From: Luminiphilus sp. | GTDB taxonomy: Bacteria > Pseudomonadota > Gammaproteobacteria > Pseudomonadales > Halieaceae | DNA: 64,000 nucleotides | Direction: 5' to 3' | Assembly: GCA_029242325.1 (NCBI GenBank) | Contig: JAQWUD010000028.1 | Coordinates: 1-64,000, forward strand | Shown here: positions 1 to 64,000 of the stretch, piece after piece | Layout: every line of letters begins with the position of its first letter | Position numbering within the stretch: position 1 is the first letter of the stretch | Translations under genes and position numbers: made by a program | Notes under the pieces: generated by a model | Told to the model about the DNA's origin: nothing | The model's database searches: none | The model's input: only the letters and a program-made list of their open reading frames with translations

Positions 1-506
1 CCCACCCCGGTGTAGTTAAAAGGCCGCGTGATCACGATACCGAGCTTTGCCATATAGGTTTTAGCGAGGTACTCCATCGCCAGTTTACTCACAGCGTAGT
101 CGTTTGCGGGGTGAGTCGGTGACGACTCATCCAAAACCTCGAGGTCAGAGTTGCCATAGACATTGGCAGAGCTTGCCAGAATCGTGCAGAGGGGCGGTGT
201 GGGGGCACTGCTTAGGGCTTCCAGCAAGTGCCGTGTGCCCAGCAAATTAACGCTGTAAAAAGAAGTTGGGTCAGCCTTCGCCACAAAGGCACTGGCTGCC
301 AGGTGCACGACGACATGGGGTTTGGCGCGCTCGTGAATGAGCGCAAGCGTCTCCGGGGTCAGTAAATTTATATTGAGATAACGTGTTTTGTCGGGCTTGG
401 GTTGAACCCCGGCGCCCCAAACTTCCCAACCCGCGCGCGTAAACTCCGCGACGACATACCGTCCCGTAAAGCCCTCGCTTCCTGTCACCAAGACGCGCTG
501 TGTCAT
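1..506 (-). CDS. rmd: NAD-dependent sugar-nucleotide reductase (GDP-6-deoxy-4-keto-mannose reductase-like), 3' part cut by window edge
   Basis: Short-chain dehydrogenase of the extended NDP-sugar type. The ATG is the reverse complement of 504-506 and 168 codons are inside the window, so the C-terminal half is missing. The N-terminus has the Rossmann glycine motif TGSEGFTGRYV. It is followed by an HLAAS segment, SSANVYG, the catalytic pair YAVSK, and TRPFNYTGVG at the edge. It starts 13 bases after the stop of the GDP-mannose 4,6-dehydratase gene. It probably reduces that enzyme's product, giving GDP-rhamnose or a related 6-deoxysugar for surface polysaccharide. A GDP-fucose-synthase-like or epimerase role cannot be excluded without the rest of the protein. 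The family assignment is clear; the exact product is inferred from the neighbour. Confidence 0.72.
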   Translation of the reverse strand, partial: MTQRVLVTGSEGFTGRYVVAEFTRAGWEVWGAGVQPKPDKTRYLNINLLTPETLALIHERAKPHVVVHLAASAFVAKADPTSFYSVNLLGTRHLLEALSSAPTPPLCTILASSANVYGNSDLEVLDESSPTHPANDYAVSKLAMEYLAKTYMAKLGIVITRPFNYTGV

Positions 507-519
507 CGTTCGCGGGGCC

Positions 520-1886
<1,367 letters not shown>

Positions 1887-3098
1887 TCAACTAACATCCT
1901 GCGGCAAGGTTTCGGATGTGGCGTCCAGCGCGTCGTAAACCGCGATCACGGATCGCGTCGAGGCCTCGATCGTGAGGTTCATTTCAAACCTTTGGCGGCC
2001 CCGCATACCCATCTCCGTCAATAAACGCCGGTTCTGGGTGAGCCGCCCAAATGCCGCGGCCAAGGCGCCGCTGTCTTCTGGGGGCACCACAAGCCCCGTA
2101 CTCTCTGCCTCCACCACGGATGTCATGCCAGACCCGGGTACCTTCGATATCACACACGGTTTGCCGGCACTCATGGCTTCCAATAAAACGATGCCAAAAG
2201 ATTCCGTTCGGTCCACAGAGGGCAAACACAGACAGTCACAGGCCTGAAGCAGCGAGTCGCGTTCGGTATCGCTCACCACGCCATGAAAACGGATGCGATC
2301 CTCTATGCCGAGAGACCGGGAAAGCGATTTCAGATGGTCAAACTGTTCCCCATGGCCCACCAGATCCAGCTCAGTATCTTGGGTGTGTGCGATTGCCCGC
2401 AGCAGAATATCGAATCCTTTGTAATGCGCGAGGCGCCCAATTCCCAATACCCGCAGCGGTGAATTAGCCCTTTTGTCCCATTCCTGGCCGTGGCTGGGAT
2501 CAAATCGGTCGCTGATACCCAGCGGGATCACGCAGCAGCGCTGTTTGTACCGCGCCAGTGTTTTACTGGAGTGCAGATACTGTGGCGATGTGGTGATGAT
2601 CTGGCTGGCGTGGCTCAGGAGGGCGGATTCAAGCGGCTGATAAAAGGGGTAACACAGCCGGAGCAGGCGAGAGCTTTTCGGGGTGAGCACATCGGATTGC
2701 CAATGAATCACCCACGGCAGGCGTCTTGCCGAGGGCAGTAGCAGCGCCCAAAAGGTGGAAGGGTTGGGGAGATGCAGGTGCAGTATGCTGGGCCGTTGCC
2801 GCTTGATCATGCGACTAAGTGCGAGTGGGAAAGTGGGGCTGATCGGCGTGAACAGCAGTCGAAACCACGAAGCGACGCGCGTGATCGCCACGCTAATCTC
2901 ATTACTCTGGTAGCGCTCCTCGATGGACTGAATGCTGGCACGTGAGCGATGCACCAGTGCCGCTGACCGGGTTCCCATGCTCACCGAGCTCATCATAAGA
3001 TCGCGCAGATACGTCTCCATACCGCCGGGATCGGGCGGGAAATATTTGCCGACGTGCAGCACCCTTACGCGGCTACTCTGCTCGTTATGGTCGGTCAC
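1887..3098 (-). CDS. Glycosyltransferase family 4 (GT-B fold)
   Basis: Retaining GT-B glycosyltransferase of 403 residues, probably transferring a sugar in exopolysaccharide, capsule or O-antigen assembly at the cytoplasmic face of the membrane. The acceptor-side glycine loop PPDPGGMETYL is at 21-31, the donor-binding GRLAHYKGFD at 221-230, and the EX7E pair at E299 and E307 inside ESFGIVLLEAMSAG. It starts with GTG, overlapping the stop of the upstream membrane-protein gene by 4 bases (GTGA), so translation is likely coupled. The nearby gmd-rmd pair suggests a 6-deoxyhexose or mannose donor, but specificity cannot be read from the sequence. Confidence 0.88.
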   Translation of the reverse strand: MTDHNEQSSRVRVLHVGKYFPPDPGGMETYLRDLMMSSVSMGTRSAALVHRSRASIQSIEERYQSNEISVAITRVASWFRLLFTPISPTFPLALSRMIKRQRPSILHLHLPNPSTFWALLLPSARRLPWVIHWQSDVLTPKSSRLLRLCYPFYQPLESALLSHASQIITTSPQYLHSSKTLARYKQRCCVIPLGISDRFDPSHGQEWDKRANSPLRVLGIGRLAHYKGFDILLRAIAHTQDTELDLVGHGEQFDHLKSLSRSLGIEDRIRFHGVVSDTERDSLLQACDCLCLPSVDRTESFGIVLLEAMSAGKPCVISKVPGSGMTSVVEAESTGLVVPPEDSGALAAAFGRLTQNRRLLTEMGMRGRQRFEMNLTIEASTRSVIAVYDALDATSETLPQDVS

Positions 3099-5632
3099 TT
3101 GCTACCCATTGACAGCATCACGTAACCCTCGCCTTGATGCAGTAGCGCTTGATTTTTAGTGCTGACGAGCCGAGTCGCAACGTTACCGAGATGATCCTTA
3201 TCTTCACCAAAAAGCACTAGCGTACCTTGCAGATTTGGATCGCTGTGAGCCAGTTGCGCCTCTGTGATTGATGCGGCCCTTAAAGGAAGAAGCATGAAGG
3301 GCAGGCGCTCTGCATCGAACCGACCGTTCTCATCTAGGCCGATGGTGAAAACAGCCTGTTCTGCGGTTGGGAGCGAATTCGCAATAAAAGTGGACAATTC
3401 CCGTAGATGCGATCCATCCGGGCTTTGCCTATCGGGGGGTCGACTCGATCCGCTGAGTAAAGGGGTTGTCAGTGTGAGTACCTGATTGAAATGAGCAGCG
3501 CTGCCAACGAGCCACAGTATGCCTGCCGCGACGATAATTACAGTGGTCGCTCGCGCCTGTTGGGTTCGAGAGCGAATTACCCATAAACCACCCAACAAAC
3601 AGACCAATAGAAATGCGACAGTGAGCCAGCTCTGCAGGGCAATGGGCGATTCGATGTGCCCCGCAGTCATATTAATTAGCCGCTGATTGATCGGCTCGGG
3701 CGTCATCCAATGATTGAGCACCGCGGGAGCAGCGTCGAGTAATGAGTTGCTGAACGATAAGGGCCCCAGCGCCGTTGTAGGAAACAAGCCGGGCTGCACC
3801 ATATAGCCCATTTCCTTAATGGGTTTTTGCCAAAAATCGGGGTAGTCAGCCATATCCATGAGGGAGTCTCCCGACGCCCTGACGGGTGTGGAGTGCACCC
3901 GCGGGGCATCGGTATTGATCCAGTAGAATGACACGGTCTCTGGTGCAGCCATCCAGCTATCTGTGATCAGGAATCGAGGCTGTAGGGTGCCGGATGAGGT
4001 CATGGGAGCGGCGGCCACCCCAATCGGCAATCCGTCGCCCACAAATTGATGACCTTTTGGTCCTTCGGCAAGGTCCCCAACAACAGGTCGCAGCTCAGAT
4101 GCGGGGTACGCCACAGGCGTCGCTTTACCAGCGTCGTTATGGCCGGTTGGCGAGAAGAGGAGCAGCACCAAGGGTAGGGACACCGCTGCGGTGCCGATCG
4201 CAGTGATCAGGCCTTCTCTCAGTTTTGCACTTGCGTTGCGCCCTACTACGGGGTTTCCGGCGCTACCTGTGGGGACTGTAATGTGGATCGCTGCGGTGAT
4301 GGTAACGATGAATACCGGAACCGTCTGAACGAGTAGCCGGTTAATCGCTGTGCCGATCTGCGCATACTCTGAGTGCGCAGATAGCCCAAAAATAAAGGCG
4401 TGACAGATCGCAATGCCAATACTCATGAACAGATAGCCGCTCAGTCGGGTACGCTCGCTGATCAAAATACATAGGATCGCGCCGAGGTATAACGGCACAA
4501 TCAGAAGGAAATTGCCCTGCAAAAGCGTCATCCGGAGGTAATCACCCAGCGGGTTATAGGGTCTGATGGCGACAGTGCCCAGCGCACCCAATTTGATCCC
4601 CTCCACATCAATTCCCCAGATACCGAGCGCGCCAAAATTGATGGGTTGCAAGAGCCAGCTAAGTGCCACCAGCAAAAATGTGATGAATAACAGACGCAGT
4701 CCAAACGCTTGCCACAGCATCTGAAATCCAATGACTAGTGCTCCTAACGTCAACCAGAGCCAACCCTCGGTCTTCCAGAAACACCCCAAGCCAAGGAGCA
4801 GCAAGCTTAGGAAGAGCACTGCGGCTGACCGTTGCCGCATCCAGATGCACAGGCCGGCTAGGCCCATACCGCTGGTGCCCATAACCCAGATATCGGCATA
4901 GCCCGCCAGCACCCCGTGGAGGTGAACCAGCGGTGCTGTTGCGAGTAGTGTACCTGCAGTAATCGGTATGAGCGCGTTATCAGGCTTCTGGAGCTTACAC
5001 AGGCCTATCATGAGCAGGGCGTTGGCAAGAGAAGCAAAAAACCAAGGCAGGCTTGCGGCTTGATCACTCCAGCCGCCGGCCATCGCGGCCGAAAAGGCCG
5101 CAATGGCAGACACCGCCGTGGGATACTGGGCCGCGGCTACCGCGTATCCCGCGGCGCCGGAATGTAGCCAATGATCCAGAGAAACAAATTCCAATGCACG
5201 GTTAGTCGTGACCCAGGCTTTCGCGCGATACATCCAGGTGGTGAAGGCATCCCACGGAAACACATCACGCGAAAGATTGTTTACCAAAATCAACAGCAAA
5301 TACGCAGCAATGGCCAGGATGAGCAGCGAGCCGACTCTAGAGGGTGTTGCGAGGCCTGTCATATACGACAGTGTTGAGCGATAGATTGCTCGTTGCCCCA
5401 GCAGGAGCACACCTGACGCCACCAGGCAAAGCGCGACAACAAGTTGGCTCGATTGCGTAACGGATAACACCCCAGACCCGAGTATCGAGCTTGCCATGAC
5501 CGCGCCAATAAAAACGCCTGCGCCCAGCTCTACGCAGGGAGGTAATTCCCAATTCATGCGGCGATTGAATTGGTGGTAGAGGCCTGATCCCGCAATCGCC
5601 AGAATGAGGAGGCCCAGAAAACTCATCGTCAT
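3095..5632 (-). CDS. Large multi-span membrane protein, GT-C glycosyltransferase-like
   Basis: 845 residues with about a dozen predicted membrane helices in the first half, a hydrophilic middle of roughly 200 residues, a further helix near 665-685, and a soluble C-terminal tail. The loop near 121-128 (SRDVFPWD) has the acidic pair expected in the first large loop of GT-C enzymes (PMT/ArnT/exosortase-associated type), which use lipid-linked sugars. That is suggestive only; I do not recognise the family. It is translationally coupled to the GT4 gene downstream, supporting a role in polysaccharide synthesis or glycan transfer. A perfect TATAAT hexamer lies just upstream on the minus strand. It could also be a polymerase-like or uncharacterised membrane protein. 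Confidence 0.6.
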   Translation of the reverse strand: MTMSFLGLLILAIAGSGLYHQFNRRMNWELPPCVELGAGVFIGAVMASSILGSGVLSVTQSSQLVVALCLVASGVLLLGQRAIYRSTLSYMTGLATPSRVGSLLILAIAAYLLLILVNNLSRDVFPWDAFTTWMYRAKAWVTTNRALEFVSLDHWLHSGAAGYAVAAAQYPTAVSAIAAFSAAMAGGWSDQAASLPWFFASLANALLMIGLCKLQKPDNALIPITAGTLLATAPLVHLHGVLAGYADIWVMGTSGMGLAGLCIWMRQRSAAVLFLSLLLLGLGCFWKTEGWLWLTLGALVIGFQMLWQAFGLRLLFITFLLVALSWLLQPINFGALGIWGIDVEGIKLGALGTVAIRPYNPLGDYLRMTLLQGNFLLIVPLYLGAILCILISERTRLSGYLFMSIGIAICHAFIFGLSAHSEYAQIGTAINRLLVQTVPVFIVTITAAIHITVPTGSAGNPVVGRNASAKLREGLITAIGTAAVSLPLVLLLFSPTGHNDAGKATPVAYPASELRPVVGDLAEGPKGHQFVGDGLPIGVAAAPMTSSGTLQPRFLITDSWMAAPETVSFYWINTDAPRVHSTPVRASGDSLMDMADYPDFWQKPIKEMGYMVQPGLFPTTALGPLSFSNSLLDAAPAVLNHWMTPEPINQRLINMTAGHIESPIALQSWLTVAFLLVCLLGGLWVIRSRTQQARATTVIIVAAGILWLVGSAAHFNQVLTLTTPLLSGSSRPPDRQSPDGSHLRELSTFIANSLPTAEQAVFTIGLDENGRFDAERLPFMLLPLRAASITEAQLAHSDPNLQGTLVLFGEDKDHLGNVATRLVSTKNQALLHQGEGYVMLSMGSK

Positions 5633-5661
5633 GAACCGCGCCGCGTCTGATGCTTTGCCTG

Positions 5662-5691
5662 ATTATATTTATATCTCACCGAAAGGGTGAA
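5662..5691 (-). promoter_or_regulatory. Putative sigma-70 promoter for the polysaccharide genes
   Basis: On the minus strand TATAAT (5667-5662) is preceded by TTCACC (5691-5686) with 18 bases between them. This would start transcription about 20 bases upstream of the 5632 ATG. The -10 is perfect; the -35 matches 4 of 6. Confidence 0.45.
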
Positions 5692-5870
5692 TCGATAAGC
5701 GTTGCTGGACTGCTCTGGCCGGCACAAGTGCACGCCAGCGGGACAGTCATCATGCGCCGCTCGCCTGCGAATAGGACAAAAACGCAGGTAGATCTCAGCT
5801 AGTGATTGAGTGCGCCGCTCAGAGCAAGGCGGCACGGGAGGGTGTTTTCGCGGGGATCAGCAGCCGGTGT

Positions 5871-6281
5871 CTATTTGATCAAGTACCGGTCGAGACTTCC
5901 GTTCTTTCCCAGCACTTCACGAAACACAACAGGCATACGGCCTCTGCCAGACCATTCCGTAACCACACCTTTCACAGTGATCCGATACTTTGCCGCTACT
6001 TTGCGTTTTGCGCTGGTTTTCTTGTTGGTTTTGGCCCCGCCTTTTTTTGCCCTGCTCAGGTCTTCAGGCTTTAGGCCCATCTGGTTGAGCATCGACATCG
6101 CCTTTTTAATCTGCTTGGTTTTTTGAGCACTGCTCTTTTTGGCGGATTGTTTCGCCAAAAATTGTTTGGCCGCTTGCAGGTTGTTAATAACCGCATTCAG
6201 TTCGCTAATAGAAACCTGGCTGGCGATTTTTCTTGCCTCTGTTCTCGACTTTCCTATTTTGATAAGCGTTGCTTTTGTCAT
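5871..6281 (-). CDS. H-NS-family nucleoid protein
   Basis: 136 residues. The N-terminal part (about 25-75) is predicted helical, as in H-NS-type oligomerisation domains. A Lys/Ala-rich linker (about 78-98) follows. The C-terminal domain contains YRITVKG and the DNA-binding core WSGRGRMP at 110-117, the diagnostic motif of H-NS/StpA/BpH3 proteins that bind the minor groove of AT-rich DNA. It probably silences AT-rich or foreign genes. Its own upstream region (6282-6440) is strikingly AT-rich, so autoregulation is likely. It sits beside a polysaccharide cluster and a patatin gene rather than in a conserved core operon. Confidence 0.85.
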   Translation of the reverse strand: MTKATLIKIGKSRTEARKIASQVSISELNAVINNLQAAKQFLAKQSAKKSSAQKTKQIKKAMSMLNQMGLKPEDLSRAKKGGAKTNKKTSAKRKVAAKYRITVKGVVTEWSGRGRMPVVFREVLGKNGSLDRYLIK

Positions 6282-6310
6282 ATACCGATGGCCTAAAGAT
6301 AACTTCTAGA

Positions 6311-6339
6311 ATTATGAGGGCATAATATTAATATTTCAA
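6311..6339 (-). promoter_or_regulatory. Sigma-70-like promoter of the H-NS-family gene
   Basis: Reading the minus strand, TTGAAA (6339-6334), a 17-base spacer and CATAAT (6316-6311), each matching the consensus in 5 of 6 positions. The start codon is 30 bases further on. The spacer is almost pure AT and includes the palindrome AATATTAATATT, a plausible nucleation site for the encoded protein. Confidence 0.65.
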
Positions 6340-6415
6340 TTCTGAAATTTTTAACCCAACTGCCGCTCGACTGATTAAAAGGAATTTATTGTAGTAAATA
6401 TACATGCATAAAGTC

Positions 6416-6429
6416 GCTTTATATAAAGC
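6416..6429. repeat. 14-bp perfect palindrome in AT-rich intergenic region
   Basis: GCTTTATATAAAGC is a perfect inverted repeat between the divergent H-NS-family and patatin genes. The symmetry and TATATA core suit a dimeric regulator or a bent-DNA site. No function can be assigned. Confidence 0.55.
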
Positions 6430-6550
6430 TTAATTGTGATGCGCTCCAAAATATTAGGTGCCAACCCGGCGGTGATTTACCAGCAGATTTGCTCCACAAT
6501 GCTCGTATGGGTCGTGCGTAATACATGCGATTGAAATACAAGGGGGCTGT

Positions 6551-7474
6551 GTGACAAAGCGCGTTCTGGCAATCGATGGTGGGGGGATCCGCGGCATTAT
6601 CCCGGCCTTAGTAGTGGCCCAGATCGAAAGAAAAATGAGGAAGCCCGCGAGTGAATTGTTTGATCTGATGGTGGGTACTTCTACCGGCGGCATCCTCGCT
6701 CTGGGCTTGTCTCGACCAGGCATCGGGCGGCCTGCGCAGTTCTCAGCACGACGAGTGGTTAAGTTATACGAAGATCATGGCGCAACGATTTTTGAGCACT
6801 CGCTGTGGCGAAAATTGCGCACGGCGGGAGGAATCTTAGAGGAGGCCTATTCCCATGAAAATTTGGAGGCGGTGCTGGCGCACTATTTCGCCGACGCCAC
6901 ACTGCAGGACTGCGAGCTTCCTATCATGGTCACCAGTTACGATATTCACAATCGTAAAACGGTTTTTTTGAAAAGCTGGCATAGCGAGCACATGAAAGTA
7001 TTCTGCCGCGATGCGGCGCGCGCGACGTCTGCTGCGCCCACTTATTTCGAACCCAAACCGCTTGATGCGGGCAGCACGCAGCACATCCTAATTGATGGTG
7101 GGATTTTTATGAATTCACCATCAGTTTCTGCCTATGCCGAGGCGCGAAAGCTTTTCCCTCAAGACGAGATTAAATTACTGTCGTTGGGCACGGGAGAGTT
7201 AACGCGCCCCATTCCTTACCACCAGGCAAAGACATGGGGCAGTGCGCTTTGGGTGATTTCACTCTTGGACTGTATTTTTGATGGGGCATCCAAAGCCGCG
7301 GATTATCAAATGCGACTTTTTCTGGGTGAAGATTATCAGCGGCTGCAGATCCCACTTCACTATGCCAGTGACGATATGGATGATGCGTCAAAAGGGAATA
7401 TTCGGAATTTAAAACAAACCGCAGGCGAGTTGCTTGCGAATCACCCGGATTTTATCGACCGCTTCTTTTCTTGA
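6551..7474 (+). CDS. Patatin-like phospholipase
   Basis: 307 residues, GTG start. It has the patatin oxyanion loop DGGGIRG at 9-15, the nucleophile elbow GTSTG with Ser44, ATSAAPTYF at about 159-167, and the catalytic aspartate in DGG at 183-185. The Ser-Asp dyad is therefore intact and the protein should hydrolyse phospholipids or other acyl esters. No signal peptide is seen, so it is probably cytoplasmic. The compact form resembles the CapV/patatin effectors of CBASS defence, but no nucleotide cyclase, Cap2/Cap3 or sensor gene is nearby, so defence is only a possibility. It lies in an AT-richer patch next to an H-NS-family gene and is convergent with the next gene, 10 bases apart. Confidence 0.88.
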   Translation: MTKRVLAIDGGGIRGIIPALVVAQIERKMRKPASELFDLMVGTSTGGILALGLSRPGIGRPAQFSARRVVKLYEDHGATIFEHSLWRKLRTAGGILEEAYSHENLEAVLAHYFADATLQDCELPIMVTSYDIHNRKTVFLKSWHSEHMKVFCRDAARATSAAPTYFEPKPLDAGSTQHILIDGGIFMNSPSVSAYAEARKLFPQDEIKLLSLGTGELTRPIPYHQAKTWGSALWVISLLDCIFDGASKAADYQMRLFLGEDYQRLQIPLHYASDDMDDASKGNIRNLKQTAGELLANHPDFIDRFFS

Positions 7475-7484
7475 ACAGGAATAT

Positions 7485-9317
7485 CTAATAATCGGTTTCA
7501 CCGGCTGCGCTGCACAAAGCGGGCCAGGCCTTCAGCGCATTAGCGAATTGGCGTCCATGATTTTCCAGTGCGTGAGAGTCAACAGGAAAGGATTCGTTGC
7601 CTTCACCGCCTTCGTTCATCAAAGAGGCCGTTTGAATACCTTGAAAAAGACGGTCTCGCGATTCGGTGAGAAAGTGTTTCCACGATGCGCTCCCCGGCTG
7701 CTCATCGAGTGTCTCGAGCGCTTCAATCTGAGTCACACATTGATTGAGCAAAGCGCAGCGGCGCCCCACCAATTGCCTTTTCACTAAGCCCAGTCTGGTG
7801 TCGTGGTCCATTTCAGAAAGGCGGGCGATTTCTTCACTTAAGCCCTGAAGGCGCCGTTCGGGGGTTAATCCCTGCTGATCTTTTGGTTCCCGGCCTAACC
7901 AGTCAGCAAGCAAGGTGATACCAGGCCATGCATTGGCAGGCTCAAAAGCAACGTCGCTACGGGGTGTAATGGGGGCGTGTCGGATCGCCCACTCATTGTT
8001 GAACACCGCGGCCTCGGGGTGTGTCCGCTGAAGCATAATGCCGAATAATAAATCTTCGTTGCGGCCGGCAGGCAGATAGGGGGGCAGTAGGGTCCTATGG
8101 TCGACACCTGTCCACTGAGACATCGCGCCAAACGAGGTGATGGCGGGCGCTGGGTGGCCCGCCCAGCAATGTTGTGGTGACAACGTTTCGTTGATCGAGT
8201 TGCCCGTTTCCACAAGGCTTCGGATGGATTGTAGTGGCAGCGACAGCAGCCAGTTGAGCCCTGAAGATCCCGTGTCCCCCCAGGAGCCGCATTGGCTCAA
8301 TAGCATTCTGGAATCAGGTCCGTATCGAGCAATCAGAGCGCCGTTCATGCCCTGCAAGTCTCTGTGGTCCATAAAGTGGTGCTGAAGCAGAGCGCCAAGT
8401 GGCGCACCCAAAGCGTTTTCCATGAGATCAACTGGCGACGCTTCAAGTACTAACGCATGGCGCGCAAGCTCCTCGGAAGAGGAGTGAAAAGTGGCTTCTC
8501 GATGATTCATCTCAGCGAATCGGAGAGTGCCTGGCGTCTTGGGAGGGGAGATGGCCTCTGGGAGCGTGTCGTCATCCAGCATCAACGCCCTTTTGCCAAC
8601 GCTCAACAGCAGGGCCAGGTTACGGGCTAATCCGTAGGTGGGAGTCTTCCCCCACGTGGTTCGATCCAACAACCAACCGATCGAATCTCTATGCTCTGGT
8701 GCAGCTTCAGAAAGTTGATTAATCAACGAGGTGCGCGCACGCTCTCCAAAGTAATGGATGGGTACTGCGCTACCTGGTTTCCCTGTTTCGACGATGGCCG
8801 CGTTTTCTTGTGCGTGTTGCTGTGACCGGGAGTCATCAATAACCCATAGGCCTTCTGTTGTTTCTGGCGACAATTGCGCCACGAGTGGAAGCAGTAATCT
8901 CTTGAGTGCTTCAGGCCTATCGCAGGTCATTATGAAAAGCCTGCAGGGTTGTTTTTCGGATCCTGGCGAGACGTGGGCAGTCAGTCGTTGCCAAGCGGCT
9001 TCGCTGGATTCCATCAAGCCTTGTTGGCCAACACTCCTCAACGTTTGGCGAGTGTGCTCACCATGATCCCTCAGCGCCGGTAGCAGCGACAGCACGTGCT
9101 GGGTATGCGCCTCTAGCGTGCGAAAGGTTGGGCACAGCTCCAGTGCGCGTGCCACATCCGGTTGAACAAGCATGCCCGCGCCAGTGTGTTGCGCGTGCAG
9201 GAATACGGTATTGCCAGGACCTGGCAATATATCCGTTTGATTAAAGCTCCAAAGAGCCTCGTTTTTGGGCGTTGGAGCGGATGTCGTCGCGGAGTAGGAA
9301 AAACTGTAATCGGTCAT
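7485..9317 (-). CDS. GT-A-like glycosyltransferase with unusual N-terminal domain
   Basis: 610 residues from the ATG at 9317; a TTG at 9341 would add eight. The central part looks like a GT-A nucleotide-sugar transferase. TCDRPE at about 131-136 opens the first strand, DDS is at about 161-163, ARN at 231-233, and LDDDT at 247-251 is a metal-binding DXD. A later GRNEDLLFG resembles the acceptor-side ED motif of GT2 enzymes. The first 80 residues contain a short strand-turn-helix segment that loosely recalls PqqD-type peptide-recognition domains; this is weak. The last 120 residues are helical with no recognised domain. It has no membrane helix or signal peptide. It lies 238 bases downstream of pdxA, so it may have its own promoter. 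The target (protein, peptide or glycan) is unknown. Confidence 0.55.
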   Translation of the reverse strand: MTDYSFSYSATTSAPTPKNEALWSFNQTDILPGPGNTVFLHAQHTGAGMLVQPDVARALELCPTFRTLEAHTQHVLSLLPALRDHGEHTRQTLRSVGQQGLMESSEAAWQRLTAHVSPGSEKQPCRLFIMTCDRPEALKRLLLPLVAQLSPETTEGLWVIDDSRSQQHAQENAAIVETGKPGSAVPIHYFGERARTSLINQLSEAAPEHRDSIGWLLDRTTWGKTPTYGLARNLALLLSVGKRALMLDDDTLPEAISPPKTPGTLRFAEMNHREATFHSSSEELARHALVLEASPVDLMENALGAPLGALLQHHFMDHRDLQGMNGALIARYGPDSRMLLSQCGSWGDTGSSGLNWLLSLPLQSIRSLVETGNSINETLSPQHCWAGHPAPAITSFGAMSQWTGVDHRTLLPPYLPAGRNEDLLFGIMLQRTHPEAAVFNNEWAIRHAPITPRSDVAFEPANAWPGITLLADWLGREPKDQQGLTPERRLQGLSEEIARLSEMDHDTRLGLVKRQLVGRRCALLNQCVTQIEALETLDEQPGSASWKHFLTESRDRLFQGIQTASLMNEGGEGNESFPVDSHALENHGRQFANALKAWPALCSAAGETDY

Positions 9318-9555
9318 TGCGTTGTTGACGTCCTGGAGCAAGCCTACATTGTATCGGCTCGCCGCCCTCAGTCACGCTCAATTCGCTAGGGGGAAGTTGT
9401 TTTGTCGGCCTTAGAGCATATGCATCGAGATCGGGGAGGAAATTGCCCCATTGGAGGCCCGCTATGCGCGCCGTCGCAGTCAAAGAACGAGTTATGAACC
9501 TGTGAAAATTGATTTGCTGCAGAGTGTATCTGAACTGTTCTGCACAGGGATTGGG

Positions 9556-10566
9556 TCAGGCCTCTGAGGTGGCAATATGAATTGCATTGCTGATGGCTGC
9601 TCTCAGGCTACTCGCGTCCGCCCGGCCCGTACCGGCGAGCTCAAGCGCCGTACCGTGGTCGACGGAGGTGCGAATAATGGGCAGTCCAAGGGTGACGTTA
9701 ACGGCATGATGAAACCCCAATGCCTTCAAGACGGGCAAACCCTGGTCGTGGTACATCGCAAGGTAGGCATCGGTGCTGTCGCGCAGAGGGGGAATAAACG
9801 CGCTGTCGGCGGGGAGTGGCCCGATAACGTCCACACCTTGAGTGCGGGCCGCCTCGCACGCGGGAGTAATGATCGCCTGATCTTCGGTGCCGAGATGCCC
9901 GCCTTCGCCGGCGTGAGGATTTAGTCCCAGCACCACGATCTTAGGCTGGCTTATCCCGCAGCGCGTTCTTAAGTGCGCATCGACAATGTTGACGGTTTCG
10001 AGCAGTGCTTGGGTGTCGAGCGCGTCGGGCACTGCCCGCAGTGGTAAGTGGGTTGTGGCGAGTGCAATGCGCAAGGTGTCTGAGGCCAGCATCATGACGG
10101 CGCGCTCGGCGTGCGTTGCTGACGCAAGAAATTCCGTATGCCCACTAAAGGGAATACCCGCCTCATTGATAATGGCTTTGTGAACCGGTGCAGTCACCAT
10201 GGCCTGGCACTCGCCCACCCTGCACAGCTCGGTGGCCATCTCGAGTTGCGCCAGCACAGAGCGCGCATTACCCGGCTCCAAGACGCCCGCTTCACAGGGT
10301 TTGCTCAGGGGTAGATCAATGAGCGAAAGCGTGCCCGGTGTATGGGGTTGAGAGTGATTTCCGCTGGTGTAGGGCGCGAGAGAGATCGACAAGCCCAGAA
10401 GTTCTGCGCGGGATGCCAGCAACGACCGGTCACCCAGCGCCACCAAGTGAGCATCCCAGGGCGCCATGGCCGCCGTGAGTATTAAGTCCGGACCAATACC
10501 AGCAGGCTCTCCTGAGGTGAGGACGATTTTGGGTGGGGTGATGGGGTCGGCGCGCACGGTAACCAT
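9556..10566 (-). CDS. pdxA: 4-hydroxythreonine-4-phosphate dehydrogenase
   Basis: Oxidises 4-phosphohydroxy-L-threonine in the DXP-dependent pathway to pyridoxal phosphate. 336 residues, usual length. TSGEPAGIGPDL near the N-terminus, SGHTEFLA in the middle and a YHDQG metal-binding histidine segment near residue 270 are family hallmarks. It is 9 bases downstream of surA in the conserved lptD-surA-pdxA order. The ksgA, apaG and apaH genes that often follow are absent here. Confidence 0.96.
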   Translation of the reverse strand: MVTVRADPITPPKIVLTSGEPAGIGPDLILTAAMAPWDAHLVALGDRSLLASRAELLGLSISLAPYTSGNHSQPHTPGTLSLIDLPLSKPCEAGVLEPGNARSVLAQLEMATELCRVGECQAMVTAPVHKAIINEAGIPFSGHTEFLASATHAERAVMMLASDTLRIALATTHLPLRAVPDALDTQALLETVNIVDAHLRTRCGISQPKIVVLGLNPHAGEGGHLGTEDQAIITPACEAARTQGVDVIGPLPADSAFIPPLRDSTDAYLAMYHDQGLPVLKALGFHHAVNVTLGLPIIRTSVDHGTALELAGTGRADASSLRAAISNAIHIATSEA

Positions 10567-10575
10567 ATTTGAGGA

Positions 10576-11886
10576 TTACTTGATATCGACAAAGGCCTCT
10601 TCGCGTATTTCTCTGAGCCAGGCGTCCAGCTCCTCCTGATATTTTTGCTCGCGAATATAATTGGCCACCTGATTTCTCTGTATTTCCTGTGAAAAGTCTT
10701 TGTTGCGGCGCGCTAACACTTCGAGGATATGCCAACCGAATTCGGAGTGGAAAGGCTCTGTCACTTCGCCTTCTGCCGCGCTGGCCATGGCGGCTTCAAA
10801 TTCGGGAACCATCTGCCCGGGATTGGTCCAGCCCAGTTCCCCGCCTTCAGCAGCAGAGCCAATATCATCCGAGTACTGTCGCGCGAGAGCGCCAAAATCC
10901 TCGCCTCCGCGGACTCGCTCAACCAGGTCTCCCGCGAGTTGCTCGGCCGCTTCCTCGTTAATCACCTCGGTGGGTTTGATCAAAATATGTCGCACGTCGG
11001 TCTGCTTGACGAGTCGCTCGCCGCCCACTGCATCCGCCAGATACACCAAATGGAAGCCGGAGGTTGAGCGCACCTTTGTGGTCTCTCCGTTAGACAAGGT
11101 CGGCACCACTTCTCTGAACATACTGGGCAAATCGCCTAACTTGCGCCAACCTAAGTCTCCGCCCGTGAACGTAAACGCCCCGGCTTCGCTGACCACTTCC
11201 TCAAAAGGCGCTCCGCTCTGAATCTCTGCCAGCATCTGATCCACATAGGCTTCCTTGGTGGCCACTTGTTCAGATGATTCGCCGCGGCTGGTGGCGAGCA
11301 GAGCCTGAATCAAACGGTACTCCGGCTGCGTCATGGCTTCGCCTTCCTCTGTGCCTAGGAAGTTATCGATTTCCTGCTCTGATATTTTGATGTTGCGCAT
11401 CACGTTGCCCTGCTGCACCCGTTGGATCGCCAGATCATCCCGGAGCGCTTCGCGGGCTGCGGCATAGCTTTGCCCGCTGCCCTCCAGTGCTTTGCGAAAC
11501 TGTTGCAGGGTCATGCCGTTTTGCGCAGCCAGACGTGTCATGGACTCGTCCAGCTGTGGGTCAGGGATTCTTACGCCGTAACGATCCGCTAGCTGAAGCT
11601 GGATGCTGTCGAGAATCAATCTGTCCAGCGTTTCTCGCACCAACACGTCTTCAGCCGGTATGTCGACAGCACGACTTTCGAGGTTAGCGCGGACAGATTC
11701 AACGCGCTCCCGCAGCTCACTGGCCAAGATAATATCGTCGTCAACGATCGCGACGACTTGATCCAGTACCTGCGGTTGCGCGGATATCGTCGCTGGTGAC
11801 ATCCAAATAACGGCCGCGAGTGCGAGCCAAAATGGCATGAAAGAACGGGGATGAAAAGGTGACACGTAAGCTCTGGCCTGAATCAT
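10576..11886 (-). CDS. surA: Periplasmic chaperone / peptidyl-prolyl isomerase SurA
   Basis: 436-residue periplasmic chaperone that delivers outer-membrane proteins, LptD among them, to the BAM complex. A signal peptide ends near residue 36 (cleavage after TISA). A SurA N-domain with VVAIVDDDIIL follows, then two parvulin domains at about 180-285 and 290-390; the second has ARQYSDDIGSAAEGGELGW, typical of the family. The C-terminal helix completes the chaperone core. Either the ATG at 11886 or the internal ATG at 11838 could start it, since neither has a clear ribosome site. It lies between lptD and pdxA on the same strand. Confidence 0.95.
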   Translation of the reverse strand: MIQARAYVSPFHPRSFMPFWLALAAVIWMSPATISAQPQVLDQVVAIVDDDIILASELRERVESVRANLESRAVDIPAEDVLVRETLDRLILDSIQLQLADRYGVRIPDPQLDESMTRLAAQNGMTLQQFRKALEGSGQSYAAAREALRDDLAIQRVQQGNVMRNIKISEQEIDNFLGTEEGEAMTQPEYRLIQALLATSRGESSEQVATKEAYVDQMLAEIQSGAPFEEVVSEAGAFTFTGGDLGWRKLGDLPSMFREVVPTLSNGETTKVRSTSGFHLVYLADAVGGERLVKQTDVRHILIKPTEVINEEAAEQLAGDLVERVRGGEDFGALARQYSDDIGSAAEGGELGWTNPGQMVPEFEAAMASAAEGEVTEPFHSEFGWHILEVLARRNKDFSQEIQRNQVANYIREQKYQEELDAWLREIREEAFVDIK

Positions 11887-11964
11887 TCAATTGGGCAGCG
11901 AATTGTGCGGCAAAACGAGGAAAGATGACATAGCGAAAAGCGGGTGGTGAGTCGGCCGGCGGAA

Positions 11965-14349
11965 TCACGGCCGCTTGGTAAAACCTCTGATCATGTCGGT
12001 TAGTAACTCATCTACCCGGCCACCAAAGCCGCCCATTCCCTTGAGCACCACCTGAAGCTGAAAGGAACTTTCCCTACCCAACTTGGGGTCGCTGAAGTCT
12101 GCAATTTCCCCCACGAGGGTGTCGATATATCGCATATACAGCAACCGGACCCGCCAGCAGCAGTCGTCATACTCAAACCCCACCATGCTCTCAACGACCT
12201 CTGACGCCTCAAGGGAGTACTCGTAGGCACCAAACACACTCCAGGTATCGTTGATGGGGTAGTACGCAGAGGCATTGGCTTGCTCGGTTACGGGCCTGTC
12301 CACAAGCGACGGCGGGGGCTCTCGCAACGTATAGCCAACGTTAAAAATGGCGCCTGATTGGGGCATGATGCTCGCCTGTGCGTAGGCGGCATCAAAGGTA
12401 TTGTCGTTAGGGTCATACAGCAGACTCGAGCGAATCCGCCACTGTGGTGTGGGTGACCAGGTCAGTTCTGCCGCCAAAGGGGAGCTGGCTTCTGCCAAAT
12501 CAGGGTCGAAGCGATTGAGGCGCACGTCCCGGTCGCGGAAATAAAAGATCTGGCCAAGGCTCGCGCTCAGCCGCTCCTCACCCGTTGCCTTATCGATAAA
12601 GCGGGTTGTCACGCCGATCGAGAGCTGGTCCGCATCATCGATACGGTCATTGCCCGAGAACCGGGTATCTCTGAACAACTGGTTATAGCTGAAGGTCAGC
12701 TCGGCGCTGTCAAAATCGGGGTGGTTGTTTTGCTCCTCATATTGCGAGTACAGGTAGTAGGCCCGTGGCTCCAGCGTCTGGGTCATGCTGTTACCGCCGA
12801 GCGCGGTTTGGCGCTCGAAAATCAGCCCTGCGTCAATACTGGCCATCATCGCACCCGCACTCGGAGATGTATCCTGCAGTGCGGGTAGCTCGTCGAGCTC
12901 GTAACTGACCGCACGATATTTCACAGTAGGTTTCAGAAAACCGGCTTGCCATTGCAACGGAAGCGTTGCACCTACCTCGGTATAGAGCCGCTGCCCGGTA
13001 ACCCGATTGGCGTCGGTATCGAAATGCGAGAGTTGCGTGAGCAAAATGGGCTGTAACCCCATCAAAGAGTGATCCCCGCGATAGGACGCCGTGACCTGCG
13101 GCAATTTTTTGTAGTCATTGCGGATGTCCTCCGCCAGCGACTGGAATTGCTCGACATCGAGTCGCACCTGCCAATCTTCCCCAAGCCAGTCCACCCGCCC
13201 CAGCTGTTGCAGTGCCGTTTGTCGCTGCGCGCTCAGGCTGTTGTTTTCCAGATCGCGCACGTACTCGGGGTCGCTGGCACGTGTGAACCTGACTTCGGTG
13301 CGCCAGGCATCCCCAAACTGTCCGCGGTGGATAGCGTTGATTAGCCAGCGATCACCGTCGCCCTCTGGTTGCGCTTCCTCGTACTTACTGTCGTCGCCAA
13401 TCCAGCCGCCGTTGAGTTCCCAGTAGCCTACGCTTTCACTCAGCCATCGGCCTTGAGCTTGATGCAACAGCCCGCGTTCCTGAATGTAGCGAGGGCGATA
13501 GAGCGCATCATAATGGGGTGCCAAATTCAGGTAGATCGGTTGTGTGATGTCAATCCCGCCTCTGCTGTCGCTGCCAATATCCGGGAATAACAATCCCGAT
13601 TTGCGGCGCGAGTCGAGCGGGAAGCGGACCCAGGGCAAATACATTACCGGAACTCCGGAAACCTTAAGTTTGGCGCCCCACGCCTGCCCGTCACCGCTTT
13701 CGGGGTCGAGTTTTAAGCGGTCTGTCTCTAATACCCAGGAGGGATCATCGGGCGCGCAGTAGGTCATGGCGCCGTCCTGAATCCGAATATCGCCGTCGGC
13801 TTTTCTCGAGAGCGACGCGGCCATCCCTGAAAGTTGCCGGGCGTGCAGCACGTACTGCGCGTTCGTAATATCAGCGCGCTCCGAGACGCTGTCGTATCTG
13901 ATCTCGGATCCTGTAATAACCACGCCGGGTTCACGCAGTGTCACGGCACCTCGCGCAATGGCTTGCTGACTTTGGCGATCGATCTCTACAGTGTCTGCCG
14001 TCACCGATCGGTAACCTTGTTGCACCTGCACGTTGCCGCGGAAGAAAAGTGTGGTTTCGGTGACTTCGGTATCGTCTGCGGAGACCTCCAGATCCGCCTC
14101 GTTCGGCGGTGTGCTGAACTCTGCATCGGCCAGGGGGTCTGCGAATCGTCCTTTGCACTGCCGGCATCGCAGGTCGGCTTCCTGCAAGGGAATCGTTTTT
14201 AATGGCTCCCAGTCGAGGAGCGGATAAACAGGTTCCTCCGTCAGCGTGTCAGCATGGGCGCCCCGGCTGCCCAGTGCCACAGAGGCCACCAGCACACAAA
14301 GCGCCAGAGGCCTTTTCGCAAAGAGGGGCTGTGTGGGAGGGGATAGCAC
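11965..14349 (-). CDS. lptD: LPS-assembly outer-membrane protein LptD
   Basis: 794 residues. It forms with LptE the translocon that inserts lipopolysaccharide into the outer leaflet. A signal peptide (about 1-33) is followed by an OstA/LptA-type jellyroll domain (GNVQVQQGYRSVTADTVEID at about 100-120) and a long beta-barrel. Cysteines that could form the interdomain disulfides are visible: CRQC at about 62-65, one in TYCAPDD near 198, and the CC pair in DDCCWR near the C-terminus. The start is GTG and no strong ribosome site is visible. It is first in the lptD-surA-pdxA operon and divergent from amgK. Confidence 0.96.
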   Translation of the reverse strand: MLSPPTQPLFAKRPLALCVLVASVALGSRGAHADTLTEEPVYPLLDWEPLKTIPLQEADLRCRQCKGRFADPLADAEFSTPPNEADLEVSADDTEVTETTLFFRGNVQVQQGYRSVTADTVEIDRQSQQAIARGAVTLREPGVVITGSEIRYDSVSERADITNAQYVLHARQLSGMAASLSRKADGDIRIQDGAMTYCAPDDPSWVLETDRLKLDPESGDGQAWGAKLKVSGVPVMYLPWVRFPLDSRRKSGLLFPDIGSDSRGGIDITQPIYLNLAPHYDALYRPRYIQERGLLHQAQGRWLSESVGYWELNGGWIGDDSKYEEAQPEGDGDRWLINAIHRGQFGDAWRTEVRFTRASDPEYVRDLENNSLSAQRQTALQQLGRVDWLGEDWQVRLDVEQFQSLAEDIRNDYKKLPQVTASYRGDHSLMGLQPILLTQLSHFDTDANRVTGQRLYTEVGATLPLQWQAGFLKPTVKYRAVSYELDELPALQDTSPSAGAMMASIDAGLIFERQTALGGNSMTQTLEPRAYYLYSQYEEQNNHPDFDSAELTFSYNQLFRDTRFSGNDRIDDADQLSIGVTTRFIDKATGEERLSASLGQIFYFRDRDVRLNRFDPDLAEASSPLAAELTWSPTPQWRIRSSLLYDPNDNTFDAAYAQASIMPQSGAIFNVGYTLREPPPSLVDRPVTEQANASAYYPINDTWSVFGAYEYSLEASEVVESMVGFEYDDCCWRVRLLYMRYIDTLVGEIADFSDPKLGRESSFQLQVVLKGMGGFGGRVDELLTDMIRGFTKRP

Positions 14350-14478
14350 GCGACGGCAGGACTCAACCTAACTTGGCCCAGAATCATATAGCATGTGTGG
14401 GCTCAATGCTCTGGCCGTCACCACTGGAAACGCATGATAATCTGACACTATTCGGAGCCATTGCGATAGGGGAGAAGC

Positions 14479-15573
14479 GTGCCCGACTCACCACCCGTAG
14501 CCTTTCTCCAGTGGCTGACCCACACTTTGGGAGCGTCCCAAAGCGCGCTGCAAATCACGTTGATTGCGGGCGACGCCAGCCCGCGGCAGTATTTTCGCAT
14601 CCGTCCATTGGCGGGCAGTTGGTCTGATGCAGCCTCTGCTTTACTCGGCCCCCTTTCAGAGTCCGGCAGTATTATGGGCGTCACCGCTCCCGCAAAAGAG
14701 AATAACGATGCTTTCCTGCGCATCCAGACGGTGCTTGAGGATGCGGGCCTGCGCGTCCCCTATCAATTTGCCGCTGATCTCGAGCGCGGCTTTTTATTGA
14801 TGGAGGATTTCGGCGACAGTTTGTTGCTGTCGCAACTCTCAGCCACCACGGTAGATGCCCACTACACCCGGGCGCTTGAGGTCATTACCCGTATCTCGAC
14901 CATCGCCTCGGATCAGAGTGCGCCTCGATTTGACGAGGCTCGGATTACCGAGGAGCTCGGGGTCTTTCCCGAGTGGTTCTTGCAACAGCTGCTTGGGTTT
15001 GATGAGGCCGATATGCCATCAGAACTGCTGGCTGGCCTGACAGCGCTGCTCATTCAAGTGTTTATGAATCAACCACAGGGTCTCGTCCATCGGGATTTCC
15101 ACAGTCGAAATCTTATGTGTTTGTCAGATGGCGAGCTGGGCGTTATTGATTTCCAGGATGCAGTAGTGGGGCCGGTGACCTACGACCCGGTCTCCTTGCT
15201 CAAGGACTGTTATGTGCGGTGGCCACGCGCTGATCAACTGCGCTGGCTAGCGCATTTCCGATCTCAGCAAGTCGACATGGGTAGGGCGATGGCGGAGCAA
15301 CACCGGGTAGTGCGCGATTTTGATCTGGTCGGCCTGCAAAGGCATTTAAGGGTATTGGGCGTATTCGCACGGTTGTATTTGCGTGACGCCAAGCCAGACT
15401 ACCTGAACGATCTGCCTTTGGTGCTCCATTACACCCGGGAGGCACTGGAGCTGCATCAATCCGAGCCCGAGATCGGCGCTTTTTATCACTGGTTCGAATC
15501 GAGTGTGATGCCTCGCGTAGCGCAGCAGCCTTGGTATGTACCCACCCCAGCAGTCAGTGCGCCCGGCGAGTGA
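14479..15573 (+). CDS. amgK: N-acetylmuramate/N-acetylglucosamine 1-kinase
   Basis: Phosphotransferase of the aminoglycoside-kinase fold, 364 residues. It phosphorylates MurNAc at the anomeric position in the recycling bypass that avoids MurA. Visible motifs are LIAGDASPRQYFR at 28-40, LLMEDFGD at 106-113, the catalytic loop HRDFHSRNL at 204-212 and the metal-binding DFQD at 224-227. The GTG start has a GGGGAG ribosome site six bases upstream. It overlaps murU by 4 bases and is divergent from lptD, the arrangement known from Pseudomonas. The kinase fold alone could suggest other substrates; the murU partner settles it. Confidence 0.92.
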   Translation: MPDSPPVAFLQWLTHTLGASQSALQITLIAGDASPRQYFRIRPLAGSWSDAASALLGPLSESGSIMGVTAPAKENNDAFLRIQTVLEDAGLRVPYQFAADLERGFLLMEDFGDSLLLSQLSATTVDAHYTRALEVITRISTIASDQSAPRFDEARITEELGVFPEWFLQQLLGFDEADMPSELLAGLTALLIQVFMNQPQGLVHRDFHSRNLMCLSDGELGVIDFQDAVVGPVTYDPVSLLKDCYVRWPRADQLRWLAHFRSQQVDMGRAMAEQHRVVRDFDLVGLQRHLRVLGVFARLYLRDAKPDYLNDLPLVLHYTREALELHQSEPEIGAFYHWFESSVMPRVAQQPWYVPTPAVSAPGE

Positions 15574-16259
15574 AAGCCATGATTCTTGCAGCGGGGGAGG
15601 GGCGGCGAATGCGGCCGTTGACCGACCATACCCCCAAGCCGTTATTAGAGATAGCAGGCAAGCCGCTCCTGGAGCATCACATCATTCGTCTGAAGACCGC
15701 AGGTTTTGATGACCTCGTGGTCAACGCGTCTTATTTGGGGCATCAGATTGCGTCGTTCTGCGGCGACGGGAGCCAATGGGGTGTCAAACTCCGACTGTCA
15801 TTAGAGGACGCGCCACTAGAGACAGCGGGGGGCATCATTGAGGCATTGCATTGGCTCCAGGGCGAGCCCTTTGCAGTGGTTAATGGCGACGTCTTCACTG
15901 ACTTTCCCTTTGCGGCGTTGCGACACGCACGCCTGGCTCAAGGTCACGGACATCTGGTACTGGTTGCCAACCCCGAGCATCACCCGCGGGGAGATTTTGT
16001 ATTGCGTGAGGGCGAGGTGGAGCAGATGCCGGCGCAGGGCGATGACAGGGGCGGCGCGACGGACTCGCTGACTTTCAGTGGTATCGCGGTTTATGACCCG
16101 CTTTTTTTTGCAGGCTATGCCCGGGGGAAACGACCCCTGAAACCCCTATTGGATAGCGCCATACGCGACGGCAGGCTGCAGGGTAAGTGCTATACCGGCA
16201 TGTGGACCGACGTGGGCACACCGGAAAGATTCACGGCCTTGAGCCAATCAGTCGCATAG
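15570..16259 (+). CDS. murU: MurNAc-1-phosphate uridylyltransferase
   Basis: Converts MurNAc-1-phosphate to UDP-MurNAc, the last step of the AmgK-MurU recycling route. 229 residues from the GTG at 15570, whose last two bases open the amgK stop (GTGA). Homologues begin at the same point, with MKAMILAAGEG. The nucleotide-binding signature LAAGEGRRMRPLTDHTPKPL is at the N-terminus, VVNGDVFTD binds metal near 115-123, and the C-terminal WTDVGTPERF is typical of sugar-1-phosphate nucleotidyltransferases. The pathway bypasses the fosfomycin-sensitive step. Confidence 0.92.
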   Translation: MKAMILAAGEGRRMRPLTDHTPKPLLEIAGKPLLEHHIIRLKTAGFDDLVVNASYLGHQIASFCGDGSQWGVKLRLSLEDAPLETAGGIIEALHWLQGEPFAVVNGDVFTDFPFAALRHARLAQGHGHLVLVANPEHHPRGDFVLREGEVEQMPAQGDDRGGATDSLTFSGIAVYDPLFFAGYARGKRPLKPLLDSAIRDGRLQGKCYTGMWTDVGTPERFTALSQSVA

Positions 16260-16309
16260 GCGAGCGGCACCAAGTACCATAGTGTTGGGCCCTAGTGAGA
16301 ACAGCACTG

Positions 16310-16987
16310 ATGCAACCATTTGTGATTGCACCCTCGATACTGTCAGCAGACTTTGCCCGGTTGGGTGAGGAAGTCGAGCAGGTGATCGGCGCTGGCGCTG
16401 ACTGGATCCATTTTGATGTCATGGACAACCACTACGTGCCCAATCTCACCGTGGGGCCGATGGTCTGTCAGGCCTTGCGCAAACATGGCGTCAGTGCGCC
16501 TATCGATGTTCACCTGATGGTGCAGCCCGTTGATAGCTTGATTGGCATGTTCGCCGAGGCGGGCGCCAGTGTGATCAGCTTTCATCCCGATGCTTCAACC
16601 CACGTTGATCGCTCCCTGCAGCTGATCCGCGATGCGGGTTGTGAGGCTGGCCTGGTATTCAACCCTGCTGTGGGTTTGGATCCTTTGAAGTACGTGATGG
16701 ACAAGGTAGACCTGATTCTTCTGATGTCGGTGAATCCCGGTTTTGGGGGTCAGCGATTCATTCCGTCAACGCTCACCAAGCTCCGTGAGGCCCGCACCTT
16801 GATCGAGGCATCGGGGCGGCAGATTCGCCTTGAGGTCGACGGCGGAGTGACCCCGGATAATATTGCGGAGATTGCTTCTGCAGGCGCGGATACCTTTGTC
16901 GCCGGGTCGGCCATATTTAACCAAACCTCCTACCAGGCTGTTATTGAGCAGATGCGAGAAGCCCTCGGAGCCATCGCCACCCCGTGA
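16310..16987 (+). CDS. rpe: Ribulose-phosphate 3-epimerase
   Basis: Interconverts ribulose-5-phosphate and xylulose-5-phosphate. TIM barrel of 225 residues with [17 protein letters not shown] at the N-terminus, [14 protein letters not shown] and DVHLMV strands, [10 protein letters not shown], and VDGGVTPDN near the C-terminus, all catalytic or phosphate-binding segments. I chose the ATG at 16310 over the upstream GTG at 16295 because family members start three or four residues before the IAPS strand. The stop overlaps the trpE start (TGATG). The gph gene often found between rpe and trpE is missing. Confidence 0.96.
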
Positions 16988-18471
16988 TGCCGGCAATCAC
17001 AATCAGTGCCGAGGAGTTTGCCGCTTTGGCTGATGCGGGTTTTAATCGTATCCCCGTCAGCCGCACGCTGCTGGCCGATACCGAGACGCCACTTTCTACC
17101 TACAACAAACTGGCAAAAGGGCCGCGCTCCTTTCTTTTTGAGTCCGTTCAGGGGGGTGAGCGTTGGGGGCGTTACTCCATTATCGGGCTGACGGCCAACA
17201 CGTGGCTGTCTGTCTCAGGCAACGCACTCACGCTCTATCGCGGTGAGCAAGCGCTCGAGACGACTGAGGTTGACGATCCGCTGGCAGAGATCGAGACCAT
17301 CAGAGCGAGATATCACAGCGCGCCGATGCCGCAGCTACCCGTTTTTCATGGTGGTTGGGTCGGTTATTTTGGCTATGACACGGTGCGGTATGTTGAGCCA
17401 CGATTGGCCGATACCTGCCCGTCTGACCAGACCAAGGCGCCTGATATCGTGCTGCTGTTGGCAGAGGAGGTGGTGATCTTTGATAACCTCGCCGGCGCGC
17501 AAACTGTGGTGATCAACGCTGACGCCACGAACCCCGAGGCTTATTCCAACGCAGTCACCCGACTGGGTGAGCTCGAGGCGCAATTGGCGTCCCCCGGCGC
17601 TTCGCTCGAGCCCGTATCCCTCTCTCCTCGCGATACGGCAGAGGTCGAGGCCATTGTTGAGTACTCAACCGATCAGGAAACCTTTGAGAGCTGGGTTAAT
17701 CAAATCAAGGAATACATTTTGGCGGGCGATGTGATGCAGGTGGTGCCGTCACAGCGGATGACGCTGCCATTTGAGCGCGAGCCGCTCACCCTTTACCGTG
17801 CATTGAGGCACTTGAATCCTTCTCCTTATCTCTATTTTATCGATCTGGGTGACACCCAGATCGTCGGTTCATCACCGGAAATTCTTGTTCGGCTGGAGGC
17901 GGGTGAGGTGACTGTCCGGCCGATTGCAGGGACGCGCAAGCGCGGCCGCACTGCTGCAGAAGATGCGGCTCTGGAGCAGGATTTGTTGGGCGATCAAAAA
18001 GAGATCGCTGAGCATCTGATGTTGATCGATCTCGGCAGGAACGATGTAGGTCAAATTGCCGAGGCGGGTTCTGTAGAGCTGACTGAGAGAATGGTCGTGG
18101 AGCGTTACTCTCATGTAATGCACATCGTCTCTAACGTGGCGGCCAGAGCGAGAGAGGGTACGGGCCCCATGGATGCGCTGCGAGCGACCTTGCCTGCGGG
18201 CACACTGAGTGGGGCGCCAAAGTTCCGCGCCATGGAAATCATCGACGAACTCGAGGGCGTTAAGCGGGGTATTTATGGCGGCGCCATTGGCTACATTTCC
18301 TGGGCCGGTGAAATGGATACGGCCATTGCGATCCGCACAGCTGTGATCCAGGGCGGTGTGCTGCGTATTCAGGCTGGTGCAGGGATCGTGGCGGACTCGG
18401 TGCCTCGTGCTGAGTGGGACGAGACAATGAACAAGGCCCGCGGGATGCTGCGGGCGGTCTCGATGTGCTAG
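16987..18471 (+). CDS. trpE: Anthranilate synthase component I
   Basis: Catalytic subunit converting chorismate to anthranilate with ammonia supplied by TrpG. 494 residues, usual length. The N-terminal domain includes LLADTETPLSTYNKL, and FLFESVQGGERWGRYS carries the tryptophan-feedback region. The chorismate-binding half carries GTRKRG, LIDLGRNDVG, TLSGAPKFRAMEII and a C-terminal AGAGIVADS. The ATG shares a base with the rpe stop; a GTG at 16984 is also possible. It is separated from trpG by 1.8 kb with an opposite-strand lectin gene, so subunit stoichiometry must be maintained from two transcripts. Confidence 0.96.
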   Translation: MPAITISAEEFAALADAGFNRIPVSRTLLADTETPLSTYNKLAKGPRSFLFESVQGGERWGRYSIIGLTANTWLSVSGNALTLYRGEQALETTEVDDPLAEIETIRARYHSAPMPQLPVFHGGWVGYFGYDTVRYVEPRLADTCPSDQTKAPDIVLLLAEEVVIFDNLAGAQTVVINADATNPEAYSNAVTRLGELEAQLASPGASLEPVSLSPRDTAEVEAIVEYSTDQETFESWVNQIKEYILAGDVMQVVPSQRMTLPFEREPLTLYRALRHLNPSPYLYFIDLGDTQIVGSSPEILVRLEAGEVTVRPIAGTRKRGRTAAEDAALEQDLLGDQKEIAEHLMLIDLGRNDVGQIAEAGSVELTERMVVERYSHVMHIVSNVAARAREGTGPMDALRATLPAGTLSGAPKFRAMEIIDELEGVKRGIYGGAIGYISWAGEMDTAIAIRTAVIQGGVLRIQAGAGIVADSVPRAEWDETMNKARGMLRAVSMC

Positions 18472-18535
18472 CCGACGGGGCTTGCGCCTGAACCAAAAGG
18501 TGGGGATTGAGTCTTAACGAGGGCGCTAACCGGAT

Positions 18536-19615
18536 TCATTTCTTTTCGATGTAAACGATCTCAAATCCCTGAGACGCAGTTTTCCACTCCAACGTGATGT
18601 TGTAGTAATCACCATCAATCAGCGCTTCACGGATACTGAGCGTGTCACCCATACCCGTTACTCTGGACCAGCCGAGCTCTACCGTATCTTCCTTGCGGAG
18701 GAAGCCTTTGCTGAATCGCGTGACTTCAAAATCCACAGTGCGTTCAGACACTGACCCAAAGCCATCTGTCACGCGGACGCTCAGTTGGTGTTCGCCTTTA
18801 CCCAAGGCGCTGAAATTCACAGCGGTGGCATAGCCACTGTTCCGAGAGTCGTCGATCTCAGGGAAGAGATTGCCGACATCACCTCGCCTGCCGCCGTAGG
18901 GAATATCAAAGCGATATTCGTCATCCACGAACACTTCAATACGTTCAATCTTGTTGCTGGACACCGCCCAGCCACGAATCAGGCCCACGCCGGAGTGCAC
19001 GCCGCCCTCCACGGGTCCTTCAATCGAAAATCGCAGGTCCGTTTTGCCGTCAAACTCAACGACATAAACCAGTGCAGTGTCTGTATCCAAATCATTCCAC
19101 TGCCCTGCTGAGCCAAGGTCATAGAAAGGCTCGGGCCAGTCGTTCAATCCCATGGCCAACCCGTTTTCTGCCCCGGTGGCACTGTCGGGTTGCACGCCCC
19201 AATTGGTGTAACGGCCGGCGACCGGTGATCCGTTGAAGTCACCTGACCAGAAAGGATCGCGATTATTCGACCAGATCCACTCACCTTCGCGCTCGGCGTC
19301 GCTGCCGCCGAGCCAGACAAAAGGCGCTTCTGATCCATCTTCTGCGAGCGTGCGCGCCAGTTGGCTTTTGGTCAAATGCGCCGACACTGCCTCAAAAAGG
19401 GCGCGATTCTCGCCTTCGGAATCGACTCGGACGAGATACCCTTTAAGGCCACCCAGCTTCATTTTTGCCGCGGCCGCGGAAGCGGCGGACCAAGAGGCAG
19501 GCGTCGTCACCATTTTATAAGTGTGCCCGCCATGCACAAAAATGTGATCGGCAACCGCCGCAATGGGCCCGAAACCCAGAGCAAACATGCCTAATGTGAG
19601 TAACGCCTTCTTCAT
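18536..19615 (-). CDS. Secreted C-type-lectin-domain protein
   Basis: 359 residues from the ATG at 19615, where a clean signal peptide begins (MKKALLTLGMF, cleavage near AVADH). The ATG at 19636 would add seven charged residues and has its ribosome site too close. Residues about 22-185 look like a C-type-lectin fold: GHTYKMV, a helix with W-SAASAAAAK, GYLVRVDSEGENRAL, FVWLGGSDAEREGEWIW, YTNWGVQPD and the final WNDL. The WNDL and E/N pattern is that of calcium-dependent members. Residues about 195-300 form a beta domain around IERIEVFVDDEY and a DSRNSGY motif, probably Ig-like. The C-terminal 60 residues are beta-rich. Probably exported, binding surface glycans. It is convergent with trpE. Confidence 0.75.
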   Translation of the reverse strand: MKKALLTLGMFALGFGPIAAVADHIFVHGGHTYKMVTTPASWSAASAAAAKMKLGGLKGYLVRVDSEGENRALFEAVSAHLTKSQLARTLAEDGSEAPFVWLGGSDAEREGEWIWSNNRDPFWSGDFNGSPVAGRYTNWGVQPDSATGAENGLAMGLNDWPEPFYDLGSAGQWNDLDTDTALVYVVEFDGKTDLRFSIEGPVEGGVHSGVGLIRGWAVSSNKIERIEVFVDDEYRFDIPYGGRRGDVGNLFPEIDDSRNSGYATAVNFSALGKGEHQLSVRVTDGFGSVSERTVDFEVTRFSKGFLRKEDTVELGWSRVTGMGDTLSIREALIDGDYYNITLEWKTASQGFEIVYIEKK

Positions 19616-20263
19616 CTTTTTACACCGTGTACCCATACCTTTATGCTAGCACTGGCTGGCCAAGCGTGTCAGTGCGGCGAGGCCTCCAATGCAACGTGCA
19701 GCATTATAGGTGACGGTTGCCGTTGGCACCGTATTCCCGCCACCAGGCGAAATCTACGGTTGCCGTTGTGGTAAAAATAACGATAGTTCAGGTGTTTAGC
19801 TTCGTTTGAGGTCGGAAAACGCCCGCCTATTGGTTGGGCTATCAACTTATTCAATTAGAACCTGCCCAAAGTGCCACTCGCGTTGACTAGAAAGGCCAAA
19901 TTAAGGCCGGATTTGGCGAAAAGCCGCCTTTTAACGGCATGATCGTGCATTTTTAGCGATTTTTCGGTAACGTGCGCCCCCCGCTGCGCGTTGAGCAGAC
20001 CAATCTGTTGCCGAGGGGCTCCAATGCGGCACCGCAAACTGCGCCAACGCGATCAGCGCCATCCTGTTTTCGAGTGGGGTGGACACGAACGATGTCGGGA
20101 CAGATTGTGGTTCCGTGTTTGCGGGTAGGCGTTTGTGGGTCGCAGGTTGGGGGTAACGGGGCTAGGTCAGTGGCTGTGGTTATTCGGCTTGGGGGTGGCA
20201 ATTTGCGGGTGGCGGGTTGAACATAGAGAGTGGCCAAATGATGAGCTTTTGGGGGCGGTCCTC
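19616..20263. other. 648-bp gene-free stretch between lectin gene and trpG
   Basis: Starts upstream of the lectin gene (minus) and ends at the trpG start (plus), so it must hold both promoters. I find no convincing coding frame. It contains two exact copies of a 13-mer (19713-19725 and 19756-19768) and a G-rich tract on the plus strand (20123-20257). An upstream extension of the trpG frame has several Trp codons but no stop before trpG, so it is not a leader peptide. Confidence 0.5.
19713..19768. repeat. Direct repeat of a 13-mer upstream of the lectin gene
   Basis: ACGGTTGCCGTTG occurs exactly at 19713-19725 and 19756-19768, 43 bases start to start (about four helical turns). It lies roughly 100-150 bases upstream of the lectin start and could be a pair of regulator sites. 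Confidence 0.55.
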
Positions 20264-20863
20264 ATGATTCTCATGATCGACAACTATGATTCCTTTACCT
20301 GGAACGTGGTGCAGTATCTGTGGGAGCTTGGCGCGGAAGTCGAGGTGCGTCGTAATGACGCGCTCACCCTTGAGGATATCGCGGTGATGGCGCCTGCGGG
20401 TATTTGTATCTCCCCGGGGCCCTGCTCCCCGACCGAGGCAGGCATATCCATGGCCGTCATCGAGCGGTTCGCTGGCCAGATTCCGCTTTTCGGGATATGC
20501 CTCGGCCAGCAAAGTATCGGTGCGGTGTTCGGTGGACGGATCATCAGAGCTACTAGCGTCATGCATGGTAAGACAAGCCCGATTCATCATACCGGGGTGG
20601 GCGTATTCACCGGTCTGCCCAGCCCTTTCACGGCCACGCGGTATCACAGCCTGGTCGTGGATCCCGACACCCTGCCCGATTGCCTTGAGGTGACCGCATG
20701 GACCGCCGACGAGGCGGGCGCTCGAGAGGCGATTATGGGGTTGCGCCATCGCGAATTTGATATCGAAGGGGTTCAGTTTCACCCCGAGTCCATATTGTCC
20801 GAGCACGGTCACGCGCTACTTGGACATTTTTTGACGCGCTGTGACGTAGCGGCTAACGGATAG
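20264..20863 (+). CDS. trpG: Anthranilate synthase component II (glutamine amidotransferase)
   Basis: 199 residues. It releases ammonia from glutamine for TrpE. The class I amidotransferase triad is present: nucleophile Cys79 in GICLGQQ, His173 and Glu175 in FHPESI. The [12 protein letters not shown] loop is at 49-60. The ATG at 20264 is preceded by a GGGGGCGG ribosome site and matches family starts ([10 protein letters not shown]). The frame is open further upstream but without coding character. It is followed after 4 bases by trpD. Pseudomonas-type TrpG can also serve p-aminobenzoate synthesis; I cannot tell here. Confidence 0.95.
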
Positions 20864-20867
20864 TCCC

Positions 20868-21923
20868 ATGGCAATAGAACAGGCACTCAGGCAACTGGTA
20901 GCGGGTCAGTCACTGTCCCGTGAATCCATGCGAGCAGTGATGAGGCGGGTGATGACCGGTGAGGCCTCTGATGCACAGATCGGTGCTTTATTGATGGCGC
21001 TCAGGATCAAAGGCGAGACGATTGACGAGATCACCGGCGCTGCAGAAGTGATGAGAGAGTTGGTCACCCCCGTCACCTTCGATGACACGCACTTGATCGA
21101 TCTGGTGGGCACCGGTGGAGATGGCGCGAATCTCTTTAATGTCTCGACCGCGGCCACATTTGTAGCGTCAGCGGCGGGCGCGGTCGTCGCAAAGCACGGC
21201 AACCGTTCAGTGTCCAGCAGTAGCGGGTCGTCTGATGTACTGCAAACCCTGGGTGTCAGTCTGGACCTGACGCCAGAGCAGATCCGCGAGTGTTTGGCAT
21301 CGGTCGGTCTGGGCTTTATGTTTGCACCCGCGCATCACAGCGCCATGAAGTATGCGATAGGCCCGCGCCGGGAACTGGCAATGCGCACGCTGTTCAATGT
21401 GCTGGGCCCGATTACCAACCCGGCGGCGGTCAAACGCCAGGTTTTGGGAGTTTATGATTCTGCGCTCTGTGAGCCTCTAGCCAGAACACTCGCTCAGCTG
21501 GGTAGCGTCCATGCGTTGGTGCTTCACAGTGACGATGGTCTGGATGAAATCTCCATCGCCGCACCGACAAGAGGCTTTGAGCTAAGGGAGGGAGGTATCT
21601 CCCCGGTCGAAATTCTCCCGCAGGCATTAGGCCATGGGCACGACTCATTAAAAGACTTGCAGGTCGAAACGCCGGACGCGTCGGCAGCGCTGATACGCGA
21701 TGCGCTGACGGGCGCGGACAGCGATGCGGCGCACAAAGCGCGATCAATTATCGCCCTCAATGCAGGGGCGGGGGTCTACGTTGCTGGTCTGGCTCACGAC
21801 CTGCGCTCAGGTGTGGAGAAGGTGGAGGCAGTCATAGCTTCCGGTGAAGCCGCTGAGAAGCTGGATACCTTTGTCGCTTTCACGCAGCAGCTGGTCTCAC
21901 CTGAGAGGGGATCTGCATCGTGA
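20868..21923 (+). CDS. trpD: Anthranilate phosphoribosyltransferase
   Basis: Transfers phosphoribose from PRPP to anthranilate. 351 residues, normal length. The PRPP-binding [14 protein letters not shown] is at about 81-94, followed by [25 protein letters not shown] and [19 protein letters not shown], all family signatures. The start is 4 bases after the trpG stop, and the stop overlaps the trpC GTG. Confidence 0.97.
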
Positions 21924-22726
21924 CAGCCAAGCTTGCCGCGCCAACGGTGCTCAAACGGATTTTCGACCGAAAAGGGGAAGAGGTTGCTGAACGTCAACGC
22001 GTCCGGCCGCTATCCGATGTGCAATCGGCGGCGGCTGTGGCCTTGCCAACCCGCGGTTTCAGGCAGGCGCTTGCCGCCCGGGTCGCCTCTGGCGGTGCCG
22101 CAGTGATTGCCGAAGTGAAAAAAGCCAGCCCGAGCAAAGGTGTCATCCGGGCGCAATTTGATCCGGCCGACATTGCCGCGCGCTATGAGGCGGGGGGGGC
22201 AACCTGTCTGTCGATACTCACTGACATTGATTTTTTTCAGGGTGCGGATGAGTACCTGGAGCGCGGCCGCGCTGCCTGCACACTGCCGGTTTTGCGCAAA
22301 GATTTTACTCTGGACCCCTACCAAATCTTCGAGGCCCGGGCGCTGGGTGCCGATGCCATTCTTTTGATCGTCGCGTGTCTCGACCAGCCCCATCTCAGTG
22401 AATTGCATCACTGCGCGCGTGAGCTGGGACTCGATGTTCTGGTGGAAGTGCACGATGGCGATGAATTGGAAGAGGCGCTCACATTGGATGTGGATCTGAT
22501 CGGGATTAATAATCGCAATCTCCATACCTTTGAGACCTCCCTGAGCACCACTTACAGTCTGCTGGATCAGATTCCCGAGGGTGTTCAGGTGGTCACTGAG
22601 AGTGGGCTGAGTTCTGCGGCTCAGGTGACCGAGATGCGGGCCAACGGTGTACACACATTCCTTATCGGGGAGACTTTCATGCGTGCTGAGGATCCGGGTG
22701 CCGCGTTGCAAAACCTGTTTCCATAG
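21920..22726 (+). CDS. trpC: Indole-3-glycerol-phosphate synthase
   Basis: Closes the indole ring of tryptophan. 268-residue TIM barrel without a fused TrpF domain. Visible motifs are [15 protein letters not shown] at about 56-70, [26 protein letters not shown] with catalytic lysine, [11 protein letters not shown] and VTESGL. The GTG start overlaps the trpD stop by 4 bases. In Pseudomonas crp and speD lie between trpC and coq7; here only the OsmC gene remains in that slot. Confidence 0.96.
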
Positions 22727-22771
22727 CGCGGGCCTGCCCCGATAGCGGGTGTTTAATAGAGAGATCAGCTA

Positions 22772-23224
22772 GTGAGTGAAACAACAATGCAGGGCACAGT
22801 AAAGTGGCTGGATGGTGCCATGTTCATCGGTGAGTCCGGTTCAGGACACGCTGTGGTGATGGACGGCCCGGCAGATCTGGGAGGTCGCAACCAATCACTG
22901 CGCCCCATGGAAATGTTGTTACTGGGAACCGGTGGATGCGCCCTGTATGACGTAGTGAGCATGCTGAAGAAATCCCGCCAGGACGTGACGGATTGTCGCG
23001 TTGAGCTGCATGCCGAGCGCGCAGACGCGGTGCCGGCGATCTTTACGGAGATGAGGCTGCATTTTGTTGTGACGGGTTACGGGTTGCGAGAAGCGCAGGT
23101 CAAGCGCGCGGTAGCGCTATCGGCTGAAAAATACTGCTCCGCTTCGATCATGTTCGCTCAGGCCGGGGTAAAGGTATCGCACAGTCATGCCATTGAAGAG
23201 GCCGTTGCTCCGGCGGCACACTAG
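22772..23224 (+). CDS. OsmC-family peroxiredoxin-like protein
   Basis: 150 residues of the OsmC/Ohr fold. Two cysteines, Cys56 in GTGGCALYD and Cys122 in EKYCSASIM, are placed as the reactive pair that reduces organic hydroperoxides, although the YhfA-like branch to which it seems closest has no established substrate. GTG start. It follows trpC by 45 bases and is convergent with coq7, 9 bases apart. Confidence 0.88.
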   Translation: MSETTMQGTVKWLDGAMFIGESGSGHAVVMDGPADLGGRNQSLRPMEMLLLGTGGCALYDVVSMLKKSRQDVTDCRVELHAERADAVPAIFTEMRLHFVVTGYGLREAQVKRAVALSAEKYCSASIMFAQAGVKVSHSHAIEEAVAPAAH

Positions 23225-23233
23225 GGCGAGGCG

Positions 23234-23911
23234 CTAGATCCAGTACGTGGTGCGTGTCATCACCTGACTGGCAACGGTCATCACATCCTTGATGGGCTTG
23301 GGGAACTCTTCGCCGCCATGATCCAGCGCTTCCTCTCCATGGCGCTCTTCATCAGACAGCATCTGTTGCAATATCAGCTGTGACTTTCGATCCTCTCCCG
23401 GGAGCGCTCTCAAGTGCGCTCGCAAGTGGCTTGCGACCCGCTCCTCCGTGGCATGCACAAAGCCGAGACTCACTTTATCGCCCGCCATGGCGGTGACAGC
23501 ACCGACCGCAAAAGAAGCTGCATAAAAAAGGGGGTTTAAGCGACTGGGCGTCGACTCAAGCTCCTGCAGTCGTGTCTCGCACCAGGCGAGGTGGTCTGCC
23601 TCTTCCTGAGCGGCATGCAATAATTGGCTTCGCGTCGTATCGGTGCGCGCCATCAGTGCTTGCCCCTGATACAGCGCCTGGGCACACACTTCGCCTGTAT
23701 GGTTGACCCGCATTAAGCCTGCCGCACGCTCCCGTTCCCGGTTGCTGAGAGAGGGTTCGTTATGCCCGGTTGCCGGAGACAGGCGCGCCTCTGCGTGTGG
23801 CTGATCAAGGGCTCTTGTGGTCAGCTGGCGCAGTCCTTGATCCACGCGATGCAGTAGCCGGTCGATGCCGGACAAGGCGCGTTGAGGTCGAGCTGTGAAG
23901 GGGTCAGTCAT
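23234..23911 (-). CDS. coq7: Ubiquinone biosynthesis hydroxylase Coq7 (demethoxyubiquinone monooxygenase)
   Basis: Membrane-associated di-iron hydroxylase for the last ring hydroxylation of ubiquinone. 225 residues. The ligand motifs MRVNHTGEVCAQALYQ, EEADHLAWCE, ATEERVASHL and DEERHGEEAL supply the repeated Glu and ExxH ligands. A hydrophobic segment (FYAASFAVGAVTAMAG) fits monotopic membrane binding. It is downstream of purD by 9 bases. It is the bacterial Coq7 type used instead of UbiF. Confidence 0.95.
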   Translation of the reverse strand: MTDPFTARPQRALSGIDRLLHRVDQGLRQLTTRALDQPHAEARLSPATGHNEPSLSNRERERAAGLMRVNHTGEVCAQALYQGQALMARTDTTRSQLLHAAQEEADHLAWCETRLQELESTPSRLNPLFYAASFAVGAVTAMAGDKVSLGFVHATEERVASHLRAHLRALPGEDRKSQLILQQMLSDEERHGEEALDHGGEEFPKPIKDVMTVASQVMTRTTYWI

Positions 23912-23920
23912 GGTGCAAGC

Positions 23921-25198
23921 TTAGCGGTCTGCCGCGCGCCAACCAATATCTCGACGGCAGATCATATCTTTCCACCGGATATTATCCACGCCGCGATACG
24001 CCGCATGGATCGCATCCTTGATCGACTCGCCCAGCGCACTCACACACAGCACCCGTCCACCCTGCGTCACCACGTTCTGGCCTTCGATGGCAGTGCCTGC
24101 ATGAAAGACCTTGGTGGTCTCGGGCCATTCGCTATCCAATCCTGCAATGACATGGCCTTTCTGATGGGCACCCGGGTACCCACCCGCGGCCAGCACCACG
24201 CCCACAGCGGGGCGCGGATCCCATTGCGCTGAGTGGCCGGCCAGAGTGCCTGCCAACGCGCCTTGGCAAAGCGCGACGAGATCGCTCTGGAGTCGATGCA
24301 TGATGGGCTGTGTTTCCGGATCGCCAAAGCGACAGTTGTACTCGATGACCGACGGATTGCCTGTGGCATCAATCATCAAGCCCGCATAGAGAAATCCGGT
24401 GTACGGATTACCCTCTGCGGCCATGCCGCGCACGGTGGGCAGGATGATCCGTTGCATCACCTTTTCGTGCACGGCTTCGGTGACGACTGGAGCGGGGGAG
24501 TACGCGCCCATGCCCCCGGTATTGGGGCCTGTATCTCCGTCGCCAATGCGTTTATGGTCTTGTGAGGTCGCCATGGGGAGGACGCTCTCGCCATCGACCA
24601 TGACGATAAAGCTCGCTTCTTCGCCTTCGAGAAAACCCTCGACCACCACGCGTGCGCCGGCATCTCCAAATTTATTGTCCGCGAGCATATCGTGAATCGC
24701 GGCCTCGGCTTCATCCAGCGTCATGGCAACGATGACGCCTTTGCCCGCAGCAAGGCCATCCGCCTTGACAACGATGGGCGCGCCCTGTTCGCGCACATAT
24801 GCCAGTGCTGGGTCGATGTCAGTAAACACAGCGTATGAGGCGGTCGGAATATGGTGCCGGGCCAGAAAATCCTTGGTAAAGGATTTACTGCCTTCGAGCT
24901 GTGCCGCCCCTGCGCTGGGCCCAAAGCAGGCCAAACCTTCACGGGTAAAATGATCCACGATACCGGCGACCAGCGGCGCCTCGGGGCCAATGACCGTCAA
25001 GGCACACTGTTGCTCTCTGGCAAACTGGGCCAGACCCTCGATGTTCATAGGATCCACGTCAATATTGGCGAGTTTAGGTTCGGTGGCCGTGCCGGCATTG
25101 CCAGGTGCCACATATACGCGCTCAACATATTTCGGCTCTGCGAGTTTCCAGGCCAGTGCGTGTTCACGACCTCCACCACCTACAACGAGAATATTCAT
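23921..25198 (-). CDS. purD: Phosphoribosylamine-glycine ligase
   Basis: Second step of de novo purine synthesis. 425-residue ATP-grasp enzyme with VVGGGGREHALAWKL at the N-terminus, VKADGLAAGKGVIVA in the ATP site, EEASFIVMVDG, and GDPETQPIM near the C-terminal domain. It is 11 bases downstream of purH and likely in the dusB-fis-purH-purD-coq7 transcript. Confidence 0.97.
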   Translation of the reverse strand: MNILVVGGGGREHALAWKLAEPKYVERVYVAPGNAGTATEPKLANIDVDPMNIEGLAQFAREQQCALTVIGPEAPLVAGIVDHFTREGLACFGPSAGAAQLEGSKSFTKDFLARHHIPTASYAVFTDIDPALAYVREQGAPIVVKADGLAAGKGVIVAMTLDEAEAAIHDMLADNKFGDAGARVVVEGFLEGEEASFIVMVDGESVLPMATSQDHKRIGDGDTGPNTGGMGAYSPAPVVTEAVHEKVMQRIILPTVRGMAAEGNPYTGFLYAGLMIDATGNPSVIEYNCRFGDPETQPIMHRLQSDLVALCQGALAGTLAGHSAQWDPRPAVGVVLAAGGYPGAHQKGHVIAGLDSEWPETTKVFHAGTAIEGQNVVTQGGRVLCVSALGESIKDAIHAAYRGVDNIRWKDMICRRDIGWRAADR

Positions 25199-25209
25199 TT
25201 GCTGGCCCC

Positions 25210-26784
25210 TCAGTGACGGAAGTGACGCATGCCCGTGAACACCATCGCCATATTCGCGCCGTTCGCTGCGGCGATGACCTCTTCGTCGCGCATGGAGCCG
25301 CCGGGTTGAATCACAGCAGCGATGCCCCGCTCGGCAGCATTGTCGATACCGTCACGGAAGGGGAAAAAGGCGTCGGAGGCCATTACGGCACCGCCCACTT
25401 GAAGCCCCGCATGCTCGGCCTTGATCGCCGCGATGCGGGCAGAATTGACCCGTGACATTTGCCCGGCACCCACGCCGATCGTGCGCTGGTTGGCGGCGTA
25501 GACGATCGCGTTACTCTTTACGAATTTAGCCACATGCCAGGCAAACAGCAGATCGCGCCACTCTGCTTCGGTCGGCGGCCGCTCACTCACCACAGTCAGG
25601 TCTTCGCGAGTGACCCTGCCGTCGTCCCGATCCTGAACCAGCAGGCCCCCGTTCACGCGCTTGAAGTCGCGCGCTGTGACAGGGCCACCCCATTGTCCCG
25701 TGCGCAGCAAGCGGACATTTTCCTTTGCCGAGACGGCTTCAATCGCCGCCTGTGAGACTTCTGGGGCGATGATGACCTCGACAAACTGTCGTTCGACAAT
25801 GGCGGTCGCTGTCTCACCATCGAGCTCGCGATTAAATGCAATGATGCCGCCAAAAGCGGATTCGGTATCAGTGTGAAAGGCTAGGTCATAGGCAGTGAGG
25901 GAATCGGCCGCGACCGCCACACCGCAAGGGTTGGCATGTTTGACAATCACGCAGGCGGGCTCGTCAAATGTTTTCACGCATTCCAGCGCGGCGTCCGTAT
26001 CGGCAACATTGTTGTAGGACAGTGCCTTACCCTGAAGCTGCTCAGCGGCGCTGACCCCCACCTCTCTCTGCGTTGCCTCGCGGTAGAAGGCGGCGCGCTG
26101 ATGCGGGTTCTCCCCGTATCGCATTTCCTGAACCTTGTGCAGTTGCAGATTGAAGGTACGGGGATAGTGCGCTGAACCGTTCTCTGTGAGCGTGCCAAAA
26201 TGATTGGCAATCATTCCGTCGTACGCAGCGGTATGCTCGTAAGCGCGAATGGCCAAATCGAATCGGGTGCTCAGCGTTGTGTGGCCATCGTGCTTGTCGA
26301 GTTGTCCGATCAGTCGCGGGTAGTCTGCCGCGGAGACCACAATGGTCACATCACGGTGGTTCTTGGCTGCCGCCCGCACCATGGTAGGGCCACCAATATC
26401 AATATTTTCCACCGCTTCCTCGAGTGAGCAGTCTGCTCTCGCCACGGTCGCCTCAAAGGGATAGAGATTGACGACAACGAGGTCGATGGGGGGGATGTCA
26501 TGCGCGGTCATCACCTCGTCATCGGTGCCGCGACGGCCGAGAATGCCACCGTGGATCTTTGGATGCAGCGTCTTTACCCGACCATCCATCATTTCCGGGA
26601 AGCCCGTGTGGTCCGAAACCTCCACGACGTTTAATCCTGCCTCCCGCAAGAGTTTGCAGGTGCCACCGGTAGAGAGGATCTCGACGCCCCGCTCGGAGAG
26701 CGCGCGGGCAAATTCAGTGACACCGGTTTTATCCGAGACGCTGATAAGGGCGCGCCTGATAGGGGCCAGTCCGGCTTCGCTCAT
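25210..26784 (-). CDS. purH: Bifunctional AICAR transformylase / IMP cyclohydrolase
   Basis: Catalyses the last two steps to IMP. 524 residues, family length. The N-terminal IMP-cyclohydrolase domain has [24 protein letters not shown] and [14 protein letters not shown]. The transformylase domain has [38 protein letters not shown] and the C-terminal [12 protein letters not shown]. It starts 3 bases after the fis stop. Confidence 0.97.
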
Positions 26785-26787
26785 GTT

Positions 26788-27159
26788 TTATCTTTTCCTT
26801 TTTTCAGATGTTTTGGTGGAAGCAGCAGCGGAACCGCTTCGGCTCCTTTTTTTGCGCTTGAGAGGTTCAGATTCGCTGACCAATCCGTACTGGCGCAGTT
26901 TCTTGCGTAAGGTGCCGCGATTCAGTCCCAGCATGCTTGCCGCCTGACTCTGGTTCTGATTGTTGTACTCAAGTACGGCCTTGAGGAGCGGTTCTTCGAT
27001 CTGGTGGAGCACCATGTCGTAAATACCACTGCAAGGCTCGCCATCGAGGGTATCAAGAAAATGGGCAATCGCCTCAGCAGCACTGTCTCGCAGAGGAGGT
27101 GGCCCTGTTTTCTTGCTCGATCGCCGCGTGGCGGGCGCTGCTTTCTTAGGTGTGTTCAT
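26788..27159 (-). CDS. fis: Fis-family nucleoid protein with extended tails
   Basis: 123 residues against the usual 95-105. The conserved core is at about 47-92: MVLHQIEEPLLKAVLEY and the helix-turn-helix NQSQAASMLGLNRGTLRKKL at 70-89, ending in RQYGL. Most Fis proteins stop right there. This one continues for 30 residues (94-123) rich in Lys, Arg and Ser, plus a Lys/Arg N-terminal arm of about 20. The tails are histone-like and probably add non-specific DNA contacts. The ATG overlaps the dusB stop by 4 bases, as in the canonical dusB-fis operon. Confidence 0.93.
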   Translation of the reverse strand: MNTPKKAAPATRRSSKKTGPPPLRDSAAEAIAHFLDTLDGEPCSGIYDMVLHQIEEPLLKAVLEYNNQNQSQAASMLGLNRGTLRKKLRQYGLVSESEPLKRKKRSRSGSAAASTKTSEKRKR

Positions 27160-28172
27160 GCGGCCAGGCGGCCTGTTTGTTGCTGCAAGAAATGCTCGTA
27201 GGTATGCATCTGGTCAAGCTGTTGCTGGGTGTTATCAATAGCATTGAAGCATCGTCGCCATTCCCGCGCGGTGTCGGTGTGGAGCGCTCCCTGAGACACC
27301 AGCGCGTCCAGAAACCACGCCTGATGTTTTCGGGTGACCCTGACTCCAAAATGTTCCCCGTGAAACCCGTGCAGACGAGAAATATGTCGTCTGTGGATGC
27401 AGGCCTGATGCGCGATGGAGGGCGTGGTGGCGTCGGCCTTGGGGGTGGCGAGTGCCGATGCGATGGCGCCGGGCAACCAGAGCCGCCCTTGCGCGGCACG
27501 GCCAATCATGACGCCGGACGCGCCCGTTTTGCTGAGGACCGAGCGCGCCTTCGCGGCGCTGTCGATATCCCCGTTGGCGAGGACGGGAATAGACACTGAC
27601 TCCACAATCTCTGCAATGGTGTCGTATTCCGCCTCACCCTTGAACCGGTCTGCCCGCGTGCGGCCATGCACAACCAGCATCTGAACACCCGCATCTTCCG
27701 CAATCCGCGCGATGGTGCTGCCATTGCGATGTTCATGGTCCGTCCCGGTTCGGATTTTTAGGGTCACGGGGATATCCAGGGCTTTCACCACCCTGTCCAG
27801 GATTCGACCCACCAGCGCCTCATCGGCAAGCAGGGCAGAGCCCGCGGCGCGACGGCATACTTTCTTTGCCGGGCAACCCATATTGATGTCAATGATCTCA
27901 GCGCCCAGCCTCGCATTGAATTGGGCCGCTTCAGCGAGTTGTTGCGGGTCCCATCCTACGATCTGAACCGCGCGGATACCGGCGCGCTTGCTGTGTTGCT
28001 GCCGCAGGCGGGATTTCCGTGTATGGGCAAGGCGCGTGTCCGCAGTTTGCATCTCACCGACGGCCAAGCCGGCGCCCAGCTCTATTGCCAGCTCACGCAT
28101 GGGCAGATCAGTCACCCCCGCCATGGGCGCGAGGAAAACGGCGTTGCAAGGCTCGAGGCTGCCAATATGCAT
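27156..28172 (-). CDS. dusB: tRNA-dihydrouridine synthase B
   Basis: FMN-dependent reduction of uridine in the tRNA D-loop. 338 residues from the ATG at 28172, where homologues begin (IGSLEPCNAVFLAPMAGVTD). A GTG at 28238 in the same frame adds 22 residues without family support. INMGCPAKKVCRRAAGSAL holds the catalytic cysteine, followed by LKIRTGTD, LVVHGRTRADRF and VLANGDIDS. It is first gene of the dusB-fis-purH-purD block and divergent from aroQ. Confidence 0.95.
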   Translation of the reverse strand: MHIGSLEPCNAVFLAPMAGVTDLPMRELAIELGAGLAVGEMQTADTRLAHTRKSRLRQQHSKRAGIRAVQIVGWDPQQLAEAAQFNARLGAEIIDINMGCPAKKVCRRAAGSALLADEALVGRILDRVVKALDIPVTLKIRTGTDHEHRNGSTIARIAEDAGVQMLVVHGRTRADRFKGEAEYDTIAEIVESVSIPVLANGDIDSAAKARSVLSKTGASGVMIGRAAQGRLWLPGAIASALATPKADATTPSIAHQACIHRRHISRLHGFHGEHFGVRVTRKHQAWFLDALVSQGALHTDTAREWRRCFNAIDNTQQQLDQMHTYEHFLQQQTGRLAA

Positions 28173-28314
28173 CGGGGTGCGGGACTCGACTGAGGGGCCG
28201 ACAGTGTAATAGAGCCATGAAACATCGGGAAGTCGCACTGCCTATTTTCTGGGCACTCAGACACCGCGTTCGCCGCTACGGACCTGTAGGTCAGTTGTTC
28301 TGATGGCCCTTCCC

Positions 28315-28351
28315 CACAGTGAGTCTGTACTCTGTAGGGATGCCCACTGTG
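28315..28351. repeat. Inverted repeat in the dusB-aroQ intergenic region
   Basis: Arms CACAGTG and CACTGTG are separated by 23 bases. The motif TGTAGGGA is repeated directly at 28333-28340 and 28350-28357 across the second arm. It could be a regulator site or RNA hairpin; no T-run follows, so it is not an intrinsic terminator. Confidence 0.4.
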
Positions 28352-28644
28352 TAGGGACCGAAGTGCTGGCGAGTGTCATCCCGGGCGTGGCAGGCACAGG
28401 GAGGGAAGGCAGAGGAAGAGGGGGAATAGAAAAAAACAGGAAAAAAGAAGGGGGCAGGCGGGATGCCGGCAGGAGAGGGCATCACCCGAGGCCGCACTGG
28501 GCCATGCCGTAATGTGCCGAGAGGCAATGTCGCACTGGGTCCAGAAGCAATATGCGTCGATAATGCACCTAACTTCTCGAAAAAACGGGTAAATGACCAA
28601 AAAAGTAGACTCTATCCCCAAACTAGGACACACTCGCCTCCCTC

Positions 28645-28650
28645 TATAAT
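28645..28650 (+). promoter_or_regulatory. Putative -10 element of the aroQ-accB-accC promoter
   Basis: A perfect TATAAT lies 19 bases before the aroQ ATG, with an AGGTGG ribosome site directly after it. No good -35 is found 16-18 bases upstream, so it may need an activator. Initiation here would leave only about a 12-base leader. Confidence 0.45.
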
Positions 28651-28668
28651 ACCTAGGTGGTCTGGCCC

Positions 28669-29124
28669 ATGGCAGCGATCCTCGTTCTTCACGGTCCCAA
28701 TCTGAACTTGCTGGGCACCCGCGAGCCTGAAATCTACGGCTCCGAAACGCTTGAAGAGATCAATCATCGGCTGCAGGCGGAAGCGGAGCGTGCGGGTGCC
28801 ACCCTGAGCTGTTTTCAGAGTAATGGGGAGCAGGAATTGATCGAAGCCATTCATCAGGCTCCGATGGAGGGCACCCAATTCATTATCGTGAACCCCGCCG
28901 CTTTAACACACACCAGCGTAGCGCTGCGTGATGCGCTGACCGGGGTCGATATCCCTTGTATCGAGGTGCACATCACCAACGTCTATGCTCGTGAACCTTT
29001 TCGACACCATAGTTACATCTCTGACATCGCCGAGGCAGTGATCTCTGGCCTGGGCAGTTTTGGATATGACTGTGCCTTGGCTGCCGTGCTGCAGTCGCTC
29101 GATACCCATTCCACGAAACATTGA
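28669..29124 (+). CDS. aroQ: 3-dehydroquinate dehydratase, type II
   Basis: Shikimate-pathway dehydratase, 151 residues. [20 protein letters not shown] at the N-terminus holds the catalytic arginine and tyrosine loop. [33 protein letters not shown]-type sequence (here VNPAA) and [17 protein letters not shown] complete the trimeric flavodoxin-like fold. The ATG at 28669 has AGGTGG eight bases upstream; a GTG four codons earlier is unlikely. First of aroQ-accB-accC-prmA. Confidence 0.96.
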
Positions 29125-29134
29125 AGGAACAGAC

Positions 29135-29593
29135 ATGGACATTCGTAAAGTCAAAAAGCTGATCGAACTGCTCGAGGAATCGAACATCGGTGAGATCGAG
29201 ATAAAAGAAGGGGAGGAATCTGTTCGCATCAGTCGTAACGGGACCGTGCCAGCCCCGGTAGCCTATGCAGCCCCCGCGCCGGCGGCGCCAGTACCGGCGC
29301 CTGCCCCCGCGCTGGGCGATAGCGCTGCGGTGGAGAGTGCTGCTCCCGCACCCGCCACCGACAATGCTGTGCTCTCGCCCATGGTGGGCACCTTTTACCG
29401 CTCGCCCAGCCCCGACGCCAGTGCGTTTGTGGAGGTGGGGCAGACCGTGCGGGTGGGTGACGTGCTCTGCATTGTTGAAGCCATGAAAATGATGAACCAG
29501 ATTGAGGCAGACCGCGCCGGCACGGTGACCGCGATTCATGTCGAAAATGGTGCGGCGGTTGAATTTGACCAGCCACTGATTTCTGTTTCCTGA
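29135..29593 (+). CDS. accB: Biotin carboxyl carrier protein of acetyl-CoA carboxylase
   Basis: 152 residues. The N-terminal [16 protein letters not shown] is typical. An Ala/Pro linker spans about 37-78. The biotinyl domain carries EAMKMMN with the biotinylated Lys118. The ATG at 29135 is preceded by an AAGGAA site. It carries carboxybiotin between AccC and AccAD in fatty-acid synthesis and is followed by accC after 33 bases. Confidence 0.96.
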
Positions 29594-29626
29594 GCGTGGG
29601 TGAGTTAACCGAAAAGGACATTTCCC

Positions 29627-30973
29627 ATGCTTGAAAAAGTGTTAATTGCTAACCGCGGCGAAATCGCGCTCCGCGTACTGCGAGCCTGTAAGGAATTGGG
29701 TATCAAGACCGTTGCCGTGCATTCCACGGCTGATCGTGAACTGAAGCATGTGCGCCTTGCTGATGAGGCCGTCTGTATCGGCCCACCCCCTTCGGCTCAG
29801 AGTTATTTGGACGTGCCCGCCATTATCAGCGTTGCCGAATTGACCAACGCGGACGGTATCCATCCCGGTTATGGCTTTCTCTCCGAGAATGCAGATTTTG
29901 CCGAGCAGGTAGAGAAAAGCGGCTTTACCTTTATCGGCCCGACCGCTGAAACCATCCGGTTGATGGGTGACAAGGTCTCTGCAAAGCATCAAATGCGGCG
30001 CACGGGTGTGCCGATCGTGCCCGGCTCAGACGGCGCCCTCCCTGATGATCCTGAAGAAGTCCTGCGTATTGCCTGGGAAATTGGGTTTCCCGTTATCGTC
30101 AAGGCAGCAGCGGGCGGTGGCGGTCGCGGTATGCGAGTGGTTCACAACGAGGAGGTGTTGCTCTCTTCGATTCAGGTGACCCAATCCGAGGCACAGGCCG
30201 CGTTCGGTTCCCCAGTGGTCTACATGGAGAAATTCCTGCAGCGGCCGCGTCATGTGGAGATTCAGGTGCTGGCTGACGGGCAAGGCAATGCCATCCATCT
30301 CGGTGATCGCGACTGTTCACTGCAACGCCGGCATCAGAAAGTCATTGAAGAAGCCCCTGCGCCGGGAATTGATGCGGCCCTTCGTAATGAGATTGGTCAG
30401 TCCTGTGTGCAAGCCTGTCTCGATATGGGATATCGCGGCGCCGGCACGTTTGAGTTTCTGTATGAAGACAATGGCTTCTACTTCATCGAGATGAACACCC
30501 GGGTGCAGGTTGAGCATCCCGTGACCGAGATGATCAGTGGCGTCGATATTGTGCGCGAACAGCTGCTGATCGCCGGTGGCGAGCCGCTGTCAATCAAACA
30601 AGAAGACGTGGTGCTCAGTGGGCACTCTATTGAGTGCCGCATCAATGCAGAAGATCCGCGCACTTTTATGCCCTCGCCAGGCACTATTAAGACCTTTCAT
30701 GCGCCAGGAGGGCATGGCGTGCGGGTCGACTCGCATGTTTACAGTGGTTACACGGTGCCACCCCACTATGACAGTCTGATCGGCAAGGTCATCACCTTCG
30801 CCGATACGCGAGATGCGGCGTTGGCGAAGATGCGTCAGGCCTTAGATGAGCTTGTGGTCGATGGGATCCGCACCAATGCTGCACTGCATCGCGAGCTCGT
30901 CACCGACACCTCGTTTATGGCCGGGGGCGTTAGCATCCATTATCTAGAGAGTAAGCTGGAACACGAGCATTGA
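29627..30973 (+). CDS. accC: Biotin carboxylase subunit of acetyl-CoA carboxylase
   Basis: ATP-dependent carboxylation of biotin on AccB. 448-residue ATP-grasp enzyme with [40 protein letters not shown], the catalytic [19 protein letters not shown] region and [22 protein letters not shown] precedes the start. The stop overlaps the prmA start. Confidence 0.97.
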
Positions 30974-31869
30974 GTGAGTCCGCCACCTGGCAGGAGCTGA
31001 AGTTCAGCACGTGCAAGGAGCGGGTTGACGCACTCGAGACATGGCTTTTCGAACAGGGTGCATTGTCGGTCACTTTGGAAGACCAGGCTGATCAGCCACT
31101 GCTTGAGCCCGGGCCGGGTGAAACCCCACTGTGGGATAAGGTGTACGTGACGGCTTTATTCTCGGCCGATTGCGACTTGCAGCCACTATTGACGTTGGTA
31201 CCGGAACAATGGGTAGAGGGAACGCCTGCTGCGCCCACAGTGTTACAAGACCGTGAATGGACACGCGTGTGGGAGGATCAATTTCATCCGATGCGGATGG
31301 GACACCGCCTCTGGATCTGTCCCAGCTGGACAGCGCCTCCCGACCCAGACGCCATTAACATTCTGCTCGATCCCGGTCTGGCATTTGGCACCGGAACACA
31401 CCCCACTACCGCAATGTGTCTTCGCGCCCTCGATAAAGGCGTGATAAAAGGTGCCCGCGTCGTCGATTACGGCTGCGGTTCGGGCATTCTGGGTATCGCT
31501 GCTGCGCGCTTGGGTGCAGTGTCGGTGCTGGGCGTCGATAACGATCCACAAGCGCTCACTGCCAGCGCTCACAACGCAGAGCGGAATGCGGTTGATCCTG
31601 ATCAATTTGCGACGGTCATGCCGGACGCCGCCTTGATTAAAGAGTGGGCTGGCTCGGCGGACTGGGTTGTGGCCAATATATTGGCGGGCCCATTGATTGA
31701 GCTGGCCCCCATCTTGATGGCGCTACTGGCGTCCAACGGGCGACTTTTGCTTGCAGGTCTGCTTCAGGATCAGGCTGCCGAGGTGATCGACGCTTTCGCT
31801 CCACCTGTAACGTTGTGTATCGCTGAGCAACAGGAGGAGTGGGTTCTGCTCCAGGGCGGAAGCATCTAA
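30970..31869 (+). CDS. prmA: Ribosomal protein L11 methyltransferase
   Basis: SAM-dependent trimethylation of ribosomal protein L11. 299 residues. [16 protein letters not shown] is the family signature, followed by the SAM loop [19 protein letters not shown] and the [10 protein letters not shown] motif. The TTG start overlaps the accC stop by 4 bases, suggesting coupled and low-level translation. In Pseudomonas and E. coli dusB-fis follows; here the end is convergent with an unrelated DUF2333 gene. Confidence 0.94.
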
Positions 31870-31974
31870 CGACTCTCGGTTAAAAGGTTTTACTGGCGCG
31901 CTGAGTGCGGCGCCGCGTGGCTTGGGAGTATCTCGAGCAAGGGTGCGGTATTGAAAGCGATGGCATCAGCCCGC

Positions 31975-33066
31975 TTAGCCTTGGGCGAGTAACTCCCTCA
32001 AATCAATCAGCGCCGCGTTGGCCCGGGATATATAGCTGGCCATGACGAGGGAATGGTTAGCCCACAATCCAAAGCCCGATCCGTTGAGGATTATCGGGCT
32101 CCAGACCGGTGCCTGCGCGGCTTCCAGTTCGCGGATAATCTGTCGCAGGCTGACGGTGGCATTTTTCTTGGCAAGCACGTCGGCGAAGTCTGCTTCGGCT
32201 GCCTTGAGAAACTGTGTGAGGGCCCAGGCGGCACCGCGGCTCTCATAGAACACATCATCTATCTCACGCCAGGGCGTGCGCACCAGCATTTCATCTGGCG
32301 CACTGGTAGATTGCGCTGCAGCGGTGTCGCCAGCGAGGTCTGTATTGAGTCGCCGTTGGCCTACGCTGGCGGACAGCCGCTGTGACAGACTACCGAGGCG
32401 TTTCTCAATCATGCCCAGCCAGTGGCTCAGATTATCCGCGCGCGCGTAAAACTGTGCGCTAGCGTCGCCAGATGTGGCGAGCCGCGCGCGATACGCCTCC
32501 AGAAAACGCCGTGCGTCGCCATACTCACTCTCCGACGCGGGAAGAATCCAGCTATCAGATTGGAAATTAATCCGTGGCTCGGCGAGCGTGAGATCAACAT
32601 CTTCTTTTGACTGCGATTGAGAGCGGCTGAGGACCTCCCGTAAAGCGCGGGCAAGGTCCCGACATTGCACCAGCACGCCGTACTCCCAGTTAGGCATATT
32701 GTCGAGCCAGACACCGGGTGGGAACACGTCGTTATGCAAATAGCCGCCGGGCTTCTCCAGCAAAATGCGGATGACTTCCTGCAGCGTCGCCACCGTGGTG
32801 TTCCCGGTCACCACGTCCTGCTCAGTCGCCGTTGCGTAGTCTTCGGAGACGGCCCGCACATCAAGTTGCTCGGGCATGCCGCTCCAGTAAACCCCCACAC
32901 CACTGGTGACCAGCAGATAGATGCCCAGAAAAACCGCTGCCGTTTTAGCGAGCGCGCGAGGGTCGGCGCCTGAAGTGCCATCATTGAATGGCCGTCGCCA
33001 TCGCGCAAACAGGCGTGGTGTCCCCGTATCTGGCGCTTCGGTATCAGATGGCGTCGCGTCTGCCAT
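31975..33066 (-). CDS. DUF2333-family inner-membrane protein
   Basis: 363 residues. One membrane helix lies at about 44-62, after a basic cytoplasmic N-terminus. A large, mostly helical domain follows, with GGYLHNDVFPPGVWLDNMPNWEYG at about 110-133, the conserved hallmark of the family. The C-terminal part has NGSGFGLWANHSLVMASYISRANAALIDLR, another conserved block. Function is unknown in all members I know of. The start overlaps the stop of the copper-chaperone gene by 4 bases, so the two may work together in the envelope. Confidence 0.85.
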   Translation of the reverse strand: MADATPSDTEAPDTGTPRLFARWRRPFNDGTSGADPRALAKTAAVFLGIYLLVTSGVGVYWSGMPEQLDVRAVSEDYATATEQDVVTGNTTVATLQEVIRILLEKPGGYLHNDVFPPGVWLDNMPNWEYGVLVQCRDLARALREVLSRSQSQSKEDVDLTLAEPRINFQSDSWILPASESEYGDARRFLEAYRARLATSGDASAQFYARADNLSHWLGMIEKRLGSLSQRLSASVGQRRLNTDLAGDTAAAQSTSAPDEMLVRTPWREIDDVFYESRGAAWALTQFLKAAEADFADVLAKKNATVSLRQIIRELEAAQAPVWSPIILNGSGFGLWANHSLVMASYISRANAALIDLRELLAQG

Positions 33067-33539
33067 CAGTGATGGTCCCCAGAATAGTCAACGTGCGACA
33101 TGGGCGCCTGTCTTTGCACCCTTGCCTCAGTGCACACAGGGTCCCGTGATGAGGCAATGGCGCACAGTTGGACAGCCGCGCCCTCCCTCGGGGGCTCATC
33201 GAAGCCCATCAGCATAATGTGTCGACCACCCGGCACAAACGCCATGGATGCGCCGGGCGGCACCGTCACTGAATCCAGGGGCACCATACGGCGCTGATCA
33301 CCCTCTGCAATGACGTCGTGCATTTGTGCATCTGCGCTCAATGCACTGGTGACGCCAGTCACGGTAAAAGCGCGCATGCTGTCGTTGACCAGCTTGCCGT
33401 AAGCAGCCGCTACCGACGCGCCAGGGGGAACACTACGTACCCACGCCCCCTCCCAGCGAAGCGTTTCCTCGGCCTGTGTGATCGGCATGAAACCGGCGAG
33501 AAAGACCGCAAAAAGCGACTGACACACTGTGTATTTCAT
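33066..33539 (-). CDS. Periplasmic copper chaperone PCu(A)C
   Basis: 157 residues. A signal peptide ends near 23 (ITQAEE). The copper site follows the family pattern H-x10-M-x21-H-x-M exactly: His74, Met85, His107, Met109. Such proteins pass Cu(I) to the CuA site of cytochrome c oxidase, often with ScoI. No Sco gene is seen here; dsbD lies upstream on the same strand. The start has an AGGA ribosome site. Confidence 0.92.
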   Translation of the reverse strand: MKYTVCQSLFAVFLAGFMPITQAEETLRWEGAWVRSVPPGASVAAAYGKLVNDSMRAFTVTGVTSALSADAQMHDVIAEGDQRRMVPLDSVTVPPGASMAFVPGGRHIMLMGFDEPPREGAAVQLCAIASSRDPVCTEARVQRQAPMSHVDYSGDHH

Positions 33540-33722
33540 TTTGTATTCCTGCTCTTGGTGTTATCTCGCTGCCGATTCGGGTGGCGTCATGGGTCTCGCC
33601 AGCGTGACGCATGTTCATCCTTACTTGATATGGTAACGCCTTTGCGCGCTGCGCGGTGTGCGGGCGGACCTGTCACGTTTGCAATGCCGGATTGGCACTG
33701 GGGGCGGGTGCAGGCCACCCCA

Positions 33723-35507
33723 TCACCGGGCAGCAGTTTCCAGCGCGTCCAATACAATGCTTGTTGTCAGTAACTGCGGCAGGATGACTGGCGCGGACCC
33801 CTCGGGGCCTCCATACATCACATAAAGCGGTATCCCGTTGCGACCGTGTCCACGCACAAACTTACCGATCACAGCATCGTAGTGGGTCCAATCTGCCACC
33901 ATGTAGGTCACGCCTGCTTCGGCAAAGGCGCGTGTCATATCGGGGGTGAACAATACTGCCTGCTCATTGGCGAGGCAGGTGATGCACCAATCCGCCGTGA
34001 CATCCACAAATACGGGTTTACCCTCGGCACGCAGAGCGGATAACGCCATTGGGGACCAGGCAACAGTTCCTTCGCGTGTCGATGGGGCGCCTGCCTGAGG
34101 CGTGTCGCCTCGTACGCTGCCCAATCCGACCGCACAGATCAGACAGGCTATGCCCGCAAGTCGGGCACCTTGCCCTCCCCGCAGCAGGGTCAGCCCGAGG
34201 GCCAACACCACCAGACCAGCGCTCGCTGCGGCCATGGTGTCCACGCCCGCTTGTTTACCCGCTACCCATATCAGCCAGACGGAAGTGAGATAAAGGGGAA
34301 AGGCCATCAGGTGCTTCAGTGTGTCCATCCACGCCCCTGGTTTAGGCAGCCAGCGCCGCGCGGTGGCGCTGGCGCTGATCGCCACCATCGGGGTCGCCAT
34401 GCCCACTCCAAGGGCTGCAAATATTGCCAGTGCCTGCGACGCCGGCTGGGTCAGGGCAAAGCCCAGCGCACTGCCCATAAAGGGCGCTGTGCAGGGACTG
34501 GCTACGATCACGGCCAGCACCCCGGTAAAAAAGCTGCCCCGGGTGCCTGGGGCGCTCGCTAGGCTGGATCCTATGTTCATCCATTGGCCACCCAAGAGCA
34601 CTAAGCCCGAAAGCGATAACCCCATGATGGCAAACACATACGCGAGTCCGATGACAAAGCCGGTCGACTGCAATTGGAAGCCCCAGCCCACCCATCGTCC
34701 GGCGCTCTGCAGGGTGATCAGCACGCTGGCGATCAACAGAAATGAGCACACCACACCGGCGAGATAGGCCAAACCGTGACGCCGGTGCTGGGCCGGATCG
34801 CCGGTTGCGAAGCTCAACACCTTGAGTGAGAGGATGGGGAAAACACAGGGCATGGCATTGAGAATCGCCCCCCCGAGAAAAGCGAGTCCCAGCGCCAGCA
34901 GGAAAGTCATATCGGTTGCGGCGGGCGAAACCTCGGCCTGAGCGTCACTGACAGGTGGGCGAGCAGCGGAGATCAACACGCTGCCCAATGCGGTATCTAC
35001 GCGCAGGTATTCTGTCTCTGGGGGGTAGCATAACCCGGCGTCGGCACAGCCCTGATACGTCACTGCAAACGTCAGGGTGGGCTGCCCGGGGGGTAGCGTC
35101 GCTGTCAGGTCTGCTTCGTTGTAATAGACCTGCACATCGCCGAAAAATTCATCCGACTTGGCCAACGCAGGGGGAAAGTCGATGGTGAGCGTACCGGCTG
35201 CCGCATTGTCGAGTTCCCGCACCTTAAACGCGTGTTGATACAGGTAGTAGCCCTCAGCAATTTGCCAATACAGGCGCAGACTGCCGTCGTCCGATAGAGC
35301 TCCGTCGAGGCGATAGGCCTCTTTGACCGGTAGAAACGCGGTTTGTTGCTGCAGCGCCTCTGCCAGGCTGTTTTGCGCAAACCCTTGTGGGCTCAGGCTC
35401 GCGAGTGCCAGCGTAATGATCAGGACGATCATTGAGGAGGTCGCCTCACAGGAACGGCGGGCGAGCGTGAGATAAGAGAGAAGCATTGGGGGTATCCCGA
35501 CGGTCAT
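33723..35507 (-). CDS. dsbD: Thiol:disulfide interchange protein DsbD
   Basis: Carries electrons from cytoplasmic thioredoxin to periplasmic reductants. About 594 residues. The N-terminal periplasmic domain has the redox pair in YQGCADAGLCYPPE near 155-165. The central eight-helix domain includes NAMPCVFPILSLK and SPCTAPFMG, with the two membrane cysteines. The C-terminal thioredoxin domain has ADWCITCLANE near 510. Several starts are possible (35510 GTG, 35507, 35486 and 35432 ATG). The last fits the signal peptide best, but none has a good ribosome site. The adjacent copper chaperone suggests supply of reductant for cytochrome or copper-site assembly. Confidence 0.93.
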   Translation of the reverse strand: MTVGIPPMLLSYLTLARRSCEATSSMIVLIITLALASLSPQGFAQNSLAEALQQQTAFLPVKEAYRLDGALSDDGSLRLYWQIAEGYYLYQHAFKVRELDNAAAGTLTIDFPPALAKSDEFFGDVQVYYNEADLTATLPPGQPTLTFAVTYQGCADAGLCYPPETEYLRVDTALGSVLISAARPPVSDAQAEVSPAATDMTFLLALGLAFLGGAILNAMPCVFPILSLKVLSFATGDPAQHRRHGLAYLAGVVCSFLLIASVLITLQSAGRWVGWGFQLQSTGFVIGLAYVFAIMGLSLSGLVLLGGQWMNIGSSLASAPGTRGSFFTGVLAVIVASPCTAPFMGSALGFALTQPASQALAIFAALGVGMATPMVAISASATARRWLPKPGAWMDTLKHLMAFPLYLTSVWLIWVAGKQAGVDTMAAASAGLVVLALGLTLLRGGQGARLAGIACLICAVGLGSVRGDTPQAGAPSTREGTVAWSPMALSALRAEGKPVFVDVTADWCITCLANEQAVLFTPDMTRAFAEAGVTYMVADWTHYDAVIGKFVRGHGRNGIPLYVMYGGPEGSAPVILPQLLTTSIVLDALETAAR

Positions 35508-35513
35508 CACCGG

Positions 35514-35870
35514 TCAATCACGGTGATAGCGCAGCCGGGTGCCGTGATCGAGGGACAGGCGAATTTCTTCGGCGCTCAGCTCGGAGGGAAAGTACACGCC
35601 CGAGACCTTGGCATGCATCAGACTCGCGCCTTCCAGATTTGTTTCTCTGAAGTCGACCCCGCTGAGATCACAATTGCGAAAATAGGCGTTTGAGAAATCG
35701 AGGCCGCGCGCGTTCATCTTGCGCAAATCGCGGCCCCGATAGTCGCCGCCGGTCAACTCGCTGGTGTCCAGTGAATCTCGACTCACATTAAACTGATCAA
35801 TATCTTCCTGACGCAACATTTGATAGAGCGGATCAGGCTTGATCACCGGTTTGATTTCTCTTTCGCTCAT
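35514..35870 (-). CDS. Small pentapeptide-repeat protein
   Basis: 118 residues. Residues about 42-90 hold consecutive A(D/N)LXX-type units (GRDLRKMNARGLDFSNAYFRN and following), enough for two to three coils of the right-handed quadrilateral helix. The flanks are non-repetitive; the C-terminus ends RLRYHRD. Cytoplasmic, no signal peptide. Function unknown; the helix is too short for a gyrase-mimicking Qnr protein. Sits between dsbD and the kinase on the same strand. Confidence 0.85.
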   Translation of the reverse strand: MSEREIKPVIKPDPLYQMLRQEDIDQFNVSRDSLDTSELTGGDYRGRDLRKMNARGLDFSNAYFRNCDLSGVDFRETNLEGASLMHAKVSGVYFPSELSAEEIRLSLDHGTRLRYHRD

Positions 35871-35904
35871 GGGCTCCGTCTACCTTGTTAATGTTGCGGT
35901 GGGG

Positions 35905-36912
35905 TTAGTCACCAAAAAACTGATGGCGTAGCGTGAGACAGGCATCCTGATCCAGTCTCGGCCCGAAGTATTTTACTACTTCCCCGGCGGCGAGGGTGGC
36001 AAATTCTGTTGCGCGCAGATCGCTCTCACCGCGAGACAGGGCATAGAGAAATGCACCGGCGAACATATCCCCCGCGCCGTTGGTGTTAACGGCGGTCACT
36101 GAACGAGCGGCGACCTGGTGTAATGTCCTGCCATCCCAAGTGAGGGCGCCCTTGCCGCTAAGAGTGATCACGAATCGTCGGGCGACTTTTTTGATGGCGT
36201 CAACTGCAGCATCGAGGGATGCGCACTGACCCCACTCAAGTGCCTCGGCTTCATTGCAGAATACCAATTCAACCCCGCCCTCAACCATCGCGGTCATATT
36301 GTCTCGAAAAAACTTCACCATGCCCGGGTCAGAGAAGCTGACAGCCGTGCGCACATTATGCTGCTCTGCCAGCGCCTTCGTTTTGAGCGCCGCCGCATGG
36401 CCTGTCGGTGAGGTGACCAGATAGCCCTCGAGATAAACCCACTCTGAATTCCGTATTGCCTCCTCGTCTACTTCGTCTGTCGATAGGCTCTCCGAAATGC
36501 CCAGGTGCGTATTGAGTGAGCGCTCTGCGTCAGGCGTGATCAAAACAACGCACTTCCCCGTGACGCCTTCCTGCCTTTGATCATTCAAGCCGTGCGTGAC
36601 GCCGGACTGTTCCAGGTCAGCCAGATAAATGTTGCCGTCGCTGTCATTGGCCACTTTGCAGCTCATGTAGGTCGGTGCGCCCATCAAAGCGGTTGCGATC
36701 ATGCTGTTGCCCGCGCTCCCGCCCGAGGCATGGCGGGCACGAATGAGGTCATTGGATAAGTGTCCGATTATCTCGGCCTGACGCGCCTCATCGACCAATG
36801 TCATCATCCCTTTCTCGACGTTGATTGCTGCCAACACCTCATCTGTAACCTGTATCTCGGTGTCGACCAGTGCCGCGCCAACAGCGTATGCCGCGTAAGG
36901 TTTCACAAGCAT
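35905..36912 (-). CDS. PfkB-family carbohydrate/adenosine kinase
   Basis: 335 residues of the ribokinase fold. GGSAGNSMIATALMG at about 64-78 is the N-terminal PfkB signature, and TNGAGDMFAGAFLYALSRG near 282-300 holds the catalytic aspartate and anion hole. The sequence resembles proteobacterial proteins annotated as adenosine kinase, but the substrate is not settled by the motifs. An AGGA site precedes the ATG. Divergent from the Nudix gene. Confidence 0.88.
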   Translation of the reverse strand: MLVKPYAAYAVGAALVDTEIQVTDEVLAAINVEKGMMTLVDEARQAEIIGHLSNDLIRARHASGGSAGNSMIATALMGAPTYMSCKVANDSDGNIYLADLEQSGVTHGLNDQRQEGVTGKCVVLITPDAERSLNTHLGISESLSTDEVDEEAIRNSEWVYLEGYLVTSPTGHAAALKTKALAEQHNVRTAVSFSDPGMVKFFRDNMTAMVEGGVELVFCNEAEALEWGQCASLDAAVDAIKKVARRFVITLSGKGALTWDGRTLHQVAARSVTAVNTNGAGDMFAGAFLYALSRGESDLRATEFATLAAGEVVKYFGPRLDQDACLTLRHQFFGD

Positions 36913-37081
36913 GATCCTGTCGTATTTTTAGGAGCGCCATCATACCGGAAGCCCACTGTTTCTGCCTCGGCTGCGGCGACGTCCCGAGATATCGATAGCC
37001 TTAACCGTTATGATGATCCGCACCATTCACCATGCACTGTTTATACCTGCGGAAGCAGTTTTTGCTATTGAAAGGGAACCG

Positions 37082-37666
37082 ATGAGAGATCTGACCCGGC
37101 AGCTGGAAGACCGCCTGCAGCGGCATGTTAAAGCAGAGGCCGGATTTGAGCCGCGCGCCGGTCGAGCGGCGGTGGCGATCATGTTGCGGGAGGGTGCTCA
37201 AGCCACCGAGATGCTGATGATTCGTCGGGCAACGCGAGAGGGTGACCCCTGGTCTGGGCATATGGGTTTTCCGGGGGGGCGCCGCGATCCGCAGGATTCT
37301 TCAAACTTAGCCTGCGCACTCAGAGAAACCGAGGAAGAGCTGGGGGTTGATCTTGCCCAGTGGGGCAGCGCTGTGGGCGAGCTCTCAGATGTGAACACGG
37401 GTTGGCGTAAAGACCGCCCCGAGATGCTGGTTACACCCTTTGTGTTCCGGGTTGCATCCTTGCCCCCTCTTACCCCCAATGACGAGGTCGATGATGTGGT
37501 GTGGGTGCCTCTTGATTATCTGATGGTTCAGGAGAATCGAGAGCCATTAGCGTGGGAGTGGAAAGGACAGAACTTGGAGACCGACTCCTATCTCTACGAA
37601 AGCTATCGCATTTGGGGCCTGTCGTTGATGATGATTGACGAGATGATTGCGCTGCTTAAGCCATGA
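37082..37666 (+). CDS. Nudix hydrolase, CoA pyrophosphatase type
   Basis: 194 residues from the ATG at 37082, which has a strong AAAGGGA site six bases upstream. An open frame reaches back to 37010 without family support. The CoA-specific segment MIRRATREGDPWSGHMGFPG precedes the Nudix box GGRRDPQDSSNLACALRETE plus EELG, with the REXXEE ligands intact. It probably cleaves CoA or oxidised CoA to phosphopantetheine and 3',5'-ADP (NudL-like). Confidence 0.9.
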   Translation: MRDLTRQLEDRLQRHVKAEAGFEPRAGRAAVAIMLREGAQATEMLMIRRATREGDPWSGHMGFPGGRRDPQDSSNLACALRETEEELGVDLAQWGSAVGELSDVNTGWRKDRPEMLVTPFVFRVASLPPLTPNDEVDDVVWVPLDYLMVQENREPLAWEWKGQNLETDSYLYESYRIWGLSLMMIDEMIALLKP

Positions 37667-37717
37667 GCCACTCAGGTGAATCAGCGTTGGTTTTGCCCCG
37701 TAGCCACACGCCTTGGC

Positions 37718-38380
37718 CTATTGATCTGAATCGCTGGCGGAATCGTCTGGTAGCCAGTCTTCCTGCCCCCTCAGAAAGCTGCGTGTATCAAGAATCAGCG
37801 TATCGACTGCTTCTGGGCGTTGCCGACTGGCCTCGACCAGCGCGTGTTCGGAGACGTCGCCGTTCAGGTACCCGGCGATGAGCTCAATCAAAACGGGCGA
37901 CATATCCGGATGATGGTAGAAGCGAGGCATGTCGGGCACAAGGTTGCCCATCGCGGTATTACCGTTGACCCGTAACCAGTATCCACCGCAACTTGAGAGC
38001 ACGTAATCGTACTGACGACCAAAGCTCTGGTTGGGGGTAGAGGGGTTGAAGCCATCCTCGGGGACCTCGCGAATCTGGGAAAGCGCCATGATCCATCGCG
38101 AGCCCTCAGGGAAGTCATCAGCAGGGGGGCGGCAATACGTTCGCGTTTTCATCCACACGCGTACCGGGTTCAGCCAGAGTTCACCCTTGAGTGAAGTGAT
38201 GGCGTTGATATCGACCGCGTTACCTTTTTTTGCGGTGACGTCGCCCAAGATCACTAGATCCGCGAGCGGTGCGAGCTGCGAAAAACTGCCTTCCCAGAGG
38301 CAGCCACAATCGGCTTCGGTCGCCTCCGGCTGGGCGTGAGCGACGGGCGCGAGTGCAAGCACCAGCAGCGCCCTTATCAT
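37718..38380 (-). CDS. Exported protein with TIMP/NTR-like N-terminus
   Basis: 220 residues from the ATG at 38380, giving a short signal peptide (IRALLVLALAPVAHAQ). The TTG at 38401 is less likely. The mature start has the pattern CGC followed by ADLVILGDV, which recalls tissue-inhibitor-of-metalloproteinase (netrin-like) domains with their Cys-X-Cys N-terminus and OB strands. Further cysteines (RTYCRPP, LSSCGGYW) could pair with these. The C-terminus is helical and acidic. The TIMP resemblance is pattern-level only. It lies 27 bases after hemB on the same strand, so may be co-transcribed, but no haem link is evident. Confidence 0.6.
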   Translation of the reverse strand: MIRALLVLALAPVAHAQPEATEADCGCLWEGSFSQLAPLADLVILGDVTAKKGNAVDINAITSLKGELWLNPVRVWMKTRTYCRPPADDFPEGSRWIMALSQIREVPEDGFNPSTPNQSFGRQYDYVLSSCGGYWLRVNGNTAMGNLVPDMPRFYHHPDMSPVLIELIAGYLNGDVSEHALVEASRQRPEAVDTLILDTRSFLRGQEDWLPDDSASDSDQ

Positions 38381-38407
38381 TGCGATAGCAGGCTGCCCCA
38401 AAGCGAC

Positions 38408-40707
<2,300 letters not shown>

Positions 40708-40775
40708 GACTACCCAATTTGTTTGAGTTTGCTCAGATTATCGCAGGCCGCGGAGTTCCGCGCACCCCGTTGGGA

Positions 40776-41204
40776 TCACTGCCCCGAGATCGGTCGCAGG
40801 TAGACCAACAATACAATGGCAAACAGGAATACAACCGGCACCTCGTTGAAAATGCGGTAAAAGACATGGGTTCGTTCATCTTCCCCGCGACACACCCGTC
40901 CCACATAGATCCCCGTTTGAAAGTGGTAACCCACCAAACAGGCGACGCCCAGCAGTTTAGCGATCATCCAACCGGATGACAGGTAGTAATCCCATTGAAA
41001 AGATAAGCGCCAGAGCCCTAGACCGATAGCGAGAAACATAAAGGGGGTGACAAACCGGTAAAGCTTGCGTGCCATTACCGCGAGCACCTGCTTGGTATCA
41101 GGCACGTTGCTCTGAGCGTAGTAAACCAGTATCCGGGGCAAATAGAAGATGCCTGCGAACCAGCAGACGACAAAGATGACGTGAAAGCCCTGAATCCACA
41201 GCAT
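40776..41204 (-). CDS. hemJ: Protoporphyrinogen IX oxidase HemJ
   Basis: 142-residue inner-membrane protein with four helices. The N-terminal WIQGFHVIFVVCWFAGIFYL carries the conserved histidine of the family, and SSGWMIAKLLGVACLVGYHF the conserved lysine and a second histidine. HemJ replaces HemG or HemY in many proteobacteria. It is 68 bases upstream of hemL on the same strand, so early and late haem genes are grouped. Confidence 0.92.
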   Translation of the reverse strand: MLWIQGFHVIFVVCWFAGIFYLPRILVYYAQSNVPDTKQVLAVMARKLYRFVTPFMFLAIGLGLWRLSFQWDYYLSSGWMIAKLLGVACLVGYHFQTGIYVGRVCRGEDERTHVFYRIFNEVPVVFLFAIVLLVYLRPISGQ

Positions 41205-41311
41205 GCGGCTATCCTTTTGCGCTTTGGTAAAAAGCCCGTCCGGTCATGACACTGCGCGATCGATCATGAGACAGTACGCGCCCCGCAACACTAACAGAAG
41301 CAGGCGCGAAA

Positions 41312-42340
41312 ATGATCAAGGTTGGAGTGGTCGGCGGAACCGGATATACGGGCGTGGAGTTGCTGCGTATATTGTTGCGTCACCCGGGCGTCACCGTCAT
41401 GGTCATCACCTCGCGAGGGGAGACTGGCCGGCGGCTCGATCATCTTTTTCCCAGTCTGTTGGGTGCCTGCGATCTTCAATTTACCGACCCCGCTGAGGCT
41501 GACTTCTCATCCTGCGATGTTGTGTTTTTTGCCACGCCGCATAACGTCGCCATGCGCGAGGTGCCTGCGCTCTTGGATGAGGGTGTGCGGGTCATCGATC
41601 TTTCGGCTGATTTTCGCCTAAAAGACGTAACCGAATGGGAGCGGTGGTATGGCGAGACCCACGCAGCCCCCTCGCTCTGCGAGGAGGCGGTGTACGGATT
41701 GCCCGAGACACATCGCGATGCGATCCGCGAGGCGCGGTTGGTGGCTTGTCCGGGCTGTTACCCGACCGCTGTGCAACTGGGTTTTCTGCCACTGTTGGAG
41801 GCAGGGGTTATAGATCCTATGCGATTAATTGCGTCCTGTGGTTCAGGCGTGAGTGGCGCAGGTCGACAGGCTAAGCTGGGCAGTCTGCTGACTGAGGCAG
41901 GCGAGAGTGTTGCCGCCTACGGTGTGGCGGGTCATCGGCATTTACCTGAAATGGAGCAAGGGTTGGCGTCGATGACAGATGCGCCGATACAACTCACGTT
42001 TGTGCCTCACTTGATGCCCATGAGTCGTGGCATCCACGCTACGTTATTTGCGCCGCTTACTAAAGAGGTGGACCTGCAGCACTTATTTGAGCAGCGTTTC
42101 GCCGCAGAGCCCTGTGTCCACGTGTTGCCCGCGGGCGTTCATCCGGCGACGCGCAATGTTCGGGGCGCCAATACCTGCCAGTTGTCTGTGGCGCAACCCC
42201 AGGGCCGGGATACCGTGGTTGTGATGTCTGCGATTGATAACCTCGTAAAAGGCGCTGCCGGCCAGGCGGTGCAAGTGATGAATCTCATCATGCAGCAGCC
42301 CGAAACGGCTGGTCTGGACGGCATCGCGCTGGCCCCCTGA
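41312..42340 (+). CDS. argC: N-acetyl-gamma-glutamyl-phosphate reductase
   Basis: NADPH-dependent third step of arginine synthesis. 342 residues. The Rossmann motif [15 protein letters not shown] is at the N-terminus; [12 protein letters not shown] holds the catalytic cysteine, and [10 protein letters not shown] the general-base histidine. The ATG follows a CAGGCGC site. It begins the conserved argC-DUF6776-bactofilin-erpA block. Confidence 0.97.
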
Positions 42341-42376
42341 GGATCCTATGACTTCCCCCAGCTCAGCAGTCACGCC

Positions 42377-43102
42377 ATGAATCGCCACCAGCATCGCACC
42401 GTGATTAAGCGCGTCCACCCCCATGAGTGGCGATGGCGCCTGGGGGTTGCGGGGGCCGCTTTGCTGGTTGCCTTGGCCGTGGGCTATCTCCTGGGCGCCA
42501 GCCGGGAGGGTGAGGTTTCTTTTTTCGATGACCCAGAGGAACGACTACGAGATCAGGTGGCGCAATTATCCCTGGAAAGAGAGGCGGATCAGCAAACGAT
42601 GCGTGCGCTCAGAGGTTCGTTGGCTGAGCAGGCCTCTGAACTCGGAGAAATGCGCGAGATGCTCGCCTTGTATCGCGGTGTCATGGTGCCGGAAGAGACA
42701 GAGGGGCTGGTGGTTTTAAAAGCGCCCAGTGTTGCGTACGACGCGGTGGATCAGAGCTTCAGGGTGGTCTCGCTGGTGCACCGAGGGCCGGGAGATTTTG
42801 CCGAGTATCGGGGTGAACTGACGCTGGTAGTGGAGGGAAAAGCGGCGGGTGAATCCTTATCGATCAATCTTGCCGAGCTTGACACTGCCGCGGAAAGTAG
42901 TGTATTCCCTTTAAGATTCCGATATTTACAAAAGGTTCAGGTAGCAGTTTCTCTGCCGTTGGGGTTTGCGCCGGAGACGATCTTGTCAACGATGCGGCTC
43001 TCTGAACCCAGACAAAAGGCGTGGGATCGTCAGGATGCCATTGTTGAAGGTATTGGGGGGAGTCCGAACCTTGTAGGGGCAGAGCGCAACGCCTCAGACT
43101 AG
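42377..43102 (+). CDS. DUF6776-family single-span membrane protein
   Basis: 241 residues. One membrane helix at about 24-42 follows a basic N-terminus. A coiled coil at about 52-100 (READQQTMRALRGSLAEQAS) comes next, then a beta-rich periplasmic domain. Member of a conserved family encoded between argC and bactofilin in gammaproteobacteria; function unknown. A role in anchoring bactofilin scaffolds or cell-wall enzymes would fit the neighbourhood but is inference. It is 9 bases before the bactofilin gene. Confidence 0.82.
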   Translation: MNRHQHRTVIKRVHPHEWRWRLGVAGAALLVALAVGYLLGASREGEVSFFDDPEERLRDQVAQLSLEREADQQTMRALRGSLAEQASELGEMREMLALYRGVMVPEETEGLVVLKAPSVAYDAVDQSFRVVSLVHRGPGDFAEYRGELTLVVEGKAAGESLSINLAELDTAAESSVFPLRFRYLQKVQVAVSLPLGFAPETILSTMRLSEPRQKAWDRQDAIVEGIGGSPNLVGAERNASD

Positions 43103-43111
43103 AGCGAGATC

Positions 43112-43591
43112 ATGATCGGCAAACTGCTCAACAAGAACAAAGGAGTAATCATGCGTAATCGAAAGGAGACCGTTGTGACCAACTCAGCATCAGGAAGAAC
43201 CACCCTCATTTCACCCGGGACCATTGTTCGTGGTGACATCAGCTTTACAGGCCAACTCGATATAGAGGGCGAGGTAATGGGTAGCATTCAGGCCGAGCCA
43301 GGTCAGGAGGCCATTCTTCGCGTCGTAGAGGGGGGCAAAGTGGCCGGTGAAGTCAAAGTACCCCATGCTATGGTCAACGGTAACATCGAGGGCGATATAC
43401 ACGCCACAGAGCGACTTGAGCTGGCTGAGTCAGCCGTTGTGGATGGTGACGTCTACTATAATCTCATCGAGATGGCAGTCGGTGCCAAGGTGAACGGGGG
43501 CCTTCGTCACACCAGTAATGTCGCCGACGACCTCGCGGTAAAGCGAGTGGCAAAGGCAGCAGAAACCACGCCCAGCCCCAGCATGCCCTAG
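43112..43591 (+). CDS. Bactofilin (polymer-forming cytoskeletal protein)
   Basis: 159 residues. The right-handed beta-helix core spans about 28-135, with GTIVRGDISFTGQLDIEGEV, regularly spaced G-I/V-G turns and DGDVYYNLIEMAVGAKVNGG. Flanks are disordered. Bactofilins polymerise without nucleotide and place cell-wall enzymes. Two starts are possible: ATG 43112, and ATG 43151, which has a stronger AAAGGAG site five bases upstream. I keep the longer one because the short N-terminal helix MIGKLLNKNK resembles bactofilin membrane-targeting tails. A terminator follows. Confidence 0.93.
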   Translation: MIGKLLNKNKGVIMRNRKETVVTNSASGRTTLISPGTIVRGDISFTGQLDIEGEVMGSIQAEPGQEAILRVVEGGKVAGEVKVPHAMVNGNIEGDIHATERLELAESAVVDGDVYYNLIEMAVGAKVNGGLRHTSNVADDLAVKRVAKAAETTPSPSMP

Positions 43592-43609
43592 GCCAATAGT
43601 TAGATCAGG

Positions 43610-43642
43610 CCACCGGTGGCCCTGCGCCACGGGTGGTTTTTT
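43610..43642 (+). terminator. Rho-independent terminator after bactofilin
   Basis: Stem CCACCGGTGGC, loop CCTGC, stem GCCACGGGTGG (one mismatch in 11 pairs), followed by six T. It ends the argC-DUF6776-bactofilin transcript; erpA begins 48 bases further on. Confidence 0.85.
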
Positions 43643-43689
43643 ATTACACTAGTCCCGCCCCAATAAGCGGGTTGATGGAACACATCACC

Positions 43690-44043
43690 ATGTCTGTGGT
43701 TGAAGCTTTTGATCCCAATGAAATTCGGTTGACTGATAACGCGGTGGCCAAAGTGCGTGCGTTGGTAGAAGACGAGGGCAATGCGGGCTTAAAGCTCAGG
43801 GTGTACATCACCGGAGGGGGCTGCTCTGGTTTCCAATATGGATTTTCGTTCGACGAATCGGTGAGCGAGGATGATATGGTGATCGAGCGGGAAGGTGCGA
43901 CGGCATTGATCGATGCGATGAGCTACCAGTATCTCGTTGGCAGTGAGGTCGATTACTCAGAAGGGCTCGAAGGCTCACGCTTCGTTGTCAATAATCCTAA
44001 CGCCACCACCACCTGCGGCTGCGGCGCCTCGTTTTCTATTTGA
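43690..44043 (+). CDS. erpA: Iron-sulfur cluster carrier protein ErpA
   Basis: A-type Fe-S carrier that delivers clusters to target enzymes. 117 residues from the ATG at 43690. Homologues start with the same MSVVEAF-type sequence; an in-frame ATG at 43675 is less likely. Cys45, Cys109 and Cys111 give the canonical C-X63-C-X-C pattern, within [10 protein letters not shown] and [13 protein letters not shown] terminator separates it from bactofilin, so it has its own promoter. Confidence 0.95.
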
Positions 44044-44148
44044 TCTGCTGCCCGGCAGAGATGCTTGGGCGGCGTGACTTAGTGGTGCGCTCGCGGCACT
44101 GAGCCAGTCGGCAACGAAAGATCAGATCGGTGCTACCACTTTCCGGCG

Positions 44149-45243
44149 CTATGCCTGATAAATGGCACCCAATATGCGGTAATCAGCCGCTCCAGTAACC
44201 TGCGGCAGGTTGCCCGGGTTGCCTGCGATAGTCTGCTCAGCGAGCCACGCAAACGCCCAAGCTTCGACCCACTCCGGATCAACCCCTACTGCCTCTGTTG
44301 AGGTGACGACGGCGGGCGCAAGTCGCTCAGTAAGTCTTAGCATTAAGCAGCGATTACGGGCGCCGCCGCCACAGATGCGGACAGCATCAAGGGACAGAGC
44401 GTCCAGCGCCTGTGCAACGCTCTCAACCGTGAGCTCCAGCAGAGTGCGCTGAACGTCTACGGGTGACTCGGACCCCTGCAGATGTGCGTTCACCCACCCT
44501 AGATGAAATGCTTCCGGCCCCGTACTTTTGGGTGGCAACTGCAGAAAATAGGGGGATGAGAGCATGGATTCGAGCAGAGTCTGCAGCACTTTCCCCTCGG
44601 CAGCCCACGCACCATCTTTGTCGAACGCCACTGCCCGATGCTGTGTCACCCAGGCGTCCATCAAGGTGTTTCCTGGTCCGGTATCCCAACCCGTTACGGA
44701 TCCATCGGCCAGCAGTGTTGTGATGTTGGCAATGCCACCAATGTTCACGATGCCAATCGAGGTGTCAGGCAGCGCAAATTGTGCCCGGTGAAATGCCGGT
44801 ACCAGTGGTGCACCCTGACCGCCGGCCGCCATATCGCGTCGTCTGAAGTCAGCTACCACGGTAATCCCCGTGCGCTCTGCCAATCGATTGGCGTCTCCCA
44901 CTTGCACCGTGTATGGGGTCTCCCCTTCGGGGTGATGTCGCAGGGTCTGACCATGCTGCCCGATCGCTGTGATCTGGTACGCGCTCAGATTGGCCTTGGC
45001 AAGCAATGCCAGCGTCACGTCGGCGTACTCATCAGCGAGCTGTGAGTCGAGGGTCGCCAGACGATGCAATTCGTCGCTGTCAGTAGTTCTGAAAGCGAGT
45101 ATTTCCTGGCGCAGGGGCGCTCTTAGCGGCTGGTGGTAAGTGGCGATTAATTCAGATTCCTCACCGTGACGTCTCACCAGCGCGGCGTCGATGCCATCAG
45201 CGCTGGTGCCAGACATCAACCCGATGAAGTAAGCGTTACTCAC
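44149..45243 (-). CDS. anmK: Anhydro-N-acetylmuramic acid kinase
   Basis: Opens and phosphorylates 1,6-anhydroMurNAc to MurNAc-6-phosphate in wall recycling. 364 residues, sugar-kinase/actin fold. GLMSGTSADGIDAALV at the N-terminus, GQHGQTLRHHP, VVADFRRRDMAAGGQGAPLVP and VNIGGIANIT with the DTGPGN loop are diagnostic. The GTG start overlaps the M23 peptidase stop by 4 bases. The product must be dephosphorylated before AmgK-MurU can use it; mupP is not in this window. Confidence 0.96.
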   Translation of the reverse strand: MSNAYFIGLMSGTSADGIDAALVRRHGEESELIATYHQPLRAPLRQEILAFRTTDSDELHRLATLDSQLADEYADVTLALLAKANLSAYQITAIGQHGQTLRHHPEGETPYTVQVGDANRLAERTGITVVADFRRRDMAAGGQGAPLVPAFHRAQFALPDTSIGIVNIGGIANITTLLADGSVTGWDTGPGNTLMDAWVTQHRAVAFDKDGAWAAEGKVLQTLLESMLSSPYFLQLPPKSTGPEAFHLGWVNAHLQGSESPVDVQRTLLELTVESVAQALDALSLDAVRICGGGARNRCLMLRLTERLAPAVVTSTEAVGVDPEWVEAWAFAWLAEQTIAGNPGNLPQVTGAADYRILGAIYQA

Positions 45244-46589
45244 TCTGCACGCGCCAGTTGTCGGGCATCGCGCAGGCTGGCCAAGCGCTGGGTCGGTTGC
45301 TGAATCGCGGCAAGGTAGCGGGGGATCTCCTCCTGTGGCAGTGAGCGGGCTTTAGGCAAAATTTTGTGCACGGTTCGCGGGTTGCGGTGTACACCGTTAA
45401 CCAAAAACTCGTAGTGCAGGTGCGGCCCGGTAGCGGCCCCTGTTGATCCCACGGTGCCGATGACTTGTCCTTGTTTCACCCGGGCTCCTTTTTTTACTCT
45501 CTTGCGATGGAGATGCAGGTAGTGCGTTTCAAATTGCTCGGTATGCTGGATAAAAATGTAGTTTCCGTTGGGTCGGGTATAGCCGGCCTCGATGACGCGG
45601 CCATCTCCGGCAGCGTATACCGGGGTGCCCCGCGGCGCTGCGTAGTCGGTTCCGCGGTGAGGCCGCTGGGTCTTGTAAATAGGATGCAGGCGATTGGGGT
45701 TGAAGTTAGAGCTTACCCGCGTGAAGTCGAGCGGAGCTCGCAAAAATGCCTTGCGCATACTCACGCCAGACTCATTGTAATAGCTGGTGTCGCCCTCTAT
45801 GTCGGTGTACCGGTAGGCCTCAAATGTTTCGCCTTTGTTGGTAAAACTCGCTGCTAGAATGGGGCCGTCGTCCAGATGCTCGCCGTCTAGCATCAATTCC
45901 TCGTATATCACATGGATGGTATCGCCCGTGCGCGGATCGAGCGCAAAATCGATCACACCGCCAAAGATGCCTGCCAACTCCATGATCATCGCATTGCCCA
46001 GGCCCGCCTCTATACCAGCCAAAAAGAGCGAACTGTCGATAGTCATCGAGACCTCTCGCGTAAAATGGTCAGGCTCCCGAGTGATTACGGTAGCCTGATA
46101 GCCTTCGGGCGTGCGCTCGTACAAGGTGGTCACCAAGGGGGACTGGACGTGGCGCATTGCCAGCAGGCCGCCCTGATCATCAGTACGAAAGCCTATCCTC
46201 TCGCCCGGATAGATGCGGCGCAGAGACTGCCGCTCGTTGGATTTCGCCACGCGATAGAGATCGGTATCGGTGAATCCCGCCTCGGCAAATAGTAGGCTCA
46301 GGTTATCTCCCTCGCCCACCGTTAAGTCTAGCCACTGGGGTTGCTCTGGCTGAGGGTCGGCTGGCTCCTCGATAATAGCGACCGACGCCACGATGGGCGC
46401 CGCGTTGTCTGGCTCTGGTAGTAGCGGATCGCTTGCGGTGGGCCCGTCATCTGGGGGTGCGCGCAGCGTCAGTATCGCCACCATCAGAAGTGCGCCCGCC
46501 GTGACATACCACACCAACGGTTGCTGGTGCATCGGTGTGGCGGTCACCTCAAGCGGCGTCGCTCCACGTTGCGCGTTTTTGCGGTGCAT
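45240..46589 (-). CDS. Periplasmic M23 murein endopeptidase (MepM/OapA-like)
   Basis: 449 residues. An N-terminal signal-anchor lies at about 25-42. A LysM/OapA-like domain with LTVGEGDNLSLLFAEAGF follows at about 90-110. The C-terminal lysostaphin-type M23 domain has zinc ligands in HRGTDYAAP and GPHLHYEF. Such enzymes cut D,D-crosslinks to make room for new wall material. It is upstream of and translationally coupled to anmK, pairing wall cutting with wall recycling. Divergent from tyrS. Confidence 0.92.
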   Translation of the reverse strand: MHRKNAQRGATPLEVTATPMHQQPLVWYVTAGALLMVAILTLRAPPDDGPTASDPLLPEPDNAAPIVASVAIIEEPADPQPEQPQWLDLTVGEGDNLSLLFAEAGFTDTDLYRVAKSNERQSLRRIYPGERIGFRTDDQGGLLAMRHVQSPLVTTLYERTPEGYQATVITREPDHFTREVSMTIDSSLFLAGIEAGLGNAMIMELAGIFGGVIDFALDPRTGDTIHVIYEELMLDGEHLDDGPILAASFTNKGETFEAYRYTDIEGDTSYYNESGVSMRKAFLRAPLDFTRVSSNFNPNRLHPIYKTQRPHRGTDYAAPRGTPVYAAGDGRVIEAGYTRPNGNYIFIQHTEQFETHYLHLHRKRVKKGARVKQGQVIGTVGSTGAATGPHLHYEFLVNGVHRNPRTVHKILPKARSLPQEEIPRYLAAIQQPTQRLASLRDARQLARAE

Positions 46590-46775
46590 ATCGAGATATC
46601 TGACCTGCGGATGACTGTATTATAACCAGCCTTGCTTCGACTTCGTGTTTCGTGGCCGGGAATCAAATGGCAATGCTACTGATCCCAAGATCATTGGATT
46701 ATGGGATACTTAGCGGCCGCCCGTCGCGGCTAATTTCATCAAATCCACCAAAACTCGGGGGTAACACACCGACCC

Positions 46776-48065
46776 ATGTCTAGCGATTTATTAGCGGATC
46801 TTCGCGCGCGGGGCCTGATCTTTCAGGTGGCGGGTGAGGATGCGATAGAAGACTGGTTAGGCAGTGAGCCGCGCACACTCTACTGCGGTTTTGATCCCAC
46901 GGCCGACAGCTTGCACATTGGCTCACTCGTGCCCCTGTTGGTGCTGAAGCGGTTTCAACAGGCGGGCCATCGCCCCATCGCCTTGGTCGGTGGGGCGACA
47001 GGTTTGATTGGTGACCCCAGCTTTAAAGCCGCCGAGCGTCAGCTCAACACGCCCGACGTGGTAGCGCCCTGGGTCGCGAAGTTACGTGAGCAGGTGAGCC
47101 AGTTCATCGATTTTTCAGGTGAGCCATCGGCGCTGGTGGTCAACAACCTTGATTGGACACAGGGCCTTGATGTCCTGAGTTTTCTCCGTGATGTGGGTAA
47201 ACACTTTTCCGTCAACAACATGACGGGAAAAGAGTCCGTCAAACAACGCCTTGATCGAGAGGGCGCAGGGATCAGCTTCACCGAATTCAGCTACATGATT
47301 CTGCAGTCGCTGGATTTTGCAGAGTTGTATCAACAATATGGATGCGGGCTCCAGATTGGTGGCTCGGATCAATGGGGAAATATCACGGGGGGTATTGACC
47401 TGACGCGTCGCCTTCACGGTGCGCAGGTCTTCGGGATTACCTTGCCATTGGTCACCAAGTCTGACGGTACTAAGTTTGGTAAAACCGAGGCCGGCACGAT
47501 CTGGCTGGACGGCAAGAAAACGTCTCCCTACGCGTTTTATCAGTTTTGGCTGGGTACGGCCGACGCCGACGTATACCGCTTCCTGCGGTACTTCACCTTT
47601 TTACCGGTGGAGGACATTGACGCGATTGAAGCCGCCGACCAGCGTCAGGATGGCAAGCCAGAGGCGCAGCCCATTTTGGCGCGAGAGGTGACTGCACTTG
47701 TCCACGGTGGCGAGGGTTTGATTGCAGCGCAGCGGATTACCGAGGCACTGTTCTCCGGTGATCCCAGCCAGTTGGGAGAGGCAGATTTGCAGCAGCTTGC
47801 TCTCGATGGTCTGCCCTCTGACGCCGTCACCAGGACTGAATTTCCGCCCACCTTCAGTCAACTATTGGCGCAGTGCGGTGTGGCAGCGGGGAAACAGATC
47901 AAGGACGCCCTGCAGCGAGAAGCGGTCTTGGTCAATGGCCAGCCGGTTACAAGGGACCCCACGGTTACCTGCGATGCGGCGCTCGATCGCTCCACCGCCT
48001 TGCACGGCAAGTACTACCTGATTCGCTTTGGTAAAAAGAAATATCATCTCCTTACCGAGGCCTGA
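46776..48065 (+). CDS. tyrS: Tyrosyl-tRNA synthetase
   Basis: 429 residues, class I synthetase. The HIGH-type motif is HIGS in [11 protein letters not shown] at about 46-56. The KMSKS equivalent is KFGKT in [24 protein letters not shown] binds tyrosine. A C-terminal S4 RNA-binding domain covers about 355-429. No T-box, as expected for a proteobacterium. It is divergent from the M23 gene with a 186-base gap. Confidence 0.97.
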
Positions 48066-48138
48066 CGGGTGTTGTTATTGAGTGCGCCGCCATCGCCGCC
48101 ATTGCACTGCGATGCAGTGTCGCCCCCGAGCCTGAACA

Positions 48139-48774
48139 ATGATGCCTTCCTCTGACGCAGCGAGGCGACTCGATGATGCGGATCTGCTCATGCGGGTTCA
48201 GCGTGATCTGCAAGCAGGTGCGGATCTACTTGCACCGCTGAAGCCGGCGGTGACCGTGTTCGGTAGCGCCAGACTGGGACCTGACAGCCCAGCGTATCAA
48301 TGTGCACTGCGGCTTGGGCAGGATCTGGCGCGTGCCACTGTGCCCGTGCTCACTGGCGGTGGCCCCGGCATTATGGAGGCCGCGAATCGCGGTGCAAGCG
48401 GGTGCGGTGGGGTTTCAGTGGGGTTGAATATCGAGCTGCCCTTTGAGCAGCACCCTAACCCTCACCTCACGCATCAGCTGCAGTTTCAGGACTTCCAAAC
48501 GCGCAAGCTCATGTTGACTCGTTACTCCCGGGGGTTTGCTGTATTTCCCGGTGGTTTTGGTACCACAGACGAGCTGATGGAGTTACTAGTGGCTTTTCAC
48601 AATGACCCCGGTGCGCGTAAACCGGTGGTACTGATAGACAGTGCTTTTTGGTCCGGATTACTGGATTGGTTCACCGACATGCTGGGCTCTCGGGAGTTGA
48701 TCGATCTTCCCATCACTGATTTGATGACGGTGGTGGAGGATGAAACGGTCGCACTGAAGATGCTTCTTGATTGA
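48139..48774 (+). CDS. LOG-family Rossmann protein
   Basis: 211 residues. VTVFGSARLGPD at the N-terminus, LTGGGPGIMEAANRGA, the QTRKLMLTRYS arginine-lysine pair and PGGFGTTDELME make up the lysine-decarboxylase-like LOG signature. LOG proteins cleave nucleoside 5'-monophosphates to base and ribose-5-phosphate. In bacteria the role is usually nucleotide turnover rather than cytokinin synthesis. A hairpin terminator begins 2 bases after the stop. Confidence 0.88.
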   Translation: MMPSSDAARRLDDADLLMRVQRDLQAGADLLAPLKPAVTVFGSARLGPDSPAYQCALRLGQDLARATVPVLTGGGPGIMEAANRGASGCGGVSVGLNIELPFEQHPNPHLTHQLQFQDFQTRKLMLTRYSRGFAVFPGGFGTTDELMELLVAFHNDPGARKPVVLIDSAFWSGLLDWFTDMLGSRELIDLPITDLMTVVEDETVALKMLLD

Positions 48775-48775
48775 G

Positions 48776-48828
48776 GGCTCCAGGTAATTGCTGGTGGCAC
48801 TTGACCGAATTCCTGGAGCCTTCTTTGT
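48776..48828 (+). terminator. Hairpin terminator after the LOG gene
   Basis: GGCTCCAGG at 48776-48784 pairs perfectly with CCTGGAGCC at 48812-48820. AATT/AATT extends the stem inside one bulge, and TTCTTTGT follows. It starts 2 bases after the stop codon. The long loop and imperfect T-run lower confidence slightly. Confidence 0.65.
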
Positions 48829-48904
48829 GTCTTCCCGGTGCCTGAAGGGGCGGCAGGGGCGCCCCAATAGCGCAAGCAATGATCGTGTAATGAGTTGATA
48901 TCGA

Positions 48905-49417
48905 GTGAAAAACCTCTACCTGATGCGACATGCAAAATCGAGCTGGGACGATCCGGTGCGGTCAGATATCGAGCGACCCTTGAACCCGCGCGGCCAACGT
49001 GACGCACTCCGTATGGGAGAGGTGCTGGGTGCTCGGTTGGCCCCGATGACGTTTCACGTCAGCCCCGCAGCGCGCGCGCAGCTCACTTTCTCCGGATTGC
49101 AAATGCGATGGCCAGGGCTGACAGCATCGCATGGGCTGACGATACCCGCGCTGTATACCTTCGATTATCGAGCCCTAATCCAATGGATGGCAGGGCAAGG
49201 CACTGAAACACAGTCGCTTGCCCTCGTGGGCCATAACCCGGGATTGACGGACCTCATCAATTTCCTTGTCGGCCACGATACGTTGACTAACCTACCGACT
49301 GCCGGTTGGGTTGAACTGGCGCTCGACATGGAGGGTTGGGCTGAGATGCCCCGGGCGGAGGGTTCGGGTCAGCTGGACTACCGATTATTTCCACGCGAGC
49401 TCTCCGAGGCCATTTGA
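48905..49417 (+). CDS. sixA: Phosphohistidine phosphatase SixA-type
   Basis: 170 residues of the histidine-phosphatase superfamily. LYLMRHAKSSWDD at 4-16 carries the catalytic RHA(K) motif of SixA, and GHNPGLTDLINFL the second histidine. SixA removes phosphate from phosphohistidine on HPt or PTS proteins. GTG start. The stop overlaps the nagZ start (TGATG), so the two are coupled. Confidence 0.87.
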   Translation: MKNLYLMRHAKSSWDDPVRSDIERPLNPRGQRDALRMGEVLGARLAPMTFHVSPAARAQLTFSGLQMRWPGLTASHGLTIPALYTFDYRALIQWMAGQGTETQSLALVGHNPGLTDLINFLVGHDTLTNLPTAGWVELALDMEGWAEMPRAEGSGQLDYRLFPRELSEAI

Positions 49418-50439
49418 TGCTACCCGTGATTTTTGGTCTATCTGGTCCCGTGCTGACAGCCAGTGAGCGGGCGTTTTTTCAGTCTGTCGATCCGGCAGGG
49501 TTTATTTTATTTGCCCGAAATATTGAACAGCCGAGACAGCTTCGCGCTTTGACAGACTCACTGCGTGCGCTTTCCGGGCGTGATCAACTTCCCATTCTGA
49601 TCGATCAGGAGGGTGGACGTGTTGCCCGTCTTGGACCACCACACTGGCGGGGCTGGCCCGCGGCGGCGACATTGGCGGTGGCTACCGGATTAGAGCGGGA
49701 GGCTGATATTGCCCGCTTACGCGAGCGGGTGCGATGCAACTATGAGGCACTGGGGCTGGAGTTGGCGGCGATGGGCATCACCGTTACCTGTGCGCCCGTG
49801 CTCGATGTGCCGCAGGCCGATGCGCATGACATTATTGGAGACCGGGCCTTTGGTGTGGCGCCGGATCGTGTGTCGGTGCTTGGTCGGGCGTGCCTGAAAG
49901 GGTTGCAGCTGGCTGGTGTGGGCGGCGTGATCAAACATATTCCCGGTCACGGCAGAGCAAGAAGCGATTCTCATGAAAGCCTGCCCAGCGTCTCGGCACA
50001 GGCGGAAGAATTGGCGACGGATTGTGCACCTTTTATCGACCTTAACGATGCGACCATGGCCATGACGGCCCACGTGGTTTACGAGGCCTGGGACACAGAA
50101 CACTGCGCCAGTATTTCTGCCCGCGTCATTCAGGAGCAGATTCGGGAGGCCATCGGATTTGATGGGCTCTTGATCAGCGATGACCTCGATATGAAAGCGC
50201 TATCGGGTGATATATCGAGTCGCGCTGTGGCCGTGCTGTCCGCAGGCTGCGATATTGCGCTCAACTGCTGGGGCAGGCTCGAGGACATGGAGGGCATCGC
50301 AGCGCAGGCCCCAGCCATGACGCCGCGCGCCACTGCGCGCCTCGCTGCTGCCACCGCGCCGCTCACCGTAACCGCAGATACGCCAGCGCTTGCCTCGCGC
50401 ATTGGTGCCTTACTGGCCCGGAGAGACGCCCGTGCATAG
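49417..50439 (+). CDS. nagZ: Beta-N-acetylhexosaminidase NagZ
   Basis: GH3 enzyme of the cytoplasm that removes GlcNAc from imported anhydro-muropeptides. 340 residues. ILIDQEGGRVARL near 65-77, the GH3 catalytic loop KHIPGHGRARSDSH with its histidine near 175, and the nucleophile aspartate in LLISDDLDM are all present. No signal peptide, consistent with cytoplasmic NagZ. With anmK, amgK and murU this completes most of a wall-recycling set in one window. Confidence 0.95.
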   Translation: MLPVIFGLSGPVLTASERAFFQSVDPAGFILFARNIEQPRQLRALTDSLRALSGRDQLPILIDQEGGRVARLGPPHWRGWPAAATLAVATGLEREADIARLRERVRCNYEALGLELAAMGITVTCAPVLDVPQADAHDIIGDRAFGVAPDRVSVLGRACLKGLQLAGVGGVIKHIPGHGRARSDSHESLPSVSAQAEELATDCAPFIDLNDATMAMTAHVVYEAWDTEHCASISARVIQEQIREAIGFDGLLISDDLDMKALSGDISSRAVAVLSAGCDIALNCWGRLEDMEGIAAQAPAMTPRATARLAAATAPLTVTADTPALASRIGALLARRDARA

Positions 50440-50486
50440 AGTGATCCGGGGGGTGCATTGGCGCACCGATTGCCTACAATGGTGCG

Positions 50487-50765
50487 ATGCCCAGTAAACA
50501 CTTCTTTCCGCTATCGTACCTGCCCCTGTTGCTCGCCCTCGGGGGGTGCGCCGCCCTCACGTCAGGGGGAGAGGATGATGCACCGACCCGTCCCGAGAAC
50601 GGTTGGCAACCTTGTGAAGGGGAGCGGCCGCGAGTGTGCACGATGATTTATGACCCCGTATGTGGACGGCGTGATGACGGCACCGTTGCCGACTATGCCT
50701 CCCCGTGCAATGCCTGCGCCGATGTCTCTGTGACGGCTTGGCATCCCCAGACCTGCGAGGAATAA
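50487..50765 (+). CDS. Kazal-like lipoprotein
   Basis: 92 residues. A lipoprotein signal ends in LALGGC with lipidated Cys21. The mature part has six cysteines, at 43, 51, 59, 74, 77 and 90, and the sequence CTMIYDPVCG. This matches the Kazal core C-X7-C with PVCG, with AC in the NAC position. It is probably anchored in the outer membrane and could inhibit secreted or host serine proteases. No data support a target. It ends 1 base before the symporter start, and that gene's GAGGA ribosome site lies in the last codons. Confidence 0.78.
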   Translation: MPSKHFFPLSYLPLLLALGGCAALTSGGEDDAPTRPENGWQPCEGERPRVCTMIYDPVCGRRDDGTVADYASPCNACADVSVTAWHPQTCEE

Positions 50766-50766
50766 C

Positions 50767-52080
50767 ATGTCACTCACTAATCGTATCTTGCTTGCCATGG
50801 TCGCGGGCATCGTCCTGGGTTCCTTGCTTGAAGGCTTTATGGGGGTCATTGATCCGGAGGGAGGCGTGTATGCCTTCATCAAAAATGGATTGATCCTCGG
50901 TGTGTTTGATGTGTTGGGGCGGGTGTTCATTGCGTCGCTGAAGTTGTTGGTCGTGCCGCTGGTCATGGTGTCGCTGATCTGCGGCATGAGCTCTCTGGGC
51001 ACAAGCAGCCGCATGGGCTCGATCGCAGGCAGAACGATCGCACTGTATTTGTTTACGACCGGTGTGGCGGTGTCGCTGGGCTTGACGGCCGCGTTATTGA
51101 TTGGCCCGGGCAAGGGTGTTGAGGCAATGACCTCAGCCGCTTTCGAGGCCAAGATCCCCCCGCCCCTGACCGACACTCTGGTGAATATCTTTCCCAGCAA
51201 TCCCTTCAAGGCAATGGCGGAAGGGCAAATGCTGCAGGTCATTGTCTTTGCCCTGCTGGTCGGATTCGCCTTGACCCGAGCGGGCGAGGCGGGCGAGCGA
51301 TTGGCGAATTGGTTCCGCGACATGGAAGTGATCGTCATGAAGATGGTCGGGATACTGATTGAGCTCGCCCCCTATGGTGTTTTTGCACTGCTGACAAAAC
51401 TGTTTGCCACTATGGGATTTGGAACAATTGTCGATCTGGCGGCGTACTTTTTTACCCTGCTCGGGGTGCTCCTGTTCCACGGCTTGGTGGTTTACAGCAG
51501 CATGCTGAGGACATTGACAGGCTTGAGCCCTCGCATCCTGCTGCAGAAAATGCGGCGTGTGTGGGCATTTGCTTTTTCTACCGCGTCATCTGGCGCTACC
51601 TTACCGATTACGTTACGCACGGTGGAGAAGCGTCTCGGTGTGAGCAAAAGCGTTGCCGGGTTCTCTATTCCTTTGGGAGCGACCATCAATATGGATGGCA
51701 CGGCGATTATGCAGGGGGTTGCAACCGTATTTATTGCTCAGGTGTACGGCATAGATCTGACTGCCGGGCAGCTCTTGATGGTGGTCCTGACGGCAACGTT
51801 GGCCTCTATTGGTACGGCAGCCGTACCGGGAGTGGGTCTGATCACGTTGGCTCTGGTATTACAGCAGGCGGGACTCCCGGTCGAGGGTGTTGCATTGATT
51901 ATTGGCGTTGATCGCTTTCTCGATATGGTCCGCACCATGGTGAATGTGACCGGCGATGCGACGGTCGCGACGATCGTGGCGCACCGGGAGGGTCAGCTCG
52001 ATCACCAGATCTATGGTGACCCGGAGGCAGACCATGATGGCGATGTCGAGGAAGCTCCCCCAGCAGGAGCCTCAGTATGA
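50767..52080 (+). CDS. Dicarboxylate/amino-acid:cation symporter (DAACS family)
   Basis: 437-residue membrane transporter of the GltP/DctA fold. The first hairpin region has AFSTASSGATLPITLR, the serine-rich HP1 loop, followed by GATINMDGTAIMQGVA, the conserved NMDG sodium and substrate motif. GTAAVPGVGLI in HP2 and DRFLDMVRTMVNVTGD in TM8 hold the substrate-binding arginine and aspartates. It imports glutamate, aspartate or C4-dicarboxylates with Na+ or H+. Its stop overlaps the MBL gene (ATGA). Confidence 0.93.
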   Translation: MSLTNRILLAMVAGIVLGSLLEGFMGVIDPEGGVYAFIKNGLILGVFDVLGRVFIASLKLLVVPLVMVSLICGMSSLGTSSRMGSIAGRTIALYLFTTGVAVSLGLTAALLIGPGKGVEAMTSAAFEAKIPPPLTDTLVNIFPSNPFKAMAEGQMLQVIVFALLVGFALTRAGEAGERLANWFRDMEVIVMKMVGILIELAPYGVFALLTKLFATMGFGTIVDLAAYFFTLLGVLLFHGLVVYSSMLRTLTGLSPRILLQKMRRVWAFAFSTASSGATLPITLRTVEKRLGVSKSVAGFSIPLGATINMDGTAIMQGVATVFIAQVYGIDLTAGQLLMVVLTATLASIGTAAVPGVGLITLALVLQQAGLPVEGVALIIGVDRFLDMVRTMVNVTGDATVATIVAHREGQLDHQIYGDPEADHDGDVEEAPPAGASV

Positions 52081-52727
52081 GTCTTAAAGTGCAAGTGGTA
52101 CCGGTAACGCCGTATCAGCAAAATTGTTCGATCATCCAGTGCGAGAGCACGGGCCTCGCGGCCATCGTGGATCCGGGTGGGGATGTCGAGCGCATCGAGG
52201 CGGCGATTACGGCCATGGACGCTACAGTAGAAAAAGTGCTACTCACGCACGGTCATCTTGATCATTGTGCCGCGGCTGATGTACTGCGTCAGAAGCTCGC
52301 TGTGCCGATGGAAGGCCCTGAGCAGGGCGACAGCTTCTGGATCGACAAGCTACCCGAGTGGTGCGAGATGGCGGGCTTTCCTCGAGCGGAACCCTTCACA
52401 CCCGATCGCTGGCTCGAGGATGGCGACACGGTGTCCGTGGGTGAGCAGACCCTCGAGGTGATTCACTGCCCCGGACACACGCCGGGGCACGTGGTGTTTT
52501 TACACCGGGAGACGCAATTGGCGTGGGTGGGTGATGTAATATTCGCCGGTTCAATCGGGCGGACAGACTTTCCCAGAGGCAATCACGAGCAATTGATCCA
52601 CTCCATTCGTGAAAAGCTCTTTCCCATCGGCGACCACATTCGCTTTGTTCCCGGGCACGGGCCTGACTCTACTTTTGGGCATGAACGTGCGAGCAACCCT
52701 TTTGTGGCCGATAAACGGTACGGCTGA
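52077..52727 (+). CDS. Metallo-beta-lactamase-fold hydrolase (glyoxalase II-like)
   Basis: 216 residues. LLTHGHLDHCA at about 59-69 carries the HXHXDH zinc motif. VIHCPGHTPGHVVF, AWVGDVIFAGSIGRTDF and FVPGHGPDSTFGHERASNPF supply the remaining ligands. Closest to the YcbL-type short glyoxalase II enzymes that hydrolyse thioesters such as S-lactoylglutathione. Translationally coupled to the symporter. Convergent with the next gene with no gap. Confidence 0.9.
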   Translation: MSLKVQVVPVTPYQQNCSIIQCESTGLAAIVDPGGDVERIEAAITAMDATVEKVLLTHGHLDHCAAADVLRQKLAVPMEGPEQGDSFWIDKLPEWCEMAGFPRAEPFTPDRWLEDGDTVSVGEQTLEVIHCPGHTPGHVVFLHRETQLAWVGDVIFAGSIGRTDFPRGNHEQLIHSIREKLFPIGDHIRFVPGHGPDSTFGHERASNPFVADKRYG

Positions 52728-54446
52728 TTAGTGGGTGGGGTAAGGCACGCCTGCAAAGACCGTCGCCGTGACCTTAATGTGCCTGAGCGCATCGCCCGAT
52801 ACCGTCAGTGGGTCTGCCTCTAGCACAACAAAATCTGCTCTCTTACCCGCGCGAATCGAGCCGATCTCGTTCTCACGCCCAATTATCCGTGCCGCGCCTG
52901 ACGTGACAGCCTCCAGTGCTGATGCACGGGAGAGCCGCTCTGTCTCGAGCCCCTTTGCTCCACTGATAGTTTTACGCTCGCTTGCTGCCCATACCAGCGT
53001 CAACGGGGACAGTGGCGCCATGGGCGCGTCTGAGTGCAGGGTGATAGGCACTCCATTGCGTTCAAGCGACCCCAAGCGGGTCATCTGTGAGGCGCGATCT
53101 GGTCCAAGCCAATCTTTCGAGTACGCCTCTGACAAAATGTAGTGGTAGTAGGGATTCACTGAGGCTTGCGCGCCGAGTTTCGCCAGCTGCGCACTTTGCT
53201 GCTCAGTGCTGTAGGCGAGATGCTCGATAGTCGCGCGGTGATCGGGGCGAGGAAAGTCTCGCTGCAGGCCCTCGACGAGATCGAGGAACCGACCGACCGC
53301 GGCGTCACCGTTGGCGTGTGCGTGCAGTTGAAAGCCTGAACGCCAAAAGACTTCAGCGTAGGCACGCAGTACGAGCTCCGGCACCATCCAGATGCCTTCG
53401 TGACCGTCGAGATAACCGGGAGGGCCCATTTGGGCCAGCCCCGAAAAAATCGCCCCATCGATCATGAGTTTGAAATGATTCCCCACCAGCACTCGCTCGT
53501 CATTGGCGGCTTGCCAACCAAGAATCTCTGCTAAGGCTTCTTCGGGTGTTTTCCCGCGGCTCAGAAAGTCGACAATGATCGGCGTCAGGATCAATCGTAC
53601 GGGCACGGGGTAGGCATGGGCTGCGGCGCGCACGCTAGCAATTTCACCAGCGGGGTTGCCGAAGATTCCGGTACCCATGTCTAGCGCTGTTGTTACCCCC
53701 GCCTGGTGCAACATGGCGAGAAAATTAAACATTCCGCCACCAAATCGCTGGGGTGAAAAGAGAAAGCCGAGTTTGGGCACCACGGCCTTGAGACCATTTT
53801 CGTAGAAGTGACCGCGCTCCCAGTTTGCGCCTTCTTCCATCTGCGCATCGGCGGCGGTGACTCCCAGCAATGCCCAGGCCGCATCATTCCCAATGAGCTC
53901 ATGAAAAGAGCGGTGCCACAGCATCACCGGTTGGTCGCCAAACCAGTCATTGAGATCCTGGCGCCAAATCTCGCCATGCCACAGGGGGTGATAGCCCCAG
54001 GTGATAAACGGTATGGTGGCGTCGGTGTGCTGGTTTACGAGTGCTTTGAGCCGCGTCCGGTAGCCTTCGGGACTGGTTTCGCCCGGAAATTCACCGGTTG
54101 GCAACGACCAATCATCGGGTGCCAAAAAAGGGAACTGCGTCAGTACGGCCGGCAGTGCAGGATGTACGTGTGGATCAATAAAGCCCGGTAACAGAATGTC
54201 GTCTGCAAACCGTCGGTCAATTCTGCCGGCACGGGCCGCCACCAGAGGTTGTAAGCTTGCCTCGGAGCCTACGGCGATAATGGACCCTCCCTCGACTGCC
54301 ACTGCGGTGGCAGTGGGCAGGGCGGGCTCCATGGTGCGAATCAATTGGGCCGTATACACCACCAATTCGGCCTGCGCGGGCAGCGCAAAGAAAGCCAGCA
54401 TTGTCAGCGCGCGACGCATCCAACCAGTTGTCAGGCGTAAAGTCAT
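52728..54446 (-). CDS. Exported amidohydrolase of the YtcJ type
   Basis: 572 residues from the ATG at 54446, with GAGGGG eight bases upstream. A signal peptide ends near PAQAEL. The metal-binding GFIDPHVHPAL is at about 88-98, further histidines lie in LHAHANGD and RATIEHLAYS, and the final metal aspartate is in TLHSDAPMAPLSP. SIRAGKRADFVVLEADP closes the composite beta domain. It is a periplasmic hydrolase acting on C-N bonds; substrate unknown. Confidence 0.88.
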   Translation of the reverse strand: MTLRLTTGWMRRALTMLAFFALPAQAELVVYTAQLIRTMEPALPTATAVAVEGGSIIAVGSEASLQPLVAARAGRIDRRFADDILLPGFIDPHVHPALPAVLTQFPFLAPDDWSLPTGEFPGETSPEGYRTRLKALVNQHTDATIPFITWGYHPLWHGEIWRQDLNDWFGDQPVMLWHRSFHELIGNDAAWALLGVTAADAQMEEGANWERGHFYENGLKAVVPKLGFLFSPQRFGGGMFNFLAMLHQAGVTTALDMGTGIFGNPAGEIASVRAAAHAYPVPVRLILTPIIVDFLSRGKTPEEALAEILGWQAANDERVLVGNHFKLMIDGAIFSGLAQMGPPGYLDGHEGIWMVPELVLRAYAEVFWRSGFQLHAHANGDAAVGRFLDLVEGLQRDFPRPDHRATIEHLAYSTEQQSAQLAKLGAQASVNPYYHYILSEAYSKDWLGPDRASQMTRLGSLERNGVPITLHSDAPMAPLSPLTLVWAASERKTISGAKGLETERLSRASALEAVTSGAARIIGRENEIGSIRAGKRADFVVLEADPLTVSGDALRHIKVTATVFAGVPYPTH

Positions 54447-54469
54447 CAAGGACCCCTCAGGCAGTAGCG

Positions 54470-55891
54470 CTAGCGGATGACTTTAACCCAATCTCCTGTG
54501 CGGGGTTCGCCGGTGGGGTAATAGCCATTGATGAGTCTGAGTTGGTTCTCCGCATCGGGTAGTTTGACGCTGCTGGCGAGCGAGGCGAAGGTCGCGCCCC
54601 TGGGCACTTGAATGTAGTGCAGGGTATGGCTGGTCCCGGTGACTTTTTCCCGTGCGGTCAGCGGGCGAAAGCTGTCGATAATCTTGCGAAAGCTATCGTC
54701 CGCCTCAGCGAGATGAGTTGCCTCGCCCTCAAAGAGAAAACGATAGCTGTGATCGATGACTGCCAGCCGCACCGACTGCTCATCGCTTGAAGCGACGCCT
54801 GTGGATCCCGTCAGTCCATATTGCGCGACCGCCTCAAGGTCGGTGACGTCGCCCTGAGCGCCCGCGAGCAGGCTGGCTTCGGCGTCCTGATTGGCGTCGA
54901 TACGCGTGAGCCCAATCGTCAGCGTTTGGCTACCATCCCCCGACGAGGCGACAATTTCCCGGCTGGTTTGTCTGACGCTCCAGCCCGGCGGGTGGGCGAA
55001 AGTGAAATTCAGTTTATTATGATAAAACCGGTCGGGTTCACTCTGAGCCGCCGCGCTGGCGCCGTACACCAATCCTTCGGTTTGGCGGCGATACTCGCCG
55101 GGCATTTCCGGATTTTCCGTCATTTCTGTGAGATCCAGTTCATTGGCGGCCTTGATCACGGTCTGTAAACGCAGGTCGTTGCGGGGGTGGCTGGCGTATA
55201 GACCATGGTAAGTCCCGGAAGGCTTGCCGCTGGCCTTTGCCTGTACGCGGCGGTACTGCTCCTGATCCTTAAGGACCCCGATGACCGATAGCATCGAGTC
55301 GACGTCATAACCGGTTTGATGCAGGTACTCGGCCCCTGCCGCGTCAGCCTCGAGTTCCATGTCTCGGCCGAATCCCGAAATGATCTCGGCTCCGTACATA
55401 CTGGCGGCGTCGTAAACATCTCCCGAGCCAGTGAGGATGTAGGCGGATACGGCGGCTACTTTGGAGGTCATCTGAGCAGTTTGTCTGCGGGAATGGTGGC
55501 TCTCTGTGATGTGCCCGATCTCATGGGCGAGTACACCCGCGAGTTCCGCTTCGGTATCGAGATACGTCAATAAGCCCCGATTCACATAAATAAAGCCCCC
55601 CGGCATGGCAAAGGCATTGATGTCTGGAGAGTCCAGTAGGGTGAAGGTAAAGCTCGGGCGCGTAATGCCGGCATCACGCAAAAGGTGCTCGCCAATGCGG
55701 CGCACGTAGGCATCTAACTCAGGGTCTTCATAAATACCGATGTTGTCGATTAGCTTCTGGTGTTCTTCGGCAACCTCTTTCGGCATCTCCACTGATTTCC
55801 CCCCCACGGTGACCGTAGACGAACTGCTCGCGCATCCAGCCAACAGGACGGCAATCAAACACAGTGAGAGTGGGGCGGGCAGTAATCGCAT
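54470..55891 (-). CDS. M48-family metalloprotease lipoprotein (BepA-like)
   Basis: 473 residues from the ATG at 55891. A lipoprotein signal ends in LLAGC. The M48 domain covers about 40-230 with zinc motif GVLAHEIGHITESHHS and a downstream glutamate in ELEADAAGAEYL. A beta-rich region and a LysM-like C-terminus (INGYYPTGEPRTGDWVKV) follow. BepA/YfgC relatives degrade misfolded outer-membrane proteins such as stalled LptD. This one lacks the TPR tail of BepA. It follows the two lipoprotein genes of the VWA operon by 9 bases and may belong to it. Confidence 0.88.
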   Translation of the reverse strand: MRLLPAPLSLCLIAVLLAGCASSSSTVTVGGKSVEMPKEVAEEHQKLIDNIGIYEDPELDAYVRRIGEHLLRDAGITRPSFTFTLLDSPDINAFAMPGGFIYVNRGLLTYLDTEAELAGVLAHEIGHITESHHSRRQTAQMTSKVAAVSAYILTGSGDVYDAASMYGAEIISGFGRDMELEADAAGAEYLHQTGYDVDSMLSVIGVLKDQEQYRRVQAKASGKPSGTYHGLYASHPRNDLRLQTVIKAANELDLTEMTENPEMPGEYRRQTEGLVYGASAAAQSEPDRFYHNKLNFTFAHPPGWSVRQTSREIVASSGDGSQTLTIGLTRIDANQDAEASLLAGAQGDVTDLEAVAQYGLTGSTGVASSDEQSVRLAVIDHSYRFLFEGEATHLAEADDSFRKIIDSFRPLTAREKVTGTSHTLHYIQVPRGATFASLASSVKLPDAENQLRLINGYYPTGEPRTGDWVKVIR

Positions 55892-55900
55892 GGGTATCAC

Positions 55901-56584
55901 TCAGTGGTGGGCAGAGAGGTATTCCAATAGTTGATCACCCAGACTATCGCAGGCGGTGCCCTGAACCGGGGCGATAATAGGGATGGGCACTACCACGGCG
56001 GGCATATAACTTTGACCGCTGGCCACCGCACTAACCTTGCCAACCTCGACTTTGTCAGTGAAGTCCCAAATAGTGGCCTCGTATTCCGATTCGGTGCCCC
56101 AGGTGCCAAACCCGAAGCAGCCTGCGACACCCGGCCCGATTCCGCAGCTCATGGAGCCGACGCTCTCGGTGTCGACCGTCTTACCGTCGATCCAGATCAT
56201 GTACTCGAGTTTCATTTCGGCAAAGCGGTCGGCTACCGGCGGCAGCTGCAACAGGTAGTCAATGGCCTTCGGTTGCATGGGCGCGGTGCGGGGTTCAAAC
56301 CAGGGATAGAACTGATTGATGAAGGCAATCTCGTGAATCACCTCGATACTCGGATCGCCACTGTGAATGTGGTCGCCAATACACTCGATAAAATCGAATT
56401 CCGTGTCGTAGTCGGGAGCATGCCGGCGGCCGAGAATGACCACACTGGACTCGCCAATGCCATCGACCGGTTCGTTATAGGTCATCTCATCCACGGTGGC
56501 ATTGACGCAGCCTCCGAGAAGGATCGCGATGACAAACAGTATCGTCCAAGTGCAAGCACGTTCGGCTGGTTGCCGCTGCATCAA
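55901..56584 (-). CDS. Uncharacterised lipoprotein downstream of the VWA operon
   Basis: 227 residues. The lipoprotein signal ends in ILLGGC near residue 26. The mature part is mixed alpha/beta with YNEPVDGIGESSVVILGRRHA, IEVIHEIAFINQFYPWFEPRTAPMQ and a glycine/cysteine-rich stretch (MSCGIGPGVAGCFGFGTWG). I do not recognise the family. The start overlaps the stop of the preceding lipoprotein gene by 4 bases, and the VWA-operon genes upstream are similarly tight, so it is probably part of that unit. Confidence 0.65.
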   Translation of the reverse strand: MMQRQPAERACTWTILFVIAILLGGCVNATVDEMTYNEPVDGIGESSVVILGRRHAPDYDTEFDFIECIGDHIHSGDPSIEVIHEIAFINQFYPWFEPRTAPMQPKAIDYLLQLPPVADRFAEMKLEYMIWIDGKTVDTESVGSMSCGIGPGVAGCFGFGTWGTESEYEATIWDFTDKVEVGKVSAVASGQSYMPAVVVPIPIIAPVQGTACDSLGDQLLEYLSAHH

Positions 56585-57501
56585 TCTCCCCCCTTGCTCG
56601 CGTCTCGCTCGGAGGGCAAGTCGGTTTCAGTCTGGGCGCTTGGTGGCGTGATGACGGAGGACGTTTTCGTAACCGTTTCATCAGCTCGTTCCTCGCGACC
56701 ACTGCTCTCAGGCAACACGCCTGCGGGTGCCTCGGGTAGGCTGTCCGTCACCGAATCGTCGGCAACGTTAGCCGGCGTTTCGTTGGCACGCTGATGGCGT
56801 GTCGGGATGGTGTTGAGCCACGATGCCACTTCGGGAGTCGCGCCAAATGTCGTCACAAAATGTGCGCCCGCATCCCGCAACGCAACAACTGCTGCCAGAT
56901 TCACCGCCTCTTCGTCGGTTTGCAGAAACGCTGTGGGCGTTTTTCCATAGGCAGTGATAGGCCAGAATGCGAGCCGCTCATCGGGACTGAAGGTCAGCGC
57001 CCCATCATCTTGCTGATGGATGGCCGAAGTATCCACCAAGCGGAATTCGTAACGCATCCAGATCTCATAGACTTTTACATTGGTATGTGTGGGGATGGTG
57101 TACTGTAGCTCGGCTATGTTCGGGATGAGCACGCCATCAATCTCTCCGCCGTGTGCCTGCAATGCTTCTGCGCTCTGTAGGTGAATCACCTGTTCGAACA
57201 TTCCGGCAAAAAGGGTATCCCAAAAGTGAACCTGTGCTTCTCCGGTTTTGACTAGCCAGTCAGAATCCGCACGTCCTTTTGCTTCATCAAAGAACTCGTG
57301 CTCAGCGAAAGCAGGTGGATAAATTACACCAAGGGTAATAGGCAGTGGCTCCAGCAGGGGTTTAGGGAAGTTCCCCTCAACGATCACCTGCTTTGAGGCG
57401 CACCCTGCGAAGAGCAGCGTGAGGCAGAGCAAAACGAGCGAACGTCTCAATCCGGACGGCTCATGGTCGAAAATCGTTGAGGCCAACGAAGCTACCCCCA
57501 T
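56581..57501 (-). CDS. Uncharacterised lipoprotein, operon partner of VWA proteins
   Basis: 306 residues from the ATG at 57501, which overlaps the upstream VWA gene by 41 bases. A TTG at 57450 gives a tidier lipoprotein signal (LRRSLVLLCLTLLFAGC) and may be the true start. The mature N-domain (ITLGVIYPPAFAEHEFF, an FWDTLFAGMFEQVIHL helix and IDGVLIPNIAELQYTIP) resembles the fold of lipoproteins that bind periplasmic partners, but I cannot name it. The last 80 residues are Pro/Ser/Thr/Glu-rich and disordered. It may dock the VWA machine to the outer membrane. Confidence 0.65.
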   Translation of the reverse strand: MGVASLASTIFDHEPSGLRRSLVLLCLTLLFAGCASKQVIVEGNFPKPLLEPLPITLGVIYPPAFAEHEFFDEAKGRADSDWLVKTGEAQVHFWDTLFAGMFEQVIHLQSAEALQAHGGEIDGVLIPNIAELQYTIPTHTNVKVYEIWMRYEFRLVDTSAIHQQDDGALTFSPDERLAFWPITAYGKTPTAFLQTDEEAVNLAAVVALRDAGAHFVTTFGATPEVASWLNTIPTRHQRANETPANVADDSVTDSLPEAPAGVLPESSGREERADETVTKTSSVITPPSAQTETDLPSERDASKGGD

Positions 57502-58459
57502 TTCTCAGGGTGAGTTCCCGCATCAGTGTAGCAAACCGAACCCCCGTCGCCTGTAACTCCGGGGGCCTGATGAACTGTACGGGAAAGCCTACTCCGTGGA
57601 TGCGCACGCGGCGCTCCCCACTCGCGGCTTCAGCATTGAGGCGGTCAACTGTTCTGACCACTTCCTGAATAGAAGGCCCTGTAAATTCATCGCCAAAGAC
57701 ATAAATCGAGATCTTCTTGCCCGGGTCATAAAAAGCTCTGACTGCGTTGGTAATGCCCTCAACGGGTGAGGAATTTGAAAACACGTTCCAATTTCTCAGG
57801 TTTTGCAGAATGAGGCTGCGTCGGGCAGGCGTGTCGGGTATCCACTCGCCGCGGTAGCGGCTGAAAAGATAGTTTCCCATATCATTGAGGACTTGAATGC
57901 CCTTTACCTCTGGATAGATATTGAGGGTAGCCTCCATCTCCAGCAACATCCGCTCCCAAGCATAAGAAAACATCGACCCCGACGTATCGATGATGAAAAT
58001 GATGTACTCGCTATCTACCGGTATGCCACCAATGAGCTGGTTTTTTTTCTGTGCGTTGCGGCCGAGCAATCGCAGCTCTTCCTCAGAAAGTTTTTGTCTG
58101 GCAATGGCGAGTTGCTCTCTGACAATGGCATTGGCGTTTTGCGAAGTACTGAGGGCATCATAATCGGATCTCGTCCGCGCCAGAGTGCCCTGCAGGATTG
58201 CGATACGTTCCTCAAAGTCTGAGACCTGCTCGCGTTTGACTTCGAGGTCGCGGTTGAGAATGGTCGTTTCGCCACGTATCTCAAACAGCTGCTCTGTCAG
58301 GTCAGCCACCACTGCTTCAGCTTCCAGAGAAGCTTCCTCAATGACCTGGGGTTGTACGGTTTTAGTAATCATGAGCAGCAGTATGATCGCGCCAAAGCCG
58401 CAACAGATCACATCCAGGAAGGACAGTGAAAATTCGGCGGGGGCGCGACGGGTTTTCAT
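57461..58459 (-). CDS. VWA protein 2 with ExbD/MotB-like membrane helix
   Basis: 332 residues. After a basic N-terminus comes SLSFLDVICCGFGAIILLLM at 11-30, a single helix with Asp16, like the proton-binding aspartate of ExbD, TolR and MotB. Residues about 40-135 form a coiled coil. A von Willebrand A domain follows, with the MIDAS start DTSGS at 158-162, the middle acidic region VFGDEFTG and a terminal GVGFPVQF strand. The N-in, C-out topology places the VWA domain in the periplasm. Paralogue of the adjacent VWA protein 1. Probably a rod and head subunit of a machine powered by the MotA-like protein of the operon; ligand unknown. Confidence 0.8.
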   Translation of the reverse strand: MKTRRAPAEFSLSFLDVICCGFGAIILLLMITKTVQPQVIEEASLEAEAVVADLTEQLFEIRGETTILNRDLEVKREQVSDFEERIAILQGTLARTRSDYDALSTSQNANAIVREQLAIARQKLSEEELRLLGRNAQKKNQLIGGIPVDSEYIIFIIDTSGSMFSYAWERMLLEMEATLNIYPEVKGIQVLNDMGNYLFSRYRGEWIPDTPARRSLILQNLRNWNVFSNSSPVEGITNAVRAFYDPGKKISIYVFGDEFTGPSIQEVVRTVDRLNAEAASGERRVRIHGVGFPVQFIRPPELQATGVRFATLMRELTLRNGGSFVGLNDFRP

Positions 58460-58468
58460 TCTGTTTCT

Positions 58469-59560
58469 CTAGGGCCAATCGGTTGATGGCGAGAGAAAAC
58501 TACCTTTAGAGGCTCGCGCCAGTTGCCAGAATTCAGAGGCGGCCATCGGGTCCCCTTCCATCGGGAAAAGGATGGTATTGACCGGTACGCCAGCGGGGAG
58601 TTGCCTAATCGCCTCACGAAATAGCTTGAGCCGCTCTTCGCCAGAGATCCTGCTACCACGAGGCGCTCGCTCGCCCTGTGTCGGGAGGCCATCTGTGAGC
58701 AGAAAAATATTATCCGGGGGTTCCGGGAATGCTGCGAGTGCCGCGAAGGCATTATGCAGGCTGGTCCCACCAGCGGGCACCTGTGCTCGTAGCGCGGTGC
58801 TGATTGCCTCGAGCTTGGGCGTGTCCGCCACTTCGAGCCACTGCCCTTCAGTGTCCTCCAGAGCAGGCCTCGCCTCGGTGCCAAAGGTGACGACCTGAAA
58901 TTGCGCATTGACGGGTAATTGGGCGGTCAGCCAGTCGACGGTATTCAGGGTTCGGGTCCATTTACCCGCTTGTTTCTGCAGCTCGGCATCCATGTTGCGC
59001 AGCCGGATCACGTTGACCAGTTGATTGGCGAGCATACTCGCAGACGTGTCGACCATGATCACGATGCGTTGCCCACCTAGGTTGAGCCCGGTCAGGTATT
59101 GCCGGTTACCTTCCCCCACAAACTCACGAGCGCTACGGCCCGCCTCGGCTTCTGCGGCTTCCTCCAGAAGACGGATCTTTTCCTCGAGCTGATTGATTTC
59201 GGCCTGCAGTTTTGCCACGACCTCACTGTCACTCACTCCCGATTCTTCGATGGAGGCGATCAACGCCTCATACTCACCGAGCTCTTCAGTAATCCGGCGA
59301 GCGAGGCCATCAGCTTCCACAATTTCCAGGTCAGCTTCATCGAGTGCGTTGCGCAGGCGCACGAGGCCCTCCTGCCCCTCGCGAATATCCTCCTCGAGCA
59401 AATCGACCTCTGAAAGCACCTCTGCGTTGACGGTTTGAAGCTCGATCTCCAGCGAGTGATCGATAATCAAAAAAACCAATACAACGGCGCCGAATCCACA
59501 GGACATGATGTCGAGGAAGCTCAGATTAAAAGTGGAGGACTGCCGATGACGACGCGCCAT
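58469..59560 (-). CDS. VWA protein 1 with ExbD/MotB-like membrane helix
   Basis: 363 residues. The N-terminal NLSFLDIMSCGFGAVVLVFL at 12-31 is nearly the same as in VWA protein 2 and carries Asp17 at the same place. A heptad-rich coiled coil covers about 45-140. The VWA domain has MIDAS DTSAS at 171-175, AGGTSLHNAFAALAAF with the metal-binding threonine, and LLTDGLPTQG with the second aspartate. The MIDAS is therefore complete. No peptidoglycan-binding OmpA motif is present. 9 bases separate it from VWA2 and 3 from the upstream gene. The two paralogues could form a heterodimer within a five-to-two stator. Confidence 0.82.
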   Translation of the reverse strand: MARRHRQSSTFNLSFLDIMSCGFGAVVLVFLIIDHSLEIELQTVNAEVLSEVDLLEEDIREGQEGLVRLRNALDEADLEIVEADGLARRITEELGEYEALIASIEESGVSDSEVVAKLQAEINQLEEKIRLLEEAAEAEAGRSAREFVGEGNRQYLTGLNLGGQRIVIMVDTSASMLANQLVNVIRLRNMDAELQKQAGKWTRTLNTVDWLTAQLPVNAQFQVVTFGTEARPALEDTEGQWLEVADTPKLEAISTALRAQVPAGGTSLHNAFAALAAFPEPPDNIFLLTDGLPTQGERAPRGSRISGEERLKLFREAIRQLPAGVPVNTILFPMEGDPMAASEFWQLARASKGSFLSPSTDWP

Positions 59561-59563
59561 AGA

Positions 59564-60778
59564 TCAGGGCTCCACAGTGATGAACTGTATCTCGATCCCG
59601 CTCACCGAGAGTCGATCACCGGCCTTCAGCATCATCACGCCCTCTGCGGCGCGATCGTTTAGCTGTGCCTGTGCGTTTGGCTGGATGGTGATTTCGCTCT
59701 GCCCAGATATCACGACACCTGCCGCGAGGGAGGCGCTGGATGCTAACGGTGTCGCATGGCCTGCGACCAGTTGATGAGTCACGGAAAATGAGAGCGACTC
59801 GTGGCTCACCGTGGCGGCCTTGCTGCTTGCGTCAGCGGCGGGGAGCGTGTCGTCACAGGGCGCTTCGCGCTGAAACGTTAACTCGCCGTCTTGGGCTGGC
59901 ATGGCGCTTGCAATTCTCGGCAGCGCGTCGGCGCTGATGGTGCTTGCCGGGTGAGGCAGATTGAGCCCGGGTAGCACAGATAGGAGTGCATCGAGGGCAA
60001 TGTGCGTGACATCGTGATGGATGAGTGGCGAAAGGGCTTTACTGAATGCAGCCCCAACTGACTGCAGGATGTCTGCGCTGATGCGTGCCGCATGCCCATC
60101 GAGCGTGCAGTTCACTTCACTCTGTGTCGCAAGAGATCGAAGGAGGTCAGGAATTTGTTGATAGAGGCGTTGCTCCGTGTCGGCCCGGCGCTGAGGATCG
60201 AATCGGGTTTGTGCCACGAACTGTTGGCCGATCAACTCCGCTATCTCGTCCATCAGGCCCAACAGTCCATGGCCGGGCAGCAGCTGGGTCTCGCCGGCGC
60301 GAGCCAGAGTGTGCTCCACAAAGACAGGAGTGATGCTGGCTTGGTGCAACTGTAACTCTACGTGGGCACAGGATTGTCCGGCTGCAGCGCCGGCGAGTGC
60401 ACTGCGGTGCACGACGCTACTGACGGTCACGGGCAGGGTCTGCAGGATTCCCAATAACAACGACAGTTGATCGGCTTCCATCGATCCGGGAATGATCAGG
60501 GTGAGCTCGCCACTGACGCCGTTTAAAAGGGTTTCAAGATGCTCATGTGCGAGGTCTGCGGTGTGGCGTGCCGGGCCCAGTGCCGGGCTCAGGGCTTGTG
60601 TCGACAGCCGATGCCAGTACCGGTTATTGACCTCGCGCGGCACCCGGCGGGCCTGTTGCCAGGCAACTTCGCCAAATTGATAACGCCCTTCACTGAACCA
60701 AGCGAAGCCGGGTGACCACGTATCCTGTTGATCTCGCCAAAGCCGCAGCGAAGCATCATTGCAGTCAAGCAGGAGCAT
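59564..60778 (-). CDS. Possible actin/Hsp70-fold protein with FHA-like C-terminus
   Basis: 404 residues. The opening MLLLDCNDASLRLW, then YQFGEVAWQQARRVPREVNN and a LTLIIPGSMEADQLSLLLGIL segment follow the pattern of divergent actin/Hsp70-fold proteins (first phosphate-loop strand, FGEXA, connecting strand). The glycines of a working ATP site are poorly conserved. The last 75 residues (AGVVISGQSEITI to GVMMLKAGDRLSVSGI) form a beta sandwich like an FHA domain without the Arg-Ser phospho-binding set. Cytoplasmic. The ATG overlaps the stop of the MotA-like gene. It may be the cytoplasmic regulator or scaffold of the machine. Confidence 0.5.
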   Translation of the reverse strand: MLLLDCNDASLRLWRDQQDTWSPGFAWFSEGRYQFGEVAWQQARRVPREVNNRYWHRLSTQALSPALGPARHTADLAHEHLETLLNGVSGELTLIIPGSMEADQLSLLLGILQTLPVTVSSVVHRSALAGAAAGQSCAHVELQLHQASITPVFVEHTLARAGETQLLPGHGLLGLMDEIAELIGQQFVAQTRFDPQRRADTEQRLYQQIPDLLRSLATQSEVNCTLDGHAARISADILQSVGAAFSKALSPLIHHDVTHIALDALLSVLPGLNLPHPASTISADALPRIASAMPAQDGELTFQREAPCDDTLPAADASSKAATVSHESLSFSVTHQLVAGHATPLASSASLAAGVVISGQSEITIQPNAQAQLNDRAAEGVMMLKAGDRLSVSGIEIQFITVEP

Positions 60779-61581
60779 CAGTTACGGGGTACCGACAGGT
60801 GCCGCAGCAGATGGCGATCAATATAGCGTTGCGTGTTGAGGACCAGGCGCTCTTGAGAGAGTTGCAGTTGGTGTAGTGCAAACATAATGATGATGGAGAG
60901 CACCAGGGCCACGAAGGTGCTGTTAAACGCAACGCCAAGACTCACCGTGACGCCGGAGATATCCCCCTCCACGGCCTTGTAGGCCTGACCCAGTGCGTCG
61001 CCAATACCCCGTACGGTGCCAATAAACCCAATCGATGGAATCGCCCAGGAAATGTAACGGACCATCGAGAGCTCCGAGTCGAGTCGATCGGCTTCAATGT
61101 CGCACTGCTCGCGAACTGCATCGGAAACGGCGGGAATACTGCCCGTGGTGGTAAAGCGGCTCAGCGCATTTGCCAGCGCGCGCGGCAGCAAATAGTCCTG
61201 CTCCTCTGTCGACAGCGCTTCGAGTGAGCGGGATTGCTCGCGCGCATCTCTCGGCAAGATGCTGGTGCCCTCGGGGATGGCAATGAGATCGCGATCGAGC
61301 ATAAGCGCCTCTGCGCGGGTGCGGGAAGCTTTGAGTCCCATGATGGCGAGCGCCCACAGCATCAGAATGAAACAGGTTTCCTGCTCGTAATCTTTGATGA
61401 CGATCGCCAGAGAGCGGTTACCCGTGGGCGCCTCTCCCGCAGCTTGCTGTGCTGCCTGAACCGCGAGTTGAGAATCTGCGCTGGGGCGAATGACGCCCAC
61501 GTAAGCGGCATGAACCAGAATGACAGCGATGAGCAGTGCAAATAGCTGATAGAGGAACTCCGAGGGTAAACGTAGTTTCAT
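60778..61581 (-). CDS. MotA/TolQ/ExbB-family proton-channel protein
   Basis: 267 residues with four predicted helices at about 10-30, 68-84, 176-196 and 213-236, and a cytoplasmic loop from about 85 to 170. The diagnostic region is ISWAIPSIGFIGTVRGIGDA at 177-196, followed by VTVSLGVAFNSTFVALVLSI at 211-230, the two helices that line the channel in ExbB, TolQ and MotA. The periplasmic loop at 32-66 is longer than usual. It should form the pentameric ring around two single-span partners, here the VWA proteins encoded next. Not part of a tol-pal, exb or flagellar operon. Confidence 0.85.
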   Translation of the reverse strand: MKLRLPSEFLYQLFALLIAVILVHAAYVGVIRPSADSQLAVQAAQQAAGEAPTGNRSLAIVIKDYEQETCFILMLWALAIMGLKASRTRAEALMLDRDLIAIPEGTSILPRDAREQSRSLEALSTEEQDYLLPRALANALSRFTTTGSIPAVSDAVREQCDIEADRLDSELSMVRYISWAIPSIGFIGTVRGIGDALGQAYKAVEGDISGVTVSLGVAFNSTFVALVLSIIIMFALHQLQLSQERLVLNTQRYIDRHLLRHLSVPRN

Positions 61582-61599
61582 AGTGGGCTCCTGTCGGGC

Positions 61600-61875
61600 T
61601 CAGATATCCACGGGGAAGGACACGGAGAGGTCTTCGGAAATAGATTCGCTCGGCTCATAGTCCAAAACCGTGCCAGAGGCACCTGGTTCTGGTGTTGCAG
61701 CGGCCTCGTCGACGGCTTGACCAGCACCTGCGTCCGAGATCGCGATCTCGCCTTCTTCGGGCGCTCCTGAAACACCGGGTGTGTCCTGAGCGAATACGGT
61801 GTTTGCGACGCATGCGCACAATGCCAGTGCATAAAACGCGACATGATGCCGTGCGACCCGAACGCTATTCTGCAT
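61600..61875 (-). CDS. Small exported acidic protein of the VWA operon
   Basis: 91 residues from the ATG at 61875, with an AGGA site ten bases upstream. It overlaps the end of the PEGA/SUMF1-like gene by 11 bases. A signal peptide (FYALALCACVANTVFAQ) is followed by about 60 residues rich in Glu, Ala, Pro and Gly, with no aromatic except one Tyr and a Phe near the end. It looks disordered. It is probably a periplasmic linker or ligand. Acidic flexible tails of this sort can bind the metal site of VWA domains, but that is speculation. Confidence 0.6.
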   Translation of the reverse strand: MQNSVRVARHHVAFYALALCACVANTVFAQDTPGVSGAPEEGEIAISDAGAGQAVDEAAATPEPGASGTVLDYEPSESISEDLSVSFPVDI

Positions 61876-63970
61876 AGCGTGCAATCCTGAAGCCAAGGTC
61901 ATCCCGCCCGCGCTCGCCGTAATCGCGAAAGGTCAGCCGCAACTCGGACAACCGACTCAGCGCCCAACTGCCTCCGCGGATAGCGTAATTGTCGCCTCGC
62001 TGCGCGCCTAGTGGGTCGATAGCCAGCTCGGCGTTGGCGGAGGGAATCCGGTATCCATCGTGCATCCATTCGGCAACATTACCACCCATGTCGTGCAGTC
62101 CGCGATGGTTGGGAGGAAAGCTCCCAACCGGTGCCGACACCACGAACTGGTCAGTGTAGCCATTGAGAATACGACCCGTGACCAGTGCTGAGGTGTTGTC
62201 TGCTACGTTGGTGACCACTCGGGTGGGCGGAAAGTCGTTGCCCCAGGCAAATCGCCGCACGGCATCTCCTTCGGTCCGTGCCGCAAAAGCCCACTCCGCT
62301 TCGCTGGGTAAACGGTAACCCGTGCTGCTGGGATTAAAGCCAGTGATGATCCCTTGTTTCTCTCGGTAGAAGGGGGTGAAACCCTCGAGTCGGCTGAGCC
62401 AATTGCAAAAACTCGCGGCTTGCTGCCAGCTGATGCCCGCGACGGGTTGATGATCACGATCCAGCGAGTAGCTCTCGATGAGACCGGAATCGTGACTGGC
62501 CTCGAACTGGCGAAACTGGGCATTGGTGATTTCTGTTGAAGAGATATAGAAGGCGCGCTTCAGCTCCACCGTGTGCTCGACCTCATTGGCCCGACGCCCG
62601 GGATCCCGGCGTGAGGCGCCCATGGTGAAGGGGTTTTGAGTTTCCAGAGCGGGATCAACCAACACCAGTGTTTGACCCAGCGCCGTGGTAACAGTGGGCG
62701 TCATGGCGGCTTTGCGCGCGGCGGCCTCAGTCAGCAAAGACACGCGAACTTGCTGGGGCAGCCCCGGCTTCGGTAGCACTTGCGTGTCGAAACCGGCATA
62801 ACCTGCAAGACGCACCTCGATCCGGTGGGGCGTAGCGGGCAGGGAGAGCGTTTGATTACCGGTGCCTACTACTTTGCCGTTCACCAGTAGCGCTGCTTCG
62901 GGGGGCAGAATCGTTACGCGCACTTCGCCCAAGTCTGGTTCGAGGGTGATCGAGCGGCGGGTTGTTTCTCCTTTTGCCAAGGTGAGCGACAGCGTAGCGG
63001 GGCGGTAACCGGCTCGAGAGAGGCTGATGGCATGGCGATCGCTGGGACTCAAAGGCAATACGATGGGGGTGAGTCCGGCGAAAACCCCGTCGACGGTCAC
63101 GCCGGCCCCGGCTGGCGTGCTGTTCAGCGACAGCGTTGCATCAGCCGGAGTCAGTTCGATGCTGCCAAGATTCTGATTGATACCCGCCACGACAGTGAGT
63201 GCGACCGTCTCGGGCACGTAGCCTGGCGCGCTCAACGTCAGCTCATGTTGACCCGACAGTATGGAGACGCCTTCCGGTGTGATCTCGGTGACTTGGCCGT
63301 CCACGGCTGCGGTCACAATGGCGGGCGTACTATTAAAGCGCACGGCTGCCCAATCTGGCACCAGTGCGATATTCACCATCTGGTTCTGTTTGCGGCCAAT
63401 GACCTCGATGTCGCCCCGCCAAGGCTGGTAGCGGGGCAGTGCGGCGCTAACAGCATACCGGCCTGCCTCGAGCGTGAGGTCACTTACCGGGGCCGGGCCA
63501 AGGGACAGGTCGTCGATTGCGATCTCAGCCCCTGCAGGTTCTGTGGCAATGCGCACGGTTCCGGGCAGGGGCGAGAGCCGGATTTCGAGTTGCTGCGTGT
63601 CGGCATCGCCGACGGTGATCGTTTGCTCGTAAGGGCGATAGCCCTCAGCAGCCACATTGAGCAAGTAGTCTCCCGGTCTTACTAGCACGCGATTGCCAAA
63701 CGACCAACTCAGACCACTCAATGAAAACGTGGTCTCGCCCTCCGCATCGATATTGAGCGTGAGCGAGCGTGCAGTGAAAAGGAAAAAAAGCAGTGCAGCG
63801 ATTAATAGCCCTGCAATGGCCATCGCAATGTGAGGGGCACTGACACGTTGCGTCGGATTGGGTGCCTGACTGAGGGGCTCGAACGCGGTCGGTGCCAGCG
63901 GCTCACCGGCACCCTCGGGGTTTGCTGGCGCAAATGCTTCGGGCGTCAGTGTGTTGTCACGGTCATTCAT
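61865..63970 (-). CDS. Periplasmic PEGA-repeat protein with catalytically dead SUMF1-like domain
   Basis: 701 residues. A disordered N-terminus is followed by one membrane helix at about 48-67. Four or five PEGA-type beta repeats span about 85-420, for example VRIATEPAGAEIAIDD, LNSTPAGAGVTVDGVFAG and GYRPATLSL. A SUMF1/formylglycine-enzyme fold spans about 460-701, with FTMGASRRDPGRRANE, STEITNAQF, YRLPSEAEWAFAART, DMGGNVAEWMHDG and AIRGGSWALSR. The two catalytic cysteines that follow RGGSW in true formylglycine enzymes are absent, so it is a binding module. PEGA domains typically sit in envelope proteins. First complete gene of the VWA operon; upstream genes lie outside the window. Confidence 0.85.
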   Translation of the reverse strand: MNDRDNTLTPEAFAPANPEGAGEPLAPTAFEPLSQAPNPTQRVSAPHIAMAIAGLLIAALLFFLFTARSLTLNIDAEGETTFSLSGLSWSFGNRVLVRPGDYLLNVAAEGYRPYEQTITVGDADTQQLEIRLSPLPGTVRIATEPAGAEIAIDDLSLGPAPVSDLTLEAGRYAVSAALPRYQPWRGDIEVIGRKQNQMVNIALVPDWAAVRFNSTPAIVTAAVDGQVTEITPEGVSILSGQHELTLSAPGYVPETVALTVVAGINQNLGSIELTPADATLSLNSTPAGAGVTVDGVFAGLTPIVLPLSPSDRHAISLSRAGYRPATLSLTLAKGETTRRSITLEPDLGEVRVTILPPEAALLVNGKVVGTGNQTLSLPATPHRIEVRLAGYAGFDTQVLPKPGLPQQVRVSLLTEAAARKAAMTPTVTTALGQTLVLVDPALETQNPFTMGASRRDPGRRANEVEHTVELKRAFYISSTEITNAQFRQFEASHDSGLIESYSLDRDHQPVAGISWQQAASFCNWLSRLEGFTPFYREKQGIITGFNPSSTGYRLPSEAEWAFAARTEGDAVRRFAWGNDFPPTRVVTNVADNTSALVTGRILNGYTDQFVVSAPVGSFPPNHRGLHDMGGNVAEWMHDGYRIPSANAELAIDPLGAQRGDNYAIRGGSWALSRLSELRLTFRDYGERGRDDLGFRIARYAE

Positions 63971-64000
63971 GGTTCTCGCTCAAATCGCCTCAACGCAGCG

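Follow-up and report, generated by a model that had tools for sequence, protein, structure and literature searches.

A MotA/TolQ/ExbB-family gene cluster with paired VWA proteins in Luminiphilus sp.: a candidate ion-driven motor within a larger envelope operon

Described systems closest to the locus

Paired VWA proteins of unknown function that carry a TolR/ExbD-like pore helix and are encoded beside a tolQ-like gene have been described previously (Williams-Jones et al. 2025; PMC12204202). In the available text of that paper, the heterologous VWA pair is proposed to supply the dimer at the centre of a TolQ-like pentamer, and AF3 models place the aspartates within the threonine ring; the idea of a VWA-headed, TolQ-type motor was thus already put forward from sequence in 2025. 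Among the literature matches listed, we recognised the idea only in that paper (bioRxiv and most subscription journals lay outside the scope), and the term "von Willebrand" is absent from the available text of both a paper on MotAB evolution (PMC12505986) and a review of Ton/Tol motors (PMC12905483) that itself cites PMC12204202.

The locus studied here lies in a 64,000-nucleotide stretch of Luminiphilus sp. DNA, referred to as the window. It shares with the TPH-vWA family, so far as that family is described in the available text of PMC12204202, the tolQ-like neighbour, the heterologous VWA pair, the conserved pore-helix aspartate, the lack of tolR and exbD in the cluster (and, here, of motB) and a distribution over Proteobacteria and Verrucomicrobia. 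This likeness was drawn from the features described for the family, whose query was an Idiomarina sequence. The TPH-vWA section of the paper, in the text available, makes no mention of PEGA/FGE, lipoprotein, M48 or Hsp70-fold/FHA genes or, for that second family, of TPR-like genes. The present analysis adds the context of a 13-gene operon with envelope proteins and an Hsp70-fold/FHA cytoplasmic protein, which suggests a larger machine.

Gene order and co-occurrence

Four genes occupy positions 57461-61581 on the minus strand of the window and encode, in order, a MotA/TolQ/ExbB-family ring subunit (267 aa; 60778-61581), a cytoplasmic protein (404 aa; 59564-60778), VWA1 (363 aa; 58469-59560) and VWA2 (332 aa; 57461-58459). 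The first two genes overlap by 1 base, while gaps of 3 and 9 bases precede VWA1 and VWA2, respectively. The preliminary description of this DNA had reported a MotA-like gene followed closely by one for a cytoplasmic protein and by a pair of VWA paralogues, and the coordinates, Pfam and a VWA1-VWA2 hhalign comparison bear this out. It did not include the longer operon around the four genes.

That operon comprises 13 genes, the four among them, and extends beyond the window end. Its members on the minus strand upstream of the ring gene include sm, a small low-complexity protein of 100 aa that is probably secreted (61600-61902) and not universal (53 of 102 loci); a 701 aa PEGA-repeat protein with a C-terminal FGE-fold domain (61865-63970), which belongs to the conserved core; and P2, a TPR-like membrane protein of 509 aa with one N-terminal helix, whose 3' end is at 63980-64000 and whose gene runs off the window (contig 63980-65509). 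Downstream, on the same strand, lie LP1 (56581-57501), which is probably exported and whose longest start overlaps VWA2 by 41 bases; LP2 (55901-56584), a predicted lipoprotein with a lipobox-like site at residue 23; and an M48 metallopeptidase (54470-55900), also a predicted lipoprotein with a lipobox-like site, which matched Pfam Peptidase_M48 with 115.3 bits and was present in 27 of 76 testable loci.

Synteny was counted only over those of the 103 loci that had enough flanking sequence, termed testable. VWA1 adjoined VWA2 in 97 of 98 such loci and the MotA-like gene adjoined VWA2 in 86 of 87; the exception (L125) has VWA2 with neither the motor gene nor VWA1 nearby. The FGE protein was found in 81/83, P2 in 69/74 and P1, a lipoprotein family, in 66/74 testable loci. 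At the level of genomes, 33 of 58 (the window's own included) carried VWA1, and 32 of these 33 had a MotA-clade match above 380 bits, as against none of the 25 genomes without VWA1; in the 33rd, VWA1 lies 1.3 kb from the contig start. Co-occurrence of this MotA-like clade with VWA proteins, suggested as a check in the preliminary description, therefore holds among loci and genomes alike. Conservation across classes and phyla excludes a chance arrangement. The VWA1 and VWA2 distance matrices correlated at 0.951 (83 loci), but since other operon pairs correlate similarly (0.914-0.94) this value shows co-inheritance, not contact. Models of ExbD, TolR and MotB had no match among the 4501 ORFs of the 103 loci; as a positive control, the ExbD/TolR and MotB models recovered 35 and 30 ORFs from the loci used to build them. 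ExbD-type and MotB-type genes exist elsewhere in the same genome.

Ring subunit and VWA proteins

The MotA-like protein matched Pfam MotA_ExbB with 51.9 bits (cut-off 22.9). Hydropathy gave helices at residues 13-31, 68-86 and 217-235, and a further helix near 175-197 was read from the alignment with TolQ. Nearest of the four ring-protein groups compared was the TolQ-type group, as judged by hhalign (E 1.1e-7) and hydropathy. P182, T189 and T222 are present in 94/94 rows, and the two threonines align on what we take to be the two ring threonines of TolQ. The NCBIfam equivalog scores fall far under cut-off (tolQ 27.7 against 221 bits, exbB2 19.3 against 135.35 bits) and no TolR or ExbD is nearby, so an orthodox Tol/Ton system was rejected; the proviso in the preliminary description, that the protein might prove to be an orthodox TolQ or ExbB paired with an ExbD of its own, does not apply on these results, although ExbD-type genes occur elsewhere in the genome. 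A PDB sequence search with the MotA-like profile returned nothing at E 0.01, although solved MotA, TolQ and ExbB chains exist. The likeness to TolQ-TolR-TolA-TolB-Pal lies in a ring protein nearest the TolQ-type group and in the P1 lipoproteins of the operon, whose predicted fold points towards TolB among others. The operon loci differ from the Tol system in lacking TolR, in having VWA heads and in a ring protein that probably has one extra helix ahead of its cytoplasmic domain. Among the operon proteins, Pfam recognised neither a TolB propeller nor TolA or Pal.

VWA1 matched Pfam VWA_3 (35.9 bits) and VWA_2 (27.2 bits; both cut-offs 27). VWA2 had no Pfam VWA match of its own, and its family aligns with VWA1 over 313 columns (hhalign probability 99.85). 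Between helix and head, both proteins weakly match SMC and further coiled-coil proteins, and the 11 PDB matches of the VWA2 profile at E 0.1 were read as coiled-coil chance matches. In the N-terminal pore helix, D16 of VWA2 is found in 103/103 rows and D17 of VWA1 in 86/86 rows with a letter at that position (100 rows in total); of the 14 gapped rows, 12 show the same FLD or FID in the reading frame shortly before the annotated start, and two are cut by a contig end. The MIDAS motif (DxSxS, T/S, D) corresponds in VWA1 to D171-S173-S175 (99/99), T266 (97/100, serine in three) and D290 (100/100), and in VWA2 to the MIDAS-like residues D158-S160-S162, S230/S231 and D257, each in 103/103 rows. VWA2 would accordingly have a serine, either S230 or S231, in place of the MIDAS threonine. 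The aspartates at 16 and 17 that the preliminary description had pointed out are therefore invariant by alignment, and the helix, coiled coil, VWA head and MIDAS motifs that it assigned to each paralogue are confirmed. A phage origin was rejected, one scan of viral contigs with VWA1 having yielded no relative.

The N-termini of VWA1 and VWA2 align without gaps with MotB helices, aspartate on aspartate, with scores of 19.5 and 21.0, whereas the highest-scoring of six control segments reached 16.8, although the match is weak (hhalign probability 16 and 26). Scores against ExbD/TolR (11.4-15.5) were within the control range and below those for MotB, and ExbD/TolR was rejected as the closest pore-helix relative. 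With respect to MotA-MotB and PomA-PomB, MotB gives the pore helix its best, if weak, alignment; the system differs from these motors in that no OmpA-type peptidoglycan-binding C-terminus was found by Pfam in either VWA protein and the ring protein is closer to TolQ than to MotA. The Zorya proteins ZorA-ZorB likewise combine a MotA-like protein with a partner, ZorB, that has a coiled coil; a Zorya defence system was rejected, the best that PADLOC returned on five proteins being E 0.031 (ZorA) and 0.027 (ZorB).

Because of the Pfam family, the pore-helix aspartates in weak MotB register, the conserved threonine and proline positions that align with the TolQ-type group, the co-occurrence and the published AF3 models of the family, we consider it probable that the locus encodes a rotary motor of the MotA/TolQ/ExbB superfamily, driven by ions, with 5:2 stoichiometry and a VWA heterodimer, and that this motor powers a trans-envelope machine. 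Counting against it are the low absolute strength of the MotB match, the ExbD/TolR scores no higher than the controls, the missing counterpart of the ExbB/TolQ ring glutamate, the empty PDB search and locus L125. The preliminary description had proposed a candidate undescribed ion-driven machine; the motor reading stands on these sequence grounds, but "undescribed" must be dropped in view of PMC12204202.

Operon partners and proposed mechanism

The PEGA/FGE protein matched Pfam PEGA (153.7 bits) and FGE-sulfatase (147.9 bits) and has a single N-terminal hydrophobic helix at residues 48-66. From residue 600 onward, 84 of 88 rows have no cysteine, three have one and one has two; judged from the alignment, the FGE-fold domain appears to be without the active-site cysteines of the formylglycine-generating enzyme, which we presume to lie in the C-terminal part. 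In the type IX secretion system, too, a motor is found next to an FGE-fold protein, and the locus resembles GldL-GldM with GldK (T9SS/gliding) in this respect. In NCBIfam the FGE protein matched GldK best, with 112.2 bits, far under the cut-off of 350; unlike GldK, it has PEGA repeats and an N-terminal helix. For P1, the predicted fold of one relative weakly resembles TolB-N/PelC, and the family's predicted fold leads to TolB, PelC, LptE and PqiC; Pfam gave scattered weak matches (TolB_N in 1/22, E 0.039).

The AlphaFold2 model of the cytoplasmic protein (mean pLDDT 92.3) was compared with the PDB by Foldseek, and the best 50 matches listed were, by title, Hsp70-family chains or complexes (best E 7.1e-14), with a TM-score by query length of at most 0.56 among the matches listed. 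The protein is thus predicted to have an Hsp70-type nucleotide-binding-domain fold followed by a C-terminal FHA-like beta domain; the phosphate-binding motifs of the nucleotide-binding fold look degenerate by eye. Pfam found FHA in 3 of 35 family members and HSP70 in 1 of 35, and neither in the window's own protein. The cytoplasmic protein occurs in 47 of the 87 loci testable for it, and in none of 73 testable loci was LP1 found without it. The MoxR-VWA/Hsp70 conflict systems were rejected as a candidate: Pfam showed neither MoxR nor a GTPase in the operon, and ExbB/TolQ is unmentioned in the available text describing those systems (PMC7159879).

In the motor that we propose, five copies of the MotA-like protein would surround a central dimer made of one N-terminal helix from VWA1 and one from VWA2. 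This dimer would be an obligate heterodimer, with an ion-binding aspartate on either helix. Ion flow would turn both coiled coils and the periplasmic VWA heads, and the heads would engage, via their MIDAS sites, the PEGA/FGE-fold and TPR-like inner-membrane proteins of the same operon as well as outer-membrane lipoproteins, among them P1 with its TolB-N/PelC-like predicted fold. Where the Hsp70-fold/FHA protein is present, in roughly half of the systems, it may assemble or gate the motor from the cytoplasmic side. We infer the 5:2 stoichiometry, ion coupling, rotation and heterodimer from the features above. The heads may also grip in a metal-dependent way, akin to the force-dependent grip on a metal-coordinated ligand raised in the preliminary description, and the machine may exert movement or tension on a target at the outer membrane. 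More tentatively, at somewhat less than an even chance, the operon may encode a complete trans-envelope machine that has so far not been described as one, with an output of a third kind besides the MotB peptidoglycan clamp and the TolA/TonB tether. In this machine a TolQ/MotAB-type motor turns the VWA1-VWA2 heterodimer inside a PEGA/FGE-fold and TPR-like cage and acts on a TolB-N-like outer-membrane lipoprotein, the VWA MIDAS serving as a force-dependent clutch and the Hsp70-fold/FHA protein as regulator.

It seems unlikely that the ring instead drives a conformational pump, switching VWA1 and VWA2 between open and closed states for signalling or chaperone-like client release, with neither continuous rotation nor outer-membrane force. 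The MIDAS residues retained in the heads gate ligand binding in other families, and the Hsp70-fold partner and the FHA domains in three of its 35 relatives would suggest regulated assembly or signalling, but the conserved lipoprotein candidates and the long, probably periplasmic partners fit trans-envelope work better, and the Hsp70-fold protein is missing from 40/87 testable loci. We regard as very improbable a mechanosensor or surface adhesion system, with VWA heads or FGE/PEGA proteins reaching outward and a ring that leaks ions on load: VWA domains in other bacteria serve surface sensing and gliding adhesion (PMC9210963; CglB, cited in PMC12204202), an analogy that would favour it, yet the heads are predicted to lie in the periplasm, separated from the helix by some 100 residues of linker, and no outer-membrane or surface anchor of the VWA proteins' own was seen. 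Least credible is a decayed or non-conducting TolQ relative that merely holds the VWA proteins in the membrane as a scaffold, since, although no counterpart of the ExbB/TolQ ring glutamate (ExbB E176) is present in the MotA-like alignment, MotA also lacks it, and a scaffold would not need the invariant P182, T189, T222 and both aspartates.

If the rotary motor is real, its VWA-headed heterodimer would break the symmetry assumed for 5:2 motors, whose central dimer is otherwise a homodimer bearing peptidoglycan-binding or ExbD/TolR domains, and VWA would be a new output domain. The operon names likely partners, so that the motor's target, left open by PMC12204202, becomes testable in named strains. 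The locus is present in Methylophaga aminisulfidivorans MP, Bowmanella denitrificans JL63 and Pseudohalioglobus lutimaris HF004.

Operon layout and the two operon forms

The four genes that the preliminary description proposed as an ion-driven motor are present as described, tightly packed on the minus strand: the MotA-like ring protein (61581-60778), a 404-aa cytoplasmic protein (60778-59564), and VWA1 (59560-58469) and VWA2 (58459-57461), two VWA proteins with an N-terminal pore helix. They belong to an operon of 13 genes on one strand, and the window edge falls inside it (contig total 102,398 bases). Further members within the window and on the same strand are a PEGA-repeat/FGE-fold protein (FGE, 63970-61865), a small protein, LP1 (probably exported), LP2 (a predicted lipoprotein) and an M48 peptidase. 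The row continues upstream across the window end with P2 (509 aa; a single hydrophobic helix and weak TPR matches), P1 (406 aa, with a lipobox-like site), P0 (377 aa and rich in Gly/Ser; L158:6723-7856 in the window's own region) and the first gene, whose 574-aa product also matches TPR weakly (contig 67880-69604, L158:7880-9604). A counterpart of this first gene was identified in a single other locus, as few loci extend that far. Strand and spacing suggest that the 13 genes form one transcript.

A total of 102 loci were compared, all found via VWA1 or VWA2: 10 regions chosen from a VWA1 genome search, 12 chosen from a VWA2 phylum search, and 80 genome-scan loci that were the best 80 of at least 580 confirmed relatives. 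The 102 are not all independent: L079 and L117 belong to the same MAG, and the contig of L131 equals that of L032 in length. As titled, the 80 loci include Gamma-, Alpha- and Betaproteobacteria, Desulfobacteraceae/Desulfobulbaceae, Acidobacteriota/Vicinamibacteria and Verrucomicrobia. In the phylum, 16 of 398 genomes had a match to the VWA2 profile; in the class, 40 of 369 did so at E 0.001, 28 of these 40 with a match of at least 280 bits.

Among loci with enough flank, VWA1 was present in 97/98, the MotA-like gene in 86/87, FGE in 81/83, P2 in 69/74 and P1 in at least 66/74, a lower bound because the flank end often cuts P1. LP1 was found in 45/84 and M48 in 27/76. Of the 87 loci scored for the MotA-like gene, 47 had the cytoplasmic protein. 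Where both flanks sufficed (73 loci), 37 had LP1 and the cytoplasmic protein, 30 had neither, six had the cytoplasmic protein only and none had LP1 only. The operon therefore comes in two forms, compact (P0-P1-P2-FGE-MotA-VWA1-VWA2) and extended, the latter like that of the window. Exceptions were L115, which lacks FGE and P2, L098 and L148, which lack P2, and L138, where P0-P2 are on the opposite strand. One genome from the window's genus carries both an extended operon (L030) and, at L029 (G016:C18), a second, compact, diverged copy without the Hsp70-fold protein, whose MotA-like protein is 38% identical. On a contig titled Verrucomicrobia, L125:7995-8993 encodes a bona fide VWA2 that includes the FLD helix, preceded by two tandem paralogues of a different family; VWA1, motor and FGE genes were not found within its 17 kb.

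VWA1 was found in 33 of 58 genomes, our own included. A MotA-clade match above 380 bits occurred in 32 of these 33, the other (G025) having VWA1 1.3 kb from a contig start, versus none of the 25 genomes without VWA1, two of which had marginal matches only; the co-occurrence that the preliminary description set as a check holds. Profile models detected no ExbD, TolR or MotB among 4501 ORFs of 103 loci, while as a control the ExbD/TolR and MotB models recovered 35 and 30 ORFs from their source loci. Since the window's genome carries three ExbD-type, two MotB-type and four other MotA_ExbB genes elsewhere, the VWA locus is an additional system.

Ring protein and VWA pair

The MotA-like protein scored 51.9 bits against Pfam MotA_ExbB (cut-off 22.9) and fell short of the NCBIfam equivalogs for TolQ and ExbB. 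With no ExbD in the 103 loci, it is not an orthodox TolQ/ExbB with its own ExbD there, the match that the preliminary description named as a refuting result. Compared with four groups from related bacteria, named by eye, the family was closest to TolQ (E 1.1e-7), followed by long ExbB (3.9e-5), MotA/PomA (0.001) and short ExbB (0.001). T189 and T222 align with two Thr positions of the TolQ group, which we take to be TolQ's two ring threonines, and P182, T189 and T222 are invariant or nearly so across the compared loci. Hydropathy at the chosen threshold gave helices at 13-31, 68-86 and 217-235; a fourth, near 175-197, is under the threshold and was taken from the alignment, so that a total of four helices is a putative count.

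VWA1 passed Pfam VWA_3, and the two VWA families are clearly paralogues by profile alignment (99.85, 313 columns). Their MIDAS residues are invariant or nearly so. The pore aspartate was found in all 103 rows of VWA2 (D16, window counted) and in all 86 rows of VWA1 with a letter at that position (D17); of the 14 gap rows, 12 have an in-frame FLD or FID immediately before the mechanical start, and the other two are cut by a contig end. Among rows in which the FLD motif was found, 78/79 of VWA1 (100 rows in all) and 94/99 of VWA2 (103 rows in all) are net positively charged over the 14 residues ahead of it, which by the positive-inside rule places the VWA heads in the periplasm. In a profile comparison of the N-terminal 60 residues with ExbD/TolR (22 sequences) and MotB (25 sequences) from related bacteria, VWA1 and VWA2 scored best against MotB (19.5 and 21.0, gapless, Asp on Asp, with probabilities of only 16 and 26), above six control segments of the same operon (at most 16.8); scores against ExbD/TolR (11.4-15.5) fell inside the control range. 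A MotB-like pore helix is thus weakly supported. Over 83 loci, the distances of VWA1 and VWA2 have a correlation of 0.951; this shows common inheritance only, as other operon pairs reach 0.914-0.94.

In all 12 VWA1 genes with a mechanical ORF that begins past the pore Asp (L067, L069, L071, L072, L073, L074, L076, L089, L090, L110, L136 and L152), an in-frame CTG stands in one constant position, 13 codons ahead of the FLD/FID Phe, and no ATG, GTG or TTG precedes the Asp; by eye, 10 of them have AGG a few bases ahead of the CTG. CTG is likely a conserved start codon for VWA1, and perhaps sets its level relative to VWA2.

Relation to a published proposal

The kind of machine put forward in the preliminary description appears sound; its novelty does not hold, as such a motor has been proposed in print by Williams-Jones et al. 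(Mol Biol Evol 2025; PMC12204202). AF3 models there set the Asp within a ring of Thr. In its text on the motor, the first VWA family is stated to be of unknown function and the second is given none beyond force transduction. Compared by description rather than with the Idiomarina query sequence, our locus fits every testable feature stated in that text. The text of section 8 does not mention further operon genes, which the figures may show. A full-text literature search, covering few subscription journals and no preprints, gave no other paper that we recognised as describing this motor. We consider it probable that the locus encodes a 5:2 motor, driven by ions and containing a VWA heterodimer, which serves a trans-envelope machine. 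Our analysis adds the operon-wide view, MIDAS conservation, an Hsp70/FHA-type partner, a possible TolB-N-like lipoprotein, and a spread across several phyla.

Accessory proteins

For the predicted model of the cytoplasmic protein (mean pLDDT 92.3), the 50 PDB matches listed all carry titles of Hsp70-family chains or complexes, with E values from 7.1e-14 and TM-scores of no more than 0.56 by query length. Pfam FHA was found in the C-terminal beta domain of 3 of 35 members, the window's own not among them, so Hsp70-NBD plus FHA-like is our reading of the family as a whole.

The P1 model, with a mean pLDDT of 75, is of the L153 relative rather than of the protein from the window genome itself. 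Foldseek gave no match at E <=0.001; the ten best were TolB (several entries), PelC, LptE and HpaA (probability 0.80-1.00, TM-score by query length at most 0.21). A TolB-N-like lipoprotein is a lead only, as the match spans part of the protein.

The FGE domain is probably structural, since 84 of 88 rows have no Cys from residue 600 onward. By eye, the final 100 residues of the 574-aa protein resemble a TonB C-terminal domain, with no such Pfam match. Several P0 proteins (e.g., L067:2305-2925, L066:15894-16958 and the window's own) are of low complexity yet, by eye, have in common a C-terminal KLWxEYRKYK motif across Gamma-type and other loci, which the L029 copy is without.
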